From: Rufibacter glacialis
GTDB taxonomy: Bacteria > Bacteroidota > Bacteroidia > Cytophagales > Hymenobacteraceae
Assembly (NCBI RefSeq): GCF_008271745.1
Contig: NZ_VKKZ01000026.1
Location: forward strand, 124,001-188,000
Reading direction: 5' to 3'
Length of the DNA: 64,000 nucleotides
The notes below the pieces were generated by a model. That model was not told the origin of the DNA. It did no database searches and worked only from the letters and a program-made list of their open reading frames with translations. Positions within the stretch are counted from its first letter, which is position 1, and every line of letters starts with the position of its first letter. The position numbers and the translations under genes are program-made. Of this stretch, positions 1 to 64,000 are shown one piece after another.

Positions 1-87
1 TCAATCAAAAAACAACTCCAAAAAAAGACATAGTTTACCAAAACCAGCCCCTAAACATACCACACGCTCTAACCAAACGAACAAACC

Positions 88-1350
88 ATGAATACAACTA
101 CCCGCCTCAAGTTATCTGCCATGATGTTCCTGGAGTTCTTCATCTGGGGTGCCTGGTTTGTGACGCTGGGAACGTACCTGTTCTCCAATTTAAAGACCTC
201 GGCCACCCAGGTGGGCGTGGCATTCCTGACCCAGTCCATTGGCGCTATTGTAGCCCCGTTCTTCATTGGGCTCATCGCGGATAAGTTTTTTCCGGCGCAG
301 CGTATTCTGGGTATTCTGCACCTGTTAGGAGCGGCCTTGCTTTGGCTGGCCTCTGAGGTCAGGGACTTTGATACCTTTTACCCCTACATTCTGGTGTACA
401 TGATCCTGTACATGCCCACGCTGGCCCTGGTGAATTCCATCTCCTTTAGGCAGATGAAAAACCCCAGCACTGAGTTTCCTAAGATCAGGGTGCTGGGCAC
501 CTTGGGTTGGGTGGTGGCGGGGCTCACCATTGGCTGGCTCAACTGGGAGCAAACCGGACAACTGGGGCTTACTTTCAAAATGGCCGCCGTGGCCTCGGCT
601 ATGCTGGGACTGTTCAGCTTTGCGCTGCCGTCTACGCCGCCGGTGAAAAGAGGCGAGAAAACCTCGGTGCGCGACTTGCTGGGGCTTGATGCCATCGGGA
701 TCCTGAAAAACAAATCCTACCTGCTGTTCTTCCTTTCGTCGGTGGCCATCTGCGTGCCGCTGGCGTTCTACTACGGGTTCACCAACCCATTCCTTAACAG
801 CGTGGGCATGGAGTCGGCGGCCGGGAAACAGTCATTGGGGCAGATCTCTGAGTTGCTGTTCATGCTTTTGATGCCCATGTTCTTTATGCGGCTGGGCGTA
901 AAGAAGATGCTGGCCATTGGCATGCTGGCCTGGGTGGTGCGTTACGTGTTCTTCGCCTTCAGCGATGCCGATGCCAATTACTGGATGCTCATTGGCGGCA
1001 TTGTGCTGCACGGCATCTGCTATGACTTCTTCTTCGTGACCGGACAGATCTATACCGATAACCTGGCGGGCGAGAAGTTCAAGAGCTCGGCGCAGGGCAT
1101 GATCACGCTGGCAACCTACGGGGTGGGCATGCTCATTGGCTCCTTGCTTTCTGGGGTGGTGGTAGACAAGTACCAGACCGGCCCGGAAACCCATGACTGG
1201 CAAACCATCTGGCTGATTCCGGCGGCCATTGCGGCAGCAGTGCTGCTGCTGTTCCTGCTCTTGTTCAAAGACCGGAACACCCAGCAGCCCGCCACGGCTG
1301 CCTTCGCCCCGGAAACCGACAAAGCCCCCGCCGTTACCAGTTTACCCTAA
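88..1350 (+). CDS. MFS nucleoside permease (NupG/NHS-type)
   Basis: A 420-residue, strongly hydrophobic protein with about twelve membrane segments. The opening (KLSAMMFLEFFIWGAWFVTLG) and the FPKIRVLGTLGWVVAG segment are typical of the nucleoside:proton symporter family of the major facilitator superfamily, as found in NupG/XapB relatives of Bacteroidota. It would import a nucleoside or a related sugar-like compound across the inner membrane. It is the first gene of a probable three-gene operon: 18 bases separate it from the next start, and both following genes are exported TIM-barrel isomerase-like proteins. That neighbourhood suggests the substrate may be a sugar derivative rather than a true nucleoside, which is inference. 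The C-terminal ~20 residues are a non-membrane, Ala/Pro-rich tail. Confidence 0.85.
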   Translation: MNTTTRLKLSAMMFLEFFIWGAWFVTLGTYLFSNLKTSATQVGVAFLTQSIGAIVAPFFIGLIADKFFPAQRILGILHLLGAALLWLASEVRDFDTFYPYILVYMILYMPTLALVNSISFRQMKNPSTEFPKIRVLGTLGWVVAGLTIGWLNWEQTGQLGLTFKMAAVASAMLGLFSFALPSTPPVKRGEKTSVRDLLGLDAIGILKNKSYLLFFLSSVAICVPLAFYYGFTNPFLNSVGMESAAGKQSLGQISELLFMLLMPMFFMRLGVKKMLAIGMLAWVVRYVFFAFSDADANYWMLIGGIVLHGICYDFFFVTGQIYTDNLAGEKFKSSAQGMITLATYGVGMLIGSLLSGVVVDKYQTGPETHDWQTIWLIPAAIAAAVLLLFLLLFKDRNTQQPATAAFAPETDKAPAVTSLP

Positions 1351-1368
1351 CCGCCAACAGGAACCCGT

Positions 1369-2256
1369 ATGTCAGACAAGAACAGAAGAACAGCCATCAA
1401 AGGGATTTTAGCCACTACGGCCGCCATTACGGCCACCGGTTCTTTGGCCAGCCTGGCAGCCACTGTACCCCAGCCAGAAGCCATGGCTCCCTTGAAAGGA
1501 AACCTGAACCACGCGGTGTGCCGGTGGTGTTTCCCAGACCTGAACGTGGAGCAACTCTGCGCCGCTGCCAAAGAAATGGGCCTGAAAGGCATTGACCTGG
1601 TGGGCCCCAAAGACTGGCCTACCCTTAAGAAATACGGGCTGGTGTCTTCTATGTGCAATGGCGCAGAGATCAGCCTCACCGAAGGCTGGAACAACCCCAA
1701 GCACCACGCCACGCTCCTGAAAAATTACACAGACATGATTCCGCAGGTGGCCAAGGCGGGCTATACCAACCTGATCTGCTTTAGCGGCAACCGAAACGGG
1801 CTTGATGATGAAACCGGCCTGAAAAACTGCGTAGCCGGCCTGAAACAACTGCTGCCCCTGGCCCAAAAGCACAAGGTGGTGCTGGTGATGGAACTCCTGA
1901 ACAGCAAGGTGAACCACAAAGACTACCAATGCGACCGCACCGCCTGGGGCGTGGAACTGGCCAAACGACTGGGCTCAGAGAACTTCAAGCTGCTCTATGA
2001 CATCTACCACATGCAGGTAGACGAAGGCAACGTGATCCAGACCATCAGAGACAACCACTCCTACATTGCCCATTACCATACCGCCGGGGTACCGGGCCGG
2101 CATGAGATTGATGATACGCAGGAGCTGAATTATCCGGCTATTATGCGCGCCATCAAGGCCACCGGTTTCAAAGGCTTTGTGGCCCAGGAGTTCATTCCCA
2201 CGGCTAAAGACAAACTTGCTTCCCTTAAAAAAGCCGTTCAGATCTGCGATGTCTGA
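1369..2256 (+). CDS. Hydroxypyruvate isomerase-like TIM-barrel protein, exported
   Basis: A 295-residue protein of the xylose-isomerase-like TIM-barrel superfamily. It most resembles the hydroxypyruvate isomerase (Hyi) branch, as shown by LNHAVCRWCFPDLNVEQLC, YDIYHMQVDEGNVIQTI, HYHTAGVPGRHEIDDTQE and the closing VAQEF motif. The metal ligands of this fold (Glu in VMELLN, Asp in LYDIYH, His in AHYH, Glu in AQEF) are all visible. The N-terminus (NRRTAIKGILATTAAITATGSLASLAA) looks like a Tat-type or Sec signal, so it probably acts in the periplasm. It follows the permease by 18 bases and precedes a second TIM barrel by 48 bases. The exact substrate is unknown; such exported forms are common in Bacteroidota sugar loci. 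Confidence 0.82.
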   Translation: MSDKNRRTAIKGILATTAAITATGSLASLAATVPQPEAMAPLKGNLNHAVCRWCFPDLNVEQLCAAAKEMGLKGIDLVGPKDWPTLKKYGLVSSMCNGAEISLTEGWNNPKHHATLLKNYTDMIPQVAKAGYTNLICFSGNRNGLDDETGLKNCVAGLKQLLPLAQKHKVVLVMELLNSKVNHKDYQCDRTAWGVELAKRLGSENFKLLYDIYHMQVDEGNVIQTIRDNHSYIAHYHTAGVPGRHEIDDTQELNYPAIMRAIKATGFKGFVAQEFIPTAKDKLASLKKAVQICDV

Positions 2257-2304
2257 GGCCCCCGTTTTTGATACCATCTGCCGTCTGACTACAAACCAAC
2301 CAAC

Positions 2305-3264
2305 ATGAACAACAGAAGATCTTTCTTACAGAAGCTAGGGCTCTTATCGGCGGGGGTGGCCTTCGCGCCCGCGTTGCTTACCTCCTGTGATTCCGCTAAC
2401 CAGAAAACAGGCAGCGCCACCTCCTCTGCAGACCTAACCGCGAACAACACGGCTGTCTCCCCTGGTTCGGGCCTTCGTGACATTGGCATCCAGTTGTACA
2501 CCCTGCGGGAGCTTTTGCCCAAAGACGTGAAAGGCGTGATAGGCCAGGTGGCGCAGGCGGGTTACCAAGACGTGGAAACCTACGGCTACACGCCAGAGAA
2601 CGGCTATTGGGGCTTAGATGCCCAAGCCTTCAAAGAACTGCTGAAAGCCAACAACCTGGTGTCTACGAGTGGGCACTATGAGTTTGGGCAGTACATGAAA
2701 GACGGCAACCAAGATATTGTGAAGCGGTACATAGACGCCGGCAAGGTGGTGGGCCACCAATACCTCACCGTGCCTTACCTGGCCGAGGACCTCCGGAACA
2801 GCGCGGATGCCTACAAGAACATCGCGGAGAAAATGAACAAGGCCGCCGAGCTGTGTAAGGCCTCAGGTCTCAAGCTGGCCTACCACAACCATGATTTTGA
2901 GTTCAAGCAGTACGGCAACACCACCGGCTATGACATCCTGCTCCAGGAAACCGATCCTGCCCTGGTCAGCTTTGAGGCAGATTTGTATTGGATAGAAAGA
3001 GCCGGCCGAAAACCGCAGGAGTTGTTCCAGCAGCACAAAGGACGTTTTGTGATGTGGCACGTGAAAGACATGGATAAAACCACTCCTTCCCTCAACACCG
3101 AGATTGGAACCGGCTCCATTGATTACCCGGGTATCTTCGCCCAGGCCAAGGTTTCCGGGGTAGACCGCATCTTTGTGGAGCAGGAGAATTTCGCCGCCGG
3201 CAAAGACCCCATCCAAAGCATCAAACAAAGCCGCGACTACGTGAAAAACACCCTATTGGCGTAA
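2305..3264 (+). CDS. Sugar phosphate isomerase/epimerase-like TIM-barrel lipoprotein
   Basis: A 319-residue xylose-isomerase-like TIM-barrel protein. It has a twin-Arg-like start (NNRRSFLQKLGLLSAG) and a cysteine after LLTS at about residue 28 that could be lipidated, so it is likely exported and perhaps membrane-anchored. Family motifs include IGIQLYTLRE, AYHNHDFEF (metal-binding His and Glu), WHVKDMD (His and Asp) and IFVEQENF (the final Glu). It is the last gene of the operon with the permease and the hydroxypyruvate-isomerase-like gene, and a hairpin terminator follows at 3318-3373. It probably isomerises or epimerises a sugar or polyol derivative in the periplasm; the substrate cannot be read from sequence. 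Confidence 0.82.
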   Translation: MNNRRSFLQKLGLLSAGVAFAPALLTSCDSANQKTGSATSSADLTANNTAVSPGSGLRDIGIQLYTLRELLPKDVKGVIGQVAQAGYQDVETYGYTPENGYWGLDAQAFKELLKANNLVSTSGHYEFGQYMKDGNQDIVKRYIDAGKVVGHQYLTVPYLAEDLRNSADAYKNIAEKMNKAAELCKASGLKLAYHNHDFEFKQYGNTTGYDILLQETDPALVSFEADLYWIERAGRKPQELFQQHKGRFVMWHVKDMDKTTPSLNTEIGTGSIDYPGIFAQAKVSGVDRIFVEQENFAAGKDPIQSIKQSRDYVKNTLLA

Positions 3265-3317
3265 GGAAACAGAATCTTGAGTCCTGCACAAGGAAGGGAC
3301 CACAAAGGCATGATAAT

Positions 3318-3373
3318 AAAAGAGCCGGTTTCCACTTCAAAGCCTTGGCAGCGAAGGGGGAAACCGGCTCTTT
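3318..3373 (+). terminator. Intrinsic terminator after the TIM-barrel operon
   Basis: A perfect 15-base inverted repeat (AAAGAGCCGGTTTCC at 3318-3332 against GGAAACCGGCTCTTT at 3359-3373) closes a 26-base loop. It lies 54 bases after the stop of the last operon gene, with A- and T-rich flanks that could work in both directions. Confidence 0.7.
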
Positions 3374-3600
3374 GTGCTTCCGGTAAAAGCTACTTGTAGG
3401 CAGATGCACCAATTTGAAAATAGTTGGAAGGGTATAGCAGAAGAATCTTCTTATGGGCGAATGGTCTTGTAAGACCGCTAACTCATGGCCAGAAGAAGGC
3501 AACCTCAGGAGCAAGTCGTTTCAAGCCTCTTTTCTCCAGAACAAGCTTAAAACAGAGTTGCCTTATTTGCTGAGAAAGGGGTTCATAATCAATAGCAAAG

Positions 3601-3630
3601 GGAAGCCTCTGTTCTGAGGCCTCCTTTTTT
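3601..3630 (+). terminator. Second hairpin with T6 tail
   Basis: GGAAGCCTC pairs with GAGGCCTCC (one mismatch) around a six-base loop, followed directly by TTTTTT. It is a classic intrinsic terminator shape on the plus strand, but no gene ends immediately before it. Confidence 0.55.
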
Positions 3631-4341
3631 GGAGAGATTACTTACCTAACATCCGCCTGCTAGTGATACACACGGAGTCTAGAGACTAGTTTCATGCTCA
3701 ATACCCGGGACAGCAGGGGGAATACGTTAGTTAGAAGGCAGGGGCACTTCCACCTTGCGGAAGTCTGGGCCTTTGCTGCCCAAGACATCACGGACGGTTT
3801 GTACCTTGAACTGACGGGTAGCGTGGTACCGCTGAAGGTGCTTTTTGAGGAACTCAGCCATTTTCAGGCGAAAGATAAACCTTAATCATGCGCAAAGAAC
3901 AACACTGCTTTGCAAGAGCAAAGATCAGGTAGAAGGCAGTTAGGAACGAACGAGTAAAAACAGGTGCAACTTCACCACAACATGTGCTACTTTACCACCA
4001 AGCCTTGGGCAGGGTAATGAGATTGGCTGGATATATAATTCTAAGGTATGAAGGCTGGGCTGGCCTTGGCCTGGCCATAACAGAACGGTTCCTGCAGCAC
4101 GGTCATCATTTGCGGGCGTCATACCCTTGAATTACAGGAAGCCAAAGAAAAGTACCCGGTGCTACAAACCCTTATCTTTGTCTTGGTCAAAGAAACTTAC
4201 CGTCTGGCTTTTGGTGTTTTATTTTTGTAACTTCCTGCAAGTGCGTGGGTTTTTCGCCTCTTTTTCGGAAAGCAGGGCCAACACCCTTTCCCCGCTAAGG
4301 CTGGCCCACGTGATTGTTTAATCTTTTACTTCCTGACAAAG
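3631..4341. other. Gene-poor interval
   Basis: About 700 bases with no reading frame that resembles a protein family. Short open frames of about 60 codons at 3694-3885 and 4127-4321 have no convincing features. A TAtcTTTG sequence at 4173-4180 matches the Bacteroidota -7 consensus TAnnTTTG and could serve the gene starting at 4342, but no clear -33 element is visible. Confidence 0.4.
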
Positions 4342-5013
4342 ATGAGATGGGCATATAGTGTGAAGCATAAGACAAAGGCCGCCTTGCTGCTAGCTTTGGT
4401 GCTGGTGCTGGTATTGGCCAAGAACTTCATGGACAGCAAGAACGTGTCAAAGTTAGGGACCTCCTTCGCCTCTGTGTATGAAGACCGGTTGCTGGTGGAA
4501 AGTTATATCTACCAGCTCTCAGACCACCTGTACCAGAAGAAAATGATGGTAGATAAGAACTTCTATGCCGCCGAGGACAGTGGGTTGCCTACCCGCCTCA
4601 AAGAGAAAAACGCGGCGATCTCAGAACTGCTGGTGGCCTATGAAAAAACGCAGCTCACCGAGACCGAGGCCACCTATTTCAGCTCACTGAAACAGAACCT
4701 GCAAGAACTGAGCACCCTGGAGCAAAAGTACCTGCTGCAGCCGGGTACAGAACAGGAGCAAAGAGCCCTGGCCAAACACCGCATGGATGGCCAATACGCC
4801 CAAGCGACCAATCATCTGCATCAATTGTCGGGCATTCAGGTGGCCGAAGGAAAGCGGTTGAACGAGCAGACCAAACGCATCATTGCCGGTTCTTCTATTT
4901 TGACGCAGTTTGAACTGGTCTTGATCATCGCCATTGGCGTCATGATCCAGATGCTGGTGTTCGCCTCCAAGTCAAAACTCTCTAAATTCCCGCAGAACCC
5001 CATTCTTAACTAA
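4342..5013 (+). CDS. Membrane protein with chemoreceptor-like four-helix-bundle domain
   Basis: A 223-residue protein with one membrane helix near the N-terminus (about residues 12-25, rich in LLALVLVLVLA) and a second near the C-terminus (about 193-211, LTQFELVLIIAIGVMIQMLVF). Between them lies a Gln/Glu/Leu-rich helical region. This layout matches the periplasmic four-helix-bundle (4HB_MCP_1) ligand-sensing module of chemoreceptors and sensor kinases. Here, however, the protein stops about 12 residues after the second helix: there is no HAMP, kinase or signalling domain. It is either a stand-alone sensor that signals through a partner or a reduced relic. No operon partner is close (5233 starts 219 bases later). 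Confidence 0.65.
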   Translation: MRWAYSVKHKTKAALLLALVLVLVLAKNFMDSKNVSKLGTSFASVYEDRLLVESYIYQLSDHLYQKKMMVDKNFYAAEDSGLPTRLKEKNAAISELLVAYEKTQLTETEATYFSSLKQNLQELSTLEQKYLLQPGTEQEQRALAKHRMDGQYAQATNHLHQLSGIQVAEGKRLNEQTKRIIAGSSILTQFELVLIIAIGVMIQMLVFASKSKLSKFPQNPILN

Positions 5014-5232
5014 GACCTGCCTCTGGAGGCGGAGCAAGAGGTTTTGCCCTTTTCCAGGAAGCTGAAATATTGGTTTCTGAGTGAAAACAGCCTGTTTTAG
5101 GAAAAGCAGGTATTTACCAGGCCCATCTGAACCTGGTAGATAAGTGAGGCTGGATGTTTTTTTGTGTATCTTGTGGAGCAATAGCGGGCACTTTACCCCC
5201 AGCCTTGCTGTTTGGTCTTTTTAAAATCAGTT

Positions 5233-5661
5233 ATGAAAAATATACTTCCGGTGGTTCTAGCCGCCTCTGTGCTCAGCCTGGCAGGTTGCTCCAAAAGCAA
5301 AGACAATACCCCAGCGCAGACGAACAATTCCCAGGACGTTACTTTCCCGGCGGCTCAAAACCAGCCTGCGGCCACCGGGCAGGCAATGCCAGCCGCCCAG
5401 GGAGGCGCCACTGCCGGCCTTAATCCGGCCCACGGCCAACCCGGTCACCGGTGCGATATTCAGGTGGGAGCCCCATTAAACTCGGCCCCAGCTACAGCAC
5501 CCTCTACGACCGTTACCCCAAGTGCTGCTCCTTCTGCCTTGCCACCGGCCCCGGTGCTTCCGTCTGCGCCGCCCATTTCAACGGCTAAAGGTTTGAACCC
5601 GCCGCACGGCCAGCCTGGTCATGATTGCGGCATTGCCGTGGGTGCTCCTTTGAAGAACTAG
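5233..5661 (+). CDS. Small lipoprotein with two HGQPGHxC repeats
   Basis: About 142 residues from the ATG at 5233, chosen because it gives a clean lipoprotein signal (MKNILPVVLAASVLSLAGCS, lipidated Cys in LAGC). A TTG seven codons upstream is in frame but adds nothing. The mature part is a low-complexity Ala/Pro/Gln linker carrying two copies of a roughly 21-residue unit. Each runs GLNP, A or P, HGQPGH, then C, I and VGAPL. One lies mid-protein and the other ends the protein. The fixed His, His and Cys of each unit could bind metal, which is inference. I recall similar motifs in uncharacterised Bacteroidota lipoproteins but know no function. A strong hairpin follows at 5675-5729. Confidence 0.7.
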   Translation: MKNILPVVLAASVLSLAGCSKSKDNTPAQTNNSQDVTFPAAQNQPAATGQAMPAAQGGATAGLNPAHGQPGHRCDIQVGAPLNSAPATAPSTTVTPSAAPSALPPAPVLPSAPPISTAKGLNPPHGQPGHDCGIAVGAPLKN

Positions 5662-5674
5662 CCACCTTACCCAT

Positions 5675-5729
5675 AACAGACATAGCCTCTGCTAAACTAC
5701 TTGTGAGTTTGGCTGAGGCTATGTCTGTT
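5675..5729 (+). terminator. Long-stem terminator after the small lipoprotein gene
   Basis: AACAGACATAGCCTC (5675-5689) is perfectly complementary to GAGGCTATGTCTGTT (5715-5729). The stem can be extended inward with GCTAAAC/GTTTGGC. It starts 13 bases after the lipoprotein stop and lies between convergent genes. Confidence 0.75.
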
Positions 5730-5786
5730 TAAGGCTGACTGAAATCACACCGGAAGAGAGGCTATCCTGTGCTCTTCCCTTTTCGG

Positions 5787-7109
5787 TTATTGCCTCTTTT
5801 TCTTCTTGCCAGCCTTGTTGACGGCCTTGGCGTACCGGGCAATCAAGGGCATGGTGCTGTCTGTATCAAAGACCGAGTTCAGGCCCTGTTCTTCCTGGGG
5901 CGGGTCGGCGGTGAGGGCATCGCCGGTTTTCCAGAAATGGCGGTCTGGGTGCGGGCGGGCGGTACCGCTGAAGCCCCAGAAATTGGCCCCGGCCAGGGCG
6001 TCTTTTGCTTTCGCGCTGGCCAACACCCGTTCAAACACGTGCCGGTAATACGTGTCACGGGCGGTGGTGGGGTCAGAGAGGGTGAATTGGTGGTGGTCCC
6101 GCGGCAGGCCGAACTCTTCCATCACAATGGGTTTCTGCTGTTCCCGCGCAAAGGCGATATGGCGGTCCATGTACTGGTTCGTTTTCACGATCGCGGAGTC
6201 CAGGGTGCCGAGAATGTTCTTGCTGTCCAGCCAGCCCCAGTTCTTGGGCCAGATGTGCATGGTGAAGTAATCAATGTTGGGGTCGGTGTGTACTTGCCGG
6301 AACACGTCCATAGAAGCCTCAGACCCGTGCGAACCCTCAGAGCCGGTAGACACTAGATGGTTTTTATCCAGGGACTTGATCAGGGCGGCAGTGCTTTTGA
6401 TCCAGCGGTCATAGGCCAGTACATTAGCCATGGAAAAAGCCCGAGGCTCATTGGCAATCTGCCACCCCATAATGGTAGGGTCCTGGGTGTACTTCTGGTT
6501 CGTCAACTGGTTTGTGCGGCTTACCAGGAATCTCACATGATCGGCGAACTGTTGCTTACACGGGTCGCACTGGTGGAACTGGCCAACATAGCGCATGAAG
6601 CCCGCCCAGTCGTTGTTGTTGGCCAAGGCATAGGGGATAGGGCCGTAGCCATTCCAGTTGAGGTATTGCCCGTAGCCGCCAGACCATTCCCAGGAGTTGT
6701 TCAGGTACAAGACCGCCTTCATGTCACGCTTGGCCATCTCAGCCAACAGGAAATCCAAGCCGGCCAGCAACGTGTCATTATAAACACCCGGCGCCATCTG
6801 CAACCCCGGCGACACGCGGTATGGCTCGTTGTCCGGACCCTCGGCCCCGGCCAGAATTCGCAGGTTAGTGATCCCTTTTTTCTTGAGCAAATCCAGTTCA
6901 TGAAGCAAGCGTTTGCGGTCGCCGCCCTGGCCGGTAGAACCCAGCAGGCCGCCGTACCAGTAATTGGTGCCCACGTAATAGTAAGGCTTGCCGTCCAGGG
7001 TGAACAGATGGCCATCAGTCTTTACAAAAGAGGTTTGCTGGGCCTGCACCTGCGCCAGGAATGCCCAAAGCAGGGCCAGAAGGAGGTAGATTCTTTTCAT
7101 GTGTTTCAT
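5787..7109 (-). CDS. GH5 endo-beta-1,4-mannanase
   Basis: A 440-residue secreted glycoside hydrolase with a signal peptide (KRIYLLLALLWAFLAQVQAQ). The fold and motifs are those of GH5 mannanases (GH5_7-like): YYYVGTNYWYGG near the start, the acid/base Glu in WQIANEPRAF (about E221), MHIWPKNWGW, and the nucleophile in VMEEFGLPRD (about E332). It would cut internal beta-1,4-mannosidic bonds of mannan, glucomannan or galactomannan outside the cytoplasm. It is the last gene of the minus-strand mannan cluster, separated from the esterase gene by 266 bases that contain a palindromic repeat (7181-7270). A second Met four codons in (7100) is an alternative start. The C-terminus is a basic Lys-rich tail. 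Confidence 0.9.
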   Translation of the reverse strand: MKHMKRIYLLLALLWAFLAQVQAQQTSFVKTDGHLFTLDGKPYYYVGTNYWYGGLLGSTGQGGDRKRLLHELDLLKKKGITNLRILAGAEGPDNEPYRVSPGLQMAPGVYNDTLLAGLDFLLAEMAKRDMKAVLYLNNSWEWSGGYGQYLNWNGYGPIPYALANNNDWAGFMRYVGQFHQCDPCKQQFADHVRFLVSRTNQLTNQKYTQDPTIMGWQIANEPRAFSMANVLAYDRWIKSTAALIKSLDKNHLVSTGSEGSHGSEASMDVFRQVHTDPNIDYFTMHIWPKNWGWLDSKNILGTLDSAIVKTNQYMDRHIAFAREQQKPIVMEEFGLPRDHHQFTLSDPTTARDTYYRHVFERVLASAKAKDALAGANFWGFSGTARPHPDRHFWKTGDALTADPPQEEQGLNSVFDTDSTMPLIARYAKAVNKAGKKKKRQ

Positions 7110-7180
7110 GGGTAACTTCAGTTGAAAGGAAGAACAGGCCCTGAAGGATTAAGGCAGTTTCTCCTATGGTCGTATCATGT

Positions 7181-7270
7181 TGTCATCCTGAAAGGATCTT
7201 GTGCCCGATTGGTAAAAACGTTGTAGTAAATGGTAGTACCGTTCGCCCACAAGATCTTTTCAGGATGACA
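7181..7270. repeat. MITE-like palindromic repeat, copy 1
   Basis: A 90-bp element with inverted ends TGTCATCCTGAAA...TTTCAGGATGACA; the inner arms GGATCTTGTG and CACAAGATC also pair. It belongs to a family with copies at 10242-10330 and 17695-17783. This copy has a more diverged middle but keeps GTTCGCCCACAAGATC. No coding capacity, so it would need a transposase supplied elsewhere. Confidence 0.85.
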
Positions 7271-7375
7271 GAGGGAAAGTGACGAAGTAAAAACGGCTAA
7301 GAGTAATGGGTTAAGATGTTTTGAGGCCGTTTTGCGAAAAGCTGCCAAAAAAATAAGAAGCTGCCAACCGACAGG

Positions 7376-8785
7376 CTACAGGTTGTTTTTCCTGGGCCAG
7401 TTATCGGTTCTGAACGTGGAGGCTGGCAGACCTGCCTTGTTGTACAGGTTAGGCGTAGCAGTGTTGCTCCAGCCCATCCGGACGGCTACCGGGTTCTTCA
7501 CTTCTTTGGCGCTTACTACCAGGGTTTTGCCGTCAATCCTGGCCTGGGCGGGCACAAAACGTTGGTCTTCCCCGGCAATCTCAAAGTGGGTGAGTTCTTT
7601 GCCTTTGGCCATCAAACCCTGGTCAGCGTGATCAAAGTAGAGCCGGATCTTGTTGCCTTCCTTCTTCATCTCGCGGTAAATGGGGCCAGAGGCAGGCACC
7701 TCTTTTTGGCCGTAGGTTTTGTTCAGGGCCAAACCCGCTAAACGCTTGCCCACGTCCAGCTTGTTTCTGGGGTGGATATCGTTCACGTTGCCTATGTCAT
7801 GGAGCACGGCCATGCCGGTGTTGGGAACGCGCAGGGTTTTGAGCTGGGCTTCGGCCAGGCGGGGCCATTCCTCCGCGCCGCCGTAGGTGTAGGGCGCAAT
7901 CTGCGCAAAGTAGAAGGAGAACTCGTTTTTCCAGGCGGTGCGCCAATCCTGGATGAGGGCGGGCAGCATCTGGGCGTACACCTCCGGCGCATCGGTATTG
8001 GATTCACCCTGGTACCAGAGAGCGCCGGCCAGCCGGAAGGGGATAAGCGGCGCGATCATGGCGTTGTAGGCTTTGGCCGGCTGTACCGGACCCCACTCCA
8101 CTTCTTTGCGTTTAGCGGCTGCTTCTGCCAAAACAGGGCTAGAAGCGATGGCCTCCGAACTCAGCCACACCTCGGCGGGCGTGCCGCCCCAACTGCTGTT
8201 GATCAAACCTACGGGCACGTTCAACTTCTGGTGGATCTCCCTCCCGAAGAAGTAGCCCACCGCGCTGAAGTATTTCATGGTTTCGGGCGTGCACACTACC
8301 CACTGGCCCTGCACATCCAGCTGGGGAGCATCAGCGGTGCGGTGGCCTACCTGGAAGAAACGGATAGAAGGATAGGTGGCTTCTTTGGTGTGCTGGTCTG
8401 CGTTGTCAATGCCCATGCTGGCGCTCCATTCCATATTTGACTGACCTGAACACAGCCAGACCTCGCCCAGTAAAACATCTTCCAGCACCAGGGTATTATA
8501 GCCTTGCACGGTTACGGTGTGCGGGCCAGGAGCGGCCGAGGTCTGCAGTGTCACCGACCACTTGGCCTGGGTATTGGCTTTGGTTTTCACAGGTTGGGAG
8601 TCCCAGCTGCCGGTCACGGTGATTTCCTCGCCGGTCTTGCCCCAGCCCCAAATGGTGACCTCGGCGTTGCGTTGCAGCACCATGTGGTGGCCTATGATGG
8701 CGGGCAGCGAGACGGCTTCTGCGGAGGTAGTGGCGCCTGTGAGTAGCATGCCCAGGAGGAGTTTTCTTAAAGACGTCAGTTTCAT
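7376..8785 (-). CDS. Sialate O-acetylesterase-family (SGNH) acetylesterase
   Basis: About 469 residues from the ATG at 8785, chosen because it gives a signal peptide (KLTSLRKLLLGMLLTGATTSAEA); an upstream in-frame ATG at 8836 would put 17 polar residues in front of it. Family signatures are HHMVLQR in the N-terminal beta domain, LCSGQSNMEWS with the nucleophile Ser, INSSWGGTPAE, WYQGESN and NDIHPRNK with the Asp/His pair. This family removes O-acetyl groups from sugars. Inside a mannan cluster it most likely deacetylates acetylated glucomannan before mannanase attack rather than acting on sialic acid, which is inference from context. It lies downstream of the GH27 gene with 133 bases between. 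Confidence 0.87.
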   Translation of the reverse strand: MKLTSLRKLLLGMLLTGATTSAEAVSLPAIIGHHMVLQRNAEVTIWGWGKTGEEITVTGSWDSQPVKTKANTQAKWSVTLQTSAAPGPHTVTVQGYNTLVLEDVLLGEVWLCSGQSNMEWSASMGIDNADQHTKEATYPSIRFFQVGHRTADAPQLDVQGQWVVCTPETMKYFSAVGYFFGREIHQKLNVPVGLINSSWGGTPAEVWLSSEAIASSPVLAEAAAKRKEVEWGPVQPAKAYNAMIAPLIPFRLAGALWYQGESNTDAPEVYAQMLPALIQDWRTAWKNEFSFYFAQIAPYTYGGAEEWPRLAEAQLKTLRVPNTGMAVLHDIGNVNDIHPRNKLDVGKRLAGLALNKTYGQKEVPASGPIYREMKKEGNKIRLYFDHADQGLMAKGKELTHFEIAGEDQRFVPAQARIDGKTLVVSAKEVKNPVAVRMGWSNTATPNLYNKAGLPASTFRTDNWPRKNNL

Positions 8786-8918
8786 CTTTCTTGCATTAGT
8801 ACCTTGGTTTCTTGACAAGTATTTGGATGAGCGCATGGCGTAACCACCTGCAAAAGCTTGGGTGGTAAGGGCGTTTTAAGCCTGGTTTGAGGAAAACAGG
8901 CCTCAAACAGGGGATTGC

Positions 8919-10148
8919 CTATTCTGCCAATACCACCAAGACCACATCGTGCGCGGGTACGGTGGCCTCAAAGGCTTTTTTGGTAGTGCCCTGGCTTTTC
9001 TTCGCCCACACGTTCCTGATTTTATAGTCGGTTTTGTTCGCGTTCAGCTCTCTTTTGGAGAGAGCATCTGTGATGGGGGTTTTCTTCCAGTCAAACGATA
9101 CTTTCTGCGGGACTTTGGCCCGGTTCAGGAACGCAACGGCCCACTTGCCCCCGTCCAGCGGTTTCAGCCACGTTTCCAGGCTGTCTTTGGCGGAGTACTT
9201 CAACCCCTGGATGCCCAGCTTGTCCTGGTTGATGGCCAACACTTCTCTATCGGTTAAGATGGCCAGGGTTTCTTTGCTCATCTGGCGCAGGTCGTTTCCG
9301 GCAATAAGCGGGGCCGCCAGCATGCTCCACATGGTGAAGTGGGCGCGGTCTTCGTTCACGGCCATGCCGTTGCCCACTTCCAGCATGTCGGGGTCGTTCC
9401 ATTGGCCGGGGCCGGCGTACTGGCGCAGGCCTTCCTGCTGGTCCAGGATCTGCATCACGCCCCAGGATTTCCAGGTGCCGTGGTCTTTCACGCAGTCAAA
9501 GCAGTTGTAGATGTCGCCGGTAGTTCTCCAGAGGTGGCCTACGGCCGGCCCCCATTCCCAGGGCTTGTCGGTGCCCCACTCGCAGATGCTGAGCACCATG
9601 GGGCGGCCCGCCTTGCGCAGGGCGGCGGTGATGGTTTTGTAGGCGCCCTCGGCTTTGAGGCCCTCGGTGTTGCACCAGTCATATTTCAGGTAGTCCACAC
9701 CCCATTGCGCATACATCTGGGCATCCTGGAATTCATACCCGCGGCTACCGGGGCGGCCGCCGCAGGTCTGGGAACCGGCATCAGAGTAGATGCCCAGTTT
9801 CAGGCCTTTGGAATGCACGTAATCTGCCAAGGCTTTGATGCCCGAAGGGAAGCGTTTGGGGTCCGCTTGAATAAAGCCCAGGCTGTCGCGGTCGCCGTGC
9901 CAGCAGTCATCTATGTTGATGTAGGTGTAGCCGGCGGCCTTCATGCCGGAGCTGACCATGGCATCAGCAGTTTCCCTGATCAGTTTCTCGTCTACGTTGC
10001 AGGCGAATTTGTTCCAGCTGTTCCAGCCCATGGGCGGGGTCATGGCCAAACCTTCAAACTTTTGGTAGTTCTGCGCATAGTTGTTTCCCTGGCCCAGAGC
10101 CACGAAAGAAAGGGTGAGGGCCGCTAAGGAGAGCACTAGTTTTTTCAT
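8919..10148 (-). CDS. GH27 alpha-galactosidase
   Basis: A 409-residue secreted enzyme of glycoside hydrolase family 27, with a signal peptide ending near SFVALGQ. Motifs are TPPMGWNSWNKFACN, YINIDDCWHG, the nucleophile Asp in YLKYDWCN (about D157), the acid/base Asp in RTTGDIYN (about D212) and GQWNDPDMLEVGNG, followed by the beta-sandwich C-terminal domain. It would remove alpha-1,6-galactose side groups from galactomannan or release galactose from small galactosides. Its position between the epimerase and the esterase genes of the mannan locus supports galactomannan debranching. The length is normal for the family. The 345 bases upstream hold a MITE-like repeat. Confidence 0.93.
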   Translation of the reverse strand: MKKLVLSLAALTLSFVALGQGNNYAQNYQKFEGLAMTPPMGWNSWNKFACNVDEKLIRETADAMVSSGMKAAGYTYINIDDCWHGDRDSLGFIQADPKRFPSGIKALADYVHSKGLKLGIYSDAGSQTCGGRPGSRGYEFQDAQMYAQWGVDYLKYDWCNTEGLKAEGAYKTITAALRKAGRPMVLSICEWGTDKPWEWGPAVGHLWRTTGDIYNCFDCVKDHGTWKSWGVMQILDQQEGLRQYAGPGQWNDPDMLEVGNGMAVNEDRAHFTMWSMLAAPLIAGNDLRQMSKETLAILTDREVLAINQDKLGIQGLKYSAKDSLETWLKPLDGGKWAVAFLNRAKVPQKVSFDWKKTPITDALSKRELNANKTDYKIRNVWAKKSQGTTKKAFEATVPAHDVVLVVLAE

Positions 10149-10241
10149 GGTGGTTTAATGCGTTAGATCGGGGAAAGTAAGGTGTGGTGTTTCTTTTTTG
10201 TGGTAAGCGGAAGGTTACCTACAGCAAGGCCCTTTATTCCT

Positions 10242-10330
10242 TGTCATCCTGAAAGGATCTTGGTTGCTAACGGCAAGGGCAGTGCAGACAAGACTTTCTA
10301 GTTCGCTCACAAGACCCTTTCAGGATGACA
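10242..10330. repeat. MITE-like palindromic repeat, copy 2
   Basis: An 89-bp palindromic element with ends TGTCATCCTGAAAGGATCTTG and its near-complement. It matches the reverse complement of the copy at 17695-17783 at 81 of 89 positions by my count, so the two are in opposite orientation. It sits between the GH27 start and the epimerase stop. Confidence 0.88.
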
Positions 10331-10493
10331 AAGGGAAGAGTTATATAGGAAATAGTTTTAACCAGTTACCTATCCGCTTGCTTAGGTGAACCCGATGATG
10401 TTTAAAGGCTTGTTTCTTAAAATCAGCTGGAAAACCGAAGGCTTGTTCCAAGTCCTTTCTGCAAAAACAGACGGTAAACCTGGCGCAGGAAGG

Positions 10494-11726
10494 TCAGCTT
10501 TGGCTGAGTTCTTTCTGGCATCTGTGCATGATTTCCAGGCAGGCCCGGGCATTGTGGTAGGGGCATTTCCAGAAACCCACTTTGTCTTCCTGGGCCATGA
10601 GGGAGTAATCATCGTGCACGCCCCAGTGCCACTCGCCTCCCGCCAAATCCAGGAGGTGGGTTTGGGCGAATTTCCAGGAGTTCAGAGACCGCTGCAGAAA
10701 GTCCTGGGAGCCGGTTAACTCATAGGCGTTGAAGAAGCCCACCATGGCCTCGGCGCTCACCCACCACTCGCGGTGGGTGTCATAGTGGTCTTGGTCAAGG
10801 TTCAGTTCATGGTACAGGCTGCCATCGGGGAGTACCGCTTCTGCCGTGGCGTTTGCCATGGTGAGCGCTACCACTTTCACCCTTGAAAGTAGCGCCTGGT
10901 CCCCCAACACTTCAGCGGCTTCCTGCAACAACCACGAGGCCTCAATGTCATGCCCATAGGAAACCAGGTTCCCCGAAGAAGTCCAGTCGCGGGAGAAGAA
11001 CAGGTGCAGGTGACCGGTAGCCGGGTCAATAATGCGGTGCAGGAATACTTCAATCAGGCCCCTCAGTTGCGTGCCCAGGTGCTGGTCTGGCCAGGCGCGG
11101 TAAAGGTTGGCATAAGCTTCCAAAACATGCAGGTGCGTGTTCATGGTCTTCGGGTCGTTGCGGTCTTTCTCGCTCAGTCGCAGGTCTTCCAGTAACTGGC
11201 CTGTTTGGCTGAAGGCTTCCAGATAGCCGCCGTGCTCCGCATCAAAGCTGTACTTCTCTATCCACCGGAATAATTCCTGGCTTACCTGCAGCGCCTTTTC
11301 ATTTTGTGTGGCCAGATAGAACTCGCTCATGCCGTAGATGGTGAAGGCCAGCGCGTAAATCTGCTTGCGGGTGTTCAAAGGCTGGCCTTGGGCGTCTACC
11401 ATCCAATAAACGCCGCCGTGGGCAGAATCAAGAAAGGAAGAAAGCATATACTCAAACGCCCTGGTAGCCATCTCCAGATAGGTTTTTTGCCCCGTTTGCT
11501 TAAAAGCGGCCGAAAACGTCCAGAGAATGCGGGCATTCAGGATGCTGCCTTTGGGCGCCTGAGGGTTCACCTGCCCGCTATGATCTATCTGCCCCACGAA
11601 CCCGCCGTGCTGGTGATCCGGGGTTTTCTCAGCCCAGAACCCAAGAATTCTCGCCAACTCGGTTTCCATCTCCTGTTGGTAGGTTCTAAGCTGGGGTGCG
11701 AAAGAGGTAGTGGAAGCAGTAGCCAT
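10494..11726 (-). CDS. Cellobiose 2-epimerase-like (AGE family) enzyme
   Basis: A 410-residue protein of the N-acylglucosamine 2-epimerase superfamily, an alpha/alpha barrel with no signal peptide. HGGFVGQIDHSG, SILNARILWTFSAA, SYGHDIEASWLL (with its conserved His), EWWVSAEAMVGF and GEWHWGVHDD agree with the cellobiose 2-epimerase branch. In the known Bacteroides mannan pathway this enzyme turns beta-1,4-mannobiose into mannosyl-glucose in the cytoplasm. The product is the substrate of the GH130 phosphorylase encoded immediately upstream: the phosphorylase stop and this start overlap by one base (TAATG), implying translational coupling. That coupling is the best support for the assigned function. 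Confidence 0.88.
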   Translation of the reverse strand: MATASTTSFAPQLRTYQQEMETELARILGFWAEKTPDHQHGGFVGQIDHSGQVNPQAPKGSILNARILWTFSAAFKQTGQKTYLEMATRAFEYMLSSFLDSAHGGVYWMVDAQGQPLNTRKQIYALAFTIYGMSEFYLATQNEKALQVSQELFRWIEKYSFDAEHGGYLEAFSQTGQLLEDLRLSEKDRNDPKTMNTHLHVLEAYANLYRAWPDQHLGTQLRGLIEVFLHRIIDPATGHLHLFFSRDWTSSGNLVSYGHDIEASWLLQEAAEVLGDQALLSRVKVVALTMANATAEAVLPDGSLYHELNLDQDHYDTHREWWVSAEAMVGFFNAYELTGSQDFLQRSLNSWKFAQTHLLDLAGGEWHWGVHDDYSLMAQEDKVGFWKCPYHNARACLEIMHRCQKELSQS

Positions 11727-12946
11727 TAATTTGCGCCGTTTAGTTCTGGGGCCATCACCTGCTTTTTGCCCTGGATGTAGGATTGGTTTTTGTCTACCAG
11801 TCGGTTGATCTGCTGCACAGAGGCGGCGGAGCGGAACTCGTCTGCGGGGGTGTGCAGCACGTAGTCCAGCAATTGGTCAACGGTAGACGTGGCTACGTGC
11901 ATTCTGGTGTCTGAGGAGGCATAGTAGATGAACACGCGGCCGTCTTGGTCCATGATCCAGCCGTTGGCGAAGGCCACGTTAGACACGTCACCCACTCTTT
12001 CCTCGCCCTCCGGGGCGATGAAGTGCCCGCCCGGTTTGGCAATGACTTGGGCGGGATTTTCCAGATCCGTCAGGAACAGGTACAGCACGTAGCGGAGGCC
12101 AGCGGCCGTGTTGCGTACGCCGTGGGCCAGGTGCAGCCAGCCTTTCTCTGTTTTAAGCGGGGCGGGGCCCTGGCCGTTCTTTACCTCATACACGGTGTGG
12201 TACTGCTTGCCATCTACAATGATCTCTTCTTCCACCACGGCGTTCTCCATGGAATCGGTGAAGCCGAACCCGATGCCTCCGCCGGAACCGGCGTTGATGA
12301 AGCCATCCTGCGGACGGGTATACAGGGCGTATTTTCCGTTGATGAACTCAGGGTGCAAAACCACGTTGCGCTGCTGAGGGGACGGGGTTTTCAGGTCTGG
12401 CAGACGTTCCCAGGTGACCAGGTCTTTGGTGCGGGCAATACCACACTGCGCCACCGCCGAGGATTCATCGCCGGGCAGGGCATTGGGGTCTTTGCGCTCG
12501 GTGCAGAAAAGGCCGTATATCCAGCCGTCTTCGTGCTGCACCACGCGCATGTCATACACGTTGCCGTCCGGGTTCTCCGTCTCCGGCAGGGTGATGGGGC
12601 GATCCCAGAACCGGAAGTTGTCCACGCCGTTCGGGCTTTCCGCTACCGCGAAGAACGATTTGCGGTCATTGCCTTCCACGCGCACCACCAGCAGGTAGCG
12701 GCCATTCCATTTGATGGCCCCGGCGTTGAAGGTGGCGTTGATGCCAATCCGCTCCATCAGGAACGGGTTGGTGTCCTGGTTCAGGTCATACCGCCAGAAA
12801 AGAGGCGCGTGCTGAGCCGTTAACACCGGGTATTTGTATCGGTGGTAGATGCCGTTGCCAAGGGGCTGCTTTTCGTTCTTTCTGTTGATAAGGTCGGCGT
12901 AAGACTTCTCCAACGCTTGCTGTCTTTGCTGGAAGGCATTTTCCAT
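11726..12946 (-). CDS. GH130 4-O-beta-D-mannosyl-D-glucose phosphorylase
   Basis: A 406-residue cytoplasmic enzyme without a signal peptide. It closely matches the GH130_1 mannosylglucose phosphorylase type: [35 protein letters not shown], the general-acid Asp in NVYDMRV (about D132, where the Bacteroides fragilis enzyme has Asp131), [16 protein letters not shown] and [16 protein letters not shown]. It would split mannosyl-glucose with phosphate into mannose 1-phosphate and glucose. The 1-base overlap with the downstream epimerase gene couples the two consecutive steps. The symporter gene upstream ends 51 bases before this start. Specificity for mannosyl-glucose over longer mannosides is inferred from similarity and context. 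Confidence 0.92.
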
Positions 12947-12997
12947 GGTAATAGGATTAAGGTGTTGGGGGAGCAGCCGGGGTAAGGCCGCAGAAGA

Positions 12998-14869
12998 TTA
13001 AGAATGAGAAACTAATTTTCGTTTGAGAAGGGCCGCTACCGAGTCAGAATCCTGAGGCAGTTTGTCCCACCAGGTTTTCTTCAGGATCAGGCTGCACACG
13101 AGCATAATCCCGCCGGAAACCATCAGTTCCCTATGCATGCCCAGGATTAGGTAAATAGGCAGAACCGTGAGGCTCATCTGCCACACTACCCCAATGAGTA
13201 CGTTGAACATGTCCAGTACAAAGTTTTTGTTTTCCACGAAGGAGGGGTCTTCGGCTTTCACTTGGTCGGCCACTGGTTTCCAGAAGCCCCACGGGCGCAC
13301 GGTCTTGTAGAAGCTTTTCAGGGTCTCGGCATCTGTGGGTGGTGCCATAAAGGTGCCAATGAGGCTACCGGTCAACGAGATGAGCAGCAACCATGGGAAG
13401 TAGTATAGGTCAAGCCCCTCGGTGAAATAAGGGAAGATCAAGGCCGCGATGATGCCTACCAACATGCCCCAGAAAAAGCCGTTGCCGTTGAAGCGCCACC
13501 AATACCATTTCAACACGTTTGCGGAGATATAGCCCCCGTACAGACCGGCCACAATCCACTGCAGCAGGCTGTTGACGTCTTTGGCCATAAAGCCCAGCGC
13601 CATGCTCACCAGCACCACCACAATACCGGTGGCGTAGTTCATGCGGTTCACCGCCACGTTAGATGCCTCGGGGTTCACGTATTTCAGGTACACGTCATTT
13701 ACCAAGTAGGCCTGGGCCGCGTTGAGCGTACCGGCAAACGTGCCGATAAAGGCCGCCAGAAGGCCCGCCAGAAGCAGACCCATGATCCCTGTGGGGGCAA
13801 ACCTCTGGATAGCCGCCGGAAGGATGCGCTCAAAGTCAATGCCGCTGGCTGAATGCAGGTTGAGTTGGTCATAGTTCAGGATGGCCAGCACCGTAAACCC
13901 CATGATCATCAGGTACCGCGTAGGAATCAGCACCACGGAAACAAAGGCGCTCATTTTGGCGGCGTCGGCCGGGGAACGGGAAGAAAGGATCTTCTGCATG
14001 TCATAGTTGGGCGTAGGGCCGGATAAGCTGGCCAGGATTCCCTTGAAGACCATGAGTGAGAAGAAAATGCCGAAGAGCGAGTACCCATCTGACTGGATCT
14101 TGGCGTTGACATCATCAATAATGCCCGTCCACTCCATGTTCAGGGTAGCCCCGAAGAAAGGCGTTTTCCATTCTTCGGGCACGTTCAGCGGGGCGGTGTC
14201 CAGGTTGTTCATGGCCAGAACCGCCACCACCACGGAGGCCGCGGTCATGATGGCGTATTGGAGCACATCGGCCCACACAATACTGGCCATTCCACCCAGA
14301 ATAGAGTAGAATACCGCGAAGAAAGTGAAAAGCATGCCGTAAAAATGAGGCACGAACTCGGCTGAAACGGTAAACGGCACATACGGCTGCACCGCTGACC
14401 ACGGCACGAATATCTCCACGAACTTACCCAACCCGATGAAGCCATACGCCAGAAAGCCCAGGCAGCTCAGCAAGGCAAAGGCCACCACAATGGCGTGCGA
14501 TTTGTTGGAGTCCCGGCCCCGGCCGAAGCGGGTGAGCATCCACTCGGCGCCGGTGGTCACGTTAGAGCGGCGCAACCAGGCCGCCAAGAACATCATCAGG
14601 AAAATCTGGTTGAACGACGGCCATAGCCACGGAATCCAGATGCTTTTGAGGCCATACACAAAGCCCAGCATCACCATCCACATGGTGCCGGAGATGTCAA
14701 ACATGCCAGAGGCGTTGGAAAGACCCAGGGCGTACCACGGCAGGGTATTGCCCCCCAGCAGGTAAGCTTCCTTGTTCGCCTTCGCTCTTTTCTGCAAGAA
14801 CAGGCCTATTGCCGCTACCGCTATGAGGTAGATGAAAATGATGCTGATATCCAGCGCGGTTAGTCTCAT
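12998..14869 (-). CDS. Sodium/solute symporter (SSS family), probable mannobiose importer
   Basis: About 623 residues from the ATG at 14869, chosen because MRLTALDISIIFIYLIAVA begins directly with the first membrane helix. A frame extension upstream to 14977 reads as junk and overlaps the GH26 gene. The protein has about fourteen hydrophobic helices and SSS motifs such as LPWYALGLSNASGMFDISG, TTGAEWMLTRFG, LGGMASIVWADVLQY and LLAGLLAAFIGTFAGTLNAAQAYLVND. It would use the sodium gradient to bring a sugar into the cytoplasm. Placement between GH26 and GH130 points to mannobiose or another short mannoside. It is long for the family because of a soluble stretch near residues 530-570 before the final helices. 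Confidence 0.88.
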   Translation of the reverse strand: MRLTALDISIIFIYLIAVAAIGLFLQKRAKANKEAYLLGGNTLPWYALGLSNASGMFDISGTMWMVMLGFVYGLKSIWIPWLWPSFNQIFLMMFLAAWLRRSNVTTGAEWMLTRFGRGRDSNKSHAIVVAFALLSCLGFLAYGFIGLGKFVEIFVPWSAVQPYVPFTVSAEFVPHFYGMLFTFFAVFYSILGGMASIVWADVLQYAIMTAASVVVAVLAMNNLDTAPLNVPEEWKTPFFGATLNMEWTGIIDDVNAKIQSDGYSLFGIFFSLMVFKGILASLSGPTPNYDMQKILSSRSPADAAKMSAFVSVVLIPTRYLMIMGFTVLAILNYDQLNLHSASGIDFERILPAAIQRFAPTGIMGLLLAGLLAAFIGTFAGTLNAAQAYLVNDVYLKYVNPEASNVAVNRMNYATGIVVVLVSMALGFMAKDVNSLLQWIVAGLYGGYISANVLKWYWWRFNGNGFFWGMLVGIIAALIFPYFTEGLDLYYFPWLLLISLTGSLIGTFMAPPTDAETLKSFYKTVRPWGFWKPVADQVKAEDPSFVENKNFVLDMFNVLIGVVWQMSLTVLPIYLILGMHRELMVSGGIMLVCSLILKKTWWDKLPQDSDSVAALLKRKLVSHS

Positions 14870-14936
14870 GGGTGCGGGATGAAATGTCTGTTTTGTTTGG
14901 GGCGTAAGGGGCGGGGTGAATATCTGGAAAAAGCAG

Positions 14937-16097
14937 CTATAGCTTGGCGCCTGCTTTCTCCGGCGGTGCCGGGTCATAGAGGCGCTCCCGGGCTACTTTG
15001 TCCAGGAAGAACACGTTGGGGTTCTGGTAAAAGACCTTGAAATCCTCGGCGCTTTTCTGGCCGGGATAAGGGGCGTAAAAATGTTCTTTGCGGGCGTTGC
15101 GCCACACCATCACGTAAGACAAGCCCGCGTCTTTGATGATAGGAGTGAGCACGTTAGTCCACCAGTCTGCCTGAGGCAAGGTTTCCAGGCCGGTTTCACT
15201 CAGCGTCCAGACTTTGTTTTTCTCCTGGCCAATCTGGCGCAGGGTTTCCACCATGCGGCGAGTATCCTGGATGAAGTTTTGGTTAGCCTGGGTTAGTACG
15301 TTGGGGTCTGCGGGCGGACGGTGGTAAATGTCAAAGCCCACCATGTCTACGTAGTCATCACCGGGGTACCGTTCCAGGTAATCCTCACGGGAAGTGAAAC
15401 GGTCGGTGGAGTACGCGAACAGCAGGTTATGGGCCTTCTTCTTGCGCAGGTAATCTACCGTGAAGCGCCACATCTGCTTATATTCCTCGGGCGAGCAGTG
15501 CTGGCGGCCCCACCAGAACCAACTGCCGGTGTGCTCATGCAAGGGCCGGAACACCACCGGGATCAACTCGCCTTTGGGCCCTTTCAGGCTTTTCATGAAA
15601 CCGGCCAGCCCGTCTAACCAGGACTTGTAGCGTTTCAGGGCTTTCTTGTCCTGGAACAGGTGCTGAATGGTGGAATCGGCTGCGTCCCAACTGGTTTTGG
15701 AAGGGTCAACGGGGTTGTTCAGGTGCCAGCTGAAGGTGTTGAGGCCTCCTTTGGCGTACACCTCCTGGGCCAACTCCCGCATCTTCTGGAACGGGACGCT
15801 GTCCAGGTTCATGGGTTTGCCTAGTTCCAAGTGGCCCAGTTCCCAGCCTACCACCGCCGGGTATTCGCCTACCACTTCCTTCACGTCTGAGCGGCCCGGC
15901 TCATACTTCCAACCCACCCCGTAGGCCAGCGCATCCTGGTGCCCGAACATGATGCCTTTCTGCGCGAGGCGCTTCAGGTTGTGGTACAAATTCTTGGTTT
16001 CAGGTGTGGCTTTCCGGTTGATGGGCTGAAACTCCTGCCCCCAGGAGGGAAGGTGCGACAGCGCCAAGAAAAGGAAGGCCAGGAGAAATCTTGTCAT
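14937..16097 (-). CDS. GH26 endo-beta-1,4-mannanase
   Basis: About 386 residues from the ATG at 16097, which starts a signal peptide (TRFLLAFLFLALSHLPSWGQ); the upstream in-frame ATG at 16160 would add 21 polar residues. GH26 hallmarks are GIMFGHQDALAYGVGW, VVGWELGHLE, SWHLNNPVDP, the acid/base Glu in FRPLHEHTGSWFWWG (about E188), FDIYHRP and the nucleophile Glu in LSETGLE (about E301). It is the Man26A-type enzyme that releases mannobiose from mannan, the entry step of the epimerase/phosphorylase route encoded just downstream. It is the first gene of the minus-strand cluster, divergent from the AraC-type regulator gene at 16680. The symporter start lies 67 bases downstream of this stop. Confidence 0.92.
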   Translation of the reverse strand: MTRFLLAFLFLALSHLPSWGQEFQPINRKATPETKNLYHNLKRLAQKGIMFGHQDALAYGVGWKYEPGRSDVKEVVGEYPAVVGWELGHLELGKPMNLDSVPFQKMRELAQEVYAKGGLNTFSWHLNNPVDPSKTSWDAADSTIQHLFQDKKALKRYKSWLDGLAGFMKSLKGPKGELIPVVFRPLHEHTGSWFWWGRQHCSPEEYKQMWRFTVDYLRKKKAHNLLFAYSTDRFTSREDYLERYPGDDYVDMVGFDIYHRPPADPNVLTQANQNFIQDTRRMVETLRQIGQEKNKVWTLSETGLETLPQADWWTNVLTPIIKDAGLSYVMVWRNARKEHFYAPYPGQKSAEDFKVFYQNPNVFFLDKVARERLYDPAPPEKAGAKL

Positions 16098-16679
16098 AGG
16101 TTCTGTCTGTGTAGAAGCTTCTGGTTTGTATTGGGAAGGTGCCGCCTGTTGGTTTGCCACCGCTGGGGCTGCCCTGTTGTATGCGTAAGCAATTCACCTG
16201 TTTTTACCCTCTTTTTTCATTTCTCTGGTAAAAGAAGGGTCTGCGAAAAAGGGAGGCCGCTCTCCTTTATTTTTCCTGAGCAGAGACAAAAGGCTACTTT
16301 ACAAAACTACATAGATTTTATGCCGAGGTATAATACTATTTTATCGTTTGTTTGATGGATAATGGCGCTGCTCTAATGTTCTTACCCGATATCGGCCCCT
16401 AGGTGCTTTTGTATCTGTTTGCCAAAAACGTAAGGAAGACGCATGTATCAGCAAGCCGAAGTATCTAAGCTAATAGATAAAGAGATAAGAGTAAAGGGGA
16501 TAAGCATACTAGTGTCTATCCCACGAGGGCTGTTTGGGTTATAAATGGTTCAAGCTACTTCTTTCTTAACCGGCGGCACTTTAAGAGCAGGTTTAGCAAA
16601 TGGCATTACTGGTATTTTTTTATCCCGATGACAGCCATTTTATTTCTTCTTTGTACCTTGACCGCCTAGCAGAAGAAGT
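16098..16679. other. Divergent intergenic region of the mannan locus
   Basis: 582 bases between the GH26 gene (minus) and the AraC-type regulator gene (plus), AT-richer than the genes and the natural place for promoters and operator sites of both. On the minus strand TAGTTTTG at 16309-16302 fits the Bacteroidota -7 pattern but lies 205 bases from the GH26 start and lacks a visible -33 partner. I see no open frame of substance and no clear dyad. Confidence 0.4.
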
Positions 16680-17552
16680 ATGAGTTCTATTTATCGTGAG
16701 ATCACACCCTTAACCCAGAATGATTGTTTCACCATTTTCTCGCGGGTAAAGCAGGAGTTTAATTTTCCGCTCCATTACCATGAGGACTTTGAGCTGAATT
16801 TCATTTACAACGCCGCCGGGGCCAAGCGGGTGGTAGGAGACCACGTGGAGATCCTAGACGACCTGGAGCTGGTGCTGGTGGGCAGTAATTTGCCCCACGG
16901 CTGGTTTACGCACCAGTGCAAAAGCCAGGAAATCATGGAGATCACCATCCAGTTCCACAAAGACCTGCTGGATGAGAAGTTCCTGCGCCGGAATCAGTTG
17001 AGTTTTATCAAGACCTTGCTGGAGCGGGCCAGCAAAGGCATTTCCTTCTCCCGGGAAATAAAGGAAGCGTTCAAGCCCCGGTTGGAGCAACTCACCCAGA
17101 AAGGCGGTTTTGACTCCGTGCTGGAGCTGATCTCCATTCTGCATGATCTGTCGGTATCGCGCAACATGCGGACTTTGTCTAACAGCTCCTTCACCTCAGA
17201 GCAGTTCAATTACTACAGCCGCCGCATTGAAAAGGCCTTTGAGTACATGCAGGCCAACTATGACAAGGAAGTGTCTCTAGCAGATGTCTCTAAAGTGGTG
17301 AATATGTCTGAGGTCTCTTTTAGCCGGTTTATCAAAAAACGCACGGGAAAAACCTTCATTGAGAGCCTCAATGAAATCAGGTTGGGCCACGCCTCGCGCA
17401 TGCTTATTGACACCACCGAGACCATTTCTGAGGTGTCATTTAAATGCGGCTTCAATAACCTGTCGTACTTCAACCGCATTTTCCGGCGCAAGAATGGCTG
17501 CACGCCCAAAGAGTTCCGGCAAAACTACTCCGGCTCCAGAGTCTTCATCTAA
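16680..17552 (+). CDS. AraC-family transcriptional regulator
   Basis: A 290-residue regulator with an N-terminal cupin-like sensing domain (FNFPLHYHEDFELNFIYNAAG, about residues 20-110). The C-terminal AraC/XylS double helix-turn-helix covers about residues 185-285: VSLADVSKVVNMSEVSFSRF, then TISEVSFKCGFNNLSYFNRI and GCTPKEFRQ. The cupin domain typically binds a sugar. The gene is divergent from the GH26-to-GH5 mannan cluster and is the nearest regulator to it, so it probably activates that cluster in response to a mannan-derived sugar, although no binding site was identified. Length and domain order are normal for the type that regulates sugar catabolism in this phylum. Confidence 0.88.
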   Translation: MSSIYREITPLTQNDCFTIFSRVKQEFNFPLHYHEDFELNFIYNAAGAKRVVGDHVEILDDLELVLVGSNLPHGWFTHQCKSQEIMEITIQFHKDLLDEKFLRRNQLSFIKTLLERASKGISFSREIKEAFKPRLEQLTQKGGFDSVLELISILHDLSVSRNMRTLSNSSFTSEQFNYYSRRIEKAFEYMQANYDKEVSLADVSKVVNMSEVSFSRFIKKRTGKTFIESLNEIRLGHASRMLIDTTETISEVSFKCGFNNLSYFNRIFRRKNGCTPKEFRQNYSGSRVFI

Positions 17553-17694
17553 AGATATGTGCCGGTTGTCCCGCCCTAAAGCCCTAGGGTCTTATCAGGA
17601 TGGGGTAAATGCATCAGTAAGAGACAACCCAGTTCCTTTTTTCTCCCCTGGAAAGGGTTCTGTGGCATGCTCAGTTACCAGATACACCCTATTT

Positions 17695-17783
17695 TGTCAT
17701 CCTGAAAGGATCTTGTGGGCGAACTAGAAAGGCATGCCTGCACTGTCCTTGCCGTACGCAACCAAGATCCTTTCAGGATGACA
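17695..17783. repeat. MITE-like palindromic repeat, copy 3
   Basis: An 89-bp palindromic element, inverted relative to copy 2 and about 91% identical to it; ends TGTCATCCTGAAAGGATC and GATCCTTTCAGGATGACA. It lies between convergent genes (the AraC-type regulator and the GH5 endoglucanase). Confidence 0.88.
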
Positions 17784-17863
17784 AGGGTAGCTTAGGTAAG
17801 AACGGTTTAGGGGCTTTTTTGTAAAAAGGGCTTAGAAGAGGGAAGCCCTGAAGAGCGCAAAAC

Positions 17864-17901
17864 CAGTAGGAGCCCGCAAATGTAATGGCGGGCACCTACT
17901 G
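17864..17901 (-). terminator. Hairpin terminator after the GH5 endoglucanase gene
   Basis: CAGTAGG-A-GCCCGC pairs with GCGGGC-A-CCTACTG (7 + 6 bp around an A:A mismatch) with a ten-base loop. On the minus strand it is followed by GGTTTTGCG. It lies 29 bases beyond the GH5 stop. Confidence 0.6.
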
Positions 17902-17929
17902 TTTCATCTTAAACACCTCTGGAGGCTTT

Positions 17930-18961
17930 CTACGGCTGGGCTTTTTCCAGTTTTGCTTTGTTCAGAAGCTCTTGCCTCACTAGTTGGCCCGAAGGACTGA
18001 TGTCGGCGGCCGTCCACTGGCCATTGACGCTGGCGCCGGGCCTCAAAGCTGATGCGGCTTCGTCTTTGTCCGCGACCGACCAGTTGCACCAGGAAATCTG
18101 ATGTTGGTCCAGGAACTCCCACCATAACTTGCTTTCCGCTGCGTCTACCTTGCCGTTCCCGTCGGCGGCGCAGGTGCCAAACTCAGTCACGAACAGGGCG
18201 GCGCCCTTGTTGATGGCTTTGGTGGCAATGGTGCGCAGTTCCTGTTTGTGGGTGGCCGCGTAGTAATGGAGGGTGTAGGCAATGTTGGGCTGCCGGATGG
18301 GGTTGTCAGCGGCCTCGTCTACCCGCTGTGACCACATTCTGGTGCCGCAGACAATGAGGTTGTCCGGGTCGTGTTTCCTGATTTCCTGAATAATGGCTTC
18401 GTGGTAGGGTTTTATCTGGATTGCCCAATCAGCGTTCTCCAGGGGTTCATTGTAGGGTTCATAAATCACGTTGGGGTACTGGCCAAAGCGTTGGGCCATC
18501 TCCCCGAAGAACGCCCGGGCTTGTGCTATGTGCTTGTGCGCCTCGTGGTCATGCCAGTCAATGATCACGTAGATGCCTTCTTTCAGGGCGGCTTCCACCA
18601 CCGCAATGACTTTCTGTTTCTCCACCTCCGGGTTCTGCCGGTAGCCGCCGTGATCTACCGCCAGAGCCGCCCTGATCACCGTCACCTGCCAGTCGTCTTT
18701 GAGCCATTTCACCGCCGCCGGGTTGTAGAAGCCGCCCTGCCACTGGCTCCAGAAGAGCGACATGCCCCGCAACTGTACCGCTTTCCCGGTTTGGTCTACC
18801 ACCCGAGGGCCCACAATGCTCAACTTACCGTATTTTTCCACCGGAGTCTGCGCCCGGGTGGGTTTGTCGGGTTTTTCAGATTCGGTACTCTTGCAACCCA
18901 GCCCCAGCGACACCACCAGAAGCATCACCCCGAATAAATAAGAACGCGACACTGATTTCAT
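17930..18961 (-). CDS. GH5 endo-beta-1,4-glucanase (cellulase) lipoprotein
   Basis: About 343 residues from the ATG at 18961, which gives a lipoprotein signal (SYLFGVMLLVVSLGLGC, lipidated Cys at about 23); the frame continues upstream without support. The catalytic domain is of the GH5_2 cellulase type: GKAVQLRGMSLFWSQW, YVIIDWHDH, the acid/base Glu in IYEPYNEPLE (about E172), YTLHYYAATH and the nucleophile Glu in FVTEFGTC (about E260), with SWCNWS near the end. It would cut cellulose or other beta-1,4-glucans at the cell surface or in the periplasm. It lies downstream of a GH3 beta-glucosidase on the same strand, 324 bases apart with a hairpin between, so it may have its own promoter. Confidence 0.9.
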   Translation of the reverse strand: MKSVSRSYLFGVMLLVVSLGLGCKSTESEKPDKPTRAQTPVEKYGKLSIVGPRVVDQTGKAVQLRGMSLFWSQWQGGFYNPAAVKWLKDDWQVTVIRAALAVDHGGYRQNPEVEKQKVIAVVEAALKEGIYVIIDWHDHEAHKHIAQARAFFGEMAQRFGQYPNVIYEPYNEPLENADWAIQIKPYHEAIIQEIRKHDPDNLIVCGTRMWSQRVDEAADNPIRQPNIAYTLHYYAATHKQELRTIATKAINKGAALFVTEFGTCAADGNGKVDAAESKLWWEFLDQHQISWCNWSVADKDEAASALRPGASVNGQWTAADISPSGQLVRQELLNKAKLEKAQP

Positions 18962-19218
18962 AAGGTGATCCAGGTTAGAATAAAAAAGCTGTAAGAACTG
19001 AAGCCGGGCAGGTGCGCTCTCAGGGCGATTCTTGAAAATAAACCCTAAAATAGGCATGGCACTAGCTCGGATTGCCGGCAGTGCCGATTCCTTCACCAGA
19101 CCCAACCTCTGGTTCAAGTTTTCAACTTGGACCTGGAATATCCGGAAGTTGGAAACTTCCGTAAGGCGATAGCCTTCCATCGGGTTTGGCAGATGGCATT
19201 TCAGGTGGAAATGCACCA

Positions 19219-19272
19219 AAGCTTCCCGTTTCAGGCGGGTTTGGTAAAAAAAGGGCCTAAAACGGGAAGCTT
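19219..19272. repeat. Perfect 13-bp stem hairpin of the recurrent intergenic type
   Basis: AAGCTTCCCGTTT (19219-19231) pairs perfectly with AAACGGGAAGCTT (19260-19272) around a 28-base loop containing GGCGGG, TTTGGTAAAAAAA and GGGCC. It lies 14 bases beyond the GH3 stop on the minus strand and may act as its terminator, but there is no T run. It resembles other window hairpins with GTTT-AGGC / GCCT-AAAC arms. Confidence 0.65.
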
Positions 19273-19285
19273 GCCTAAGTACCGG

Positions 19286-21595
19286 TTACTGCAAGGTGAT
19301 CACGGTTTTCTGGTCGCCTACCATCAGGTCAAAGGCCCCGGGTTCCGTCACCCATTTGCCGGCCTCGTTCACGAAGGCCAGGTCTTGGGCGGTGAGGGTG
19401 AACCGCACTTCCTTCTCTTCGCCGGGCTGCAGGGTTACCTTGGAGAAGGCGCGCAGGCGGCGGGCGCTGGGGGTAATGCTGGCGAACTGGTCATGGCTGT
19501 ACAATTCCACAGCCTTCTTGCCTGCCTTGCTGCCGGTGTTTTTCACCCGCACGGTTACCTGCAATTGGTCATTGGTGGTGAAGGTGGGTTTGTTCACGCG
19601 CAGGTCAGAGAACGCGAAGGTGGTGTAGCTTAGGCCGTGTCCGAACATCCACTGCGGGTTGAAGCCCCGGTTGCCGGCCGCGTTCGGAATATCTTCCCGG
19701 ATGATCTCCGTGCCTTTGTGGTCATAGGTGAGCACATCACCAGAGAAACGGGGGTAGGTGAAGGGCAGCACCCCGTCTGGGTTATAATCCCCGAACAGCA
19801 CATCGGCAATGGCCGCCGCGCCAAAGGTAGCCGGGCGGTAAGCCAACAGAATGGCATCCGCCAGCGGCTCCACCGCCGACAGGGTCCGGGGCCGGCCTTC
19901 CAGCAGTACGATGATCACGGGTTTTCCGGTTTCTTTAGCGGCTCTCACCAGGGCCAGCTGGTTTTCCTCCAGGTCCAGGTCATCAATCACGCCCGGGCTC
20001 TCGGCGTAGGCTTTCTCCCCCAGGCAAAGCACAATGGCCTGTGCCTGGGCGGCGTCTTTCTTCAGTTGGGCTACGTTATAATTGGCCGCGTTGGTGAAAT
20101 CTGCCACGGAGCGGGAAAATACGCGGTCTTGCCCAATCTCGGCCGCCAGGCCCTGAAGCACCGTCTTGGCTTTGGCGGGATATTGCTTCTCATCGGTGCC
20201 CTGCCAGATATACGACCAACTGCCGTGCAGCGCGGCCAAGGTGTTGGCGGTGGGACCGGCCACCAGTATTTTGGTGGTCTTGCGCAGCGGCAGCACGTTC
20301 CTGTCGTTCTTGAGCAGGGTCAGGCTTTCCAGCGCTGCCTGTAAGGAAACCTGGTCGAAGGCGGGCTGATGGATGGTGCTTTTCAGGGCGGCTTTGGGTC
20401 TGACCTGCTCAAACAAACCCAATTTCTTTTTCAGGGCCAGAATCCGGCGCACCGAGAGGTTAAGGCGTTCCTCCGTGATGGTACCCTCTTTCACCAGGGC
20501 CACCAAATGGTCATAGAACGAAAGATCAGTGGGCACCATGCTCATGTCCAGGCCGGCTTCAACGGCCTGGCGCACAGCTTCCTTGGGCGTGGCGGCCGTT
20601 TTGTGGCGGGTGTGCAACCGGATCACGTCTTCCCAGTCAGACACGGCCACGCCCTCAAAGCCCAGTTCGTTGCGCAGAATCTGCGTCAGGTAGTACTTGC
20701 TGCCGTGCACGGGAATTCCATTGATCTCGCCGGAGTTGATCATGACCGTAGAAGCGCCGGCTTCCACCGCGGCCTTGAACGGCGGCAGGAAGATCTCGCG
20801 CATCATCTGCTCCGGAATATAGGAGGGCGTGCGGTCTTTGCCCGTTGACGGGTACGAATAGCCTAAAAAGTGTTTCATGCAGGAGGCCACCGTGAAGTCC
20901 GGGCCCTTGCCGTTCTGCTCATAGCCCCTGATGGCGGCGGCGCCCATGGTCTTCACCACGAACACGTCTTCGCCGAAGGTTTCCTCAAAGCGCGGCCAAA
21001 GCGGCTGACGGCCCACATCCAACACCGGGTCAAAGTTCCATGGAATGCCCGAGGCTCTGGTTTCCAGGGCTGTGATCTGGGCCAGGCGGTTTACCAGCTC
21101 AGGGTTGCGGGTGGCGGCCATGCCGATGTTGTGGGGATACAGGGTGGTACCGGCCAGGTAGTTGGCGCCGTGGATGGCATCAATGCCGTAGATCACCGGG
21201 ATTTTCAGCCGGGTTTTCTCCGTCATGTCATGAATAGCGTTCAGAACCTGGTGCCACTCGTCAATGGTATACGCCCGGTTGCGCACGTTCAGTATGGAGC
21301 CCACGTGGTAGTTGGCCAGTACCTTACGCAGCTTGGCCGTGTCTACGGTGGCGACCTCGTTGTCTTTCAGGATCAGGTCTATGGTGAGCTGGGTCATTTG
21401 GCCTACTTTTTCCTCCACGGTCATCCTGGAGAGCAAATCCTCAATTTGCTGGTCGCGGCGGGGTTGGGTAGCCGGAGCGGGGCTGGTAGCGGTAGCCAGG
21501 GCGCCTTCTGGTGCGGCAGACTGCCCTGTTTGGGTAGAACTGCAGGCCTGCAGCCCCAGGGCGAACGCCAGGGCCAGTGGGGTGATGTATCTCAT
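19286..21595 (-). CDS. bglX: GH3 beta-glucosidase (BglX-type) lipoprotein
   Basis: A 769-residue glycoside hydrolase family 3 enzyme with a lipoprotein signal (MRYITPLALAFALGLQACSS, Cys18). Domain order is the GH3 N-terminal TIM barrel (about residues 45-385), with KIPVIYGIDAIHGANYLAGTT and the nucleophile Asp in VAVSDWEDV (D320), then the GH3 C-terminal domain (about 415-640; ILVAGPTANTL, IVLCLGEKAYAESPG) and a fibronectin type III-like domain at the end (VRVKNTGSKAGKKAVELY). It releases glucose from cello-oligosaccharides or similar beta-glucosides in the periplasm. It is divergent from the hybrid two-component regulator gene at 22198, which probably controls it. The symbol is by family resemblance. 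Confidence 0.92.
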   Translation of the reverse strand: MRYITPLALAFALGLQACSSTQTGQSAAPEGALATATSPAPATQPRRDQQIEDLLSRMTVEEKVGQMTQLTIDLILKDNEVATVDTAKLRKVLANYHVGSILNVRNRAYTIDEWHQVLNAIHDMTEKTRLKIPVIYGIDAIHGANYLAGTTLYPHNIGMAATRNPELVNRLAQITALETRASGIPWNFDPVLDVGRQPLWPRFEETFGEDVFVVKTMGAAAIRGYEQNGKGPDFTVASCMKHFLGYSYPSTGKDRTPSYIPEQMMREIFLPPFKAAVEAGASTVMINSGEINGIPVHGSKYYLTQILRNELGFEGVAVSDWEDVIRLHTRHKTAATPKEAVRQAVEAGLDMSMVPTDLSFYDHLVALVKEGTITEERLNLSVRRILALKKKLGLFEQVRPKAALKSTIHQPAFDQVSLQAALESLTLLKNDRNVLPLRKTTKILVAGPTANTLAALHGSWSYIWQGTDEKQYPAKAKTVLQGLAAEIGQDRVFSRSVADFTNAANYNVAQLKKDAAQAQAIVLCLGEKAYAESPGVIDDLDLEENQLALVRAAKETGKPVIIVLLEGRPRTLSAVEPLADAILLAYRPATFGAAAIADVLFGDYNPDGVLPFTYPRFSGDVLTYDHKGTEIIREDIPNAAGNRGFNPQWMFGHGLSYTTFAFSDLRVNKPTFTTNDQLQVTVRVKNTGSKAGKKAVELYSHDQFASITPSARRLRAFSKVTLQPGEEKEVRFTLTAQDLAFVNEAGKWVTEPGAFDLMVGDQKTVITLQ

Positions 21596-22197
21596 GGTGG
21601 TGGTTGGTTTTTTCTAAGACATCGCGCCCGTTTATAAGTAACATAGCACAGGGGCTCTACAAGTATAAAACATCTTTTTGAGTAGAAACCCAGCCAGGAG
21701 TCGTGCTTAACAAATGCACCACCAAAAGGAAACATTTGATCCTTCGGCCACACGGCCCTAGCCCATATATTTGAAAAACCTGTTTAGGTGGCCTTTTATC
21801 AAAAAGACCCTCTTTTCGGCTGGGCTTCCTCTTTCAATGGGGGGGTAGTGACAGAGGCGGTTTCTCTGGAGGCACCAGTGACGGAAGGGGGTGAACGCCT
21901 GAACGCTGTTTTTTGGCTTGTTTTGAGAATACTTACCTGAAACCTCTGCTTCGGCCCCTCTGGGCACAGGATCATCTGAAATATAGGGCAAGAGGCTGTC
22001 ATGTTAACCAGAAGTTTCCGCCGCTTTTAAGAGGGGAATTGATTTCGGGCTGCTTTTCTGAAAATGGCCTTGAAACGGAAGCATTTTCATTTTGCAGGCC
22101 GCGTTGTCAAGTATGTCCAAATAAAGTGATAATTTAATGGCAGAACCGGACGTGGTATCGGTTTTACAACAGGATTTCCGGGCAAGATCAGATAGGT
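21596..22197. other. Divergent intergenic region between bglX and the hybrid sensor gene
   Basis: 602 bases without a credible gene. A copy of the recurrent intergenic pattern is present at 22047-22078 (GGGCTGCTTTTCTGAAAATGGCCTTGAAACGG), about 120 bases before the sensor start. A G7 run occurs near 21840. Promoters for both genes must lie here, but I could not place them. Confidence 0.4.
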
Positions 22198-25100
22198 ATG
22201 GGAGTTAGAAAAGGCATAATAGTGGTGTTGCTGGTGCTGGGGGTTCTGCCGCTGGCGCTGGCGCAGGTGCCTACGCAGTTCAGGTTCTCGCTCATAGACA
22301 TAGACCAGGGGCTTTCCAGCAACCAGGTCAAATGCTTCCTGAAAGACAGCCGGGGCTATCTGTGGGTAGGCACCATGGCCGGGGGGCTCAACCGTTACGA
22401 CGGCTACAAACTCAAAGTGTACAAGTACCGGTCAGATGACACCACTTCGCTCATCAGCAATGATGTCACCCGGCTTCTGGAAGCGCCCGACGGCAAGATC
22501 TGGGTGCAGACCTTGCAGGGAGGCTGCGTGTTTGACCCGGTCACCGGGAAATTCCAACGCAACCTACGCGAGTTCTATAAAACATATCATCTGCCCGCTA
22601 ACGCTGCCATTGAAGACATCCTGAAAGACTGCCACGGAGACTTCTGGTTTGCCCTGGCTGGCCAGGGACTCTTTAAATACCAGGTTAAAAACCGGAAAAC
22701 CATTCCTTTGCAGCACGCCTTCTCGGCGAAGGGCAGCCTCAGCACCAATGATATCTCGGGGTTGGGCCAGACCAGCCAGGGCCACATCTGGGTGGTGCAC
22801 AAAAACGGCATCCTGGAGAAACTGGACGGCCAGACGCTGAAAGTGGTGGAGCGGCAAGAAGAGATGTACCGCCATTACAGCCAGGAAACCCTGGACTACG
22901 CGGTAACGGTAGACTCCGCTGATGACCTTTGGCTCTACGTGCGCGAAAAAGAGGGAGGCGTCTATTTCTATAGCAGCAAAGCCAAAACCCTGCGGCATTT
23001 CCACAAATCCTCACCCGGGCTGCAACTGAGCAATAACGTGATCAGGGGAATTGTGGAAGCCGAGCCGGGCCAGTTGTGGATAGGCGCGGACCACGGCGGC
23101 ATCAACGTCATTGACAAGAAATCGCTCACGGTGCGCTATATCAGGCACAACGAAGAGGTAGCGAAAAGCCTGGCCCATAACAGCATCAACACGCTCTACA
23201 AAGACAACGAGGGCATTGTGTGGGTAGGCACCTTCAAGAAAGGCATCAACTATTACCACAAGAACCTGGTGCGGTTCCCGCTGGTGAGGCACCAACCCTC
23301 TTTGCCGGGCAGCCTGCCTTTTGATGATATCAACGCCTTCGCCGAAGACGGGAAAGGCAACCTCTGGATAGGCACCAACGGCGAGGGCCTGCTGTACCTG
23401 GACCGGGCCACGGGAAAATACACCCGGTACCGGCACAACCCGGCAGGTGCCAACAGCCTGGCCAATGATGTGGTGGTGAGCCTGCTCCTGGACCGGCACC
23501 AGAACCTGTGGGTGGGCACCTACCTGGGCGGGCTTTCCCGGTTCAACGGCCAAACGTTCACCCACTACAAAAATGAGCCGGGCAACCCCAGAAGCCTGTC
23601 AGACAACAGTGTCTGGGAACTGTATGAAGACACCCAGGGCCATATCTGGGTGGGTACCCTGCGGGGTGGCCTGGAACTCTTTGACCCAGCGCAGAACGGG
23701 TTCATCCATTCCAGCGTGGGCACGGGCAAATTCCCTATCCACTGTGATTACATCTCTTCCATCACCCAAGACCGCCACGGCAACCTGTGGGTAGGCGGCG
23801 GGTATGGCATTGACGTGTTCCACAAGGAAACCGGCAAGAGCAGCTATTTCTCCCATGATCCCCGAAACCCCCGGAGCCTGATCAGCAACAACATCACCTA
23901 CATCCACAGAGACAGCCGGAACAGAATCTGGATAGGCACCACTGAAGGGCTGGACCTGTACCAGGAGAAGGGCAACACCTTTACCCATTTCACGGTCAAA
24001 GACGGGCTGCCCAACAACACCATAACCACCATTCTGGAAGATAAGAACGGCCAGTTGTGGGTGAGCACGCACAACGGCATCGCGCAACTCACGGTGCAGC
24101 AAAAAGGCGGGAAGTATAGCTACCATTTCAGGAACTTTGATGAACAGGACGGCCTGCAGGGCAAAGCCTTCAACGAGAACGCCGCCCTGAGAACCCGCCG
24201 CGGCGAGCTTATCTTTGGCGGCGCGAACGGGTTCAACCTCTTCCGGCCAGAGCAGATCAGGAAAAACCAGGCGGCTCCCCGGGTGGTGTTCACCGATTTC
24301 CAGCTCTTCAACCAATCACTGGAAGCGGGCCAACCCGTAAACGGAAGGGTGATTCTAGCCAAAGCCGTCTCTGACACTGATCAGATCACGCTGGAGCATG
24401 ATGAGAACGCTTTCTCGCTGGAATTTGCCGCCCTCAACTTTCTGCACCCCGAGAAAAACCAGTACCGCTATAGGTTAGAGGGCTTTGACAAAGAATGGCA
24501 TACCGTAACCGATAACAACCGGAAAATCACCTACACCAACTTGGACCCGGGCACCTATGTGTTCAACGTGATGGCTTCTAACAATGACGGCGTCTGGACA
24601 CCCACCGCCACGCGCCTCACCATCACCGTACTGGCGCCTTTCTGGCAAACCCCGCTGGCGTTTGGGCTGTATGTGGTGCTGGCGATTATTGCGCTGGTGC
24701 TGATAAGGCGCGTGGAATTGCGCAGGACGACGGCCCGGTTTGAGCTGGAGCAGGAGCGGCGGCAGGCGCACCAGCTGCATGAGCTGGATCTGCTCAAGAT
24801 CAAGTTCTTTACCAACATCAGCCACGAGTTCAGAACGCCGCTTACCTTGATTCTGGCCCCGCTGGAGAAACTGCTCAAAGGAACAGAGGACCCCGGGCAG
24901 CGCCAGCAGTTCCAGATGATCCAGAAGAACGCCAAACGCCTCCTGCACATGGTCAACCAGTTGCTGGACTTCAAGAAAATGGACCTGGAAGACATGCGGC
25001 TCTCGCCCACCCGGGGAGAGGTGGTGGCGTTTGTGCAGGAAACGGTGCACTCATTTGCCAACTTGTCAGACACCAAAGGCATTGCCCTGAACTTTTCAGC

Positions 25101-26364
25101 GAGCGTGAAAGAACTCACCGTGTACTTTGACCATGACAAACTGGAGAAGATCCTGTTCAACCTGCTGTCCAATGCCTTCAAGTTCACGCCGCCGCAGGGC
25201 CAGATCCACGTAGAGCTCCATGGCCATACCTCTGACTCCTCGTCAGAAGGCATCATGATTCTGGAGCTGAAGGTGCGCGACACCGGCATCGGTATTGCCA
25301 AAGAGAACCATAAAAAGATCTTCGACCGGTTCTTCCGGGACACTGTGCCCGCGCACCTCATGAACCAGGGCAGCGGCATTGGCCTGGCCTTGGTGCAGGA
25401 GTTCGTGCACCTGCACGGGGGTGTCATCACCGTAGATAGTGCCCCCGGGTCCGGGAGTTGCTTTACGGTGACGATCCCGGTGAAGGAATCCGTGGAAAAA
25501 GCGCCCGAAACCATCCTCTCCGCTCCTTACGAACCCGCCGAGGAACCTGCTTCACCCGCGGATCGGCGGCGCCTGGCGTTCCCAGAGCCCAAGCCCGTGG
25601 TGCTGGTAGCCGAGGACAACGAAGACTTCCGGTTCTTCCTCAAAGACAGCCTGAGCCCGCACTTCCATATTCTGGAGGCCCAGGATGGCAAAGAAGGCTG
25701 GCAGAAGGCGCTGGCGTATCTGCCAGACCTGATTGTGAGCGACCTCATGATGCCCGTGGTAGACGGTATGGAGTTCTGCCAGAAAATCAAGGGAGACCCC
25801 CGTACCTCGCAGATCCCGTTTGTGCTGCTCACGGCCCACACCTCAGATGAAAAGAAACTGAAGGGCTTAGACATAGGCGCCAATGATTACCTCACCAAGC
25901 CTTTCCACTTTGACATGCTGCTGTCCAGAATCAGAAACCTGATCGCGCAGCGCGAGCTTCTGCAGAAGGTGTTTGAGAAGAAGATCAGCGTGCAGGCCAG
26001 CCAGAACGAGATCGTGTCTCTGGATGATAAACTCATCAGGAAGGCGATCCAGTACGTGGAAGACCACCTGAGCAACCCAGACCTGTCTGTGGAGGAGATG
26101 AGCCGGGAACTGGGCGTGAGCCGGGTGCACCTGTACAAGAAGATGGTGGCCATCACGGGGCAGTCGCCGGTAGAGTTCATCCGGAAGATACGCTTGCAGC
26201 ATGCAACCCAGTTTCTGGAAAAGAGCCAGTTAACAGTGGCCGAGGTCGCCTACAAGGTAGGGTTCAACAACCGGAAATACTTCACCAAGTACTTCAAGGA
26301 AGAGTACCACATCCTGCCCTCGCAGTACGCGGAAAGCCGGCAGGCGGCCAAGCCCGATGCCTAA
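22198..26364 (+). CDS. Hybrid two-component system sensor/regulator (HTCS)
   Basis: A 1388-residue one-protein signalling system. After a signal peptide (about 1-23) come ten or more Reg_prop beta-propeller repeats (LWVGTMAGGLNRYDG, LWIGADHGGINVI, LWIGTNGEGLLYLD, IWVGTLRGGLELFD and others) to about residue 690. Next are a Y_Y_Y domain (about 745-815) and one membrane helix (about 820-838). The kinase follows: HisKA with phospho-His in NISHEFRTPL (H876), HATPase (NLLSNAFKFTP, DTGIGIA, GSGIGLAL). A receiver with Asp in IVSDLMMP (D1182) and a C-terminal AraC-type HTH complete it. In Bacteroidota, HTCS proteins sense oligosaccharides in the periplasm and switch on adjacent polysaccharide genes. 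Flanked by GH3, GH5 and GH9, this one should sense a beta-glucan-derived sugar. Confidence 0.96.
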   Translation: MGVRKGIIVVLLVLGVLPLALAQVPTQFRFSLIDIDQGLSSNQVKCFLKDSRGYLWVGTMAGGLNRYDGYKLKVYKYRSDDTTSLISNDVTRLLEAPDGKIWVQTLQGGCVFDPVTGKFQRNLREFYKTYHLPANAAIEDILKDCHGDFWFALAGQGLFKYQVKNRKTIPLQHAFSAKGSLSTNDISGLGQTSQGHIWVVHKNGILEKLDGQTLKVVERQEEMYRHYSQETLDYAVTVDSADDLWLYVREKEGGVYFYSSKAKTLRHFHKSSPGLQLSNNVIRGIVEAEPGQLWIGADHGGINVIDKKSLTVRYIRHNEEVAKSLAHNSINTLYKDNEGIVWVGTFKKGINYYHKNLVRFPLVRHQPSLPGSLPFDDINAFAEDGKGNLWIGTNGEGLLYLDRATGKYTRYRHNPAGANSLANDVVVSLLLDRHQNLWVGTYLGGLSRFNGQTFTHYKNEPGNPRSLSDNSVWELYEDTQGHIWVGTLRGGLELFDPAQNGFIHSSVGTGKFPIHCDYISSITQDRHGNLWVGGGYGIDVFHKETGKSSYFSHDPRNPRSLISNNITYIHRDSRNRIWIGTTEGLDLYQEKGNTFTHFTVKDGLPNNTITTILEDKNGQLWVSTHNGIAQLTVQQKGGKYSYHFRNFDEQDGLQGKAFNENAALRTRRGELIFGGANGFNLFRPEQIRKNQAAPRVVFTDFQLFNQSLEAGQPVNGRVILAKAVSDTDQITLEHDENAFSLEFAALNFLHPEKNQYRYRLEGFDKEWHTVTDNNRKITYTNLDPGTYVFNVMASNNDGVWTPTATRLTITVLAPFWQTPLAFGLYVVLAIIALVLIRRVELRRTTARFELEQERRQAHQLHELDLLKIKFFTNISHEFRTPLTLILAPLEKLLKGTEDPGQRQQFQMIQKNAKRLLHMVNQLLDFKKMDLEDMRLSPTRGEVVAFVQETVHSFANLSDTKGIALNFSASVKELTVYFDHDKLEKILFNLLSNAFKFTPPQGQIHVELHGHTSDSSSEGIMILELKVRDTGIGIAKENHKKIFDRFFRDTVPAHLMNQGSGIGLALVQEFVHLHGGVITVDSAPGSGSCFTVTIPVKESVEKAPETILSAPYEPAEEPASPADRRRLAFPEPKPVVLVAEDNEDFRFFLKDSLSPHFHILEAQDGKEGWQKALAYLPDLIVSDLMMPVVDGMEFCQKIKGDPRTSQIPFVLLTAHTSDEKKLKGLDIGANDYLTKPFHFDMLLSRIRNLIAQRELLQKVFEKKISVQASQNEIVSLDDKLIRKAIQYVEDHLSNPDLSVEEMSRELGVSRVHLYKKMVAITGQSPVEFIRKIRLQHATQFLEKSQLTVAEVAYKVGFNNRKYFTKYFKEEYHILPSQYAESRQAAKPDA

Positions 26365-26637
26365 GCCAATCACTGGACGGACCTGCCCGTTACGCCTGCA
26401 CGTGCGGGAAACAGGAGGCCAGCAGACTCGCGGTTAACCGAAGAGGGACAGATGTGAAACATTTGGTACACCTGGGAGTGGTGGCGATTTTCTACCTTGG
26501 TTTTTTAAAAAGGAGAAAAACCGCCTTTCCTTCTAGCTGCGCCTTGCCTAGCCGGTCAAGGTCATAAGCCTATGAAAAGAAGGTGCCTTTAGAGTGATCA
26601 ATATAGTTCTGACTCCTATAACCTGACGAAAACTTAC

Positions 26638-28473
26638 ATGCCTTTCCTTGCCAAAACCCTCAGCGGAGCGCTGTTCTGCCTTTCCTTTTCCTGCGCCCTG
26701 GCGCAAACTCCGCCTAAAACGCCCAAGGCTCCGCAAGGGCAGGAGCGAATCCGGCTGAATCAGGTGGGTTTTTATCCAAACGCCGCCAAAATAGCCGTAG
26801 TGGTAGGCGACACCAAAGAAGGAAGATTCCTGCTGAAAACCGCTGACCAGGGCAAGACCGTATTCACCGGGCAACTGGCGGCTTCGCAACCCACAGAGCT
26901 TTCCAACAAACCCACCCGGGTAGCCGACTTCAGTCAGGTCAGCGCCTTGGGAACCTACGTGCTGGAGATTCCGGGGGTGGGCACTTCTTACCCCTTTGAC
27001 ATCAAGCCCCAGGTTCACCAGGCGGTGGCGGCGGCGGCCATCAAAGGCTTCTACTTCCAGCGCACCGCCGTTGATCTGCCCCAGAAGTATGCCGGTAAAT
27101 GGCATAGGCCGGCGGGGCACCCAGATGACAAGGTATTGGTGCACGCCTCGGCGGCCACACCCCAGCGCCCGGCCGGAACAGTGATCTCCGCGCCGCGCGG
27201 CTGGTATGATGCCGGGGATTACAACAAGTACATCGTGAACAGCGGCATCACCATGGGCACGCTGCTTTCTGCGTATGAAGATTTTCCGCAGTATTACAAA
27301 ACCCAACAATTGAACCTGCCAGAGAGCGGGAACCAGGTGCCCGACCTCCTGGATGAATCTCTCTGGAACCTGCGCTGGATGCTGGCCATGCAAGACCCGC
27401 ATGACGGCGGGGTGTACCACAAACTCACCAATGCGGCCTTTGACGGAATCATCATGCCAGACAAAGCCACCTCCGTCCGGTACGTGGTGCAGAAGGGAAC
27501 CGGGGCCGCCCTCAATTTCGCGGCGGTCATGGCGCAGGCCAGCCGGGTGTACAAAGGGTTTTCCAAAGAGTTTCCGGGCTTGGCTGACTCCTGCCTTACC
27601 GCCGCCACCAAAGCCTGGGCCTGGGCCCTAAAGAACCCCAATGTGGTCTACGACCAGGAGAGCCTGAACAAGAACTTCGACCCAGACGTGAGCACCGGCG
27701 CCTACGGCGACAAAGACTTCAGTGACGAGTTTATCTGGGCCGCCGCCGAGCTCTACACCACCACCCGCCAAGACACCTACTACACCGCCGTGAACATGCT
27801 GCCCGACGCCAGGATGCCGCTGCCAGGCTGGCCCCAGGTACGGCTGTTGGGCTATTACACCCTCCTGCGGCACAAAGACCAGAAAGGCGCTGCCCAGAAA
27901 GACCTGCCCGAACTAAGGAAAAGGCTTTTGCAGCTAGCCGATGGCATGGTGACCGGCGCAGCCAGCGGCGCTTACCGCACCGTGATGGGCCGCGTGAAAG
28001 AAGACTATATCTGGGGAAGTTCCTCGGTGGCAGCCAACCAGGGCATTGCGCTGGTGCAGGCTTATCAGTTGACCAACGACAAAAAATACCTGCAGGCTGC
28101 CCTCTCCAACCTGGATTATCTGCTGGGCCGCAACGCCGTGGGTTACTCTTTCCTGACCGGGTTCGGGGAAAAAGTGACCCTGCACCCGCACCACCGCCCT
28201 TCCATGGCTGATGCGGTGGCCGAGCCGGTACCGGGCCTGCTGTCGGGCGGCACCAACGCCAACGCAGACAAGCAGGACAAATGCCCCGGTTACACCGCTA
28301 CTTCCCCAGATGAAATGTACCTAGACTCTGACTGTTCCTACGCCGCCAATGAGATCGCCATCAACTGGAACGCGCCGCTCGTGTACCTGTCCGGCGCCCT
28401 GGAAGCCCTTCAGCAGCAGGCCGGCTTTGCCGCCAGGAAGGCGCCGTCTTCTCAGGCCTCGCCAGAGGAGTAA
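26638..28473 (+). CDS. GH9 endoglucanase (cellulase)
   Basis: A 611-residue secreted enzyme: signal peptide (about 1-23), an N-terminal immunoglobulin-like CelD_N domain (about 33-125; ERIRLNQVGFYPNAAKIAVV) and a GH9 alpha/alpha barrel (about 130-600). Catalytic motifs are WYDAGDYNKYIVNSG (D191 and D194, base), the HPHHRPS histidine motif and the acid Glu in AANEIAINWNAPLVY (about E572). It would attack cellulose or mixed beta-glucans. It lies 273 bases after the hybrid sensor gene on the same strand and is probably one of its targets. No carbohydrate-binding module and no T9SS tail are present; the last ~20 residues are an Ala/Ser/Pro-rich tail. Confidence 0.93.
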   Translation: MPFLAKTLSGALFCLSFSCALAQTPPKTPKAPQGQERIRLNQVGFYPNAAKIAVVVGDTKEGRFLLKTADQGKTVFTGQLAASQPTELSNKPTRVADFSQVSALGTYVLEIPGVGTSYPFDIKPQVHQAVAAAAIKGFYFQRTAVDLPQKYAGKWHRPAGHPDDKVLVHASAATPQRPAGTVISAPRGWYDAGDYNKYIVNSGITMGTLLSAYEDFPQYYKTQQLNLPESGNQVPDLLDESLWNLRWMLAMQDPHDGGVYHKLTNAAFDGIIMPDKATSVRYVVQKGTGAALNFAAVMAQASRVYKGFSKEFPGLADSCLTAATKAWAWALKNPNVVYDQESLNKNFDPDVSTGAYGDKDFSDEFIWAAAELYTTTRQDTYYTAVNMLPDARMPLPGWPQVRLLGYYTLLRHKDQKGAAQKDLPELRKRLLQLADGMVTGAASGAYRTVMGRVKEDYIWGSSSVAANQGIALVQAYQLTNDKKYLQAALSNLDYLLGRNAVGYSFLTGFGEKVTLHPHHRPSMADAVAEPVPGLLSGGTNANADKQDKCPGYTATSPDEMYLDSDCSYAANEIAINWNAPLVYLSGALEALQQQAGFAARKAPSSQASPEE

Positions 28474-28980
28474 CAAGCCTTGCCTGAATCAGGCGATCTC
28501 TTGAATTCTTGGGAACACCCACGGGAGCATGGGGAGGGTTCGGCACGGACGCCGGGTTCCCTCACCTGCTTTTGCGGTTCCTCTACGGTGGCAGCAAAAA
28601 TCAAGCAAACCCACCATCCTACGCCAGAGGAAGCCGGACTGGAAACTGAGGCTGGCGTTTTTTGCCGGTTTTTTCAAAATCAGCAGAATTAACGCTATAC
28701 TTGAAGGTTCTATGGGCCTGACAGGGGCGATGGCTCCTGTTGAAGCCATCACGCAGCAAGAACCACGGTTTTCTTCGGGCCTATGTTTTCGTGCTACTTT
28801 TCAGGAAGTACGCCAAAACCAGTCTGCCTTGGAAAGCCTGGATGCGCGGTTTCCCTTTAAGGGAGAAGGTGATGCAAGGCTGCTTTTGGAGTCCTTTGCC
28901 TTCCATGCTTGGGCCGCCTTCTGCTGGAAGCCATAGAACCCCGTTTTTTACCAAACTAACTCGTACCACACGCACCAACT
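28474..28980. other. Intergenic region between GH9 and sugar permease genes
   Basis: 507 bases. It contains a terminator-like hairpin at 28621-28663. The rest shows no coding signal I trust; open frames here have skewed, repeat-like composition and no recognisable features. Confidence 0.4.
28621..28663 (+). terminator. Hairpin terminator downstream of the GH9 gene
   Basis: ACGCCAG (28621-28627) pairs with CTGGCGT (28652-28658), followed by TTTTTG. The loop is long (24 bases), so strength is uncertain. Confidence 0.5.
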
Positions 28981-30396
28981 ATGGCAGGAATCACGAACAG
29001 CGCGAAGGCGCCGGCGGCGGCTGGGGTCACCTCCGGCGGCGGCAATTACCTGGGGCCGTTGATGACGGTGACCATGCTCTTCTTCATGTGGGGCTTCATC
29101 ACGTGCCTCAACGACATCCTCATCCCTAAGCTCCAGCAGGTCTTCACGCTGCAGAACTGGCAGGCGATGCTTATCCAGACGGCTTTCTTCGGGGCCTACT
29201 TCATCGTCTCGCTCCTCTATTTCCTGGTCTCGGTGACCAAAGGCGACCCCATCCTGCGCATCGGCTACCGCAACGGCATCATTGTGGGGCTAGTGGTGAC
29301 GGCCGTGGGCTGCCTGCTGTTCCTGCCGGCCGCCGACCTGCACTCCTACGGCCTGTTCCTGGGGGCGCTTTTCGTGCTTGCCTCGGGCATCACGGTGCTG
29401 CAGATCACGGCCAACCCCTACGTCTCCATCCTGGGTCCGCCCGAGTCCTCCTCCAGCCGCATGAACCTGACGCAGGCCCTCAACTCGCTGGGCACTACCA
29501 TTGCCCCGGTACTGGGCGGCTACCTCATCTTTGACCAGGTGAGCGGCGGCGATGCTACCGCTGAGTCAGTGAAGATGCCCTACGTGGGGCTGGCCGTGGC
29601 GCTCCTCGTCATTGCGGTGATCATCAAGGTGGCCCGTCTGCCGCGTCTCACCGGCGGGGACACTGCCATTGTGCCTGGCTCCGGCGCGCTGCGGCACCGG
29701 CACCTGGTGCTGGGCATCATCTGCATCTTCATGTACGTGGGCGGCGAGGTGGCCGTGGGCAGCATGCTCATCAACTACCTCAAGCTGCCCCAGATCGCGG
29801 GGCTGGACGAGTCGGAGGCCAAGCATTACTTGGCCTTTTACTGGGGCGGGGCCATGGTGGGCCGCTTCTTCGGGGCGGTGGCCCTGGCGCAGCTGCGCAG
29901 CATCTCCCTCAAATACGGGATCATGGCGGCCATCGCGTTGGTGACCTTCGGGGCGGTGTACGCCATTTATGACCTAAACCAGGCGCTCATCATCCTGGGG
30001 CTGATCGCGGCGAACTTCGTGGTGCTGCTGCTGGGCCGGTTCATTCCTAACCGCACGGTGGGGCTCTACGCGGCGGCGGTGATCGGGCTGCTGCTCATCG
30101 GGACCTTCGCCCAGGGCAGCGTGGCCATGTGGGCGGTGATCGCCATCGGGCTCTTCAACTCCATCATGTTCCCTACCATCTTTGACCTGGCCATCAAGGG
30201 GCTGGGCACGCACACAAGTCAGGGATCCTCACTGCTGGTGATGGCCATTGTGGGCGGGGCCATTGTGCCACCCCTGCAGGGAGCCTTAGCAGACGTGACC
30301 GGCGACGTGCAGCTTTCCTTTGTGGTGCCCTTGCTCTGTTACCTGTACATCGTTTACTATGGCTTCAGCGGTTATAAAACCCGGGCGGTAGCCTAA
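28981..30396 (+). CDS. Sugar MFS permease (GluP/FucP type)
   Basis: A 471-residue membrane protein with about twelve helices in the fucose/glucose/galactose permease branch of the MFS: LFFMWGFITCLNDILIPKLQ, QTAFFGAYFIVSLLYF, LQITANPYVSILGPPESSSSRMNLTQALNSLGTTIAPVLGG and FPTIFDLAIKGLG. It would import glucose or a related monosaccharide with protons, which fits the glucose released by the GH5/GH9/GH3 enzymes upstream. By eye its codons are richer in C and G at third positions than those of its neighbours (for example runs of CTC, ATC and GCG), which may mean high expression or a different origin. A strong terminator follows. Confidence 0.9.
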   Translation: MAGITNSAKAPAAAGVTSGGGNYLGPLMTVTMLFFMWGFITCLNDILIPKLQQVFTLQNWQAMLIQTAFFGAYFIVSLLYFLVSVTKGDPILRIGYRNGIIVGLVVTAVGCLLFLPAADLHSYGLFLGALFVLASGITVLQITANPYVSILGPPESSSSRMNLTQALNSLGTTIAPVLGGYLIFDQVSGGDATAESVKMPYVGLAVALLVIAVIIKVARLPRLTGGDTAIVPGSGALRHRHLVLGIICIFMYVGGEVAVGSMLINYLKLPQIAGLDESEAKHYLAFYWGGAMVGRFFGAVALAQLRSISLKYGIMAAIALVTFGAVYAIYDLNQALIILGLIAANFVVLLLGRFIPNRTVGLYAAAVIGLLLIGTFAQGSVAMWAVIAIGLFNSIMFPTIFDLAIKGLGTHTSQGSSLLVMAIVGGAIVPPLQGALADVTGDVQLSFVVPLLCYLYIVYYGFSGYKTRAVA

Positions 30397-30418
30397 GAAT
30401 AACTGATAGTGTCTCATG

Positions 30419-30470
30419 AACCTGTTTTGGTCTCCTTTTGGTGAAAAGGGGGCTAAAACAGGTTTTCTTT
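30419..30470 (+). terminator. Strong terminator after the sugar permease gene
   Basis: AACCTGTTTT (30419-30428) pairs with AAAACAGGTT (30455-30464); an inner stem CTCCTTTT/AAAAGGGG strengthens it, and TTCTTTTTT follows. It begins 22 bases after the permease stop and is also of the recurrent intergenic hairpin type. Confidence 0.8.
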
Positions 30471-30552
30471 TTTAGCGGCTGTGGCGGGGCTTGTTCCTCA
30501 AGTCCTTTCCTTATCTTGGAACCCAATAACCCCTTTCCAACTTGCAAAACCT

Positions 30553-30951
30553 ATGAATACCAGATTAGTCATGCTTGCCAGTGCTATTTTTATGGCCCTT
30601 TTAGGGGGCATTTCCTCTTTTATGCCGCAGGAGGTGTTGCTATACCTTGGCAGCGAGGCCACCGGACTGGGGCCTCTGTTGGTGCAGCTGCTGGGGGCGC
30701 TGTACCTGGGGTTTGCTATTCTGAACTGGATGGCGAAAGGAATCCTTATCGGTGGTATTTACGCGCGCCCGGTGGCACTAGGCAACTTGATGCACTTTCT
30801 GGTAGGCGCCCTGGCTCTCTTGAAAGCCGCGCAGGCGGGAGGGCAGGTGCTATGGCCGCTGGCGGTGGTGTATGGCCTGTTTGCCCTGCTGTTTGGGATG
30901 ATCTCGTTCCGGCATCCTTTGCCAGCCACACTTCCCGCCGGGAAAGCCTAA
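30553..30951 (+). CDS. Small four-helix membrane protein of unknown function
   Basis: About 132 residues from the ATG at 30553 (MNTRLVMLASAIFMALLGG); a frame-open extension upstream to 30481 crosses the previous terminator tail and is not used. Four hydrophobic segments are visible, at about 3-23, 43-62, 75-92 and 98-118, with a short Pro/Ala/Lys tail. I do not recognise a family with confidence; the composition resembles small uncharacterised integral membrane proteins common in Bacteroidota. It stands alone, with hairpins before and after (30419-30470 and 30965-31021). TATCTTGG about 30 bases upstream loosely resembles a -7 box. Confidence 0.65.
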   Translation: MNTRLVMLASAIFMALLGGISSFMPQEVLLYLGSEATGLGPLLVQLLGALYLGFAILNWMAKGILIGGIYARPVALGNLMHFLVGALALLKAAQAGGQVLWPLAVVYGLFALLFGMISFRHPLPATLPAGKA

Positions 30952-30964
30952 AGGACGGATAGGC

Positions 30965-31021
30965 GGCCCGTTACCTGCAAGATTAGCGGCAGTTTTGAGA
31001 AAAAGAGGCACTAAACGGGCC
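30965..31021. repeat. Long-loop hairpin, recurrent intergenic type
   Basis: GGCCCGTT (30965-30972) pairs with AACGGGCC (31014-31021) with a 41-base loop that contains GCAGTTTTGAGAAAAAGAGGC. It lies in the 302 bases between the small membrane protein and the esterase gene. A related motif without outer arms is at 31155-31190 (GTTTAGAGGCTGTTTTTTCAGAATAACCCGCAAAAC). Confidence 0.5.
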
Positions 31022-31253
31022 CAGGTTCAATGTTGCAGTTGGAGGGGAAGCCTTCCAAGAGGTAGCCAAAAATAAGACAATACCTTCCTTAGGGAAATCA
31101 AGAGCCTGGGCGAAGAGGTGTAAAGCACCATACCTCCCTCAAGGCGATACTTCTGTTTAGAGGCTGTTTTTTCAGAATAACCCGCAAAACGCAAACGGCA
31201 GGCAGTGGAGTAGCCCGCCGAACATCAACCTTTTATCTTTATCAAATCTCACT

Positions 31254-32357
31254 ATGCCTTCTCTCAGATTTCTGAATTTGGTTCTATGGGCCTTTGTTGT
31301 GTTAGGCGGTCAGGCAGCCGTGGCACAGGACAGCACTGGCGTGAAGTACACCTATGTGAATGCCCGTGACCTGAGCATCCTGGGCCAATCCTCTACCGTG
31401 CGCGACTCCGGTTTCCATCGCATAGATGCGGCGCAGCGGCCTAGCTTGCCCAAAGCCGTGGCCGGGTTGGCGACTAATTCGGCGGGGATCAGTGTCTCGT
31501 TCCAAACCAACTCCAAGTCCATCAAGCTCAGGTGGCGGCTGGCCAAGTACAACACGCTCTGGAACATGACACCCGCGGCAGTAAACGGCCTGGATCTTTA
31601 TGGCTGGAACGGGAAAGAATGGCAGTATATGGCTACCGCGCGGCCGTCTAAAGAACAGAATGAGCACCTGGTCATCAATAACCTGGATGGCCAGCTGCGC
31701 CACTACCGCGTGCACCTGCCCCTGTACGCCGCCGCCGAGGAAGTGCACGTGGGCGTAGAGACCGGATCAACGCTCCAGAAAGCCGATGCCCGGTTCCTGC
31801 CCACCAGAAAAGTAGTTATCTATGGTTCCAGCATCACGCAAGGCGCTTCGGCCAGCCGGCCCGGTATGGCGTACCCGGCCATTCTGAGCCGGCAGCTGAA
31901 CCTGGATGTCTATAACCTGGGCTTCAGCGGGAGCGGCAAGATGGAGCTAGCTTTGGCCGAGGTGCTGGGCCAGATGGACGCCGATGTCTATGTGCTGGAC
32001 TGCGTGCCTAATCCGTCGCCGGAGCAGATCAGGGAGCGGGCGGTGCCGTTCATCAAGCGCCTGCGCGAACTCAAACCCCACACGCCCATTCTCATGGTGG
32101 AAAGCGTTTTCAGGGAGAGCACCCCTTGGGATCAGGAAAAACGCCAACATGATACCCGTCAGAACCAGGAATTCAGGAAGGCCTACGAGCAGCTCAAGCA
32201 GGAGAAATTCAAAAACCTGCATTATCTGCCTGCTAAAGATCTCCCTGACTATGACCACGAAGGCACCATTGACGGCAGCCACCTCTCAGACCTGGGGTTC
32301 ACGCGCGTAGCCCCGCACGTGGGAAAGGCGCTGAAGAAGATCCTCCCCAAGAAGTAA
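31254..32357 (+). CDS. GxDLY-domain SGNH/GDSL esterase
   Basis: A 367-residue exported esterase: signal peptide (about 1-24), an N-terminal beta-sandwich with the name-giving GLDLY motif (about residues 112-116), and a C-terminal GDSL-like hydrolase domain. The nucleophile block is YGSSITQGASASR (Ser about 193), the oxyanion block includes NLGFSGSG, and the Asp/His pair is in DGSHLSDLGF near the end. These two domains correspond to the GxDLY and GDSL-like lipase family 3 arrangement. Such proteins often de-acylate sugars, so it may help remove acetyl or other esters from plant polysaccharides in concert with the flanking sugar loci. That role is inferred. A terminator follows at 32381-32430. 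Confidence 0.85.
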   Translation: MPSLRFLNLVLWAFVVLGGQAAVAQDSTGVKYTYVNARDLSILGQSSTVRDSGFHRIDAAQRPSLPKAVAGLATNSAGISVSFQTNSKSIKLRWRLAKYNTLWNMTPAAVNGLDLYGWNGKEWQYMATARPSKEQNEHLVINNLDGQLRHYRVHLPLYAAAEEVHVGVETGSTLQKADARFLPTRKVVIYGSSITQGASASRPGMAYPAILSRQLNLDVYNLGFSGSGKMELALAEVLGQMDADVYVLDCVPNPSPEQIRERAVPFIKRLRELKPHTPILMVESVFRESTPWDQEKRQHDTRQNQEFRKAYEQLKQEKFKNLHYLPAKDLPDYDHEGTIDGSHLSDLGFTRVAPHVGKALKKILPKK

Positions 32358-32380
32358 GGCAAAGGAGCTGTTCGTATAAA

Positions 32381-32430
32381 TCCGTTTAGAGGCCTTTTTC
32401 TGAAAAATAGCCCCTAAACGGAGTTTTTTG
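32381..32430 (+). terminator. Terminator with TTTTCTGAAAA core
   Basis: TCCGTTTA (32381-32388) pairs with TAAACGGA (32415-32422). The interior GAGGCCTTTTTCTGAAAAATAGCCCC is also self-complementary, and GTTTTTTG follows. It ends the esterase gene and lies 78 bases before the WYL regulator start. It is the cleanest example of the hairpin type repeated across the window. Confidence 0.75.
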
Positions 32431-32507
32431 GGCAGATGAGCGGCGGGTTTTCTACCTTGGTACCCAGAATCCCCGAAGTCTCAACCGCTTTAAATCAACC
32501 CAGGCAT

Positions 32508-33197
32508 ATGAACCGAGTAGACCGGCTTTTCGGCATCATGACCATGCTGCAGTCTAAGAAGTACGTGACTGCGGAGAAGATTGCGGAATCCTTCGGCATC
32601 AGCGTGCGCACCGTGTACCGCGATGTGAAGGCGCTGGGGGAGCAGGGCATGCCCATCGGGTTTGAGCCGCACAAAGGCTATTTTGTGGTGCAGGGCTATT
32701 TTCTGCCGCCGGTCTCGTTTTCCTCTGAGGAAGCCAGCGCGCTGCTGCTCATGGAGGCCATGGTGTTCGGGTTCACCGATAAGTCCATTCAGACGCACTA
32801 CGCAACGGCCCTGAACAAGGTGAAGGCCGTGCTGCGCACGACCCAGAAAGAGCAGTTGGATTTCCTGCACCACCACATCAAAATGCAGCTGCCCGCCTGT
32901 TTCAACAATGACTATGAGTACCTGGCGCTCATTCAGCAGGCCATCTCCACAAAGTGCCTGCTGGAAATCGGATATAAAAACAACAAAGAAGAAGTGAGCC
33001 AACGGCGGGTTGAACCCATCGGGCTGATTTTCTACGCGTTCAACTGGCACCTGATTGGCTGGTGCCACCATCGCCAGGACTACCGCGATTTCAGGGTGTC
33101 GCGCATTCTCACCCTCAAAAACACCGAGCTGCCCTTTCTCAAACCTGACCACATGGCCATTGGGGAGTACATGAAGCAGCTGCCGGTGGCGTATTAA
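32508..33197 (+). CDS. YafY-type WYL-domain transcriptional regulator
   Basis: About 229 residues from the ATG at 32508 (MNRVDRLFGIMTMLQSKKYV); the open frame upstream to 32436 runs through terminator-like sequence. The N-terminal helix-turn-helix of the HTH_11 type is clear (VTAEKIAESFGISVRTVYRDVKALGEQGMPIGFEPHKGYFV). The C-terminal WYL region follows (LEIGYKNNKEEVSQRRVEPIGLIFYAFNWHLIGWCHHRQDYRDFRVSRI). WYL regulators bind small ligands or nucleic acid and often repress stress or defence genes. No divergent partner is evident and its target is unknown. It ends 18 bases before the convergent XRE gene. Confidence 0.88.
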   Translation: MNRVDRLFGIMTMLQSKKYVTAEKIAESFGISVRTVYRDVKALGEQGMPIGFEPHKGYFVVQGYFLPPVSFSSEEASALLLMEAMVFGFTDKSIQTHYATALNKVKAVLRTTQKEQLDFLHHHIKMQLPACFNNDYEYLALIQQAISTKCLLEIGYKNNKEEVSQRRVEPIGLIFYAFNWHLIGWCHHRQDYRDFRVSRILTLKNTELPFLKPDHMAIGEYMKQLPVAY

Positions 33198-33214
33198 GAA
33201 AGATACTGCTATCC

Positions 33215-33466
33215 TTATAGGAAGGTCAAGCCGATCTTCTTGTTCAGGCCTTTCTCAAATATTCTAATCAAAGTAGAAAGTTGAATATCGCCTCGTGCGT
33301 TTTCTATTCTAGAGATATAGCTTTTCTTGGTCCCTGCTTTTTCTGCCAATTGCTCCTGGGTCAGCTTCGCTTCTTTTCTAGCCTCCTTCAGCATCTCGCT
33401 TATGATAAACATCTGGGCGTTCTCTTCATATTTATGACGGCTTTCAGTGCCAATTTTTCGCGCCAT
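33215..33466 (-). CDS. XRE-family helix-turn-helix protein (HigA-like orphan)
   Basis: About 83 residues from the ATG at 33466 (MARKIGTESRHKYEENAQ); an upstream ATG at 33487 is possible. A canonical XRE/Cro helix-turn-helix runs from about residue 29 (LKEARKEAKLTQEQLAEKAG, then TKKSYISRIENARGDIQLSTL). The short pre-domain and the KKIGLTFL ending are like antitoxins of RelE/HigB-type systems. The usual toxin gene, which should sit directly upstream on the same strand, is absent: the region 33467-33633 holds only the promoter space of the divergent DinB gene. It is thus an orphan antitoxin-like regulator or a stand-alone repressor. Confidence 0.78.
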   Translation of the reverse strand: MARKIGTESRHKYEENAQMFIISEMLKEARKEAKLTQEQLAEKAGTKKSYISRIENARGDIQLSTLIRIFEKGLNKKIGLTFL

Positions 33467-33633
33467 TGTTGGTGTTATCACCAACAATCTAACTTAAATA
33501 ATCTTTCGGCTTGCCGATGAAAGATAAGGCCAAGGCAAAAAAGAAAATTCTTTTCACTTCTTGAAAGTGCGCTGCCATAGGGTTGTCAGTGGGTGGTTGT
33601 TCCTTTGGGGTATCATCTAACCAAAAGAAAACT

Positions 33634-34149
33634 ATGTCAGAGGTACAAACCATGTCCGTGCTAGACGTGCTCCAGAAAGAATTGGAAGCCGAAGCCAAAA
33701 CCACCCGCAAGATGTTGGCGCGCATCCCCAACGATAAATACGATTGGCAACCGCATCCCAAAAGCATGAACATCCGGACCCTCGCCACGCACCTCGCGGA
33801 ACTGCCTTCCTGGATTGGCATGACCCTGAACGCCCCGGAGCTGGACTTCGCGAAGCACCCCTACACGCCCAAAGTCATCAACAGCACCGAGGAACTGCTG
33901 ACCTATTTTGAGGAGACCCTGGAAGACGGCCGCGCGCAATTGGCCAAGGGCCAGGAGGAACAACTGTGCGAGGAATGGATACTTAGGAACGGAGACACGA
34001 TTTACACCACGGGGTCTAAGTTTGACATGCTGCGCAACACCATGAGCCAGGTCATTCACCACCGGGCGCAATTGGGCGTGTACCTGCGTCTGCTCAATGT
34101 GCCCATTCCCGGCAGCTACGGCCCCAGCGCCGATGAAATGGAGTTCTAG
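33634..34149 (+). CDS. DinB/YfiT-like metalloprotein
   Basis: About 171 residues from the ATG at 33634; the open frame upstream lacks support. It is a four-helix-bundle DinB superfamily protein: a His in LATHLAELPSWIGM, and the HHRAQLGVYLRLLNVPIPGSYGPSADE ending that is characteristic of this family in Bacteroidota. These proteins coordinate a divalent metal through three histidines, and some act as thiol-dependent transferases, but most, including this one, have no assigned substrate. It is divergent from the XRE regulator gene and followed by an exceptionally strong terminator. Confidence 0.85.
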   Translation: MSEVQTMSVLDVLQKELEAEAKTTRKMLARIPNDKYDWQPHPKSMNIRTLATHLAELPSWIGMTLNAPELDFAKHPYTPKVINSTEELLTYFEETLEDGRAQLAKGQEEQLCEEWILRNGDTIYTTGSKFDMLRNTMSQVIHHRAQLGVYLRLLNVPIPGSYGPSADEMEF

Positions 34150-34155
34150 GGAGAC

Positions 34156-34218
34156 ACCAGCCTGTAAATGAAGAACGCCCGCTGATCATAAGCGGGCGTT
34201 CTTCATTTACAGGCTGGT
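34156..34218. terminator. Perfect 28-bp hairpin terminator
   Basis: ACCAGCCTGTAAATGAAGAA plus CGCCCGCT (34156-34183) is perfectly complementary to 34191-34218 across a seven-base loop. It begins seven bases after the DinB stop. It is unusually long and perfect for a terminator. Confidence 0.75.
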
Positions 34219-34308
34219 TATAGGGCTTATAGCCTGATTCCAGGAAAAGACCCAGGAAAAGGTATTCCTCTGGCAGTGATCTGCGCCCGTTTAGTCTACC
34301 GTAAAAAG

Positions 34309-34343
34309 AAAAAGCGCCTGCTGAAAACCAGCAGGCGCTTTTT
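34309..34343 (-). terminator. Bidirectional terminator after the GHL10 gene
   Basis: AAAAAGCGCCTGCTG (34309-34323) pairs perfectly with CAGCAGGCGCTTTTT (34329-34343) over a five-base loop. The A5 and T5 flanks allow function on both strands. It is 20 bases past the GHL10 stop. Confidence 0.85.
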
Positions 34344-34362
34344 GGTGAGGGATGGTATTATT

Positions 34363-37353
34363 CTATTGGCGGGTGATCTTGAAGGTATGCACCTTGTCTG
34401 GGGTCACCAGACGCACATAGTAGAACCTGCCCACCAAGGTGCGGGTGGCCACCGGAATGCGGTAGGTCTGGAAGGCAACTGCGTTTCCGGTGTACAGTTG
34501 GGCCAGTTTCTTGCCATGCAGGTCATAAAGCTCCAGGCTCACTTGCTGTTCTGCGGCCGTCAAGGTGAACTCCACCGTGAGCTGCTCCGCAAACGGGTTG
34601 GGGAAGGCGGTAAGCACCGGTGCCATCACAAGGTTTGCTTCCGTAAACTGCGAAGCCGTGATGGTTCCTCCAGAGCAAGCACCCAAAGAACCTCCGTTTT
34701 TCAGGTAGGCCGGTACTGCATTCGGCGAGACGCAAATCTCGCTGCCGGGGTTAGACACGCTGCCGGTAGTGTTGCAAACCAGCACTTTTTCACCTTTGGT
34801 GCCACAGCGTACGTCTATCACCTGTACGGTGACCTGAGCAGTTTCAGAGCAGCCAAATTCATTGGTGACCGTCACCGTGAAGGTGTAGGTGCCCGCCGCT
34901 TCTGGCGTGAAGACCGTGGTGCCTGAGGAGGTGGTGCTCAAGCCTGCAGCCGGACTCCAGGTATAGGTGGTGTTCCCTGCCGCAGAGGTGCCGTTGGTAG
35001 CAGTAAGGATAAGCTGTTGCGCTCCGTAACCCAAGGCAAGGGTGTTTTCTGGTAGGCCGGTGTACGTCTGGTCCGTTCTGCTTACCTGAATGGCAGGTGC
35101 CGGAATAGCTCCTACAATGGTCACAGTAGTTGTAACAGACGCCTCATTGCCCGCCTCGTCCAGAGCCGTGAAGGTAACGGTGTTGGTGCCAATGTTAGCG
35201 CACGTGAAAGTGGTCTGTGACAGGCTGAAGCTACCGGTGTTCAGGGCGCAGTTGTCATAAGAGCCATTGTTCACGTCTGCCGCAGTCACAGACACGGTGC
35301 CATTTTGCAAGGTGCGCGTGATGTTCTGCACGATCAATACCGGCGGAGTCGTGTCTAAGGCGTTCAGGGTGACGGTTCTCTCAGAGGAGTTGCCATTGCC
35401 ATCCTGGGCGGTCACGGTGACCACGTGCTTCTGGCCGTGGCCGGAGGCCAGAACGGAACCCGCAACTGGGCTTTGGGTGAAGGTCACCTGACCGCAATCA
35501 TCAGTGCCGGTCAGACCGGTGATGAAGTCCGGCACTACCACCTCGCAACCGGCTTGCAGCGACACGTTCTGGCTGACGGCCAGCATAAAGGTTGGGGCGG
35601 TCACGTCTTGTTTCTGCACGGTGAAGGTGCAGGAAGCGCTCTTGCCAGAGGCGTCAGTGGCGGTCAGGGTGAGGGTGAAGTCGCCGGTGCCAGAAATCAG
35701 GGTGCCGGCGGCCGGACTTTGAGTCACGGTAATGGCGTCTGGGCCAGAAACATCATCGGTCACGGAAACCAGGCCGGTGTAGTCGGGTACCTGGGCGCCA
35801 CAAGACGCTGACAAGGTCAGGGTTTGGTTGCCGAGGCACGCAAAAACCGGGGCGGTGTAGTCGGTGATGTTGGAAGGCGCGCTTTCATTATGGAAGCGGT
35901 CTACGGCGGTGATGGTGTAGAAGTAAGTTTTGGCCGGGTCAGGCACCTTGTCACGGTAGGTGGTTCCGGCCGTAGCCGTGATCGCCAACAACTGCTCTGC
36001 GTTGCTGATGTTAAACACCGGGCTTTCTGAGCGGTACACCACATAGCGGGACACTTTGTCTAGTTCATTGCTGGTTTCCGGGGCTTTCTCCCAGGTGAGC
36101 AAAACTGAGTCTGCCGCGTATCTGGTGGCGACCAGGCCGGCCGGAGCCTCCGGGGCCACTGCATCACGCCAGGGCATGGTGGGTTGCAGGGCAGGCTTCT
36201 GGTAGAAGTTGGTGCGCAAAGAGTCTCGGAAGCCCAGCTTGGTGCTGCTGCGCAGGCTGCTGGTATTGTAGATGGCCTGCCCCTGCACGTTGTCCATTTG
36301 GCGGTTCAGCCGTATCTGGTTCGGGATCTGCGACGGATTTGCCCAGGCGGTTCCCTGCGCCGGGTCATTCACTTTATAGCCGGCCATGCCAATGTAGATG
36401 TGGCGGCCGAAGGCATTGTTGTTCCACCACGGCACAATCACGCCATAGTTGGCGCCCGGCTGCCCAATGTACCAATACACCTGAGGGGCCAGGTAATCTA
36501 CCCAACCTTCCTGGAGCCACTTGCGCGAGTCTGCGAAGAGAGACACGTAGTGCTGCAGGCCGCTGGTGCTGGTGCCAATAGCAGGGTTGGTGCTGTTGCG
36601 GTAAATGCCAGAAGGCGATACCCCGAATTTCACCCACGGTTTTATAAGGTTGATGGTGTCATGCACGCGCTGGATGAGCAGGTTCACGTTGTCACGGCGC
36701 CAATCAGCCCGGTCAGTGATGCCGCGCGGGTGGGCCGCATAGGTGGCATCATCGTTGAAAGCGGCGTTGGGGTAGAAGTAGTCATCAAAGTGGATACCGT
36801 CTACGTCGTAGCGTTTCACGATGTCGGCGATCACGGTCATGATGTGGTCCCGCACGGCGGGTAAGCCGGGGTCAAGGGTACGCAGGTTGCCGGAGGTGAT
36901 CAACCATTCAGGGTGTTGCTTGGCCACGTGGTTCGCGGAAAACGCCGCCAAACCGTTCACGTTCGCGATGGCCCGGTAGGGGTTAAGCCAGGCGTGCAAT
37001 TCCATGCCGCGTTTGTGGCTTTCTTCCAAGGCGAACTGCAAGGGATCCCAACCGGGGTTTTTCCCCTGGGTGCCGGTCAGGTCAGCGGAGATGGGTTCCA
37101 AGTTGCTCAAGTACAAGGCATCACTCTGGCTTCTGACCTGCAGAAAGATGGCGTTGATACCAGTGGCCTGGTGATGGTTGAGGATGCTGATGAGAGCCGC
37201 CTGCTGCTGGGCCGGGGTTTGGGAGCGGTTGGGCCAGTCGATGTTGGCGTACGTGGCAATCCAGGCGCCTCTGAACTCCCGCTTAGGGGCCTGGGCTTGT
37301 GCGCCCAAGTGGAGAAGGCAAAGTAGTAAGACCGCGAGTAGATGTTTACGCAT
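34363..37353 (-). CDS. GHL10-type glycosidase with FN3, HYR and T9SS sorting domains
   Basis: A 996-residue secreted multidomain protein: signal peptide (MRKHLLAVLLLCLLHLGAQAQA), then a glycosyl-hydrolase-like family 10 (DUF187) TIM barrel at about 23-370 (REFRGAWIATYANIDWP, ELHAWLNPYRA, DGIHFDDYFYP, APQVYWYIGQPGA). A fibronectin type III domain (about 398-495) and several HYR-like or Ig-like repeats (about 500-900; DTTPPVLIVQNITRTL, CTFTVQKQDVTAPTF) follow. A type A T9SS C-terminal sorting domain closes it (about 920-996; LTAFPNPFAEQLTVEFTL ... FYYVRLVTPDKVHTFKITRQ). It is exported through the type IX system and probably anchored at the surface. The substrate of the GHL10 domain is unknown, perhaps a bacterial or host polysaccharide. 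Confidence 0.9.
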   Translation of the reverse strand: MRKHLLAVLLLCLLHLGAQAQAPKREFRGAWIATYANIDWPNRSQTPAQQQAALISILNHHQATGINAIFLQVRSQSDALYLSNLEPISADLTGTQGKNPGWDPLQFALEESHKRGMELHAWLNPYRAIANVNGLAAFSANHVAKQHPEWLITSGNLRTLDPGLPAVRDHIMTVIADIVKRYDVDGIHFDDYFYPNAAFNDDATYAAHPRGITDRADWRRDNVNLLIQRVHDTINLIKPWVKFGVSPSGIYRNSTNPAIGTSTSGLQHYVSLFADSRKWLQEGWVDYLAPQVYWYIGQPGANYGVIVPWWNNNAFGRHIYIGMAGYKVNDPAQGTAWANPSQIPNQIRLNRQMDNVQGQAIYNTSSLRSSTKLGFRDSLRTNFYQKPALQPTMPWRDAVAPEAPAGLVATRYAADSVLLTWEKAPETSNELDKVSRYVVYRSESPVFNISNAEQLLAITATAGTTYRDKVPDPAKTYFYTITAVDRFHNESAPSNITDYTAPVFACLGNQTLTLSASCGAQVPDYTGLVSVTDDVSGPDAITVTQSPAAGTLISGTGDFTLTLTATDASGKSASCTFTVQKQDVTAPTFMLAVSQNVSLQAGCEVVVPDFITGLTGTDDCGQVTFTQSPVAGSVLASGHGQKHVVTVTAQDGNGNSSERTVTLNALDTTPPVLIVQNITRTLQNGTVSVTAADVNNGSYDNCALNTGSFSLSQTTFTCANIGTNTVTFTALDEAGNEASVTTTVTIVGAIPAPAIQVSRTDQTYTGLPENTLALGYGAQQLILTATNGTSAAGNTTYTWSPAAGLSTTSSGTTVFTPEAAGTYTFTVTVTNEFGCSETAQVTVQVIDVRCGTKGEKVLVCNTTGSVSNPGSEICVSPNAVPAYLKNGGSLGACSGGTITASQFTEANLVMAPVLTAFPNPFAEQLTVEFTLTAAEQQVSLELYDLHGKKLAQLYTGNAVAFQTYRIPVATRTLVGRFYYVRLVTPDKVHTFKITRQ

Positions 37354-37676
37354 AGGGGAAAGGGTATAAGGTGTGATAAACCGTTATTGTAAAAATATTA
37401 AATTATTTACTTTTAATTACAAAAATTATAAATAAGTTCCTCAAGAAAACATATTTAGAGCATAAATTGAATTTTAGAAGGGTGAGGGGAGTTTTTTTTT
37501 TAACCGACGGAAATATACCAAGCGCTGTTTTATCGCTTGTTTTCATAAAACAACCCAAAAAGCCACAACCGGCCTGTGTGAAGCCCACCAGTTGTTTTGA
37601 GCGCTCCATATTAGCCTTGCCATGAACCAACCGGAAAGGCAAAGGCTTCCCCCTGAAGCCTTGATGCCACACAAAA

Positions 37677-37711
37677 GAAAAGCCCCGCTGCGTCCGGCAA
37701 CGGGGCTTTTC
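37677..37711 (-). terminator. Terminator after the GH97 gene
   Basis: GAAAAGCCCCG (37677-37687) pairs with CGGGGCTTTTC (37701-37711) across 13 bases; T-rich sequence follows on both strands. It lies 55 bases beyond the GH97 stop, inside the 412-base gap to the GHL10 start. The remainder of that gap (37354-37676) is AT-rich with a T9 run near 37492 and shows no gene. Confidence 0.8.
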
Positions 37712-37765
37712 TAGCTTGTTTTTCAAAAATAAAGGAGAAACCGGCAAGTTCCGGCTCCGGGAGGT

Positions 37766-40024
<2,259 letters not shown>

Positions 40025-40121
40025 TTAAAATCACTATTTCGATTTTCGGTCTACTTTAAGAAAATGTGCCTAAAAACTACGGACTTTGCGTAAGGACGGA
40101 CCCCGGCGAAGGGCAGGCGCG

Positions 40122-40132
40122 CCCCCCCCCCC
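40122..40132. repeat. C11 homopolymer tract
   Basis: Eleven consecutive C residues directly beyond the acr3 stop codon (stop at 40136-40138 on the minus strand), next to a GCGCGC-like stretch. It is prone to slippage or sequencing error. It does not affect the acr3 frame because the stop precedes it on the minus strand. Confidence 0.9.
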
Positions 40133-40135
40133 GTT

Positions 40136-41239
40136 TCAGTTTGCCTTCTTGCGTGCCGCCTCTGCCGGCGTGGTGAGCATCGGCGCAGAGCCGTAATATT
40201 TCCTTCGGAACCAATACGCCAGATTCACCAAGGCAATCAAAGCGGGTACCTCAATAAGCGGGCCTACCACGCCGGCAAATGCCTGTCCGGAGTTCAGCCC
40301 GAACACCCCAATGGCCACCGCAATAGCCAGCTCAAAGTTGTTGCCCGTGGCGGTGAATGCCACCGAGGCGTTCTGGGCGTAATTGGCGCCCAGGGACTTG
40401 CCCAGGTAAAGGCTCACCACAAACATGATGGCAAAGTACAGCACCAGGGGCACCGCAATGCGCACCACATCCAGCGGAATCTGCACCAGCAGGTTTCCTT
40501 TCAAACTGAACATGACCACAATGGTGAACAGCAAGGAAATCAAGGTGATGGGGCTAATGGCCGGGATAAACACCGTCTGGTACCAGGTGTCTCCTTTTAG
40601 GCGGCGCAGGAAAAAGCTGGAAAAGAAGCCCAGCAGAAACGGGATGCCCAGGTAAATGGCCACGCTCTGGGCAATGGCCCCCATGCTGATGTTTACCACC
40701 TTGCCTTCCAGCCCAAACCAGGTAGGCAGCACGGTGATGAACACATACGCGAATACACTGTAGAACAGGACCTGGAAAATGCTGTTGAAGGCCACCAGCC
40801 CTGCTGCGTATTCCCGGTCCCCCTCGGCCAACTCGTTCCAGACCAGCACCATGGCTATACAACGGGCCAGCCCAATGAGGATAATGCCCACCATGTACTC
40901 TGGATAGTCCCGCAGGAAGAGGATGGCCAGCAGAAACATGAGCACCGGCCCAATGACCCAGTTTAGCACCAACGACAGGGTGATCACTTTCACATTGCTG
41001 AATACCCGCCCCAACTGCCCGTACCTTACTTTGGCCAGCGGCGGGTACATCATCAGGATTAGGCCAATGGCGATGGGCACATTCACGGTGCCCACCTGAA
41101 AGGAATTGATAAACCCTTCGGTGTCCGGAAACAAATACCCCACCAAGACGCCGGCGCCCATGGCCACGAAAATCCAGACGGTCAGGAAGCGGTCCAGGGT
41201 AGAGAGCCTTTTCCTTTTATCAATGGTGCATTGACTCAT
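40136..41239 (-). CDS. acr3: ACR3-type arsenite efflux permease
   Basis: About 367 residues from the ATG at 41239 ([18 protein letters not shown]); the upstream frame to 41320 has no support. It has ten membrane helices of the bile acid/arsenite transporter superfamily, with the ACR3 signature [18 protein letters not shown], whose Cys is required for arsenite transport in the family, and [20 protein letters not shown]. It pumps arsenite, the product of ArsC, out of the cell. It is the last gene of arsR-DUF6428-arsC-acr3, with 146 bases separating it from arsC; a weak hairpin lies in that gap. Confidence 0.94.
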
Positions 41240-41320
41240 GCGGTTGCTTTGGTTTCTGTGGTGGCGAATGCCTGCCTCCGGGAAAGGCCAGGGTACATGC
41301 TTTAAAGGTATTTTTGACAA

Positions 41321-41357
41321 AACAGGCTGAAATCATAGGCTGGTCAATTGGCCTGTT
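41321..41357 (-). terminator. Weak hairpin between arsC and acr3
   Basis: AACAGGC (41321-41327) pairs with GCCTGTT (41351-41357); TTGTCAAAAAT follows on the minus strand. It could partly terminate or stabilise the operon transcript ahead of acr3, but the stem is short. Confidence 0.35.
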
Positions 41358-41385
41358 CCTGTAGAAGTCAGTTCTTTGGGAGCGC

Positions 41386-41805
41386 TTATTTCTCCAGGTG
41401 TTCGGCCACAAACGTCTGGCTGAACTGCTTTATCTGGTCACGTACCCGGTGGAAGGCCGCGGTGATCTCCTCTTCTGAGCCAGTGGCCTTGGCCGGATCT
41501 GGGAAGTTGTGGTGAATCTGGATAGCATTGGAGGGGAAATAAGGGCAGTTTTCCTGGGCGTGGTCACATACGGTGATCACATAGTCAAACGGAACCTCGC
41601 GGTATTCATCTATATGGTTGGAGGTATGCCCTGAGATGTCCAGCCCGTCGGCGGCCATGGCGGCTACGGCTCTGGGGTTCAGGCCATGGGTCTCAATGCC
41701 GGCACTGTAGATGGTGGCTTTCCCGTTCGCAAAATGGCGAAGGTACCCTTCGGCCAGCTGGCTGCGGCAGGAGTTGCCGGTGCAGAGGACAAGAACGTTT
41801 TTCAT
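41386..41805 (-). CDS. arsC: Arsenate reductase (thioredoxin-coupled, LMW-phosphatase type)
   Basis: A 139-residue enzyme of the low-molecular-weight protein tyrosine phosphatase-like arsenate reductases. The P-loop is LVLCTGNSCRSQLAEG (nucleophile C8, then R14). The two further cysteines that complete the redox relay are in ITVCDHAQENCPYF (C80 and C87), placing it with the thioredoxin-linked type. FPDPAKATGSEEE is the usual Asp-Pro loop. It reduces arsenate to arsenite for export by the ACR3 pump encoded downstream. It follows the DUF6428 gene by 46 bases. Confidence 0.94.
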   Translation of the reverse strand: MKNVLVLCTGNSCRSQLAEGYLRHFANGKATIYSAGIETHGLNPRAVAAMAADGLDISGHTSNHIDEYREVPFDYVITVCDHAQENCPYFPSNAIQIHHNFPDPAKATGSEEEITAAFHRVRDQIKQFSQTFVAEHLEK

Positions 41806-41851
41806 GTGATTTTATAAAATAGAGAGGAAAAGGGACAGTTAGCGGTGATGC

Positions 41852-42424
41852 TTAGCAGCAGCCGGAGCCCGGCGTGCAGCTGTTGCCCGGCAAGGTGGTC
41901 AATTCTACAAGTTGCACCTTCGGTTTTTCTGCCGTAGGGGCGGGGGCACAGCATTCTTCGCCGGAAGCCGTGGTGCCGCAACTGCCGCCCCGCTCAATGG
42001 CCTTGCACTGAGTGGCGTCTGGCGTAAGGTCTACTACCAGGTTCCCGTCCTGCACCGTGAACGCGGCCGGGTACATCTGGCGCGTGTCAAACTGCGAGTT
42101 CCCGAACTCTATCTTCACAATGCCCAGCGGGTTCAACGGCAGCACCTTTTCCACGACGGCAATGATGGAAAGTGCTTTGCTTACCGGCATGGCCTGGTCG
42201 CTGTCGCGCTGGCTGGGTTCCCATAACTGCACGATCACCTCGGTCCAACTGTTCATCTGGCCGCCGCAGTCCACAGAGACAATGGGGGCCTGCTTGATCT
42301 CCGTAATGTGGTAAGAGGCATCTACCCAGGCGCCCGCCGCATATTGGAACTGGAGCGGAAGGTGGGGGTGCTGTTCTAACTGGGCCTTGAAGGCCTTCCA
42401 GGTAAGAAGATTGGTATTGTTCAT
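41852..42424 (-). CDS. DUF6428 family protein with Cys-rich tail
   Basis: A 190-residue soluble protein of the DUF6428 type that accompanies arsenic genes in Bacteroidota. The N-terminal half has SYHITEIKQAPIVSVDCGGQMNSWTEVIVQLWEP. The C-terminal third is unusually rich in cysteine: QCKAIERGGSCG, GEECCAPAP, and GNSCTPGSGCC at the very end, nine or so thiols including CC pairs. The tail resembles arsenic- or metal-binding extensions, so a role as an arsenite chaperone or buffer is possible, but this is inference and the family has no proven function that I know. It sits between arsR (37-base gap that holds an operator-like dyad) and arsC. Confidence 0.8.
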   Translation of the reverse strand: MNNTNLLTWKAFKAQLEQHPHLPLQFQYAAGAWVDASYHITEIKQAPIVSVDCGGQMNSWTEVIVQLWEPSQRDSDQAMPVSKALSIIAVVEKVLPLNPLGIVKIEFGNSQFDTRQMYPAAFTVQDGNLVVDLTPDATQCKAIERGGSCGTTASGEECCAPAPTAEKPKVQLVELTTLPGNSCTPGSGCC

Positions 42425-42427
42425 ATC

Positions 42428-42443
42428 ATTGCAATTTTACGAT
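42428..42443. promoter_or_regulatory. ArsR operator-like dyad, internal
   Basis: ATTGCAATTTTACGAT is an imperfect 7-2-7 inverted repeat located three bases before the DUF6428 start codon and after the arsR stop. It is a near copy, in opposite orientation, of the dyad at 42813-42828; both share TTTATCGTAAA, a purine, then TTGC. This suggests a second ArsR binding site inside the operon. Confidence 0.6.
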
Positions 42444-42461
42444 AAATAAAGGTAAATTTTT

Positions 42462-42794
42462 TTAACAGCAGTTGTCCTGGCATTGGATAGGCGAGGCAAG
42501 GAGTCCCAGGAAAATCTCCCGCACCTCTTCCCATTTCTGGGCATCAATGCAATAGCAGACGCTAGTGCCTTCTACGGTGCCCCTAATTAAGCCCACCGCC
42601 TTCAGCTCTTTTAGGTGCTGTGACACGGTGGCCTGCGCCAGCGGAAGTTCACCCACCAGGTCGCCGCAGATGCAGGTCTGCTTCTTGAGCAAATACTGGA
42701 GAATCGCTACCCTGGCCGGGTGGGCCAAGGCTTTCGCGTAGGCGGCCATCTGGTTCTGCTCTGCGGTGAAGTTCTGCGTTTTGGTGACTCCCAT
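42462..42794 (-). CDS. arsR: ArsR-family arsenic-responsive repressor
   Basis: A 110-residue winged-helix repressor of the ArsR/SmtB family. The helix-turn-helix reads [21 protein letters not shown]. The metal-sensing cysteines are in [10 protein letters not shown] (C41 and C43), with additional cysteines at the C-terminus (CQDNCC, C105, C109 and C110) that could add arsenite ligands. It would repress the operon until arsenite or antimonite binds. It is the first gene of arsR-DUF6428-arsC-acr3; an operator-like dyad lies 19-34 bases upstream of its start, overlapping the likely promoter. Confidence 0.93.
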
Positions 42795-42812
42795 AGGGTG
42801 TTCTATTGATTT

Positions 42813-42828
42813 ATCGTAAAGTTGCGAT
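42813..42828. promoter_or_regulatory. ArsR operator-like dyad upstream of arsR
   Basis: ATCGTAAAGTTGCGAT is an imperfect 7-2-7 inverted repeat (ATCGTAA/TTGCGAT, one mismatch) 19 bases upstream of the arsR start codon. A sister copy is at 42428-42443. Position and symmetry fit an ArsR autoregulatory operator. Confidence 0.65.
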
Positions 42829-43119
42829 TAAGGTTGCGGAAATGCAAGAAGCTTTCCTTTTTTTTTCGGCGGCAGTCGCTCAGTTGGAACAGTAGGGTAG
42901 GTGTTCGTCGTGCTTTTTGAGGCAATGATATTATTTGAGACAGGGATACTCAAAGTTGTGGTTGTGATGAAGAGGGCGCCACTATTTTCAGTGTAAGTGC
43001 GATTGTGCTTTACCTGCTTTTAGGCTGATTTTGATAAATCAGGCTGTTTTGCCAACCCCTAATCCTTGGTTTCTAGAGGATAAACCTCCATGAAGACCTT
43101 TAAGACAATGCTTTAATTC

Positions 43120-43174
43120 CCAAGAACCTCCCACCACCTAAAGTTCTTTGCTTGAGGTGGCGGGAGGTTCTTGG
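43120..43174 (-). terminator. Strong hairpin after the first beta-helix gene
   Basis: A 20-base stem (43120-43139 against 43155-43174, one mismatch; CCAAGAACCTCCC / GGGAGGTTCTTGG) with a 15-base loop, 20 bases beyond the stop of the 43194-44873 gene. Confidence 0.75.
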
Positions 43175-43191
43175 ATGTGTATTGTACAGGC

Positions 43192-43503
43192 TATTACTTG
43201 AGTTCATGCACGCCCGGCTCGGGGGCGGTGCCGCTGAGGCTGGGGTTGCCGTAGAAGTCCAGTGGGGGGCGCTTGATCTGGAAGAGGGCCTGCAGGTCCA
43301 GCCCCTTGTCTCGGAGGGGGGAGTTGGGCTGCAACCGGAAGCCAGCCAGGCTGTGGAGCTGGTAGGGGTCGGTGAGGGAGGTGGTGAGGGGGCCGGCCAG
43401 CATGGGGTCGGTGAACAGGCCCACCAGCCTGCCGTCCAGCTTCTCCTGGCCCGAGGCATTGGCCCATTCCTGCAGGCTGCGGTGGCCCCTGAAGGAGATG
43501 CCG
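43192..43503. repeat. Near-identical GC-rich 3-prime cassette, copy A
   Basis: About 310 bases that match 46491-46802 with four single-base differences by my count, none changing the protein. The match ends abruptly near the codons for GGxGISFRGH, beyond which the two genes are clearly diverged. GC content changes at the same boundary. Confidence 0.88.
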
Positions 43504-44873
43504 TAACCTCCAGGAATTTGCCAGTAGGTGTTGCCCAGGAATTTATCACTTGAGGATGTGCCGGATATCATTTCGCCTTGACCAATAAAGATGTTGTTAT
43601 AGAAGTTGAAATTTTGATTCGCAACAAACGATACAAATTGCAAAGCGCGAGCAACCCTATTAATTATTAAATTATTGTAAATGTGGCCATTAGAGAATTG
43701 CCTGCTGTCATTGCTGCCGTTCCAAAGGCTAAAACTACCATAATTAGGTAATCCGTCATCAATGCTGATAGAGTAGCGGACAGTGTTGTTAGCCCAATCC
43801 ATTGCTTCGCTCCACTGATAAAGACCGTAGCCAGCCCCCTGATTTTCATAGGAGAGACAGTATTGGATGATGGAATTGGTAACTCCTCCGTCTAATGCGA
43901 ATCCCCCTCCATCATGGCCGTTAGAAGTAGTTTTGTTTCGGTAGCTAATGGAGTGTTGGATGGTGATGCTGTCGCTGGAATGGGTCCAGATTCCGATTGG
44001 CCCATTTCCACCCCTAGGCATGTCCCAGCCGTTATTAGTGGCTACACAGCGGTCAATTAGGGCAACCTTGGTCATCTCTACCAAGATCCCGCTGCCGCTG
44101 TGGTTGTCGCCTACACTTGGATCACCTGGATTATTCTCAGCCACACAATCGCGCAGGGTAATGTTCCTGGATAAGTTCTTTTCATTATTTGGGAATGAAT
44201 ACCTGCCATTGCGCTGCTCGAAATCACCTGCTACGTGGATACCACTGAACCCGTTACTGCGGGCTACTACCCTGATGGCCTCTATATTATGGCAACTGTA
44301 GATTCGCAAGCCAGAGTGCTGGAAACCTTCTATTGTCACCTGCTCGACCGTGCCATTGGTTGCCCTGTTTAATTCAATGCCGTTAGCAGTGTTTCCCTCC
44401 TTTCGGCCCGCGCCCTTAGCGTTCAAATTAGCAATCCTGAAATAGTTGGACCTGACTACCGCTGCCTCCTTAGTGCCACCGTCAATGGTAGCTACTCCTG
44501 TGCCGAAACTAGTGATTGTGATGAGCTTTCCCTTGGATCCACTGTCTTCGGGGCCAAGGATGAGGGTGCCTGGAAAAACTGTGCCACCCTGCAAATACAC
44601 TGTCTCCCCTGGTTCCAAGTTTGCAGTGTTGAGCCGTTCCAAGGTACGCCACGGCTTCTCCTTGGTGCCGGGGTTGGTGTCATCTCCTTCTTTGCTAAGG
44701 TAGTATCCCACAGCGACAGTAGCCTGGGGTATTTGAGGTCCTGGCTCATCTTCTTTTTGAGAAGCATCATTGCAGGATACACCTATAAAAGATGAGTAGA
44801 TAATAATAATATATAGATTTAAAAAATTTCTTTTTGTATTTATTAAATTAAATATTAGAGATGAGTTTTGCAT
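43194..44873 (-). CDS. Right-handed beta-helix lipoprotein (paralog A)
   Basis: A 559-residue protein with a long N-terminal hydrophobic segment and lipobox (IYSSFIGVSC), followed by the DUF1565-like opening (YYLSKEGDD, GTKEKPWRTLERLN, GETVYLQGGTVFPGTLIL). A parallel beta-helix rich in Asn-flanked turns follows (about 80-440; GLRIYSCHNIEAIRV, GIWTHSSDSITIQH, RDCVAENNPGD). The helix fold is typical of polysaccharide lyases, epimerases and adhesins; no catalytic set is obvious. It is close to the gene at 46493-48205 over its whole length, and the last ~105 residues are identical between the two. The body of the gene is AT-rich while the 3-prime ~310 bases are GC-rich. Confidence 0.82.
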   Translation of the reverse strand: MQNSSLIFNLINTKRNFLNLYIIIIYSSFIGVSCNDASQKEDEPGPQIPQATVAVGYYLSKEGDDTNPGTKEKPWRTLERLNTANLEPGETVYLQGGTVFPGTLILGPEDSGSKGKLITITSFGTGVATIDGGTKEAAVVRSNYFRIANLNAKGAGRKEGNTANGIELNRATNGTVEQVTIEGFQHSGLRIYSCHNIEAIRVVARSNGFSGIHVAGDFEQRNGRYSFPNNEKNLSRNITLRDCVAENNPGDPSVGDNHSGSGILVEMTKVALIDRCVATNNGWDMPRGGNGPIGIWTHSSDSITIQHSISYRNKTTSNGHDGGGFALDGGVTNSIIQYCLSYENQGAGYGLYQWSEAMDWANNTVRYSISIDDGLPNYGSFSLWNGSNDSRQFSNGHIYNNLIINRVARALQFVSFVANQNFNFYNNIFIGQGEMISGTSSSDKFLGNTYWQIPGGYGISFRGHRSLQEWANASGQEKLDGRLVGLFTDPMLAGPLTTSLTDPYQLHSLAGFRLQPNSPLRDKGLDLQALFQIKRPPLDFYGNPSLSGTAPEPGVHELK

Positions 44874-46410
44874 AAAAATTTGTGAGGTTATTTATAAAGT
44901 TCAAAGTAATAATAAAAAAGTTAGATTTAAAATACGAAAATATTATGATGATGGTTTTAACTATAAAAAAACCAATATTGTTTCTTGCCCTAGTTTTTGC
45001 AAAGGTTGTAATGTTAAGAAGTGAAGTTTTCTTCCTACACTAGGTGGTGTTAACAATCGACGAATGATTTGTGCGTTATGTTTTATAAGGCAAGGGGAGG
45101 TTAAAGAACGTTGCAGTTTTATGGCTAAGTTTGGGTAAATGTGCCTGTGAGATGTTGCCAAGTATGCAATTGACATTTGACGCACAACCAAAGATAAGCC
45201 AATTCCTCAATGCCATGTTTTGGGTGGCATGAAGCGGCGTTGAGAATTTCCTAAATGTACAATCTCTAAGATTCAGATCTCTTCTGCTGGTCATTCAGAG
45301 TATCTGAACAGACTATAAACAGGCTGAGCTACTGCTTGCTGGTGACTTACTGTAGTAGTGGGTAATTAAATGCTATGGCAGCAGTACGGCTTGATGGCAC
45401 AGGTGTTCGCCTTTCCTAAGTTAGAAGGGACCACCTTATTATAAACTCCCTTTAAGTATAGGTATAAAATAAAGTGCTTCTCAACAGAGACAATCACTAC
45501 TGCCTTCTCTCCACCAACTATTATAAGGGGGCCGCCGCCTTCTATGCTATTCTAGTATCTCGCTACAACTATCATAATTCTCTGTATACCTGTTTAAATA
45601 TAATGATATTGTAGGATAATAGTGTGAGAATAAGATTGAATAGATTGTCCTTTGCTTGACCTGAAATAGATGAGGCTGCAAATAGATGAGGCTGCAAATA
45701 GATGAGGCTGCAAGTGAAGTTAAAATTTACGAAGCATTATTATCTATTCTACCACCTTAAGTTGGGTTCACCATAGCATTGCTCAAACACCCTTAGTAAG
45801 CTTTTGGGCCTCCTCAGGACTGAACAATGAGTTGCACCGTCTGCAATAACGGCTGGAAGCATTTAGGGTAGAAGGCGAACAGGTAGTACCTTCAACAAAT
45901 AGTGAGTTCCACTCCAACAGTCCATAGGATTGCTGATGAACTGCCTAATATTGATAAATACTAATATAACTTTGCACCTAGTTTTATACTATGTGGACTT
46001 GAGGACGTAAAAAGGTTTTGATACTTTATGGAACCTTAGATTCCATAAGCATAGAAGGCGTGTGCTCGGAGGAGATAGCAGCCAATAGCACCTTAACCAG
46101 GCGCGGCAGAGGTCAGGACAATCAAAAGGGTTACACAAGAAATTGTCCAAAATACCTTGGTTTAGGCTGCATGCCATAACCCAACCGGTCAATTTACTGC
46201 TTTTCTAATTTTTTAAAGGCCTTGAATAGGAGCATCTACTGGCCCTTGCAGTTGTCTTCACCCGACAAATAGCTTTGATAAAGAAACTTCAACCAAATAA
46301 GAAGCAATCTTGTAGAGTGAGTTTGAGATAAAATTAAGCATTAGATAGCTTAGCCATTTTTTAGTAGAACTTGGGGTTAGGCAATTTATGCATACTAAGG
46401 CAGGCGGTAA
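44874..46410. other. AT-rich gene-free stretch
   Basis: About 1.5 kb between the two beta-helix paralogs with no coding signal I can defend; the open frames are short and lack family features. It includes a triple 16-bp direct repeat at 45665-45712. It may hold decayed gene remnants or the promoter region of paralog A. Confidence 0.5.
45665..45712. repeat. Three tandem copies of a 16-bp unit
   Basis: AATAGATGAGGCTGCA repeated three times without a mismatch or spacer. It is a short minisatellite in non-coding sequence, potentially variable between strains. Confidence 0.9.
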
Positions 46411-46455
46411 ATGCAAGCCAGGGGACTATAAGGCTTTCGTCCTCCTGGCTTGCAT
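46411..46455 (-). terminator. Hairpin after the second beta-helix gene
   Basis: ATGCAAGCCAGG (46411-46422) pairs perfectly with CCTGGCTTGCAT (46444-46455), 37 bases beyond the stop of the 46493-48205 gene. There is no clear T run, but the position fits a terminator. Confidence 0.6.
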
Positions 46456-46490
46456 CTTGAATTCAAAGAATGCCCTATAGGTTATTTTCT

Positions 46491-46802
46491 GATTACTTGA
46501 GTTCATGCACGCCCGGCTCGGGGGCGGTGCCGCTGAGGCTGGGGTTGCCGTAGAAGTCCAGTGGGGGGCGCTTGATCTGGAAGAGGGCCTGCAGGTCCAG
46601 CCCCTTGTCCCGGAGGGGGGAGTTGGGCTGCAACCGGAAGCCGGCCAGGCTGTGGAGCTGGTAGGGGTCGGTGAGGGAGGTGGTGAGGGGGCCGGCCAGC
46701 ATGGGGTCGGTGAACAGGCCCACCAGCCTACCGTCCAGCTTCTCCTGGCCCGAGGCGTTGGCCCATTCCTGCAGGCTGCGGTGGCCCCTGAAGGAGATGC
46801 CG
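46491..46802. repeat. Near-identical GC-rich 3-prime cassette, copy B
   Basis: Partner of the segment at 43192-43503, same orientation, offset 3299 bases. All four differences are silent. It encodes the C-terminal domain of paralog B. Confidence 0.88.
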
Positions 46803-48205
46803 TTGCCCCCGGGTACTTGCCAGTAGGTGTTGCCTAGGAACTTCTCTCCTGAGGAAGGGCCATCCACTATCAGGCCTTGGCCGATAAAGATGTTGTTGTA
46901 AAAGGTGAAACCTTTGTTGTTGCTGTCGCCAAAGAACTTTACGCCTGATGATCTTTTGCTGATAACCACATTATTATAGGCGAAAGCATTAGAGAACTGC
47001 TTGCTGTCATTGCTGCCATTCCAAATGGTAAAACCTCCATATTGGCCTTTCCCATCATCAAGGGAGATGGAATAACGGATTATGTTATTATCCCAATCTC
47101 CAGCTCCATCCCATTGGAAGAGGCCAAATCCAGCTCCATCGTTTTCGTAAGACAGGCAGTACTGAATTATAGAATTGGTCACGCCGCCATCGAGATCAAA
47201 CCCGCCTCCATCTAATCCTCCGGCAGAGGTTTTGTTGCGGTAGCTGATGCAATGTTGGATGATGACACTGTCACTGGAGGCCACCCAAATGCCTACAGGG
47301 CCATTCCCAGTACGAGGCATGTCCCAACCGTTATTCGTAGCCGTGCAATGCTCTACGAGGGCTCCTTTGGTAAGCTCGATTAGAATGCCATTTCCACTAT
47401 GGTTATCAAGAATAGTCGGATCTCCTGGGTTGTCTTCGGCAAGGCAATTTTTGAGGGTGATGTTGCGGGAGTGGTGGTCGCTATTTTCTGAGAGGAGGTA
47501 TTTCCCATTTTGTTCAAGGAATTCACCAGTAACATAAATGCCGCAAAAGCCATTGCCTTTGGCAGTTACCTTTATGACCTCAATGTTGTGACAACTATAG
47601 ATTTTTAAACCTGAGTGCTGAAATCCTTCCGTAGTTACTTGTTCAACAACACCATGGTGGGCCCTCGTTAATTCAATTCCGTTCGTTGTGTTTCCTGTTT
47701 TCCTTCCGGCTCCCTTGGCGTTGATGGCCTTCAAATGAAAGTAATTGCTTTTGATGATAACGGCTTCTTTATGTCCGCTATTTATGGTAGCTATCCCAAG
47801 GCCATAACTTGTAATTACCACGGGCTTTCCTTTAGCCCCATTGTCTAGGGAGTCAAGCAAGAGGGTTCCAGAAAATGTACTGCCCCCTTCCAAGTAAACT
47901 ATTTCACCAGGCTCTAAGTCCACTGAGTTCACTCTTGCCAAGGTGCGCCAAGGTTTTTCCTTAGTGCCAGGGTTGGCATCATCACCATCTTTGCTGAGGT
48001 AGTAACTATTACTAATGGCGGTCTCTGGTATTATAGGTTCAGGGTCTTCTGTGCCTGAAAAGAAAGGGTCAGAGCAGGAAAGGAAAAGGGTAGAAGAAAG
48101 AAAAAGCACTAAATGAAGGTGTTTTCTTAGTGTCTTCAAGAAATTAGGAGAATGGTAGAAGTTGGCCATGTAGTGCAACGTAAAGTTATTTAAACAAAAG
48201 GGCAT
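46493..48205 (-). CDS. Right-handed beta-helix lipoprotein (paralog B)
   Basis: A 570-residue paralog of the 43194-44873 product. It has a lipobox (VLFLSSTLFLSC), then YYLSKDGDDANPGTKEKPWR and a parallel beta-helix with the same register (GLKIYSCHNIEVIKV, GIWVASSDSVIIQHCISYRN, GAGFGLFQWDGAGDWDN). An in-frame ATG at 48169 is an equally good start. The C-terminal ~105 residues (from GISFRGHRSLQEWANASG to PEPGVHELK) are identical to paralog A, although the preceding parts differ at roughly a quarter of positions or more. Function unknown; a cell-surface polysaccharide-binding or -modifying role is plausible from the fold. It is isolated in AT-rich sequence. Confidence 0.82.
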   Translation of the reverse strand: MPFCLNNFTLHYMANFYHSPNFLKTLRKHLHLVLFLSSTLFLSCSDPFFSGTEDPEPIIPETAISNSYYLSKDGDDANPGTKEKPWRTLARVNSVDLEPGEIVYLEGGSTFSGTLLLDSLDNGAKGKPVVITSYGLGIATINSGHKEAVIIKSNYFHLKAINAKGAGRKTGNTTNGIELTRAHHGVVEQVTTEGFQHSGLKIYSCHNIEVIKVTAKGNGFCGIYVTGEFLEQNGKYLLSENSDHHSRNITLKNCLAEDNPGDPTILDNHSGNGILIELTKGALVEHCTATNNGWDMPRTGNGPVGIWVASSDSVIIQHCISYRNKTSAGGLDGGGFDLDGGVTNSIIQYCLSYENDGAGFGLFQWDGAGDWDNNIIRYSISLDDGKGQYGGFTIWNGSNDSKQFSNAFAYNNVVISKRSSGVKFFGDSNNKGFTFYNNIFIGQGLIVDGPSSGEKFLGNTYWQVPGGNGISFRGHRSLQEWANASGQEKLDGRLVGLFTDPMLAGPLTTSLTDPYQLHSLAGFRLQPNSPLRDKGLDLQALFQIKRPPLDFYGNPSLSGTAPEPGVHELK

Positions 48206-48954
48206 GAAAGGTTCAGCCTAATAAGTGTATTAGGTGAATTTTTATTGGTATTGTATTCGAAAATTTATAGATATACTCTATTAGAGTGAAAGAGGCATGA
48301 ATTACTTGTGTTGGAATTGTTATAGCATGAGTGTTGTTTTTAGGGATGTATGCCCGGTTCGTATTTGGTATAAACAATTGTCTTGGCAAATATAGACAGC
48401 GTATTTAAATGATGCTTAATTAATTATCTAAGTAAATTAAAACTCCTAGGTATTCTTGTAGAAGAAATAGATGTGGATGTGTTTTATATAAATATTTTTA
48501 TAATTGCACTAGTTATAATTAACGTAGAAGGGGACTTTCAATACTCTTGTCTTTAAATGTTCTTTATTGATATTTTTATACTAATTTTTTATGAAATATG
48601 TCTTAGGTTAAACATCGCGCTTTCGTCACGCATGCTTCCATTCCCTCCTGTAGTTCCAAGTCGCTAACTTCTGTAGAGTTGACTAGTGCTTTACCCATTG
48701 ATGTTGAGCTATTATTAGTTGGAAGAAGACTTCTAACATGAATTCATAATTTTAGGTCATTATGGGATTCAATGCCGCCCAAAACCTTTTAGTAAGGTGA
48801 CTGCTTTGAAAATCTAGTGAAGCGCTAAAAAAGTAACCATCAAAAATGCCTTTTGAAGGTGCCCATAGCGGGAGAAGGAAAGAAGGAGAAGGGTTAAGGT
48901 TTTAAACGATGACCTATTAAATGAGAAGGTGGCGGAAATAACCCAATTTAGTTC
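48206..48954. other. AT-rich gene-free stretch upstream of paralog B
   Basis: About 750 bases, very AT-rich from 48220 to 48600, then mixed. It probably contains the promoter of the beta-helix paralog B on the minus strand. I see no gene, tRNA or strong hairpin. Confidence 0.45.
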
Positions 48955-49083
48955 ATGGCAACAATTCACGAATTTTTAATTCCAGAAGTATCAATGTTAG
49001 GACGTGACGTAGCAAAAGTTCTTGTCAAATTGGAAGCCGGCAGGCGAGTTCAAGTTGGACCAGAAGATACTGAACCCCCCTAA
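48955..49083 (+). CDS. Possible 42-residue small protein
   Basis: An ATG-started frame encoding MATIHEFLIPEVSMLGRDVA followed by a Lys/Arg-rich stretch and ending in EDTEPP. The residue mix looks protein-like (alternating charged and hydrophobic, not low complexity), which sets it apart from other short frames here. There is no recognisable family, no clear ribosome-binding site and no operon partner. It may be a small gene or the remnant start of a lost one. Confidence 0.22.
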   Translation: MATIHEFLIPEVSMLGRDVAKVLVKLEAGRRVQVGPEDTEPP

Positions 49084-49228
49084 TCTCCATGGGCGCTTAA
49101 ACCCTCCCAGCAGTTGGATATGGGCGAGCAAAAAGTAGACATCGCCATAGGGAGTGCCTGCTCATCTTGCTCAGCGTGCTTCTATTGGGTAAGGCTCCGC
49201 TCTTTTATTTGGTGGGCAGCCGGAGGAC

Positions 49229-49624
49229 ATGCATGCGTTCCTTGACCTGACGCAATCGAAGCGTTTCTACAGGTTTGTCATGAATCAATATGACGTTTCA
49301 GGAGAGGACCCGGATAGGTTCAAGAGGAAGTCTTTATGGTATTTTCTATTGCATGACCTAGAGGCAGAGCACCTGGAAAACCTCAGCTTAGGCCTCTATC
49401 ACAGGTTTCCCAAATGGATAGTTGGCAGTCAAGGAGCTGAAAGGAAGCCATCGCAATATTCCCTGATCCAAGTGATGAGGAAAGATAGCAAAATCATTAT
49501 TAACGGGTACGTAGACAGGTCACCCGGAAGAAAGACATCTCCCCAATGCAAAAGAACATTTTCACTGGGATATTCAGAGGGTTGCGGTTGGGTGCCAACC
49601 TTCAAGTTGAAAGGGGGTAGCTGA
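49229..49624 (+). CDS. Hypothetical protein, 131 residues
   Basis: An ATG frame preceded closely by GGAGG (CCGGAGGACATG). An in-frame stop at 49190 limits any upstream extension. The product is soluble and mixed in composition (LTQSKRFYRFVMNQYDVSG, LWYFLLHDLEAEHLENLSL), with a basic Cys-containing C-terminal third and a GGS ending. I do not recognise a family. The residue mix looks more protein-like than chance frames in this AT-rich stretch, and it points away from paralog B. It could also be a fragment of a larger ancestral gene. Nothing nearby indicates a role. Confidence 0.4.
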   Translation: MHAFLDLTQSKRFYRFVMNQYDVSGEDPDRFKRKSLWYFLLHDLEAEHLENLSLGLYHRFPKWIVGSQGAERKPSQYSLIQVMRKDSKIIINGYVDRSPGRKTSPQCKRTFSLGYSEGCGWVPTFKLKGGS

Positions 49625-49780
49625 GTAGTTGGAAAGGCCTCAAATAAAAAGTGAGTTTTGATGTTCAGTTAATTTAGGTTCCGTATAGGACAGATTTTAT
49701 TCTTTAAGCATCAACTGACAAAAGAGAAAACTTTGTAATTATAGTTCTTGGATAGGGCTCGAGATATGCACAAAGTAAAC

Positions 49781-49819
49781 AAAAAGCCCTTGCTACTATT
49801 CAGTAACAAGGGCTTTTAT
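49781..49819 (-). terminator. Terminator of the tmRNA gene
   Basis: AAAAGCCCTTG(C)TACT pairs with AGTAACAAGGGCTTTT around a short loop, immediately after the 3-prime end of tmRNA on the minus strand, with T-rich sequence following (GGGCTTTTTGTTTAC). Confidence 0.85.
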
Positions 49820-49822
49820 TAG

Positions 49823-50192
49823 TGGAGATGCAGGGATTCGAACCCTGGTCCAGACAAGGAAACTTGAGCGCTTTCTACATGTTTAGTCTTGGTTGGTTTT
49901 TCGTGTGGCTCCAGGCCCAAGCCTGGCCTATGAAGTCACCTTAGATGCTTTGGTTTCATGCAGGCCCCGCACCTTGGCCTACACTAGAACGGCATTACGA
50001 TGCCCTGTGACCAGTTCCCACCGTTCCGAGGGACTGCAGGACAATGGCAAAATGCTTAGTACCTAGACTAGGCAGCCATGGCGTAGTTAGACTCGCCAGA
50101 TAATGTTCGGTCAATTCTGATTTACGGGAAAACTGCCAACTCCCGACATGCTTACACCCAGCTTGCTCAAGCTGTCAATTCCGGTCATCCCC
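49823..50192 (-). ncRNA. ssrA: Transfer-messenger RNA (tmRNA)
   Basis: A 370-base tmRNA that rescues stalled ribosomes. The tRNA-like ends pair exactly: 5-prime GGGGATG (50192-50186) with 3-prime CATCTCC (49830-49824, one G:U), then discriminator A at 49823. The T-arm GGTTCGAATCC is present and the 3-prime CCA is not encoded. The tag frame at 50097-50068 reads GGC GAG TCT AAC TAC GCC ATG GCT GCC TAG, giving GESNYAMAA, which ends like the Bacteroidota tags of the GETNYALAA type but with Met for Leu. The downstream part is pseudoknot-rich sequence as expected. A terminator follows at 49781-49819. Confidence 0.96.
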
Positions 50193-50234
50193 AATTGTGA
50201 AAGAACTTCCATGGCCTTTTACGGCCGATGCCGG

Positions 50235-50242
50235 CAAAAGTA
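50235..50242 (-). promoter_or_regulatory. Candidate -7 promoter element for tmRNA
   Basis: On the minus strand TACTTTTG matches the Bacteroidota -7 consensus TAnnTTTG. It lies 43 bases before the mature 5-prime end, leaving a leader that RNase P would remove. A TTTG further upstream is too close (13 bases) to be a standard -33 element. Confidence 0.4.
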
Positions 50243-50318
50243 ACCAAATTATAGACAAATCCTACGGCGGCCCAGTTCCCGTTTTGCGGCTGTTCTGTCA
50301 AAATTTGGCCTAAAACGC

Positions 50319-51023
50319 TTACAGAAATTCCTTTAGCTGACTAAGGCAATGCACTTCATAGGTGGGGCGCAGGCGTGGTCGCTTCTTCTCTGGGTTAAAG
50401 AAAACCTGGTCAATGCCGGCATTCATAGCCCCCAGAATATCCGCTTCCAGGCTGTCTCCGATCATGAGGCTTTCTTTGGCGGTAACTCCGGCCCGCTCCA
50501 ATGCATGCTGAAAGATCCGCTTGTCTGGCTTGGTGCAGTTGATGCACTCTGAGGTGATGATCTCAGAGAAGTACGTATCCAAGTTAGCTGATTTAAGCTT
50601 GATGTACTGCACGTCTTTGAACCCGTTGGTGATGATGTGCAGCACATACTTTTCCTGAAGGTAACCCAGGACCTCGTGGGTAAAAGGGAAAACGGCCGTT
50701 TTGGTAGGGCAGATATCGGTGAAGGCCTGGCTAATGCCCACAGGAATATCTGAAGCGTCCATGCCCAGGCCCGTGAGACACTTGATAAACCGGTTCTCGC
50801 GCAGTTGCTGCTGCGTGATTTTCCCTTTATGGTAAAGGTCCCACATGCGTTGGTTCACAAAGCTGTACTTCCGGTAAAAGGAGTCACGGGAGAAGTTGCC
50901 TAGCTCCTCCAGCTTGAAATGGTCATACAGGTGGTAAAGCGTCTCTTCAGAGTTCTTCTCAAAGTCCCAGAGCGTGTGGTCCAGGTCAAAGAACAGGTGA
51001 CGGTAAGTTTTTGAAGTTCTCAT
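50319..51023 (-). CDS. YjjG-type HAD nucleotidase
   Basis: About 234 residues from the ATG at 51023 (MRTSKTYRHLFFDLDHTLWD). It is a haloacid dehalogenase-fold phosphatase: motif I is FFDLDHTLWDF (nucleophile D13, acid/base D15), motif II is the ITNG of HIITNGFKD, motif III the Lys of CTKPDKRIF and motif IV LMIGDSLEADILGA. Length, the helical cap after motif I, and NQVFFNPEKK-like ending agree with the YjjG family, which dephosphorylates pyrimidine nucleoside monophosphates including unusual ones, acting as a house-cleaning enzyme. It lies just upstream of tmRNA on the same strand; no operon partner is evident. Confidence 0.88.
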   Translation of the reverse strand: MRTSKTYRHLFFDLDHTLWDFEKNSEETLYHLYDHFKLEELGNFSRDSFYRKYSFVNQRMWDLYHKGKITQQQLRENRFIKCLTGLGMDASDIPVGISQAFTDICPTKTAVFPFTHEVLGYLQEKYVLHIITNGFKDVQYIKLKSANLDTYFSEIITSECINCTKPDKRIFQHALERAGVTAKESLMIGDSLEADILGAMNAGIDQVFFNPEKKRPRLRPTYEVHCLSQLKEFL

Positions 51024-51187
51024 AAAAAGCTGCGTTCCTTCTGGTAAGGCTACCAAAAAGCAAAGGTGTTATTTTAAAACCAATACGGCGGCTTTTAGTT
51101 TCAGGAAAGTAGAGAAGGTCATCCTGGATGACCGATTATCCGGTGAAATTCTGAAAACAAGGCCTAAGCTACCTTGGCATTACTGTC

Positions 51188-52307
51188 TTAGCTCGCTGTA
51201 GCCGGTTGAACAAGCCGCCGGCGCACTACCCATTGGCGCAAAGGCTCCTCTACCAAATGATAACCGACCACAGAGAGCAGGGTGAGCAAAAGCAAGACGC
51301 CCCAACGGTTAGACCATATATGGAAATACAACAGGTCAAACCCGAAGGTATAATGCGCCAGATAGAAAATATAGGAGCCTTTCCCCAGTTCTTCCCCAAT
51401 CCGGGAGCCCAGTAGCCTAGAAGCAAAGGTTTTCCCCTGCACCAGCCCTAAAAGGAGAGCAGCTATGCACACAGGTAGCACCAGGTTGTTAAGGCCATGG
51501 AAGGTGACGGCCTGTTCCAGAGTAAGGTCACTTGGAGGGAAGCCCCGCACCAGAGACAGCAAAAGCATGCACAAAAGAATTCCTACCGCACCACTATATG
51601 TCAACAGACCCGGGGGAAATCTGAAGGGAAAGGAGATAGAGGAACCAGGAGAGGGAAGAACGTACTTCTTCGCTAGCCAAATCCCCAGCAAAAACTCGAA
51701 ACCGCGGCCAAAAAAAGTAGACCTGATCATAAAGGTCCAGTTTGGTACAAAGCCATAGGGCAGGGGTAGCTGTCCTATGGCTGCCAACAGGGACCCCGCC
51801 AGCAGCAAGAGCAGCATCCACTTCAATAGGCCATAATTCCCCCAATGCCTGAGAAGCAAAGGAGCTAAGGCGTAGAAGCAAAGCTCCACGGTCATGGACC
51901 AGCCCACGCCCACTCCGGTAAAGGAAAAGTCAGCAAAGAAGCCCTGGAGCATGGTCAGGTTCAATACCCAGGAAGCGAAACCGAAGTCCTGCCGGAAGCA
52001 CAGGGCAATGATGGTACAGAGCAGGTAAACCGGATAAATGCGGGCGAAGCGGTTTAACCCATACTGCCGACAGGCGGCAGAGCCTTCCTGCGCAAAGGTT
52101 TGGTTGTAACGGAGGGAAATCAAAAAAACCGCTCAGCACAAAGAAGAGGGAGACCCCTATGTGCGCCTCCTGGAACAGCCGGTTGAAGAAATCAGTTGCC
52201 ACCGGGACCTGAGGCTGGGCATGGTGCGCAAATACCAGAAATGCCGCCACAGCCCGTAAACCGGTAAGGGCCGGGAAATAAAGTTTCTTGGAATCTAGGG
52301 AGATCAT
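51188..52307 (-). pseudogene. Acyltransferase 3 family gene with a one-base frameshift
   Basis: Two overlapping frames together encode one acyltransferase-3 (OatA/NodX-type) integral membrane enzyme of about 372 residues. The first part, from the ATG at 52307, reads MISLDSKKLYFPALTGLRAV, then VFAHHAQPQ with the catalytic His, and GVSLFFVLSGFF. The second part resumes as ISLRYNQTF and runs through eight or so membrane helices to 51188. The switch point is a run of seven T (minus strand, 52128-52122); six T would give an intact GFLISLRY junction. The enzyme would acylate an extracellular sugar polymer or lipid. It could be a true pseudogene, a phase-variable switch or a sequencing error. It starts four bases after the ArsR-type regulator stop, so the two are one operon. 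Confidence 0.82.
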
Positions 52308-52311
52308 GTAG

Positions 52312-52698
52312 CTACAGGCCGGTGAAATGCCGCTGCTGCAGGCGGTTAATGGCCAGTTCACGGTTAGAGAAAAGCGTTTGGTACACTTCCTGGTCTTTCT
52401 GCAGCAATTGGTCTTTTTCCAGGTAGCCCAGCATCTGTTGCAGAAAATCCAGCATCTCGTCTTTGATGTAATAAAACGCCCATTGGTCTTGTTTGCGGAA
52501 AGATACCAGGCCGGTGTTTTTGAGGTAGATCAGGTGGCGCGAGGTTTTGGTTTGGGTAAAGTCCAGCACCAGTTCCAGGTCAGCGATGCACATCTCCTTG
52601 TTACGCATCAGCAAGTGGAGAACCCTGATCCGGGAGACATCACTCATGGCTTTGAATACTTGTTCACCAAAACTGACGTTAAAATTCTTGAGCCTCAT
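52312..52698 (-). CDS. ArsR-family winged-helix regulator
   Basis: About 128 residues from the ATG at 52698 (MRLKNFNVSFGEQVFKAMSD); an upstream frame to 52740 is less likely. The winged helix is clear: SRIRVLHLLMRNKEMCIADLELVLDFTQTKTSRHLIYLKNTGLVSFRK. Only one cysteine (C37) lies in the sensing helix, so the CxC metal site of classical arsenic sensors is missing, and its signal is unknown. The C-terminal ~50 residues are helical and may dimerise. It is followed after four bases by the frameshifted acyltransferase, and its start is divergent from the gene at 52782, an arrangement typical of a local regulator controlling both. Confidence 0.85.
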   Translation of the reverse strand: MRLKNFNVSFGEQVFKAMSDVSRIRVLHLLMRNKEMCIADLELVLDFTQTKTSRHLIYLKNTGLVSFRKQDQWAFYYIKDEMLDFLQQMLGYLEKDQLLQKDQEVYQTLFSNRELAINRLQQRHFTGL

Positions 52699-52781
52699 GG
52701 AGTATCTCTTCGTAAAATTTATTTTAAAGCTCTTCGGCACAAAGTACCATAAAAAGCCTATACTTGTAAACGAACTTACCC

Positions 52782-53471
52782 ATGACTACGCTAAATTCTC
52801 TCTCTTCTCCTCCCTCTTTGCGCATATGGGCGTGGCTAGGGCGCCTGTTTTTGGTGGTATTCCTTGTTTCAGGCATGAGCCTTTCCTCAGCCCACGGCCA
52901 GGGAGCCAAAAAAGTAATCCAGTTGACGGGGGTAGTGACCGCAGGAGATAGCCTTTTAGGGATTCCGGGAGCCAGCGTATACATTCCCAAGGCGGGCCGG
53001 GGCACCAACACGAATGAATACGGGTATTTCTCGCTGCCCGTGCTGGCCGGCGATAGCGTGGTGTTCAGTTCTCTGGGCTACGCGAAGCAGTCTCTGGTGA
53101 TTCCGGAGCGGTTTGAGAAAGACAGCTATTCCATCATCATTGAGATGCTGGAAGACCCTACCATGCTGCCGGAGATCAGGGTGTTCCCGTACGCCACGTT
53201 CCGGGACTTCACCAAGGCGGTCTTAGCCATGAAGTCGCCCATTGAGGACATTGACCACGAGAACGCCATGAGCCAGCAGATCCTGGACCAGATGTTCCGC
53301 AATACCCCCATGGACGCTACCTCCAACCACCAGAACTACATGAACCTGCAGAATCAGCACCAGATGCGTAGGGGCGGCTACAACCCAGGGGCCACCAACC
53401 CACTGCTTGACCCCTTCAAATGGTATAAGGTCATCAAAGGCATTAAGAGCGGGGAGTTCAAGCGAGAATAA
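52782..53471 (+). CDS. Carboxypeptidase-regulatory-like domain protein, exported
   Basis: A 229-residue protein with a signal peptide (IWAWLGRLFLVVFLVSGMSLSSAHG) and a beta-sandwich of the CarboxypepD_reg-like type: LTGVVTAGDSLLGIPGASVYIPKAGRGTNTNEYGYFSLPVLAGDSVVFSSLGY. The rest (about 110-229) is helical and polar with QNYMNLQNQHQM, of unknown role. This domain commonly opens TonB-dependent receptors; here it is stand-alone. It is divergent from the ArsR-type regulator gene; TATACTTG about 20 bases upstream of its start resembles the Bacteroidota -7 box. A clean terminator follows. Confidence 0.82.
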   Translation: MTTLNSLSSPPSLRIWAWLGRLFLVVFLVSGMSLSSAHGQGAKKVIQLTGVVTAGDSLLGIPGASVYIPKAGRGTNTNEYGYFSLPVLAGDSVVFSSLGYAKQSLVIPERFEKDSYSIIIEMLEDPTMLPEIRVFPYATFRDFTKAVLAMKSPIEDIDHENAMSQQILDQMFRNTPMDATSNHQNYMNLQNQHQMRRGGYNPGATNPLLDPFKWYKVIKGIKSGEFKRE

Positions 53472-53502
53472 GAAACCCTTTTCATAAACACGAAGCAACA
53501 CG

Positions 53503-53535
53503 AGGCTGCCTTACCCAAGGCAGCCTTTTTCTATG
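53503..53535 (+). terminator. Terminator after the carboxypeptidase-regulatory-like gene
   Basis: AGGCTGCCTT (53503-53512) pairs perfectly with AAGGCAGCCT (53517-53526) over a four-base loop, followed by TTTTCT. Confidence 0.85.
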
Positions 53536-53753
53536 CGATCAAGGGCAGTTGGGCGCGGGGCCTGTGGTTCACCTGGTAGCTCCACGGCATGGGTGTTTCA
53601 ACGGCGTTTTGACAAAAGAAGCCCTTAATTAAAGCACATCACCATAAGCGGAGTGATCGCCCAGCAGGCTTGAGCCGGAATGCTGACACGGGCCCTTTCA
53701 TGCAGCCAACCTAGCTTTGGAAGGGAGAAGGACTGGCGGAAGTACGAAAGCAA

Positions 53754-53785
53754 AAAGCCTCTCCTTACACGAAAGGAGAGGCTTT
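53754..53785 (-). terminator. Terminator after the M1 peptidase gene
   Basis: AAAGCCTCTCCTT (53754-53766) pairs perfectly with AAGGAGAGGCTTT (53773-53785) over six bases; TTTTTGC follows on the minus strand. It is 53 bases beyond the peptidase stop. Confidence 0.85.
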
Positions 53786-53838
53786 GGCAAGAAGGTAGTT
53801 TTAGGCCTGTTTCCAAAGAGGAAGGCGTAAATCAAAGG

Positions 53839-56169
53839 CTAGTTCGTCTGCGGTCGGGCAGTGCCCTGGCGCTGCATCTGCTGCTGCAACGGGTTAGGCG
53901 TGATGCCCCGTGGTTGCTCTTTGAACAGTTCGAAGCGGCTAGGCTGCGGGCGCTGCGGATACGCGTTGTTGCTCATGTCAATGTCGGCGGTTTCCTGGAA
54001 AGGGTCCAGCATAAAGCTGGCCACTGGTTTCTCGGTCACAAACACCTTGGTGATTTCCTGGTCATTGTAGCGCCAGATCTCAGCGGGTATGCGCACGATC
54101 TGGTTCGTGCCGTCCTGGAACGTCATCTGCATGACCACCGGCATCACCAGGCCACCGTTGTTTTTGATGCCCACCTCATAGAAATTGAGGCCTTTCTCCA
54201 GCAGCGCGCGCTCTTCGGGGTTCAGAGACTGCAGGTACTTCTGGTACTGGGCCTTGCTTTCCTCGGTCACGGCCAGCGGGTCATAGGTGTTGTAGAAGTC
54301 GTTCAGTTCAGGCTTGACATCTACCAGCGTCTTGGGGATGTCCTGCAGGTTGCGCTGCTGCGAGAGGCTCTTGGGGGCGGCGTTGATCTCCGCTCGGCGG
54401 CGCGTGTTCTCTACCTGCGGGTTCCTGGTGTCCACGGAATACCAGCGCACGCCGATCAGTTCCTGCTCCACGTGGTCAGTGGTGTAGAACCAGCCGCGCC
54501 AGAACCAGTCCAGATCCGTGCCAGAGGCGTCTTCCATGGTCCGGAAGAAGTCAGCGGGCATGGGGTGTTTGAAGGCCCAGCGGCGGCAATATTCCTTGAA
54601 GGCGTAGTCAAACAGCTTGCGGCCCAGCACCGTCTCCCGCAGAATGTTCAAGGCGGTGGCCGGCTTGCCGTAGGCGTTGTTGCCCAGCTGCGTGATAGAC
54701 TCAGAGTTGGTCATGATGGGCTGTTGCAGGCTCTTGTCCATCTTCATGTAGGTGACCATGTTGCGGGCCTCGCCGCGGCTAGACGGATAATCCCGTTGCC
54801 ATTCCTGCTCGGCCAGATACTGCACAAAGGTGTTCAAGCCTTCATCCATCCAAGTCCACTGGCGCTCATCTGAGTTGATGATCATGGGGAAGAAGTTGTG
54901 GCCCACCTCGTGGATGATCACTGAGATCATGCCGTATTTGGTCCGTTCGGTGTAAGAACCGTCTTTCTCCGGTCTTCCGCCGTTGAATGAGAGCATGGGA
55001 TATTCCATGCCGCCCACCGCGCCGTGCACCGAGATGGCCACCGGGTAGGGGTAGTCAATGGTGTACTTGGAGTAGACTTTGATGGTGTGCGCCACTACCT
55101 CCGTGGAATACTGGCCCCACAGCGGGTTACCCTCTTTGGGGTAGAAGCTCATGGCCATGGTGTTCTTGCCGGCGTAGTTCACGTTCATGGCGTCCCAGAT
55201 AAATTTTCGGCTGGAAGCCCACGCGAAGTCCCGCACATCTTTGGCCACAAAGGTCCAGGTTTTCTTGCCTTTGGCCTTGCTTTTCTCGGCTTTCAGGGCT
55301 TCCTCCGGCGTCACGATCAAAACGGGCTTGTTGGCTTTCTGGGCCTGGGCCAGGCGGCTGCGCTGGGTGCTGGTGAGCACGTCTGTGTTCTGGAGCTCGC
55401 CGGTAGAGGCCACCACGTGGTCAGCGGGAACGGTGAGGCTCACCTTGTAGTCCCCGAAGGGCAGGGCGAACTCGCCGGTGCCCAGGAACTGCTTGTGCTG
55501 CCAACCGTTCACATCGTCGTAGACGGCCATGCGCGGAAACCACTGGGCCATCTGGTATTCGTAGTTGCCGTCTTCGGGGAAGAACTCATAGCCGCCACGG
55601 CCGCCCTGCTTGCGCTGGTCGTTGATGTAATTGAACCAGTCAATGCTGAACTTCACGCTCTGCTTGGGCTTGAGGGGCTGGGGCAGGTCAATGCGCATCA
55701 TGGTGGCGTTGATCACGTAGGGCAGCGCTCTTCCGTTGGCATCTTTCACCGCCTTGATCTTGTAACCGCCGTCAAACGTCTGCTCCGCTAGGGCCTCGGC
55801 CACGCCGAAAGTAGGCTTGTCTGGGATCTTGCTGGTGCGGGTAAGGTTGGTTATAGAGTTCTTCTCAAAGATGTTCTGGTCTAACTGTACCCACAGGTAG
55901 GTGAGAACGTCTGGCGAGAGGTTGGTATAGGTGATGGTCTCCGAGCCGGTGAGCGACTGGTTGTCGTCGTTCAGCTCGGCTTTGATGGTATAGTCGGCGC
56001 GCTGTTGCCAGTACTCATGGCCGGGTGCCCCGGAGGCCGTGCGGTAGGTGTTGGGCGTGGGAAGCTCCTGGCCTAGTTGCCTGAACTTGGATTTATCGAT
56101 GTTTTCCTGCGCCAGAACCGGTGCTGCCAGACTCAGGAGCAGCCCAGAGGCGAGTAAGAGTTGTTTCAT
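53839..56169 (-). CDS. M1-family zinc metallopeptidase (aminopeptidase)
   Basis: About 776 residues from the ATG at 56169, which starts a signal peptide (MKQLLLASGLLLSLAAPVLAQ). The M1 domain order is an N-terminal beta-saddle (about 60-290), then the thermolysin-like catalytic domain with GGMEYPML and the zinc site HEVGH...DE (H420, H424, catalytic E421, third ligand E443 in WMDEGLN). A long C-terminal beta/helical part follows. The GGMEYPM form of the exopeptidase motif is typical of large exported Bacteroidota M1 enzymes. It would remove N-terminal residues from peptides in the periplasm or at the surface. It stands alone, divergent from nothing close, with a strong terminator. Confidence 0.92.
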   Translation of the reverse strand: MKQLLLASGLLLSLAAPVLAQENIDKSKFRQLGQELPTPNTYRTASGAPGHEYWQQRADYTIKAELNDDNQSLTGSETITYTNLSPDVLTYLWVQLDQNIFEKNSITNLTRTSKIPDKPTFGVAEALAEQTFDGGYKIKAVKDANGRALPYVINATMMRIDLPQPLKPKQSVKFSIDWFNYINDQRKQGGRGGYEFFPEDGNYEYQMAQWFPRMAVYDDVNGWQHKQFLGTGEFALPFGDYKVSLTVPADHVVASTGELQNTDVLTSTQRSRLAQAQKANKPVLIVTPEEALKAEKSKAKGKKTWTFVAKDVRDFAWASSRKFIWDAMNVNYAGKNTMAMSFYPKEGNPLWGQYSTEVVAHTIKVYSKYTIDYPYPVAISVHGAVGGMEYPMLSFNGGRPEKDGSYTERTKYGMISVIIHEVGHNFFPMIINSDERQWTWMDEGLNTFVQYLAEQEWQRDYPSSRGEARNMVTYMKMDKSLQQPIMTNSESITQLGNNAYGKPATALNILRETVLGRKLFDYAFKEYCRRWAFKHPMPADFFRTMEDASGTDLDWFWRGWFYTTDHVEQELIGVRWYSVDTRNPQVENTRRRAEINAAPKSLSQQRNLQDIPKTLVDVKPELNDFYNTYDPLAVTEESKAQYQKYLQSLNPEERALLEKGLNFYEVGIKNNGGLVMPVVMQMTFQDGTNQIVRIPAEIWRYNDQEITKVFVTEKPVASFMLDPFQETADIDMSNNAYPQRPQPSRFELFKEQPRGITPNPLQQQMQRQGTARPQTN

Positions 56170-56243
56170 CAGAAAAGGGGTGTTGGTTTGGTGTGGGTGA
56201 GAGAGCAAATTGGTTAATTCTGGGCAAAGAAAAAAGCGCCTTC

Positions 56244-56864
56244 TCAGGGAAATGGCTCAGGCAGGTCTTCGCCGAAATGTTTTCTGATGTCTTGCCTGAA
56301 ATCACGCATGACCAGCATGATCTTGAGGCCCATAGGGACTAGGATGATCCCCAGGGTCAGAAGCTTGATTTGGCCCTGAAACAGGAAATAGCCCGGAATA
56401 AGGAGGAAGGTCAGCCCCGCCAGAAAACCCAGTACCAGCACCGTGTAGCTGCTGTAGCGGGCCAGGGAGTACCACCATTTCTTCTTCATGGCCAGGGTGC
56501 GCTCCACATAGGCCGCGTGGTCTTGTTCTTTCTGCAGCCGGGCCCGTTCCCGCGCCACCGCGGCCCAGGCTACGTATTCTTTGGGGTCAGTGGGCGGCTC
56601 ATACACGTACTGGTACTTTTCCCAATCAGACTGCGGTTGGGGAGGAGGAGGAGTGTTTTGAAAGGCCGCCGGATTAGAGGCCAGTTCCTGAAACCGCTGC
56701 AAATACTCATACGCCGACTGGATGCGGAGGAACATGGCCGGGGCGTCTGGGCTTTGGTTACGGTCTGGGTGGTACTGCAAGACCAACCGGCGGTAGGCGT
56801 GCCTGATCTGGGGCATGTCTGCCCCAAACGGAACCCCTAACACACGATACGACTCAGCCAGCAT
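56244..56864 (-). CDS. Membrane-anchored J-domain protein
   Basis: A 206-residue protein: an N-terminal J domain (about 1-58; SYRVLGVPFGADMPQIRHAY, then QYHPDRNQ with the HPD triad at H32-D34). A charged, Pro/Gln-rich and coiled linker (about 60-125) and two membrane helices (about 135-155 and 162-185) follow. J domains stimulate the ATPase of Hsp70 (DnaK); the membrane anchor would recruit the chaperone to the inner membrane. It lacks the Gly/Phe and zinc domains of true DnaJ. It lies between the M1 peptidase gene and a HupE/UreJ-like gene on the same strand. Its client is unknown. Confidence 0.88.
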   Translation of the reverse strand: MLAESYRVLGVPFGADMPQIRHAYRRLVLQYHPDRNQSPDAPAMFLRIQSAYEYLQRFQELASNPAAFQNTPPPPQPQSDWEKYQYVYEPPTDPKEYVAWAAVARERARLQKEQDHAAYVERTLAMKKKWWYSLARYSSYTVLVLGFLAGLTFLLIPGYFLFQGQIKLLTLGIILVPMGLKIMLVMRDFRQDIRKHFGEDLPEPFP

Positions 56865-56912
56865 GGGTACCAGAACGTAAAAGGCGGGGCCACTGCCCTT
56901 TTTGCCTTGTTT

Positions 56913-57551
56913 TTAGAAAATCGCCGAAAAATCCTGGTCTAGGATCAGCATGAGCGCGATGGCGCCGGCGGCGCTGCTGATCCCTAACACCCAATCTCTC
57001 TTCTTCACAGAGAACCCCCGCACCAGCAGGAAATGGAGCACCAGCACCAGCAAGACAATCAGCAACTGGCCCAGCTCAATGCCTACGTTGAACGCGAACA
57101 GTTCCAAAACGATGTTCTGGCCGTTGCCCAACAGGGATTTCAGGTAATTAGAGAACCCCATGCCGTGGATAAGCCCAAACGTGACGGCCAACACGTTGTT
57201 CCAGCACCAGACCGCACTGCCTTTCCGTTTTATAATGTTCAACTGCGTGAAATTATACAGGCAGGTGGCTAAAATGGTAACCGGAATGAGAAACTCAATG
57301 AGGCTGGTGTTGAACGTGATCAGCTCCAGGGTGGAAAGCGCCAAGGTAACGGAGTGCCCCAAGGTAAAGCTGGTCACCAAGGCCAGGATGCGGCGCCACT
57401 CACTGCCGGAGTACACCGCGCACATGGCCAGCACAAACACCATGTGATCATACGCCTGCAGATTGAAGATATGATGGAAGCCTACTTGAAGATACGTAAA
57501 AAAGGTTGAAGCCACAGAAACGGATATAGCTGAGAATGAAATAGCTGACAA
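56913..57551 (-). CDS. HupE/UreJ family membrane protein
   Basis: A 212-residue membrane protein with about six helices of the HupE/UreJ type: GFHHIFNLQAYDHMVFVLAMCAVYSGSEWRRILALVTSFTLGHSVTLALSTL and FGLIHGMGFSNYLKSLLG. Conserved His and Asp residues in HHI, AYDH, TLGHS and LIHG could line a metal path. Family members are linked to nickel uptake for hydrogenase or urease, but no such genes are seen here, so the cargo is unclear. It starts near 57551, 48 bases before the J-domain gene start. The upstream 530 bases to the clpB stop hold two palindromes. Confidence 0.85.
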   Translation of the reverse strand: MSAISFSAISVSVASTFFTYLQVGFHHIFNLQAYDHMVFVLAMCAVYSGSEWRRILALVTSFTLGHSVTLALSTLELITFNTSLIEFLIPVTILATCLYNFTQLNIIKRKGSAVWCWNNVLAVTFGLIHGMGFSNYLKSLLGNGQNIVLELFAFNVGIELGQLLIVLLVLVLHFLLVRGFSVKKRDWVLGISSAAGAIALMLILDQDFSAIF

Positions 57552-57649
57552 GATTATAAAATGCTCTCACATTCACAAGCCATGGTGCGAGTGGTGAATG
57601 CGGTTTCAGTTTCCGGCCGGTTATTGGAAAAGGAAGCCAAAACCGTAGC

Positions 57650-57668
57650 GGCGTTACACTGTAACGCC
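57650..57668. repeat. REP-like palindrome, copy 1
   Basis: GGCGTTACACTGTAACGCC, a perfect 9-bp arm palindrome with a single central base. It is the reverse complement of the copy at 57784-57802, and shares flanking CCAAAAC...TAGCG with it, so the two form an inverted pair 115 bases apart in the gap between the HupE and clpB genes. Confidence 0.85.
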
Positions 57669-57783
57669 GTGTCTCCACGCAGCAGAAGCGGCTCAAGTCA
57701 TCTGACCCGGATTTTGCCGTTATTTTTTCTGCTAGGTAGGGAGACCCTGTTGGTAGGGAAGGGTTCTGGTTTCATAAAACCTC

Positions 57784-57802
57784 GGCGTTACAGTGTAACG
57801 CC
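57784..57802. repeat. REP-like palindrome, copy 2
   Basis: GGCGTTACAGTGTAACGCC, the inverted partner of 57650-57668. Reading the minus strand, its flank CCAAAACATAG matches the first copy's CCAAAACCGTAG with small changes. The 530-base region 57552-58081 has no gene that I can support. Confidence 0.85.
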
Positions 57803-58027
57803 GCTATGTTTTGGGTCTGGTTTCTGAAAATGAATACAAAAACGGGAAATCGGAACTCGCCGGGGTAGATATAGAACCTCTTTAGTAAAGCACAGAGGAG
57901 ACAACCCAGCCGCCATTGTTGGTGTTTCCAGGGGCCAACAAATACAGACGCATACGCCTTCCCGCTTGCTGGTGAAAACACGCAGCAAGGGCGCGGGTAC
58001 TTTCCTTTGGCTTTACTAAACAGGTAC

Positions 58028-58060
58028 AAAAAAAAGGCGCCGGAGAAACTCTCCGGCGCC
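58028..58060 (-). terminator. clpB terminator
   Basis: GGCGCCGGAG (58036-58045) pairs perfectly with CTCCGGCGCC (58051-58060) over five bases, followed on the minus strand by TTTTTTTT. It is a textbook intrinsic terminator 22 bases beyond the clpB stop. Confidence 0.92.
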
Positions 58061-58081
58061 CTCTATCAATTAAAACAACTT

Positions 58082-60700
58082 TTATCTGTCTATGGGCAAA
58101 TCAATGTCCACGTTCACAAACCGGATGTGGTCACCGTCCAGCTCGGCTTCCACCACCGCGTCTTTCCTGATCTCACCACTCAAGATGGACTTGGACAGCT
58201 CGTTCAGGATGCGGCGTTGCAGCACCCGTTTCAACGGACGGGCCCCGAACTGCGGATCGTAGCCCTCGCGGCCCAGGAAGTCCAGCACTTCGTCGGTGGC
58301 TTCCAGGCGGATGCCGCTGTCTTCCAGGCGCTCCTGGATGTGACGGAACTGGATGTCCACGATCTTCCGGATCTCTCTGGAGCTTAACGGACGGAACATG
58401 ATCAGCTCGTCAATCCTATTCAGGAACTCAGGCCGAAGCGTTTTCTTCAACACCTCAAACACCTCATCCTTGGTGCGCTCAATGGTAGGCTCTGGGTTCA
58501 GTTCGTCCAGATCCTGGAAGTTTTCCTGGATGATGTGCGCCCCAATGTTAGATGTCATGATGATGATGGTGTTCTTGAAGTTGGCTACCCGGCCCTTGTT
58601 ATCTGTCAAACGGCCATCATCCAGCACCTGCAACAGGATGTTGAACACATCTGGGTGCGCTTTCTCAATCTCATCCAGCAAGATCACCGAGTACGGCTTC
58701 CGGCGCACGGCTTCGGTCAACTGACCACCTTCATCGTAGCCCACGTATCCCGGAGGCGCTCCCACCAAACGGCTCACTGCGTGGCGTTCCTGGTACTCGC
58801 TCATGTCAATGCGCACCATGGCGTTCTCGTCGTTGAACAGGAAGTCAGCTAAGGCTTTGGCGAGCTCGGTTTTACCCACCCCGGTAGTACCCAGGAAGAT
58901 AAACGAACCGATGGGACGTTTGGGGTCTTGCAACCCGGCCCGGCTCCGGCGCACGGCATCAGAGATAGCGGCAATGGCTTCTTCCTGACCAGCTACGCGG
59001 CGGCCCAGTTCTTCTTCCAGGTGCAGCAGTTTCTCGCGGTCGCTTTGCAGCATCTTGTTCACCGGCACGCCCGTCCACTTGGCTACCACTTCGGCAATGT
59101 CTTCAGAAGTAACTTCCTCCTGCAGCATGTGGTCGCCGTCTTGCTGTTCCTGCACCTGTTGCTGCAGTTTTTTCAGCTTAGCTTCGGCTTCCTGGATTTT
59201 ACCGTAGCGCAGCTCTGCCACTCTACCGTAATCACCAGCCCGCTCGGCATGCTCGGCTTCCAGCCGATATTGCTCAATGGCTTCTTTCTGCTTCTGGATG
59301 CCTTCAATCACCTGTTTCTCGCTCTGCCACTTGGCGCGCAAGGTGTCCCGGATTTCGCTCAGGTCCGCGATCTCTTTGGAAAGCAGGTTCTCTTTCTCTT
59401 TGTCGTTCTCGCGGCGGATGGCCTCGCGCTCAATCTCCAGTTGCATGATCTTGCGCTGCACCTCGTCCAGCTCCACCGGCAAAGAGTCCATCTCAATGCG
59501 CAGTTTAGAAGCCGCCTCGTCAATCAAGTCAATGGCTTTGTCTGGCAGGAAACGGTCTGAGATGTAGCGGCTAGACAGCTCCACGGCAGAAATGATGGCG
59601 TCATCCTTAATGCGTACGCCGTGGTGCAGCTCGTATTTGTCCTTGATACCCCGCAAGATGGAAATGGCATCTGGAATGCTGGGTTCATCTACCGTCACCG
59701 ACTGGAAGCGGCGCTCCATGGCTTTGTCCTTCTCAAAATACTTCTGGTATTCTTTGAGCGTGGTGGCCCCAATGGCATGTAACTCACCCCGGGCCAAGGC
59801 GGGTTTCAAGAGGTTAGCCGCATCCATGGCACTGTCTCCGCCGGCGCCGGCGCCAATCAGGGTGTGGATCTCGTCAATGAAGAGCACGATCTCGCCTTCA
59901 GAGTCCACTACTTCCTTGATCACGGCTTTCAGGCGCTCCTCAAACTCACCTTTGTATTTGGCGCCCGCTACCAGCAGACCCATGTCCAGGCTCATGATGG
60001 TTTTGGATTTCAGGTTCTCGGGCACGTCACCGGATACAATGCGCTGAGCCAAACCTTCCACAATGGCGGTTTTACCCACGCCTGGCTCACCTAATAGAAT
60101 CGGGTTGTTTTTGGTACGACGGCTCAGAATCTGCAGCACCCGGCGTATCTCTTCGTCCCTACCGATCACCGGGTCAATCTTGCCCAGGCGGGCCTGCTCG
60201 TTCAGGTCAATGGCATAGCGCTTGAGGGAATTGTATTTCGCCTCGGCGTTCTGGTCGGTTACTTTGGAGTCGCCGCGCAGTTCTTTGATGGCGGCTTTCA
60301 GGCCTTTCTCAGTGATGCCGGAATCCTTCATGAGGGTGGCCACTTTCTCACGGCCGGCCAGCAAGCCCAGCAGCAGGTGTTCAATGGCTACGTATTCATC
60401 GCCGAACTCCTTCAGGTAAGAATTGGCTTTCTGCAATGCCGCCGCCGCATCATTGCCCAGGTACGGGCTTCCGCCCGTTACCACGGGGTAGGCTTTCACG
60501 ATCTCGTCCAGACGTGTGTTGAATTGGTTCACGTTCACGCCCAGTTTCTTAAGGTAGAAACCGGTCACGTTCTCGTCGGTCTGCAGGATACCCTTCAGCA
60601 AGTGCCCCGTCTCAATGGCCTGCTGCTGGTTGCCGCCGGCAATCTCGGTTGCCTTCTGCACGGCCTCCTGCGATTTAATGGTATAATTGTTAAAGTTCAT
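58082..60700 (-). CDS. clpB: ClpB disaggregase (Hsp100)
   Basis: An 872-residue ClpB. The N-domain carries two Clp repeats (about 1-145). AAA domain 1 has Walker [15 protein letters not shown] (about 206-219) and Walker B in [16 protein letters not shown]. The coiled-coil middle domain (about 410-525; many Glu/Gln/Lys) is diagnostic of ClpB rather than ClpA/ClpC. AAA domain 2 has [14 protein letters not shown] and [20 protein letters not shown]. With DnaK/DnaJ it pulls apart protein aggregates after heat or other stress. The length is normal. A member of the recurrent intergenic pattern lies about 70-100 bases upstream (60769-60800), but I see no clear CIRCE or sigma-32-like site. Confidence 0.97.
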
Positions 60701-60861
60701 GGCTCTATCTTGTAGTTGCGTAGTTTCTAAGTTTTTCTACGACGATAGTAGCAAAGCAGGTGCCGAGGCGTTTTTAGGACGTTTTTCGGAAATAATGGCA
60801 GAAATAGCTGCTGCCTTGGTTAACATAATACGACAGAATGGCTGTTGGTGAGGTGGTTGGC

Positions 60862-60902
60862 GGAAGACACTCGTAGGAGCTGCGCACACTACGAGGTCTT
60901 TT
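60862..60902. repeat. Left 41-bp REP-type inverted repeat
   Basis: Begins GGAAGACACTCGTAGGAG and ends CTACGAGGTCTTTT; exact reverse complement of 61568-61608. The core folds into a hairpin with a bulged A. It ends eight bases before the transposase stop codon. Confidence 0.92.
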
Positions 60903-60910
60903 GAGGAACG

Positions 60911-61528
60911 CTATAGGTCATCTTCTTCTATGAGTGAAGAAATGGGACTGAAGTCTGCTGCATTTTCTGTGTGGAAGTTTTCAAACCAGTTTCTGCCGCC
61001 AAACCATTGGAGGACTTCCTCTCGCTGAAGGTTAGTCTGTTTCTTAGATAGTATGCTGTGATAAGAGGAGTGGGGCCAGTCTGAAAAATCATCAAGGAGT
61101 CCATGATGCTGCGGATTGAAGTGGATGTAGTACACCAATCTGGTGAAATAAGCTTCAGAGGTTACCTCTTTCCTGCCGAACCTGTTCTGAAACAGACTGC
61201 CAGTTCTATCATTGACAGTATTGAAGGCTTTGGTATAGGCGTTGAGCAAATGGGAAAGCTGATGAGAGACACTCACCAGCTTTCCCATCGTCGGCACTGC
61301 TGCACCTTTCCACAACAATGCTTCCTCCTCTTTTACTTGTATCAAAAAATGTACATGGTTTGGCAGCAGGCAATACGCGTAAGTATTTACATAAGGAGCC
61401 ATGTACTTGCGGTACAACTGCAAAAAGTGATGGTAGTTCTCCCTGATTCTGAAAACAGTCTCCTTGTTATTCCCCCGCGTGTACACGTGGTAGAACTTTC
61501 CAGCTTCTAAAGGAACCGTTTTCTGCAT
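60911..61528 (-). CDS. REP-associated tyrosine transposase (RAYT, Y1/HUH family)
   Basis: A 205-residue single-strand transposase of the IS200-like Y1 family. The HUH metal site is LPNHVHFLIQ (H58 and H60), the opening is FYHVYTRGNNKETVF, and the catalytic Tyr is in LVYYIHFNPQHHGL (Y133/Y134), with the DWPHSSYHSIL ending typical of RAYT proteins. It lacks the second-strand machinery of ordinary transposons; RAYTs cut and join single-stranded REP DNA. It is flanked by two perfect inverted REP copies, which are its likely substrates. The C-terminal ~40 residues are an acidic extension. Confidence 0.93.
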   Translation of the reverse strand: MQKTVPLEAGKFYHVYTRGNNKETVFRIRENYHHFLQLYRKYMAPYVNTYAYCLLPNHVHFLIQVKEEEALLWKGAAVPTMGKLVSVSHQLSHLLNAYTKAFNTVNDRTGSLFQNRFGRKEVTSEAYFTRLVYYIHFNPQHHGLLDDFSDWPHSSYHSILSKKQTNLQREEVLQWFGGRNWFENFHTENAADFSPISSLIEEDDL

Positions 61529-61567
61529 ACCTCATTATTATGCTCCTAAACCCAACTGCGCTTGCTT

Positions 61568-61608
61568 AAAAGACCTCGTAGTGTGCGCAGCTCCTACGAG
61601 TGTCTTCC
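61568..61608. repeat. Right 41-bp REP-type inverted repeat
   Basis: Begins AAAAGACCTCGTAG and ends GTGTCTTCC; exact reverse complement of 60862-60902. It stops five bases before the stop codon of the 61614-62162 gene, so the element sits flush against that gene. Confidence 0.92.
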
Positions 61609-61613
61609 ACCCG

Positions 61614-62162
61614 CTACCGTAACTTCTGCAATATCAGATACAGCATGCTATAAATCTCCCGCAAGTCGGCCAGGTCCAGGATCGCTTCGTCTTTGCTGAA
61701 GGTGAGCACGGTTTCAGGGCCGGTTTCGTCTGCATCGTCCTGGAGCCTGAACTCGCAGGATTTGTGCTTGAGCAGCAGTTGATGGAGGACAGGGTCTGCG
61801 AGGAGGCGTTTCAGGGTGTCTGGTTCGTTCGTTTTGATGATGAAAGCATCGTCTATGTCCTGGAAGCCCAGTTCTATGTCCTCCATCCCGAAGAATTTGC
61901 CTACCTCATCCATGAACCCTTGCTCGTGCAGGGCGAATCTCAGGGAGACCTGGCTGGGTACCGGTGCCATGAAGGTGGTAGAAGAGATGCCTCCTTCAAA
62001 GCCGCCGCCCAAGTCAATGTCAATGTCAAAGTAGATGGGTTGCCCGGCCTGGGTTAATTGGGCGGAGTACTGCAACAGCTCTTTTTGGTGGGCCATGTCA
62101 TAGGCCACCTGTTGCCAGAGTTCTTCTTCGGTGTCGGCGGAAAAGGTCTTGATGGTTTCCAT
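61614..62162 (-). CDS. Uncharacterised 182-residue protein
   Basis: A soluble acidic protein without signal peptide or membrane segment. It shows IYFDIDIDLGGGFEGGISSTTFMAPVPS near the middle, an FFGMEDIELGFQDIDDAFIIKTNEPDTLKRLLAD stretch, and a C-terminal helix LADLREIYSMLYLILQKLR. I do not recognise a family. The FIIKTNEPDTLKRLLADPVL segment and closing helix are similar in style to small cytosolic proteins of unknown role in this phylum, some near membrane genes. Its 3-prime end abuts the RAYT element, and a terminator and the SPFH gene lie upstream. Codon use looks ordinary, so it is probably real. Confidence 0.7.
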   Translation of the reverse strand: METIKTFSADTEEELWQQVAYDMAHQKELLQYSAQLTQAGQPIYFDIDIDLGGGFEGGISSTTFMAPVPSQVSLRFALHEQGFMDEVGKFFGMEDIELGFQDIDDAFIIKTNEPDTLKRLLADPVLHQLLLKHKSCEFRLQDDADETGPETVLTFSKDEAILDLADLREIYSMLYLILQKLR

Positions 62163-62200
62163 AGTTGCTGGGAAATTGGGTTTGGGCAGGGGCGGTAATG

Positions 62201-62243
62201 AAAAAGCCCGGCTGCACTCCTTAGACGAGCAGCCGGGCTTTTT
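62201..62243 (-). terminator. Terminator after the SPFH gene
   Basis: AAAAAGCCCGGCTGC (62201-62215) pairs perfectly with GCAGCCGGGCTTTTT (62229-62243), loop 13 bases; A5/T5 flanks make it bidirectional. It lies between the SPFH stop (62370) and the start of the unknown gene (62162). The pattern TTTTAAGGCC...GCGCCCAAAA at 62284-62319 is in the same gap. Confidence 0.85.
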
Positions 62244-62369
62244 GGTTGATGGTAGGCCAAGGGGAAAGCAGAGGCAGGCACCTGTTTTAAGGCCGATTCC
62301 TGGAAAAAGCGCCCAAAACCCCCTGCCTCAGGACTCAAGACTTCAGACTCAGGACTGGCGCGCCAGCGC

Positions 62370-63164
62370 CTATTCCATGTTCTTGAAGAACACCGGCGAA
62401 TTGCCGTAGAGTGGGGTGGAGCCGTTCCATTTCTCAATGAACTGTTGCTGGATCAGGAGCGGGGTCAAGGTTTGCTGGCGCAGTTTGTTCGCCTCGGCCT
62501 CTGCCTGGGCTTCTACAATCTTCTTGCGGGCCTGGGCTTCGGCTACCTTCAGTTCATTCTCTACCTGCATGGCTTGCTGTACCGCGCGGTTCTTCAGGTT
62601 CACGGCCCGCACAATCTCCTCGGGGTAAGACAGGCCGCTGGTCATCTGCTCCAGCTTGAACCCGTCTTTCTGCAAGGCGGCATCTAAGGTGTTCTGCACC
62701 TCGGTCTCAAACTGCTGGCGCTTGGAGATGATCTCCTCAGTGCTGTACTGGTTCAGCTGAATCCGGAAGGCGTCTTTTACATAGTTAAGCAGCGTGGTCT
62801 GGGTGATTTCCTTGATGGTTTTGCGGTACTTTTTGAAAATCATGGGAGAAGCGCCCGCCTTCACGTAGAACGAGATGGTAGGGTCTACCGTGAACACTGA
62901 GCCGTCTTTGGCATTCACTGTGAAGGGGTCATAGTCATAGGTCTGGATGAAGGTGGGGAACTCGTAGACCTCCTCGGTGAAAGGGTTGAACCAGACGCGG
63001 CCGGTGACCAGAGAGACATCCTGCACACCTTTGCCCGTGCCGTACAGTTTCACCAGCACGCCTTCGTGGCCGGCGTCAACGCGGGTGCAAGACTGGGTGA
63101 GCGTTATCCCAAACACGATGATCAATAGGACACTCACAATACCCGTAGTTACTTGGCGATTCAT
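62370..63164 (-). CDS. SPFH/prohibitin-family membrane protein
   Basis: A 264-residue protein with one N-terminal membrane anchor (about 5-25; GIVSVLLIIVFGITLTQSC), an SPFH/Band 7 domain (about 25-190; VDAGHEGVLVKLYGTGKGV, TVNAKDGSVFTVDPTISFYV) and a coiled coil rich in Ala, Glu and Gln (about 195-240; KVAEAQARKKIVEAQAEAEANKL). Prohibitin-like proteins assemble into rings or scaffolds in the membrane and organise proteases or lipid domains. A small two-helix protein is encoded just upstream with a 4-base ATGA overlap, so the two are translationally coupled. Confidence 0.9.
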   Translation of the reverse strand: MNRQVTTGIVSVLLIIVFGITLTQSCTRVDAGHEGVLVKLYGTGKGVQDVSLVTGRVWFNPFTEEVYEFPTFIQTYDYDPFTVNAKDGSVFTVDPTISFYVKAGASPMIFKKYRKTIKEITQTTLLNYVKDAFRIQLNQYSTEEIISKRQQFETEVQNTLDAALQKDGFKLEQMTSGLSYPEEIVRAVNLKNRAVQQAMQVENELKVAEAQARKKIVEAQAEAEANKLRQQTLTPLLIQQQFIEKWNGSTPLYGNSPVFFKNME

Positions 63165-63352
63165 TGGTTTTTGATTTTAGATAAAAGGAAACGGATGAGG
63201 AAATAATTGACGGCGGCTAATAGCAGGAAGGCGCCTGCCCCTTGCGCCACAGACGTATCTGAGGGAGCCCTCAGCAACCCCGCGATCTGGGTGAAGAGCA
63301 GGATGTCTATGATCACTACTCCCAGCAGTAAAAGCAAATACAGTATATTCAT
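63161..63352 (-). CDS. Small two-helix membrane protein coupled to SPFH gene
   Basis: A 63-residue hydrophobic protein with two membrane helices (about 2-22 and 36-56) and a basic KIKNQ end. Its stop overlaps the start of the SPFH gene by four bases (ATGA), giving strong translational coupling. It has no recognisable domain. The tight pairing suggests it works with the SPFH protein, perhaps as a membrane subunit or modulator; that is inference. Confidence 0.7.
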   Translation of the reverse strand: MNILYLLLLLGVVIIDILLFTQIAGLLRAPSDTSVAQGAGAFLLLAAVNYFLIRFLLSKIKNQ

Positions 63353-63889
63353 GGGTGCCTCGTTCTCCGGTTTACGCCTCTTGGTCAGGAAAATGGATTA
63401 CTGGTAGAGTAGTATATGCAATATCTGCAATATTAACAAGTTTCAAAGCTGCCAGCCGTAAAAAGCTCCTCTCAGACGGGTTGCCTGCGCCTTTCTGATG
63501 AGGTATTCCATCTGGGGCTTGGTTACCTCTTTTTATCCTGGTTTTTAGAAAACGGGTTTGAAATAGAGGTAGGGAAAGGAGCGAGGCAGGAAAGATTGGG
63601 GTAGGGGGTAAGCAAAAAAAGAAAGAGCCTTCCCACACCAAGGAAAGGCTCTTTGGGTCTCCAGAAAATAACCGCCACCTTTTTGGAGATTTGGCGCTGG
63701 GGAACAGAATTTTGTTCCAAATTCAGTTAAGGCGTGGAAAGGTTTTCTCAACGCGCTGCCCTCCAAAAGAGGGCTCCTTCAGTGTCGGGCAGGCTCTTTT
63801 TTTCTCTTCCCTTTCCTACCAAATTCAAAGCACCCAGGTCACCTATTGGCTAGCGCGAGGGATTGACCCGCTGCGCGAAAGGGCCTGAG
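63353..63889. other. Intergenic region upstream of the small membrane protein
   Basis: 537 bases without a credible gene. It contains a hairpin at 63622-63654 and a T-rich tract near 63800. The open frames here have no family features and overlap one another. Confidence 0.4.
63622..63654 (-). terminator. Hairpin, probable terminator of the endonuclease V gene
   Basis: AAAGAGCCTTCC (63622-63633) pairs with GGAAAGGCTCTTT (one bulge) over the loop CACACCAA; C then seven T follow on the minus strand. It lies about 236 bases beyond the stop at 63890, and no other gene lies between. Confidence 0.55.
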
Positions 63890-64000
63890 TTACCTTACTT
63901 CTTTCTTGAATACCTCGGCGTAATGGTCTGCTAACCGGGTGGGTTCAGGGAGCTTGTGTTTCAGGGCCGTTTGCAGAGCGATGGCGGTGGCGGTTTCCAT
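63890..64000 (-). CDS. nfi: Probable endonuclease V, C-terminal fragment (cut by window edge)
   Basis: The last 37 codons of a minus-strand gene that runs off the window; the final bases happen to read ATG, but this is probably internal. The fragment contains the stretch KHKLPEPTRLADHYAEVF, which aligns without gaps with the C-terminal part of Escherichia coli endonuclease V (Nfi, GYRLPEPTRWAD, recalled from memory). The alignment extends upstream (ETATAIALQTALK against a similar helix). Endonuclease V cuts next to deaminated adenine (inosine) in DNA or RNA. The catalytic domain is outside the window, so activity cannot be judged. Confidence 0.68.
   Translation of the reverse strand: METATAIALQTALKHKLPEPTRLADHYAEVFKKEVR

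Follow-up and report, generated by a model that had tools for sequence, protein, structure and literature searches.

A possible case of GC-biased gene conversion: near-identical, GC-rich tracts at opposite ends of a tandem beta-helix gene pair in Rufibacter species

Why should two neighbouring genes of Rufibacter glacialis that are well diverged over most of their length end in an almost identical and GC-rich stretch? The genes, here called a and b, are 68% identical and lie in a 64,000-nucleotide stretch of DNA that was analysed as a whole (the window; Table). When they were compared without gaps and counted backwards from the final stop-codon base, their ends differed at only 4 of 311 positions (43311, 43344, 43431 and 43458 in gene a), and all four differences were silent and at third positions, which confirms what a preliminary description of the locus had reported for the last ~310 bases. 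Mismatches resume at 312, 313, 316 and onward, identity is about 65% upstream of the tract (0.90 in the 20-codon window that straddles the boundary), and 3' of the stop codons similarity between the two genes is absent. A repeat search found the same pair as 43193-43492 and 46492-46791 (300 nt, 99%). The top identity segment of the pair covers 345 sites with 11 mismatches, and its score of 294.6 was reached in none of 2000 codon shuffles, the shuffled maximum being 80.4. The G+C content of third codon positions (GC3) is 0.91 and 0.95 in the last 105 codons of genes a and b, respectively, compared to 0.50 and 0.48 before them, so the boundary is as sharp in both identity and GC as had been described. 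The upstream parts are indeed diverged; their description as AT-rich, however, holds only in relation to the genome, as the mean GC3 of the sampled R. glacialis genes is 0.67, with the upstream parts below this mean and the tract well above it.

Table. Positions in the window of the gene pair, its tracts and its syntenic markers in R. glacialis
Feature	Positions	Strand	Evidence and remarks
Gene a, predicted right-handed beta-helix lipoprotein, 559 aa	43194..44873	-	ORF; PF13229, Pfam 6.6e-14
Gene b, tandem paralogue of gene a, 570 aa	46493..48205	-	ORF; Pfam 1.8e-11
Homogenised GC-rich tract of gene a, the stop codon with roughly 102 codons before it	43194..43504	-	GC3 0.92
Homogenised GC-rich tract of gene b	46493..46803	-	GC3 0.95; 4 silent differences from the gene a tract
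Diverged part of gene a	43505..44723 (upper limit approximate, about codon 50)	-	Nucleotide identity to gene b 0.40-0.72 in 20-codon windows; GC3 about 0.5
Diverged part of gene b	46804..48055 (upper limit approximate)	-	Identity profile against gene a
ArsR-like regulator (named from sequence)	42462..42794	-	Left syntenic marker of the pair; present also in R. tibetensis
HAD-type hydrolase (named from sequence)	50319..51056	-	Right syntenic marker of the pair; present also in R. tibetensis

The structure model of gene a (pLDDT 89.7) is a right-handed beta-helix of the LnbX type, in which the tract makes up the C-terminal cap after the helix. We take the product to be a lipoprotein from the Cys that follows a hydrophobic signal, read by the usual rules. 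The best structural matches were the GH136-like 7v6i, 5gqc, 7v6m, 6kqs and 6kqt, and the top likeness suggested by the model is thus to GH136 lacto-N-biosidase (LnbX, ErLnb136), although the identity is 17-18%, the Foldseek TM-scores are 0.40-0.66 and gene a encodes a predicted lipoprotein. Two invariant Asp residues seven apart (D321 and D328) align with Asp in two solved chains, though the stretches concerned have low scores (14.6 and 4.4 bits). Their spacing fits that of the acid/base D568 and the nucleophile D575 given for ErLnb136 in the cited part of PMC7335108, which makes them a candidate catalytic pair.

The same gene pair in related species gives the tract its context. In R. tibetensis the syntenic pair is homogenised at the other (N) end, where a segment of 524 sites has 1 mismatch and a score reached in none of 2000 codon shuffles; homogenisation extends over the 5' half and over a central patch. 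In R. radiotolerans the pair has no significant homogenised segment, its best segment being reached by 138 of 2000 shuffles. The positions of the mosaics are thus specific to the species, and GC3 was observed to match them. In the C region it is 0.92/0.95 in R. glacialis, 0.56/0.49 in R. tibetensis and 0.51/0.53 in R. radiotolerans, and in the N region 0.57/0.43, 0.91/0.91 and 0.43/0.45, respectively (four Fisher tests of the between-species contrasts, p = 1.2e-9 to 1.5e-18). Windows of R. tibetensis that are partly homogenised (identity 0.91-0.98) have a GC3 of 0.77-0.90. Because the GC-rich end differs between R. glacialis and R. tibetensis and is absent in R. radiotolerans, GC3 tracks the homogenised tract and not the domain. 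The gene conversion that had been proposed for the R. glacialis pair is well supported by these data, as the tract is homogenised in this species and diverged in the other two (identity between the copies at the C-end 0.56-0.75 in R. tibetensis and 0.54-0.66 in R. radiotolerans). The trees agree: genes a and b form one group (support 100) in the tree of the C tract, where the paralogues resemble each other more than orthologues do, and fall apart in the trees of the N and middle parts. Each of the three genomes holding the gene has two paralogues, and with the copy number constant the pattern is not one of unequal crossing-over.

Among the loci of 80 relatives, 3 had two family members, matching gene a at 25-43% identity, and a class-wide search of 395 genomes (E 1e-70) found the family in 16, with two matches in 2, namely R. 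glacialis and one genome whose two matches lie far apart. R. soli P0004 and the sequence P0005 have near-identity confined to the C region and may be a further homogenised case.

Third positions in the tracts are increased in both G and C, and codon positions 1 and 2 have only a weak GC shift; the fraction of Gly, Ala, Arg and Pro is 0.327 in the R. glacialis tract compared to 0.231-0.288 in seven relatives. The pooled GC3 of three ribosomal-operon stretches is 0.42, 0.36 and 0.41. Ribosomal genes were thus observed to use mostly AT-ending codons and codon optimisation therefore pulls against the GC gain of the tract; translational selection as the cause of the high GC3 is ruled out by these values (0.36-0.42). 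Where A or T stands in the third position of both unconverted proxies, the tracts have G or C at 19/21, 23/27, 38/41 and 42/47 positions, which needs either many rounds of conversion or a GC-rich donor. A single heteroduplex with a one-step choice of the GC parent is ruled out by the same sites.

Paralogues were also compared more widely in this respect. Windows at least 93% identical were found in 3 of 36 sampled paralogue pairs, and in these GC3 was 0.96, 0.89 and 0.76 in the identical windows compared to 0.48, 0.48 and 0.61 in the diverged ones. A tandem pair of R. glacialis with no homogenised window has a mild correlation of identity and GC3 (Spearman 0.45), and shared composition therefore gives part of such window correlations. 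Two families, UXS and Ino1-like (both named from sequence), were followed further. For UXS, GC3 is 0.30-0.49 in 7 of the 10 genomes with a single copy, while the richer copy has 0.83-0.94 in all 6 genomes with two copies; RecA has 0.52-0.70 in all 16 genomes, which were all included in a RecA tree; the UXS comparison is phylogenetically non-independent. The exceptions are three single-copy genomes with a GC3 of 0.82-0.85, R. glacialis among them, and a second UXS copy expected in R. tibetensis was not found there, the genome having one copy only. In G001, G003 and G006 one UXS copy is GC-rich throughout without being homogenised with the other copy. The G004 pair still has a GC3 of 0.80-0.85 at its diverged 3' end (identity 0.83), and in G003 and G006 the final windows of the poorer copies have 0.85 at an identity of 0.79 and 0.73. 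Among 276 Ino1-like windows, which include two gene pieces of G011 starting at contig ends, GC3 is 0.90 at an identity of at least 0.97 (21 windows), 0.82 at 0.85-0.97 (113) and 0.70 below 0.85 (142). The choice of UXS rested on high GC3 and that of Ino1 on local identity, so only the Ino1 test is unbiased as to GC. With exceptions and few independent events, the two families point the same way, in the direction of a GC bias.

The best reading of these data, and in our view a probable one, is ectopic gene conversion that recurs and favours G and C. Genes a and b would be old tandem paralogues that encode a predicted surface carbohydrate-active beta-helix protein, and one copy would repeatedly overwrite parts of the other, presumably through RecA-type recombination between the copies. 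The surviving tract would be the 3' end, i.e. the C-terminal cap, in R. glacialis and the 5' half together with the middle patch in R. tibetensis. If mismatches in the recombination intermediate were resolved on balance to G or C, many rounds would let the GC3 of the tract drift to about 0.92 while the unconverted parts remain near 0.5; both the recurrence of conversion and biased repair as the cause of the GC gain are thus parts of the mechanism that we infer. The wider claim, that conversion between Rufibacter paralogues is strongly GC-biased, that its continuation drives third positions to about 92% G+C against mutation and codon optimisation, and that homogenised tracts within genes may thus serve as a record of biased repair, is in our judgement evenly poised between right and wrong.

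A GC-rich donor, the foremost alternative, could produce a similar tract if the segment was imported horizontally from a GC-rich relative and then copied to the second gene by unbiased conversion. This would fit third positions having been replaced almost completely in a single step, and within G003 and G006 the GC-rich UXS copy seems to be the donor to the AT-richer copy. We nevertheless find such an import unlikely. With the C tract alone as a query (at word-based sensitivity) the best match was 71% in R. soli, with nothing closer than Rufibacter, and the N tract alone, at the same sensitivity, had its best matches at 72% in R. soli and in the R. glacialis gene. The N tract tree puts Rufibacter in one group (SH-aLRT 95), and the C tract lies near Rufibacter sequences, though an outside sequence, P0010, is placed within them and the resolution of this tree is weak. 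An import would also have had to happen twice, independently and at opposite ends of the gene, and to be followed each time by copying to the paralogue. It is improbable, too, that GC-rich stretches recombine more readily and that GC enrichment by some other cause therefore came first and conversion second. The same segments have a GC3 of 0.43-0.57 in unconverted pairs and there is therefore no sign of an ancestral GC-rich segment; moreover, this order of events leaves the cause of the GC gain unexplained, and translational selection favours AT-ending codons. On the other hand, GC3-high stretches without a present paralogue do occur, as in a single-copy R. glacialis gene (C10:314882-315820) that has windows up to 0.94 and is matched in 1 further genome among 16 of the genus, and some GC-rich UXS copies are not now homogenised.

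The preliminary description also proposed a modular exchange, in which a constant C-terminal domain is combined with varying beta-helices and surface proteins are diversified. In the structure model the C-terminal cap is where the tract lies, and the middle coils are in part (alignment columns 390-450) diverged in all three pairs, as such an exchange would have it. We consider it very improbable, since the segment and the gene are each found in two copies only in the genome: DNA and protein searches of the R. glacialis genome gave no further copies of the tract and no silent cassettes, and plasmids gave no match to the tract. The segment is also native to the aligned relatives: of the 12 sequences in the first alignment with gene a, 11 have it and the twelfth ends inside the tract. 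The part that the two copies share in R. tibetensis is the N-terminal half, which leaves no constant cassette. In this pair conversion increases the likeness of the paralogues instead of diversifying them. Purifying or codon-level selection alone, keeping the ends alike without conversion, is barely conceivable. The four differences in the tract are all silent, which speaks for it, but the identity profiles of the relatives differ from that of R. glacialis; the same segment has diverged between the copies of R. tibetensis and R. radiotolerans and purifying selection therefore fails to explain the tract, while ribosomal genes prefer AT-ending codons. An assembly artefact fusing two repeats has an equally negligible chance. 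A sequence of the cluster P0009 (longest contig 40155 bases compared to 210677 for that of the window) matches gene b and stops inside the tract, as though a contig had been broken at the repeat. There are, however, four differences between the two tracts, which lie in different unique contexts, and a 5.17-Mb contig of R. tibetensis has a similar pattern at the other end.

GC-biased conversion is an accepted process in mammals and a matter of dispute in bacteria. Santoyo and Romero reportedly treated ectopic conversion between paralogues of bacteria in 2005. The question of bias bears on why bacterial genomes exceed the GC content predicted from mutation, as they generally do according to the cited part of PMC4450053. 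There, Lassalle et al. (2015) link bacterial recombination positively to GC content and note that a GC bias could oppose AU-ending optimal codons; their comparison is of gene GC with evidence of intragenic recombination, whereas ours sets the segments of one pair against each other and also compares species. In Caulobacter, more than 100 recombination events had no such GC bias in the portion of PMC8153448 considered here. Conversion within one genome is described for Mycobacterium tuberculosis paralogues (PMC13061034), where GC was, in the part cited, not statistically associated with conversion frequency between pairs, while in Rufibacter GC tracks the tract within genes. Our literature search found no comparable within-gene contrast, the published tests that it found being comparisons of genes or genomes. 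In Rufibacter the gene pair is its own control, as each species converted a different part and GC follows the converted part, and the opposite-end pattern looks like a natural test of G/C-favouring gene copying in bacteria. If the link holds genome-wide in the genus, it would provide a quantitative natural test and named loci for experiment.

The closest parallels are the mammalian paralogue pairs BMP8A/B, DDX19A/B and TUBG1/2, for which GC-biased gene conversion is described in PMC2720389, where mammalian histones are cited as a further case. As far as the cited sections of that study go, these pairs resemble ours in having concerted and divergent regions within one gene, with the concerted part higher in GC, and in a copy number constant at two; for Bmp8a/b the third-position difference in GC was not significant. 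In contrast to these mammalian pairs, Rufibacter has no meiosis, its GC3 contrast is about 0.92 to 0.5, and conversion has affected opposite ends of the same gene in different species, which provides an internal control.

The tandem paralogues a and b share near-identical 3' ends. Counted backwards from the stop codon, 4 of 311 bases differ, all four silently; divergence sets in immediately upstream of this tract, and no similarity is found downstream of the stop codon. None of 2000 codon shuffles reached the best identity segment of the pair. GC at third codon positions (GC3) is 0.91 and 0.95 in the last 105 codons of a and b and 0.50 and 0.48 in the preceding part. The near-identical ends with four silent differences, the sharp boundary and the GC jump in the preliminary description are thus confirmed, and we have little doubt that gene conversion has taken place between the two genes. 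The cassette exchange diversifying surface proteins that was also proposed there is not supported, as a search of the R. glacialis genome for further cassette copies returned none past the two (tract segment two copies, gene two copies). The inverted repeat after gene a is probably its terminator; no counterpart 3' of gene b is among the repeats listed. The GC-rich tracts are overlapped by long antisense ORFs, probably a by-product of the GC-rich third positions.

Features discussed (positions in the window unless a locus is named)
Feature	Position	Strand	Basis
Gene a, right-handed beta-helix protein, 559 aa	43194-44873	minus	ORF and Pfam PF13229
Gene b, right-handed beta-helix protein, 570 aa, tandem to a	46493-48205	minus	ORF and Pfam PF13229
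Inverted repeat, 24 nt, 92% complementary, directly after gene a	43120-43174
Antisense ORFs, window	43152-43553; 46505-46837
Antisense ORFs, locus L099	8564-9049; 10485-11045
MFS-type gene (fucose-permease-like, from sequence)	28981-30396
Single-copy lipoprotein-like gene, R. glacialis contig C10	L135:14879-15820

Among 16 Rufibacter genomes searched (cut-off E 1e-80), the gene was found in three, with two copies each: R. glacialis, R. tibetensis and R. radiotolerans. The last two were identified through proteins bearing these species names, whose sequences recur in the DNA of the two genomes with full agreement except at the first residue. The R. tibetensis pair is syntenic with ours, between ArsR-like and HAD-type genes, and in the N-terminal half its copies match at 523 of 524 sites; they are almost identical in a central patch and have diverged at the C-end. 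GC3 there is 0.91 in both N regions and 0.49-0.56 at the C-end, the reverse of R. glacialis (N region 0.57/0.43, C region 0.92/0.95). The R. radiotolerans pair lies elsewhere, with glycosyltransferase-like neighbours and copies 8 kb apart start to start; it has no significant homogenised segment (the best was reached by 138 of 2000 shuffles) and a GC3 of 0.43-0.53 at both ends. High GC3 therefore goes with homogenisation, not with a particular domain.

Paralogue pairs, defined by amino-acid identity of 45% or more across no less than 60% of the longer protein, were also scanned in samples of about 0.9, 1.24 and 0.44 Mb taken from these three genomes. Three of the 36 pairs had windows with nucleotide identity of 93% or more, and each time those windows were higher in GC3. 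Genus-wide, the third such pair, an inositol-phosphate-synthase-like family named from sequence, gave mean GC3 of 0.90 at identity of at least 0.97 (21 of 276 windows), 0.82 at 0.85-0.97 (n=113) and 0.70 below 0.85 (n=142). The UDP-glucuronate-decarboxylase-like (UXS) family, likewise so named, was entered from one GC3-high R. tibetensis gene and thus picked for its GC3; neither family's comparisons are independent of ancestry. Six of the 16 genomes carry two UXS copies, the higher at GC3 0.83-0.94; of the ten single-copy genomes, seven have 0.30-0.49 and R. glacialis, R. tibetensis and G013 have 0.82-0.85. For RecA, all 16 genomes have GC3 of 0.52-0.70, so host background does not explain this split. 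In the RecA tree G013 and R. tibetensis fall inside the two-copy group (support 85/93), which includes the single-copy, poor R. radiotolerans; a lost second copy in G013 and R. tibetensis would fit. The poorer copies of genomes G003 and G006 reach 0.95-0.97 where they most resemble the rich copy (identity 0.89-0.95); elsewhere they are mixed, with 0.85 in the last windows. Among the UXS-like genes of the 16 genomes (loci L286-L307), homogenisation in the two-copy genomes is whole-gene or patchy, and 40-codon windows there reach GC3 values as high as 0.97-1.00.

Stretches with GC3 of at least 0.90 are rare in R. glacialis, not unique. This value was reached in 20 of 6851 windows of 104 codons, spread over six genes, and in 9 of 9468 in the R. 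tibetensis samples, all in this pair and one other gene. The R. glacialis tract is absent from the 20 because the nearest grid windows (0.88, 0.89) begin before it; the last 104 codons of a and b have 0.92 and 0.95. Several such windows lie in the MFS-type gene. The lipoprotein-like gene reaches 0.94; no paralogue was found in R. glacialis, and one other of the 16 genomes has matches.

On balance, we favour GC bias of the a/b conversion as the cause of the GC-rich tract. Pooled over ribosomal-operon stretches, GC3 is 0.42, 0.36 and 0.41 in the three genomes, below the gene means of 0.67, 0.56 and 0.63; the optimum is therefore taken as AT-ending, tracts at 0.92 run counter to it, and codon selection is rejected as the cause. 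A GC-rich parent of one single event is also rejected, since third positions with A/T in both unconverted proxies have G/C in the tract at 19/21 and 23/27 (R. glacialis) and 38/41 and 42/47 (R. tibetensis). The tracts sit at another equilibrium, and to reach it takes either biased conversion repeated over many rounds or a donor rich in GC.

Many rounds of GC-biased conversion between the paralogues would bring tract GC3 to such an equilibrium. The alternative, a GC-rich donor as the source, is in line with the UXS pattern, where an already rich copy appears as donor, a pattern that also counts against biased conversion. However, tract-only searches of 5.8 billion proteins (relatives sharing short words) gave nothing nearer than Rufibacter, at 71-72% identity at most, and in segment trees the tracts stay near Rufibacter sequences, the C-tract tree being weakly resolved and admitting one outside sequence. 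Biased conversion has further points against it: first and second codon positions shift weakly, a mild identity-GC3 correlation occurs also in a tandem R. glacialis pair lacking homogenised windows, a GC3-high R. glacialis gene has no paralogue in that genome, three single-copy UXS genomes are GC-rich, and in G001, G003 and G006 the GC-rich UXS copy is not at present homogenised with its partner.

The predicted structure of the gene a product (mean pLDDT 89.7, from 42 sequences) is a beta-helix to about residue 461 and then a cap, to which the tract essentially corresponds. The C-terminal part is present in 11 of the 12 sequences first aligned with gene a; the remaining one, P0009, matches gene b and ends inside the tract. 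Two a-type proteins, P0004 (R. soli) and P0005, share 96-100% identity across the final four windows of 25 columns and 64-88% elsewhere, which may reflect further conversion or exchange. The six nearest solved chains to the model are GH136 lacto-N-biosidases, and two invariant Asp, seven apart, align with Asp in two solved GH136 chains, in low-scoring stretches. In ErLnb136 the two catalytic residues, D568 and D575, are likewise seven apart (PMC7335108). The products are predicted surface carbohydrate-active lipoproteins.

In bacteria, biased conversion was proposed from a correlation of GC content with recombination among genes (PMC4450053) and has been disputed (PMC8153448, citing Caulobacter, with no bias in >100 events); a 2026 preprint on M. 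tuberculosis paralogues detects no link between GC content and the frequency of conversion between pairs (PMC13061034). A within-gene bacterial case of a GC-rich converted tract was not found in the literature searched, whose coverage mostly excludes subscription papers. The signature of the a/b pair is shared with mammalian gene pairs, where it serves as supporting evidence for conversion (PMC2720389).
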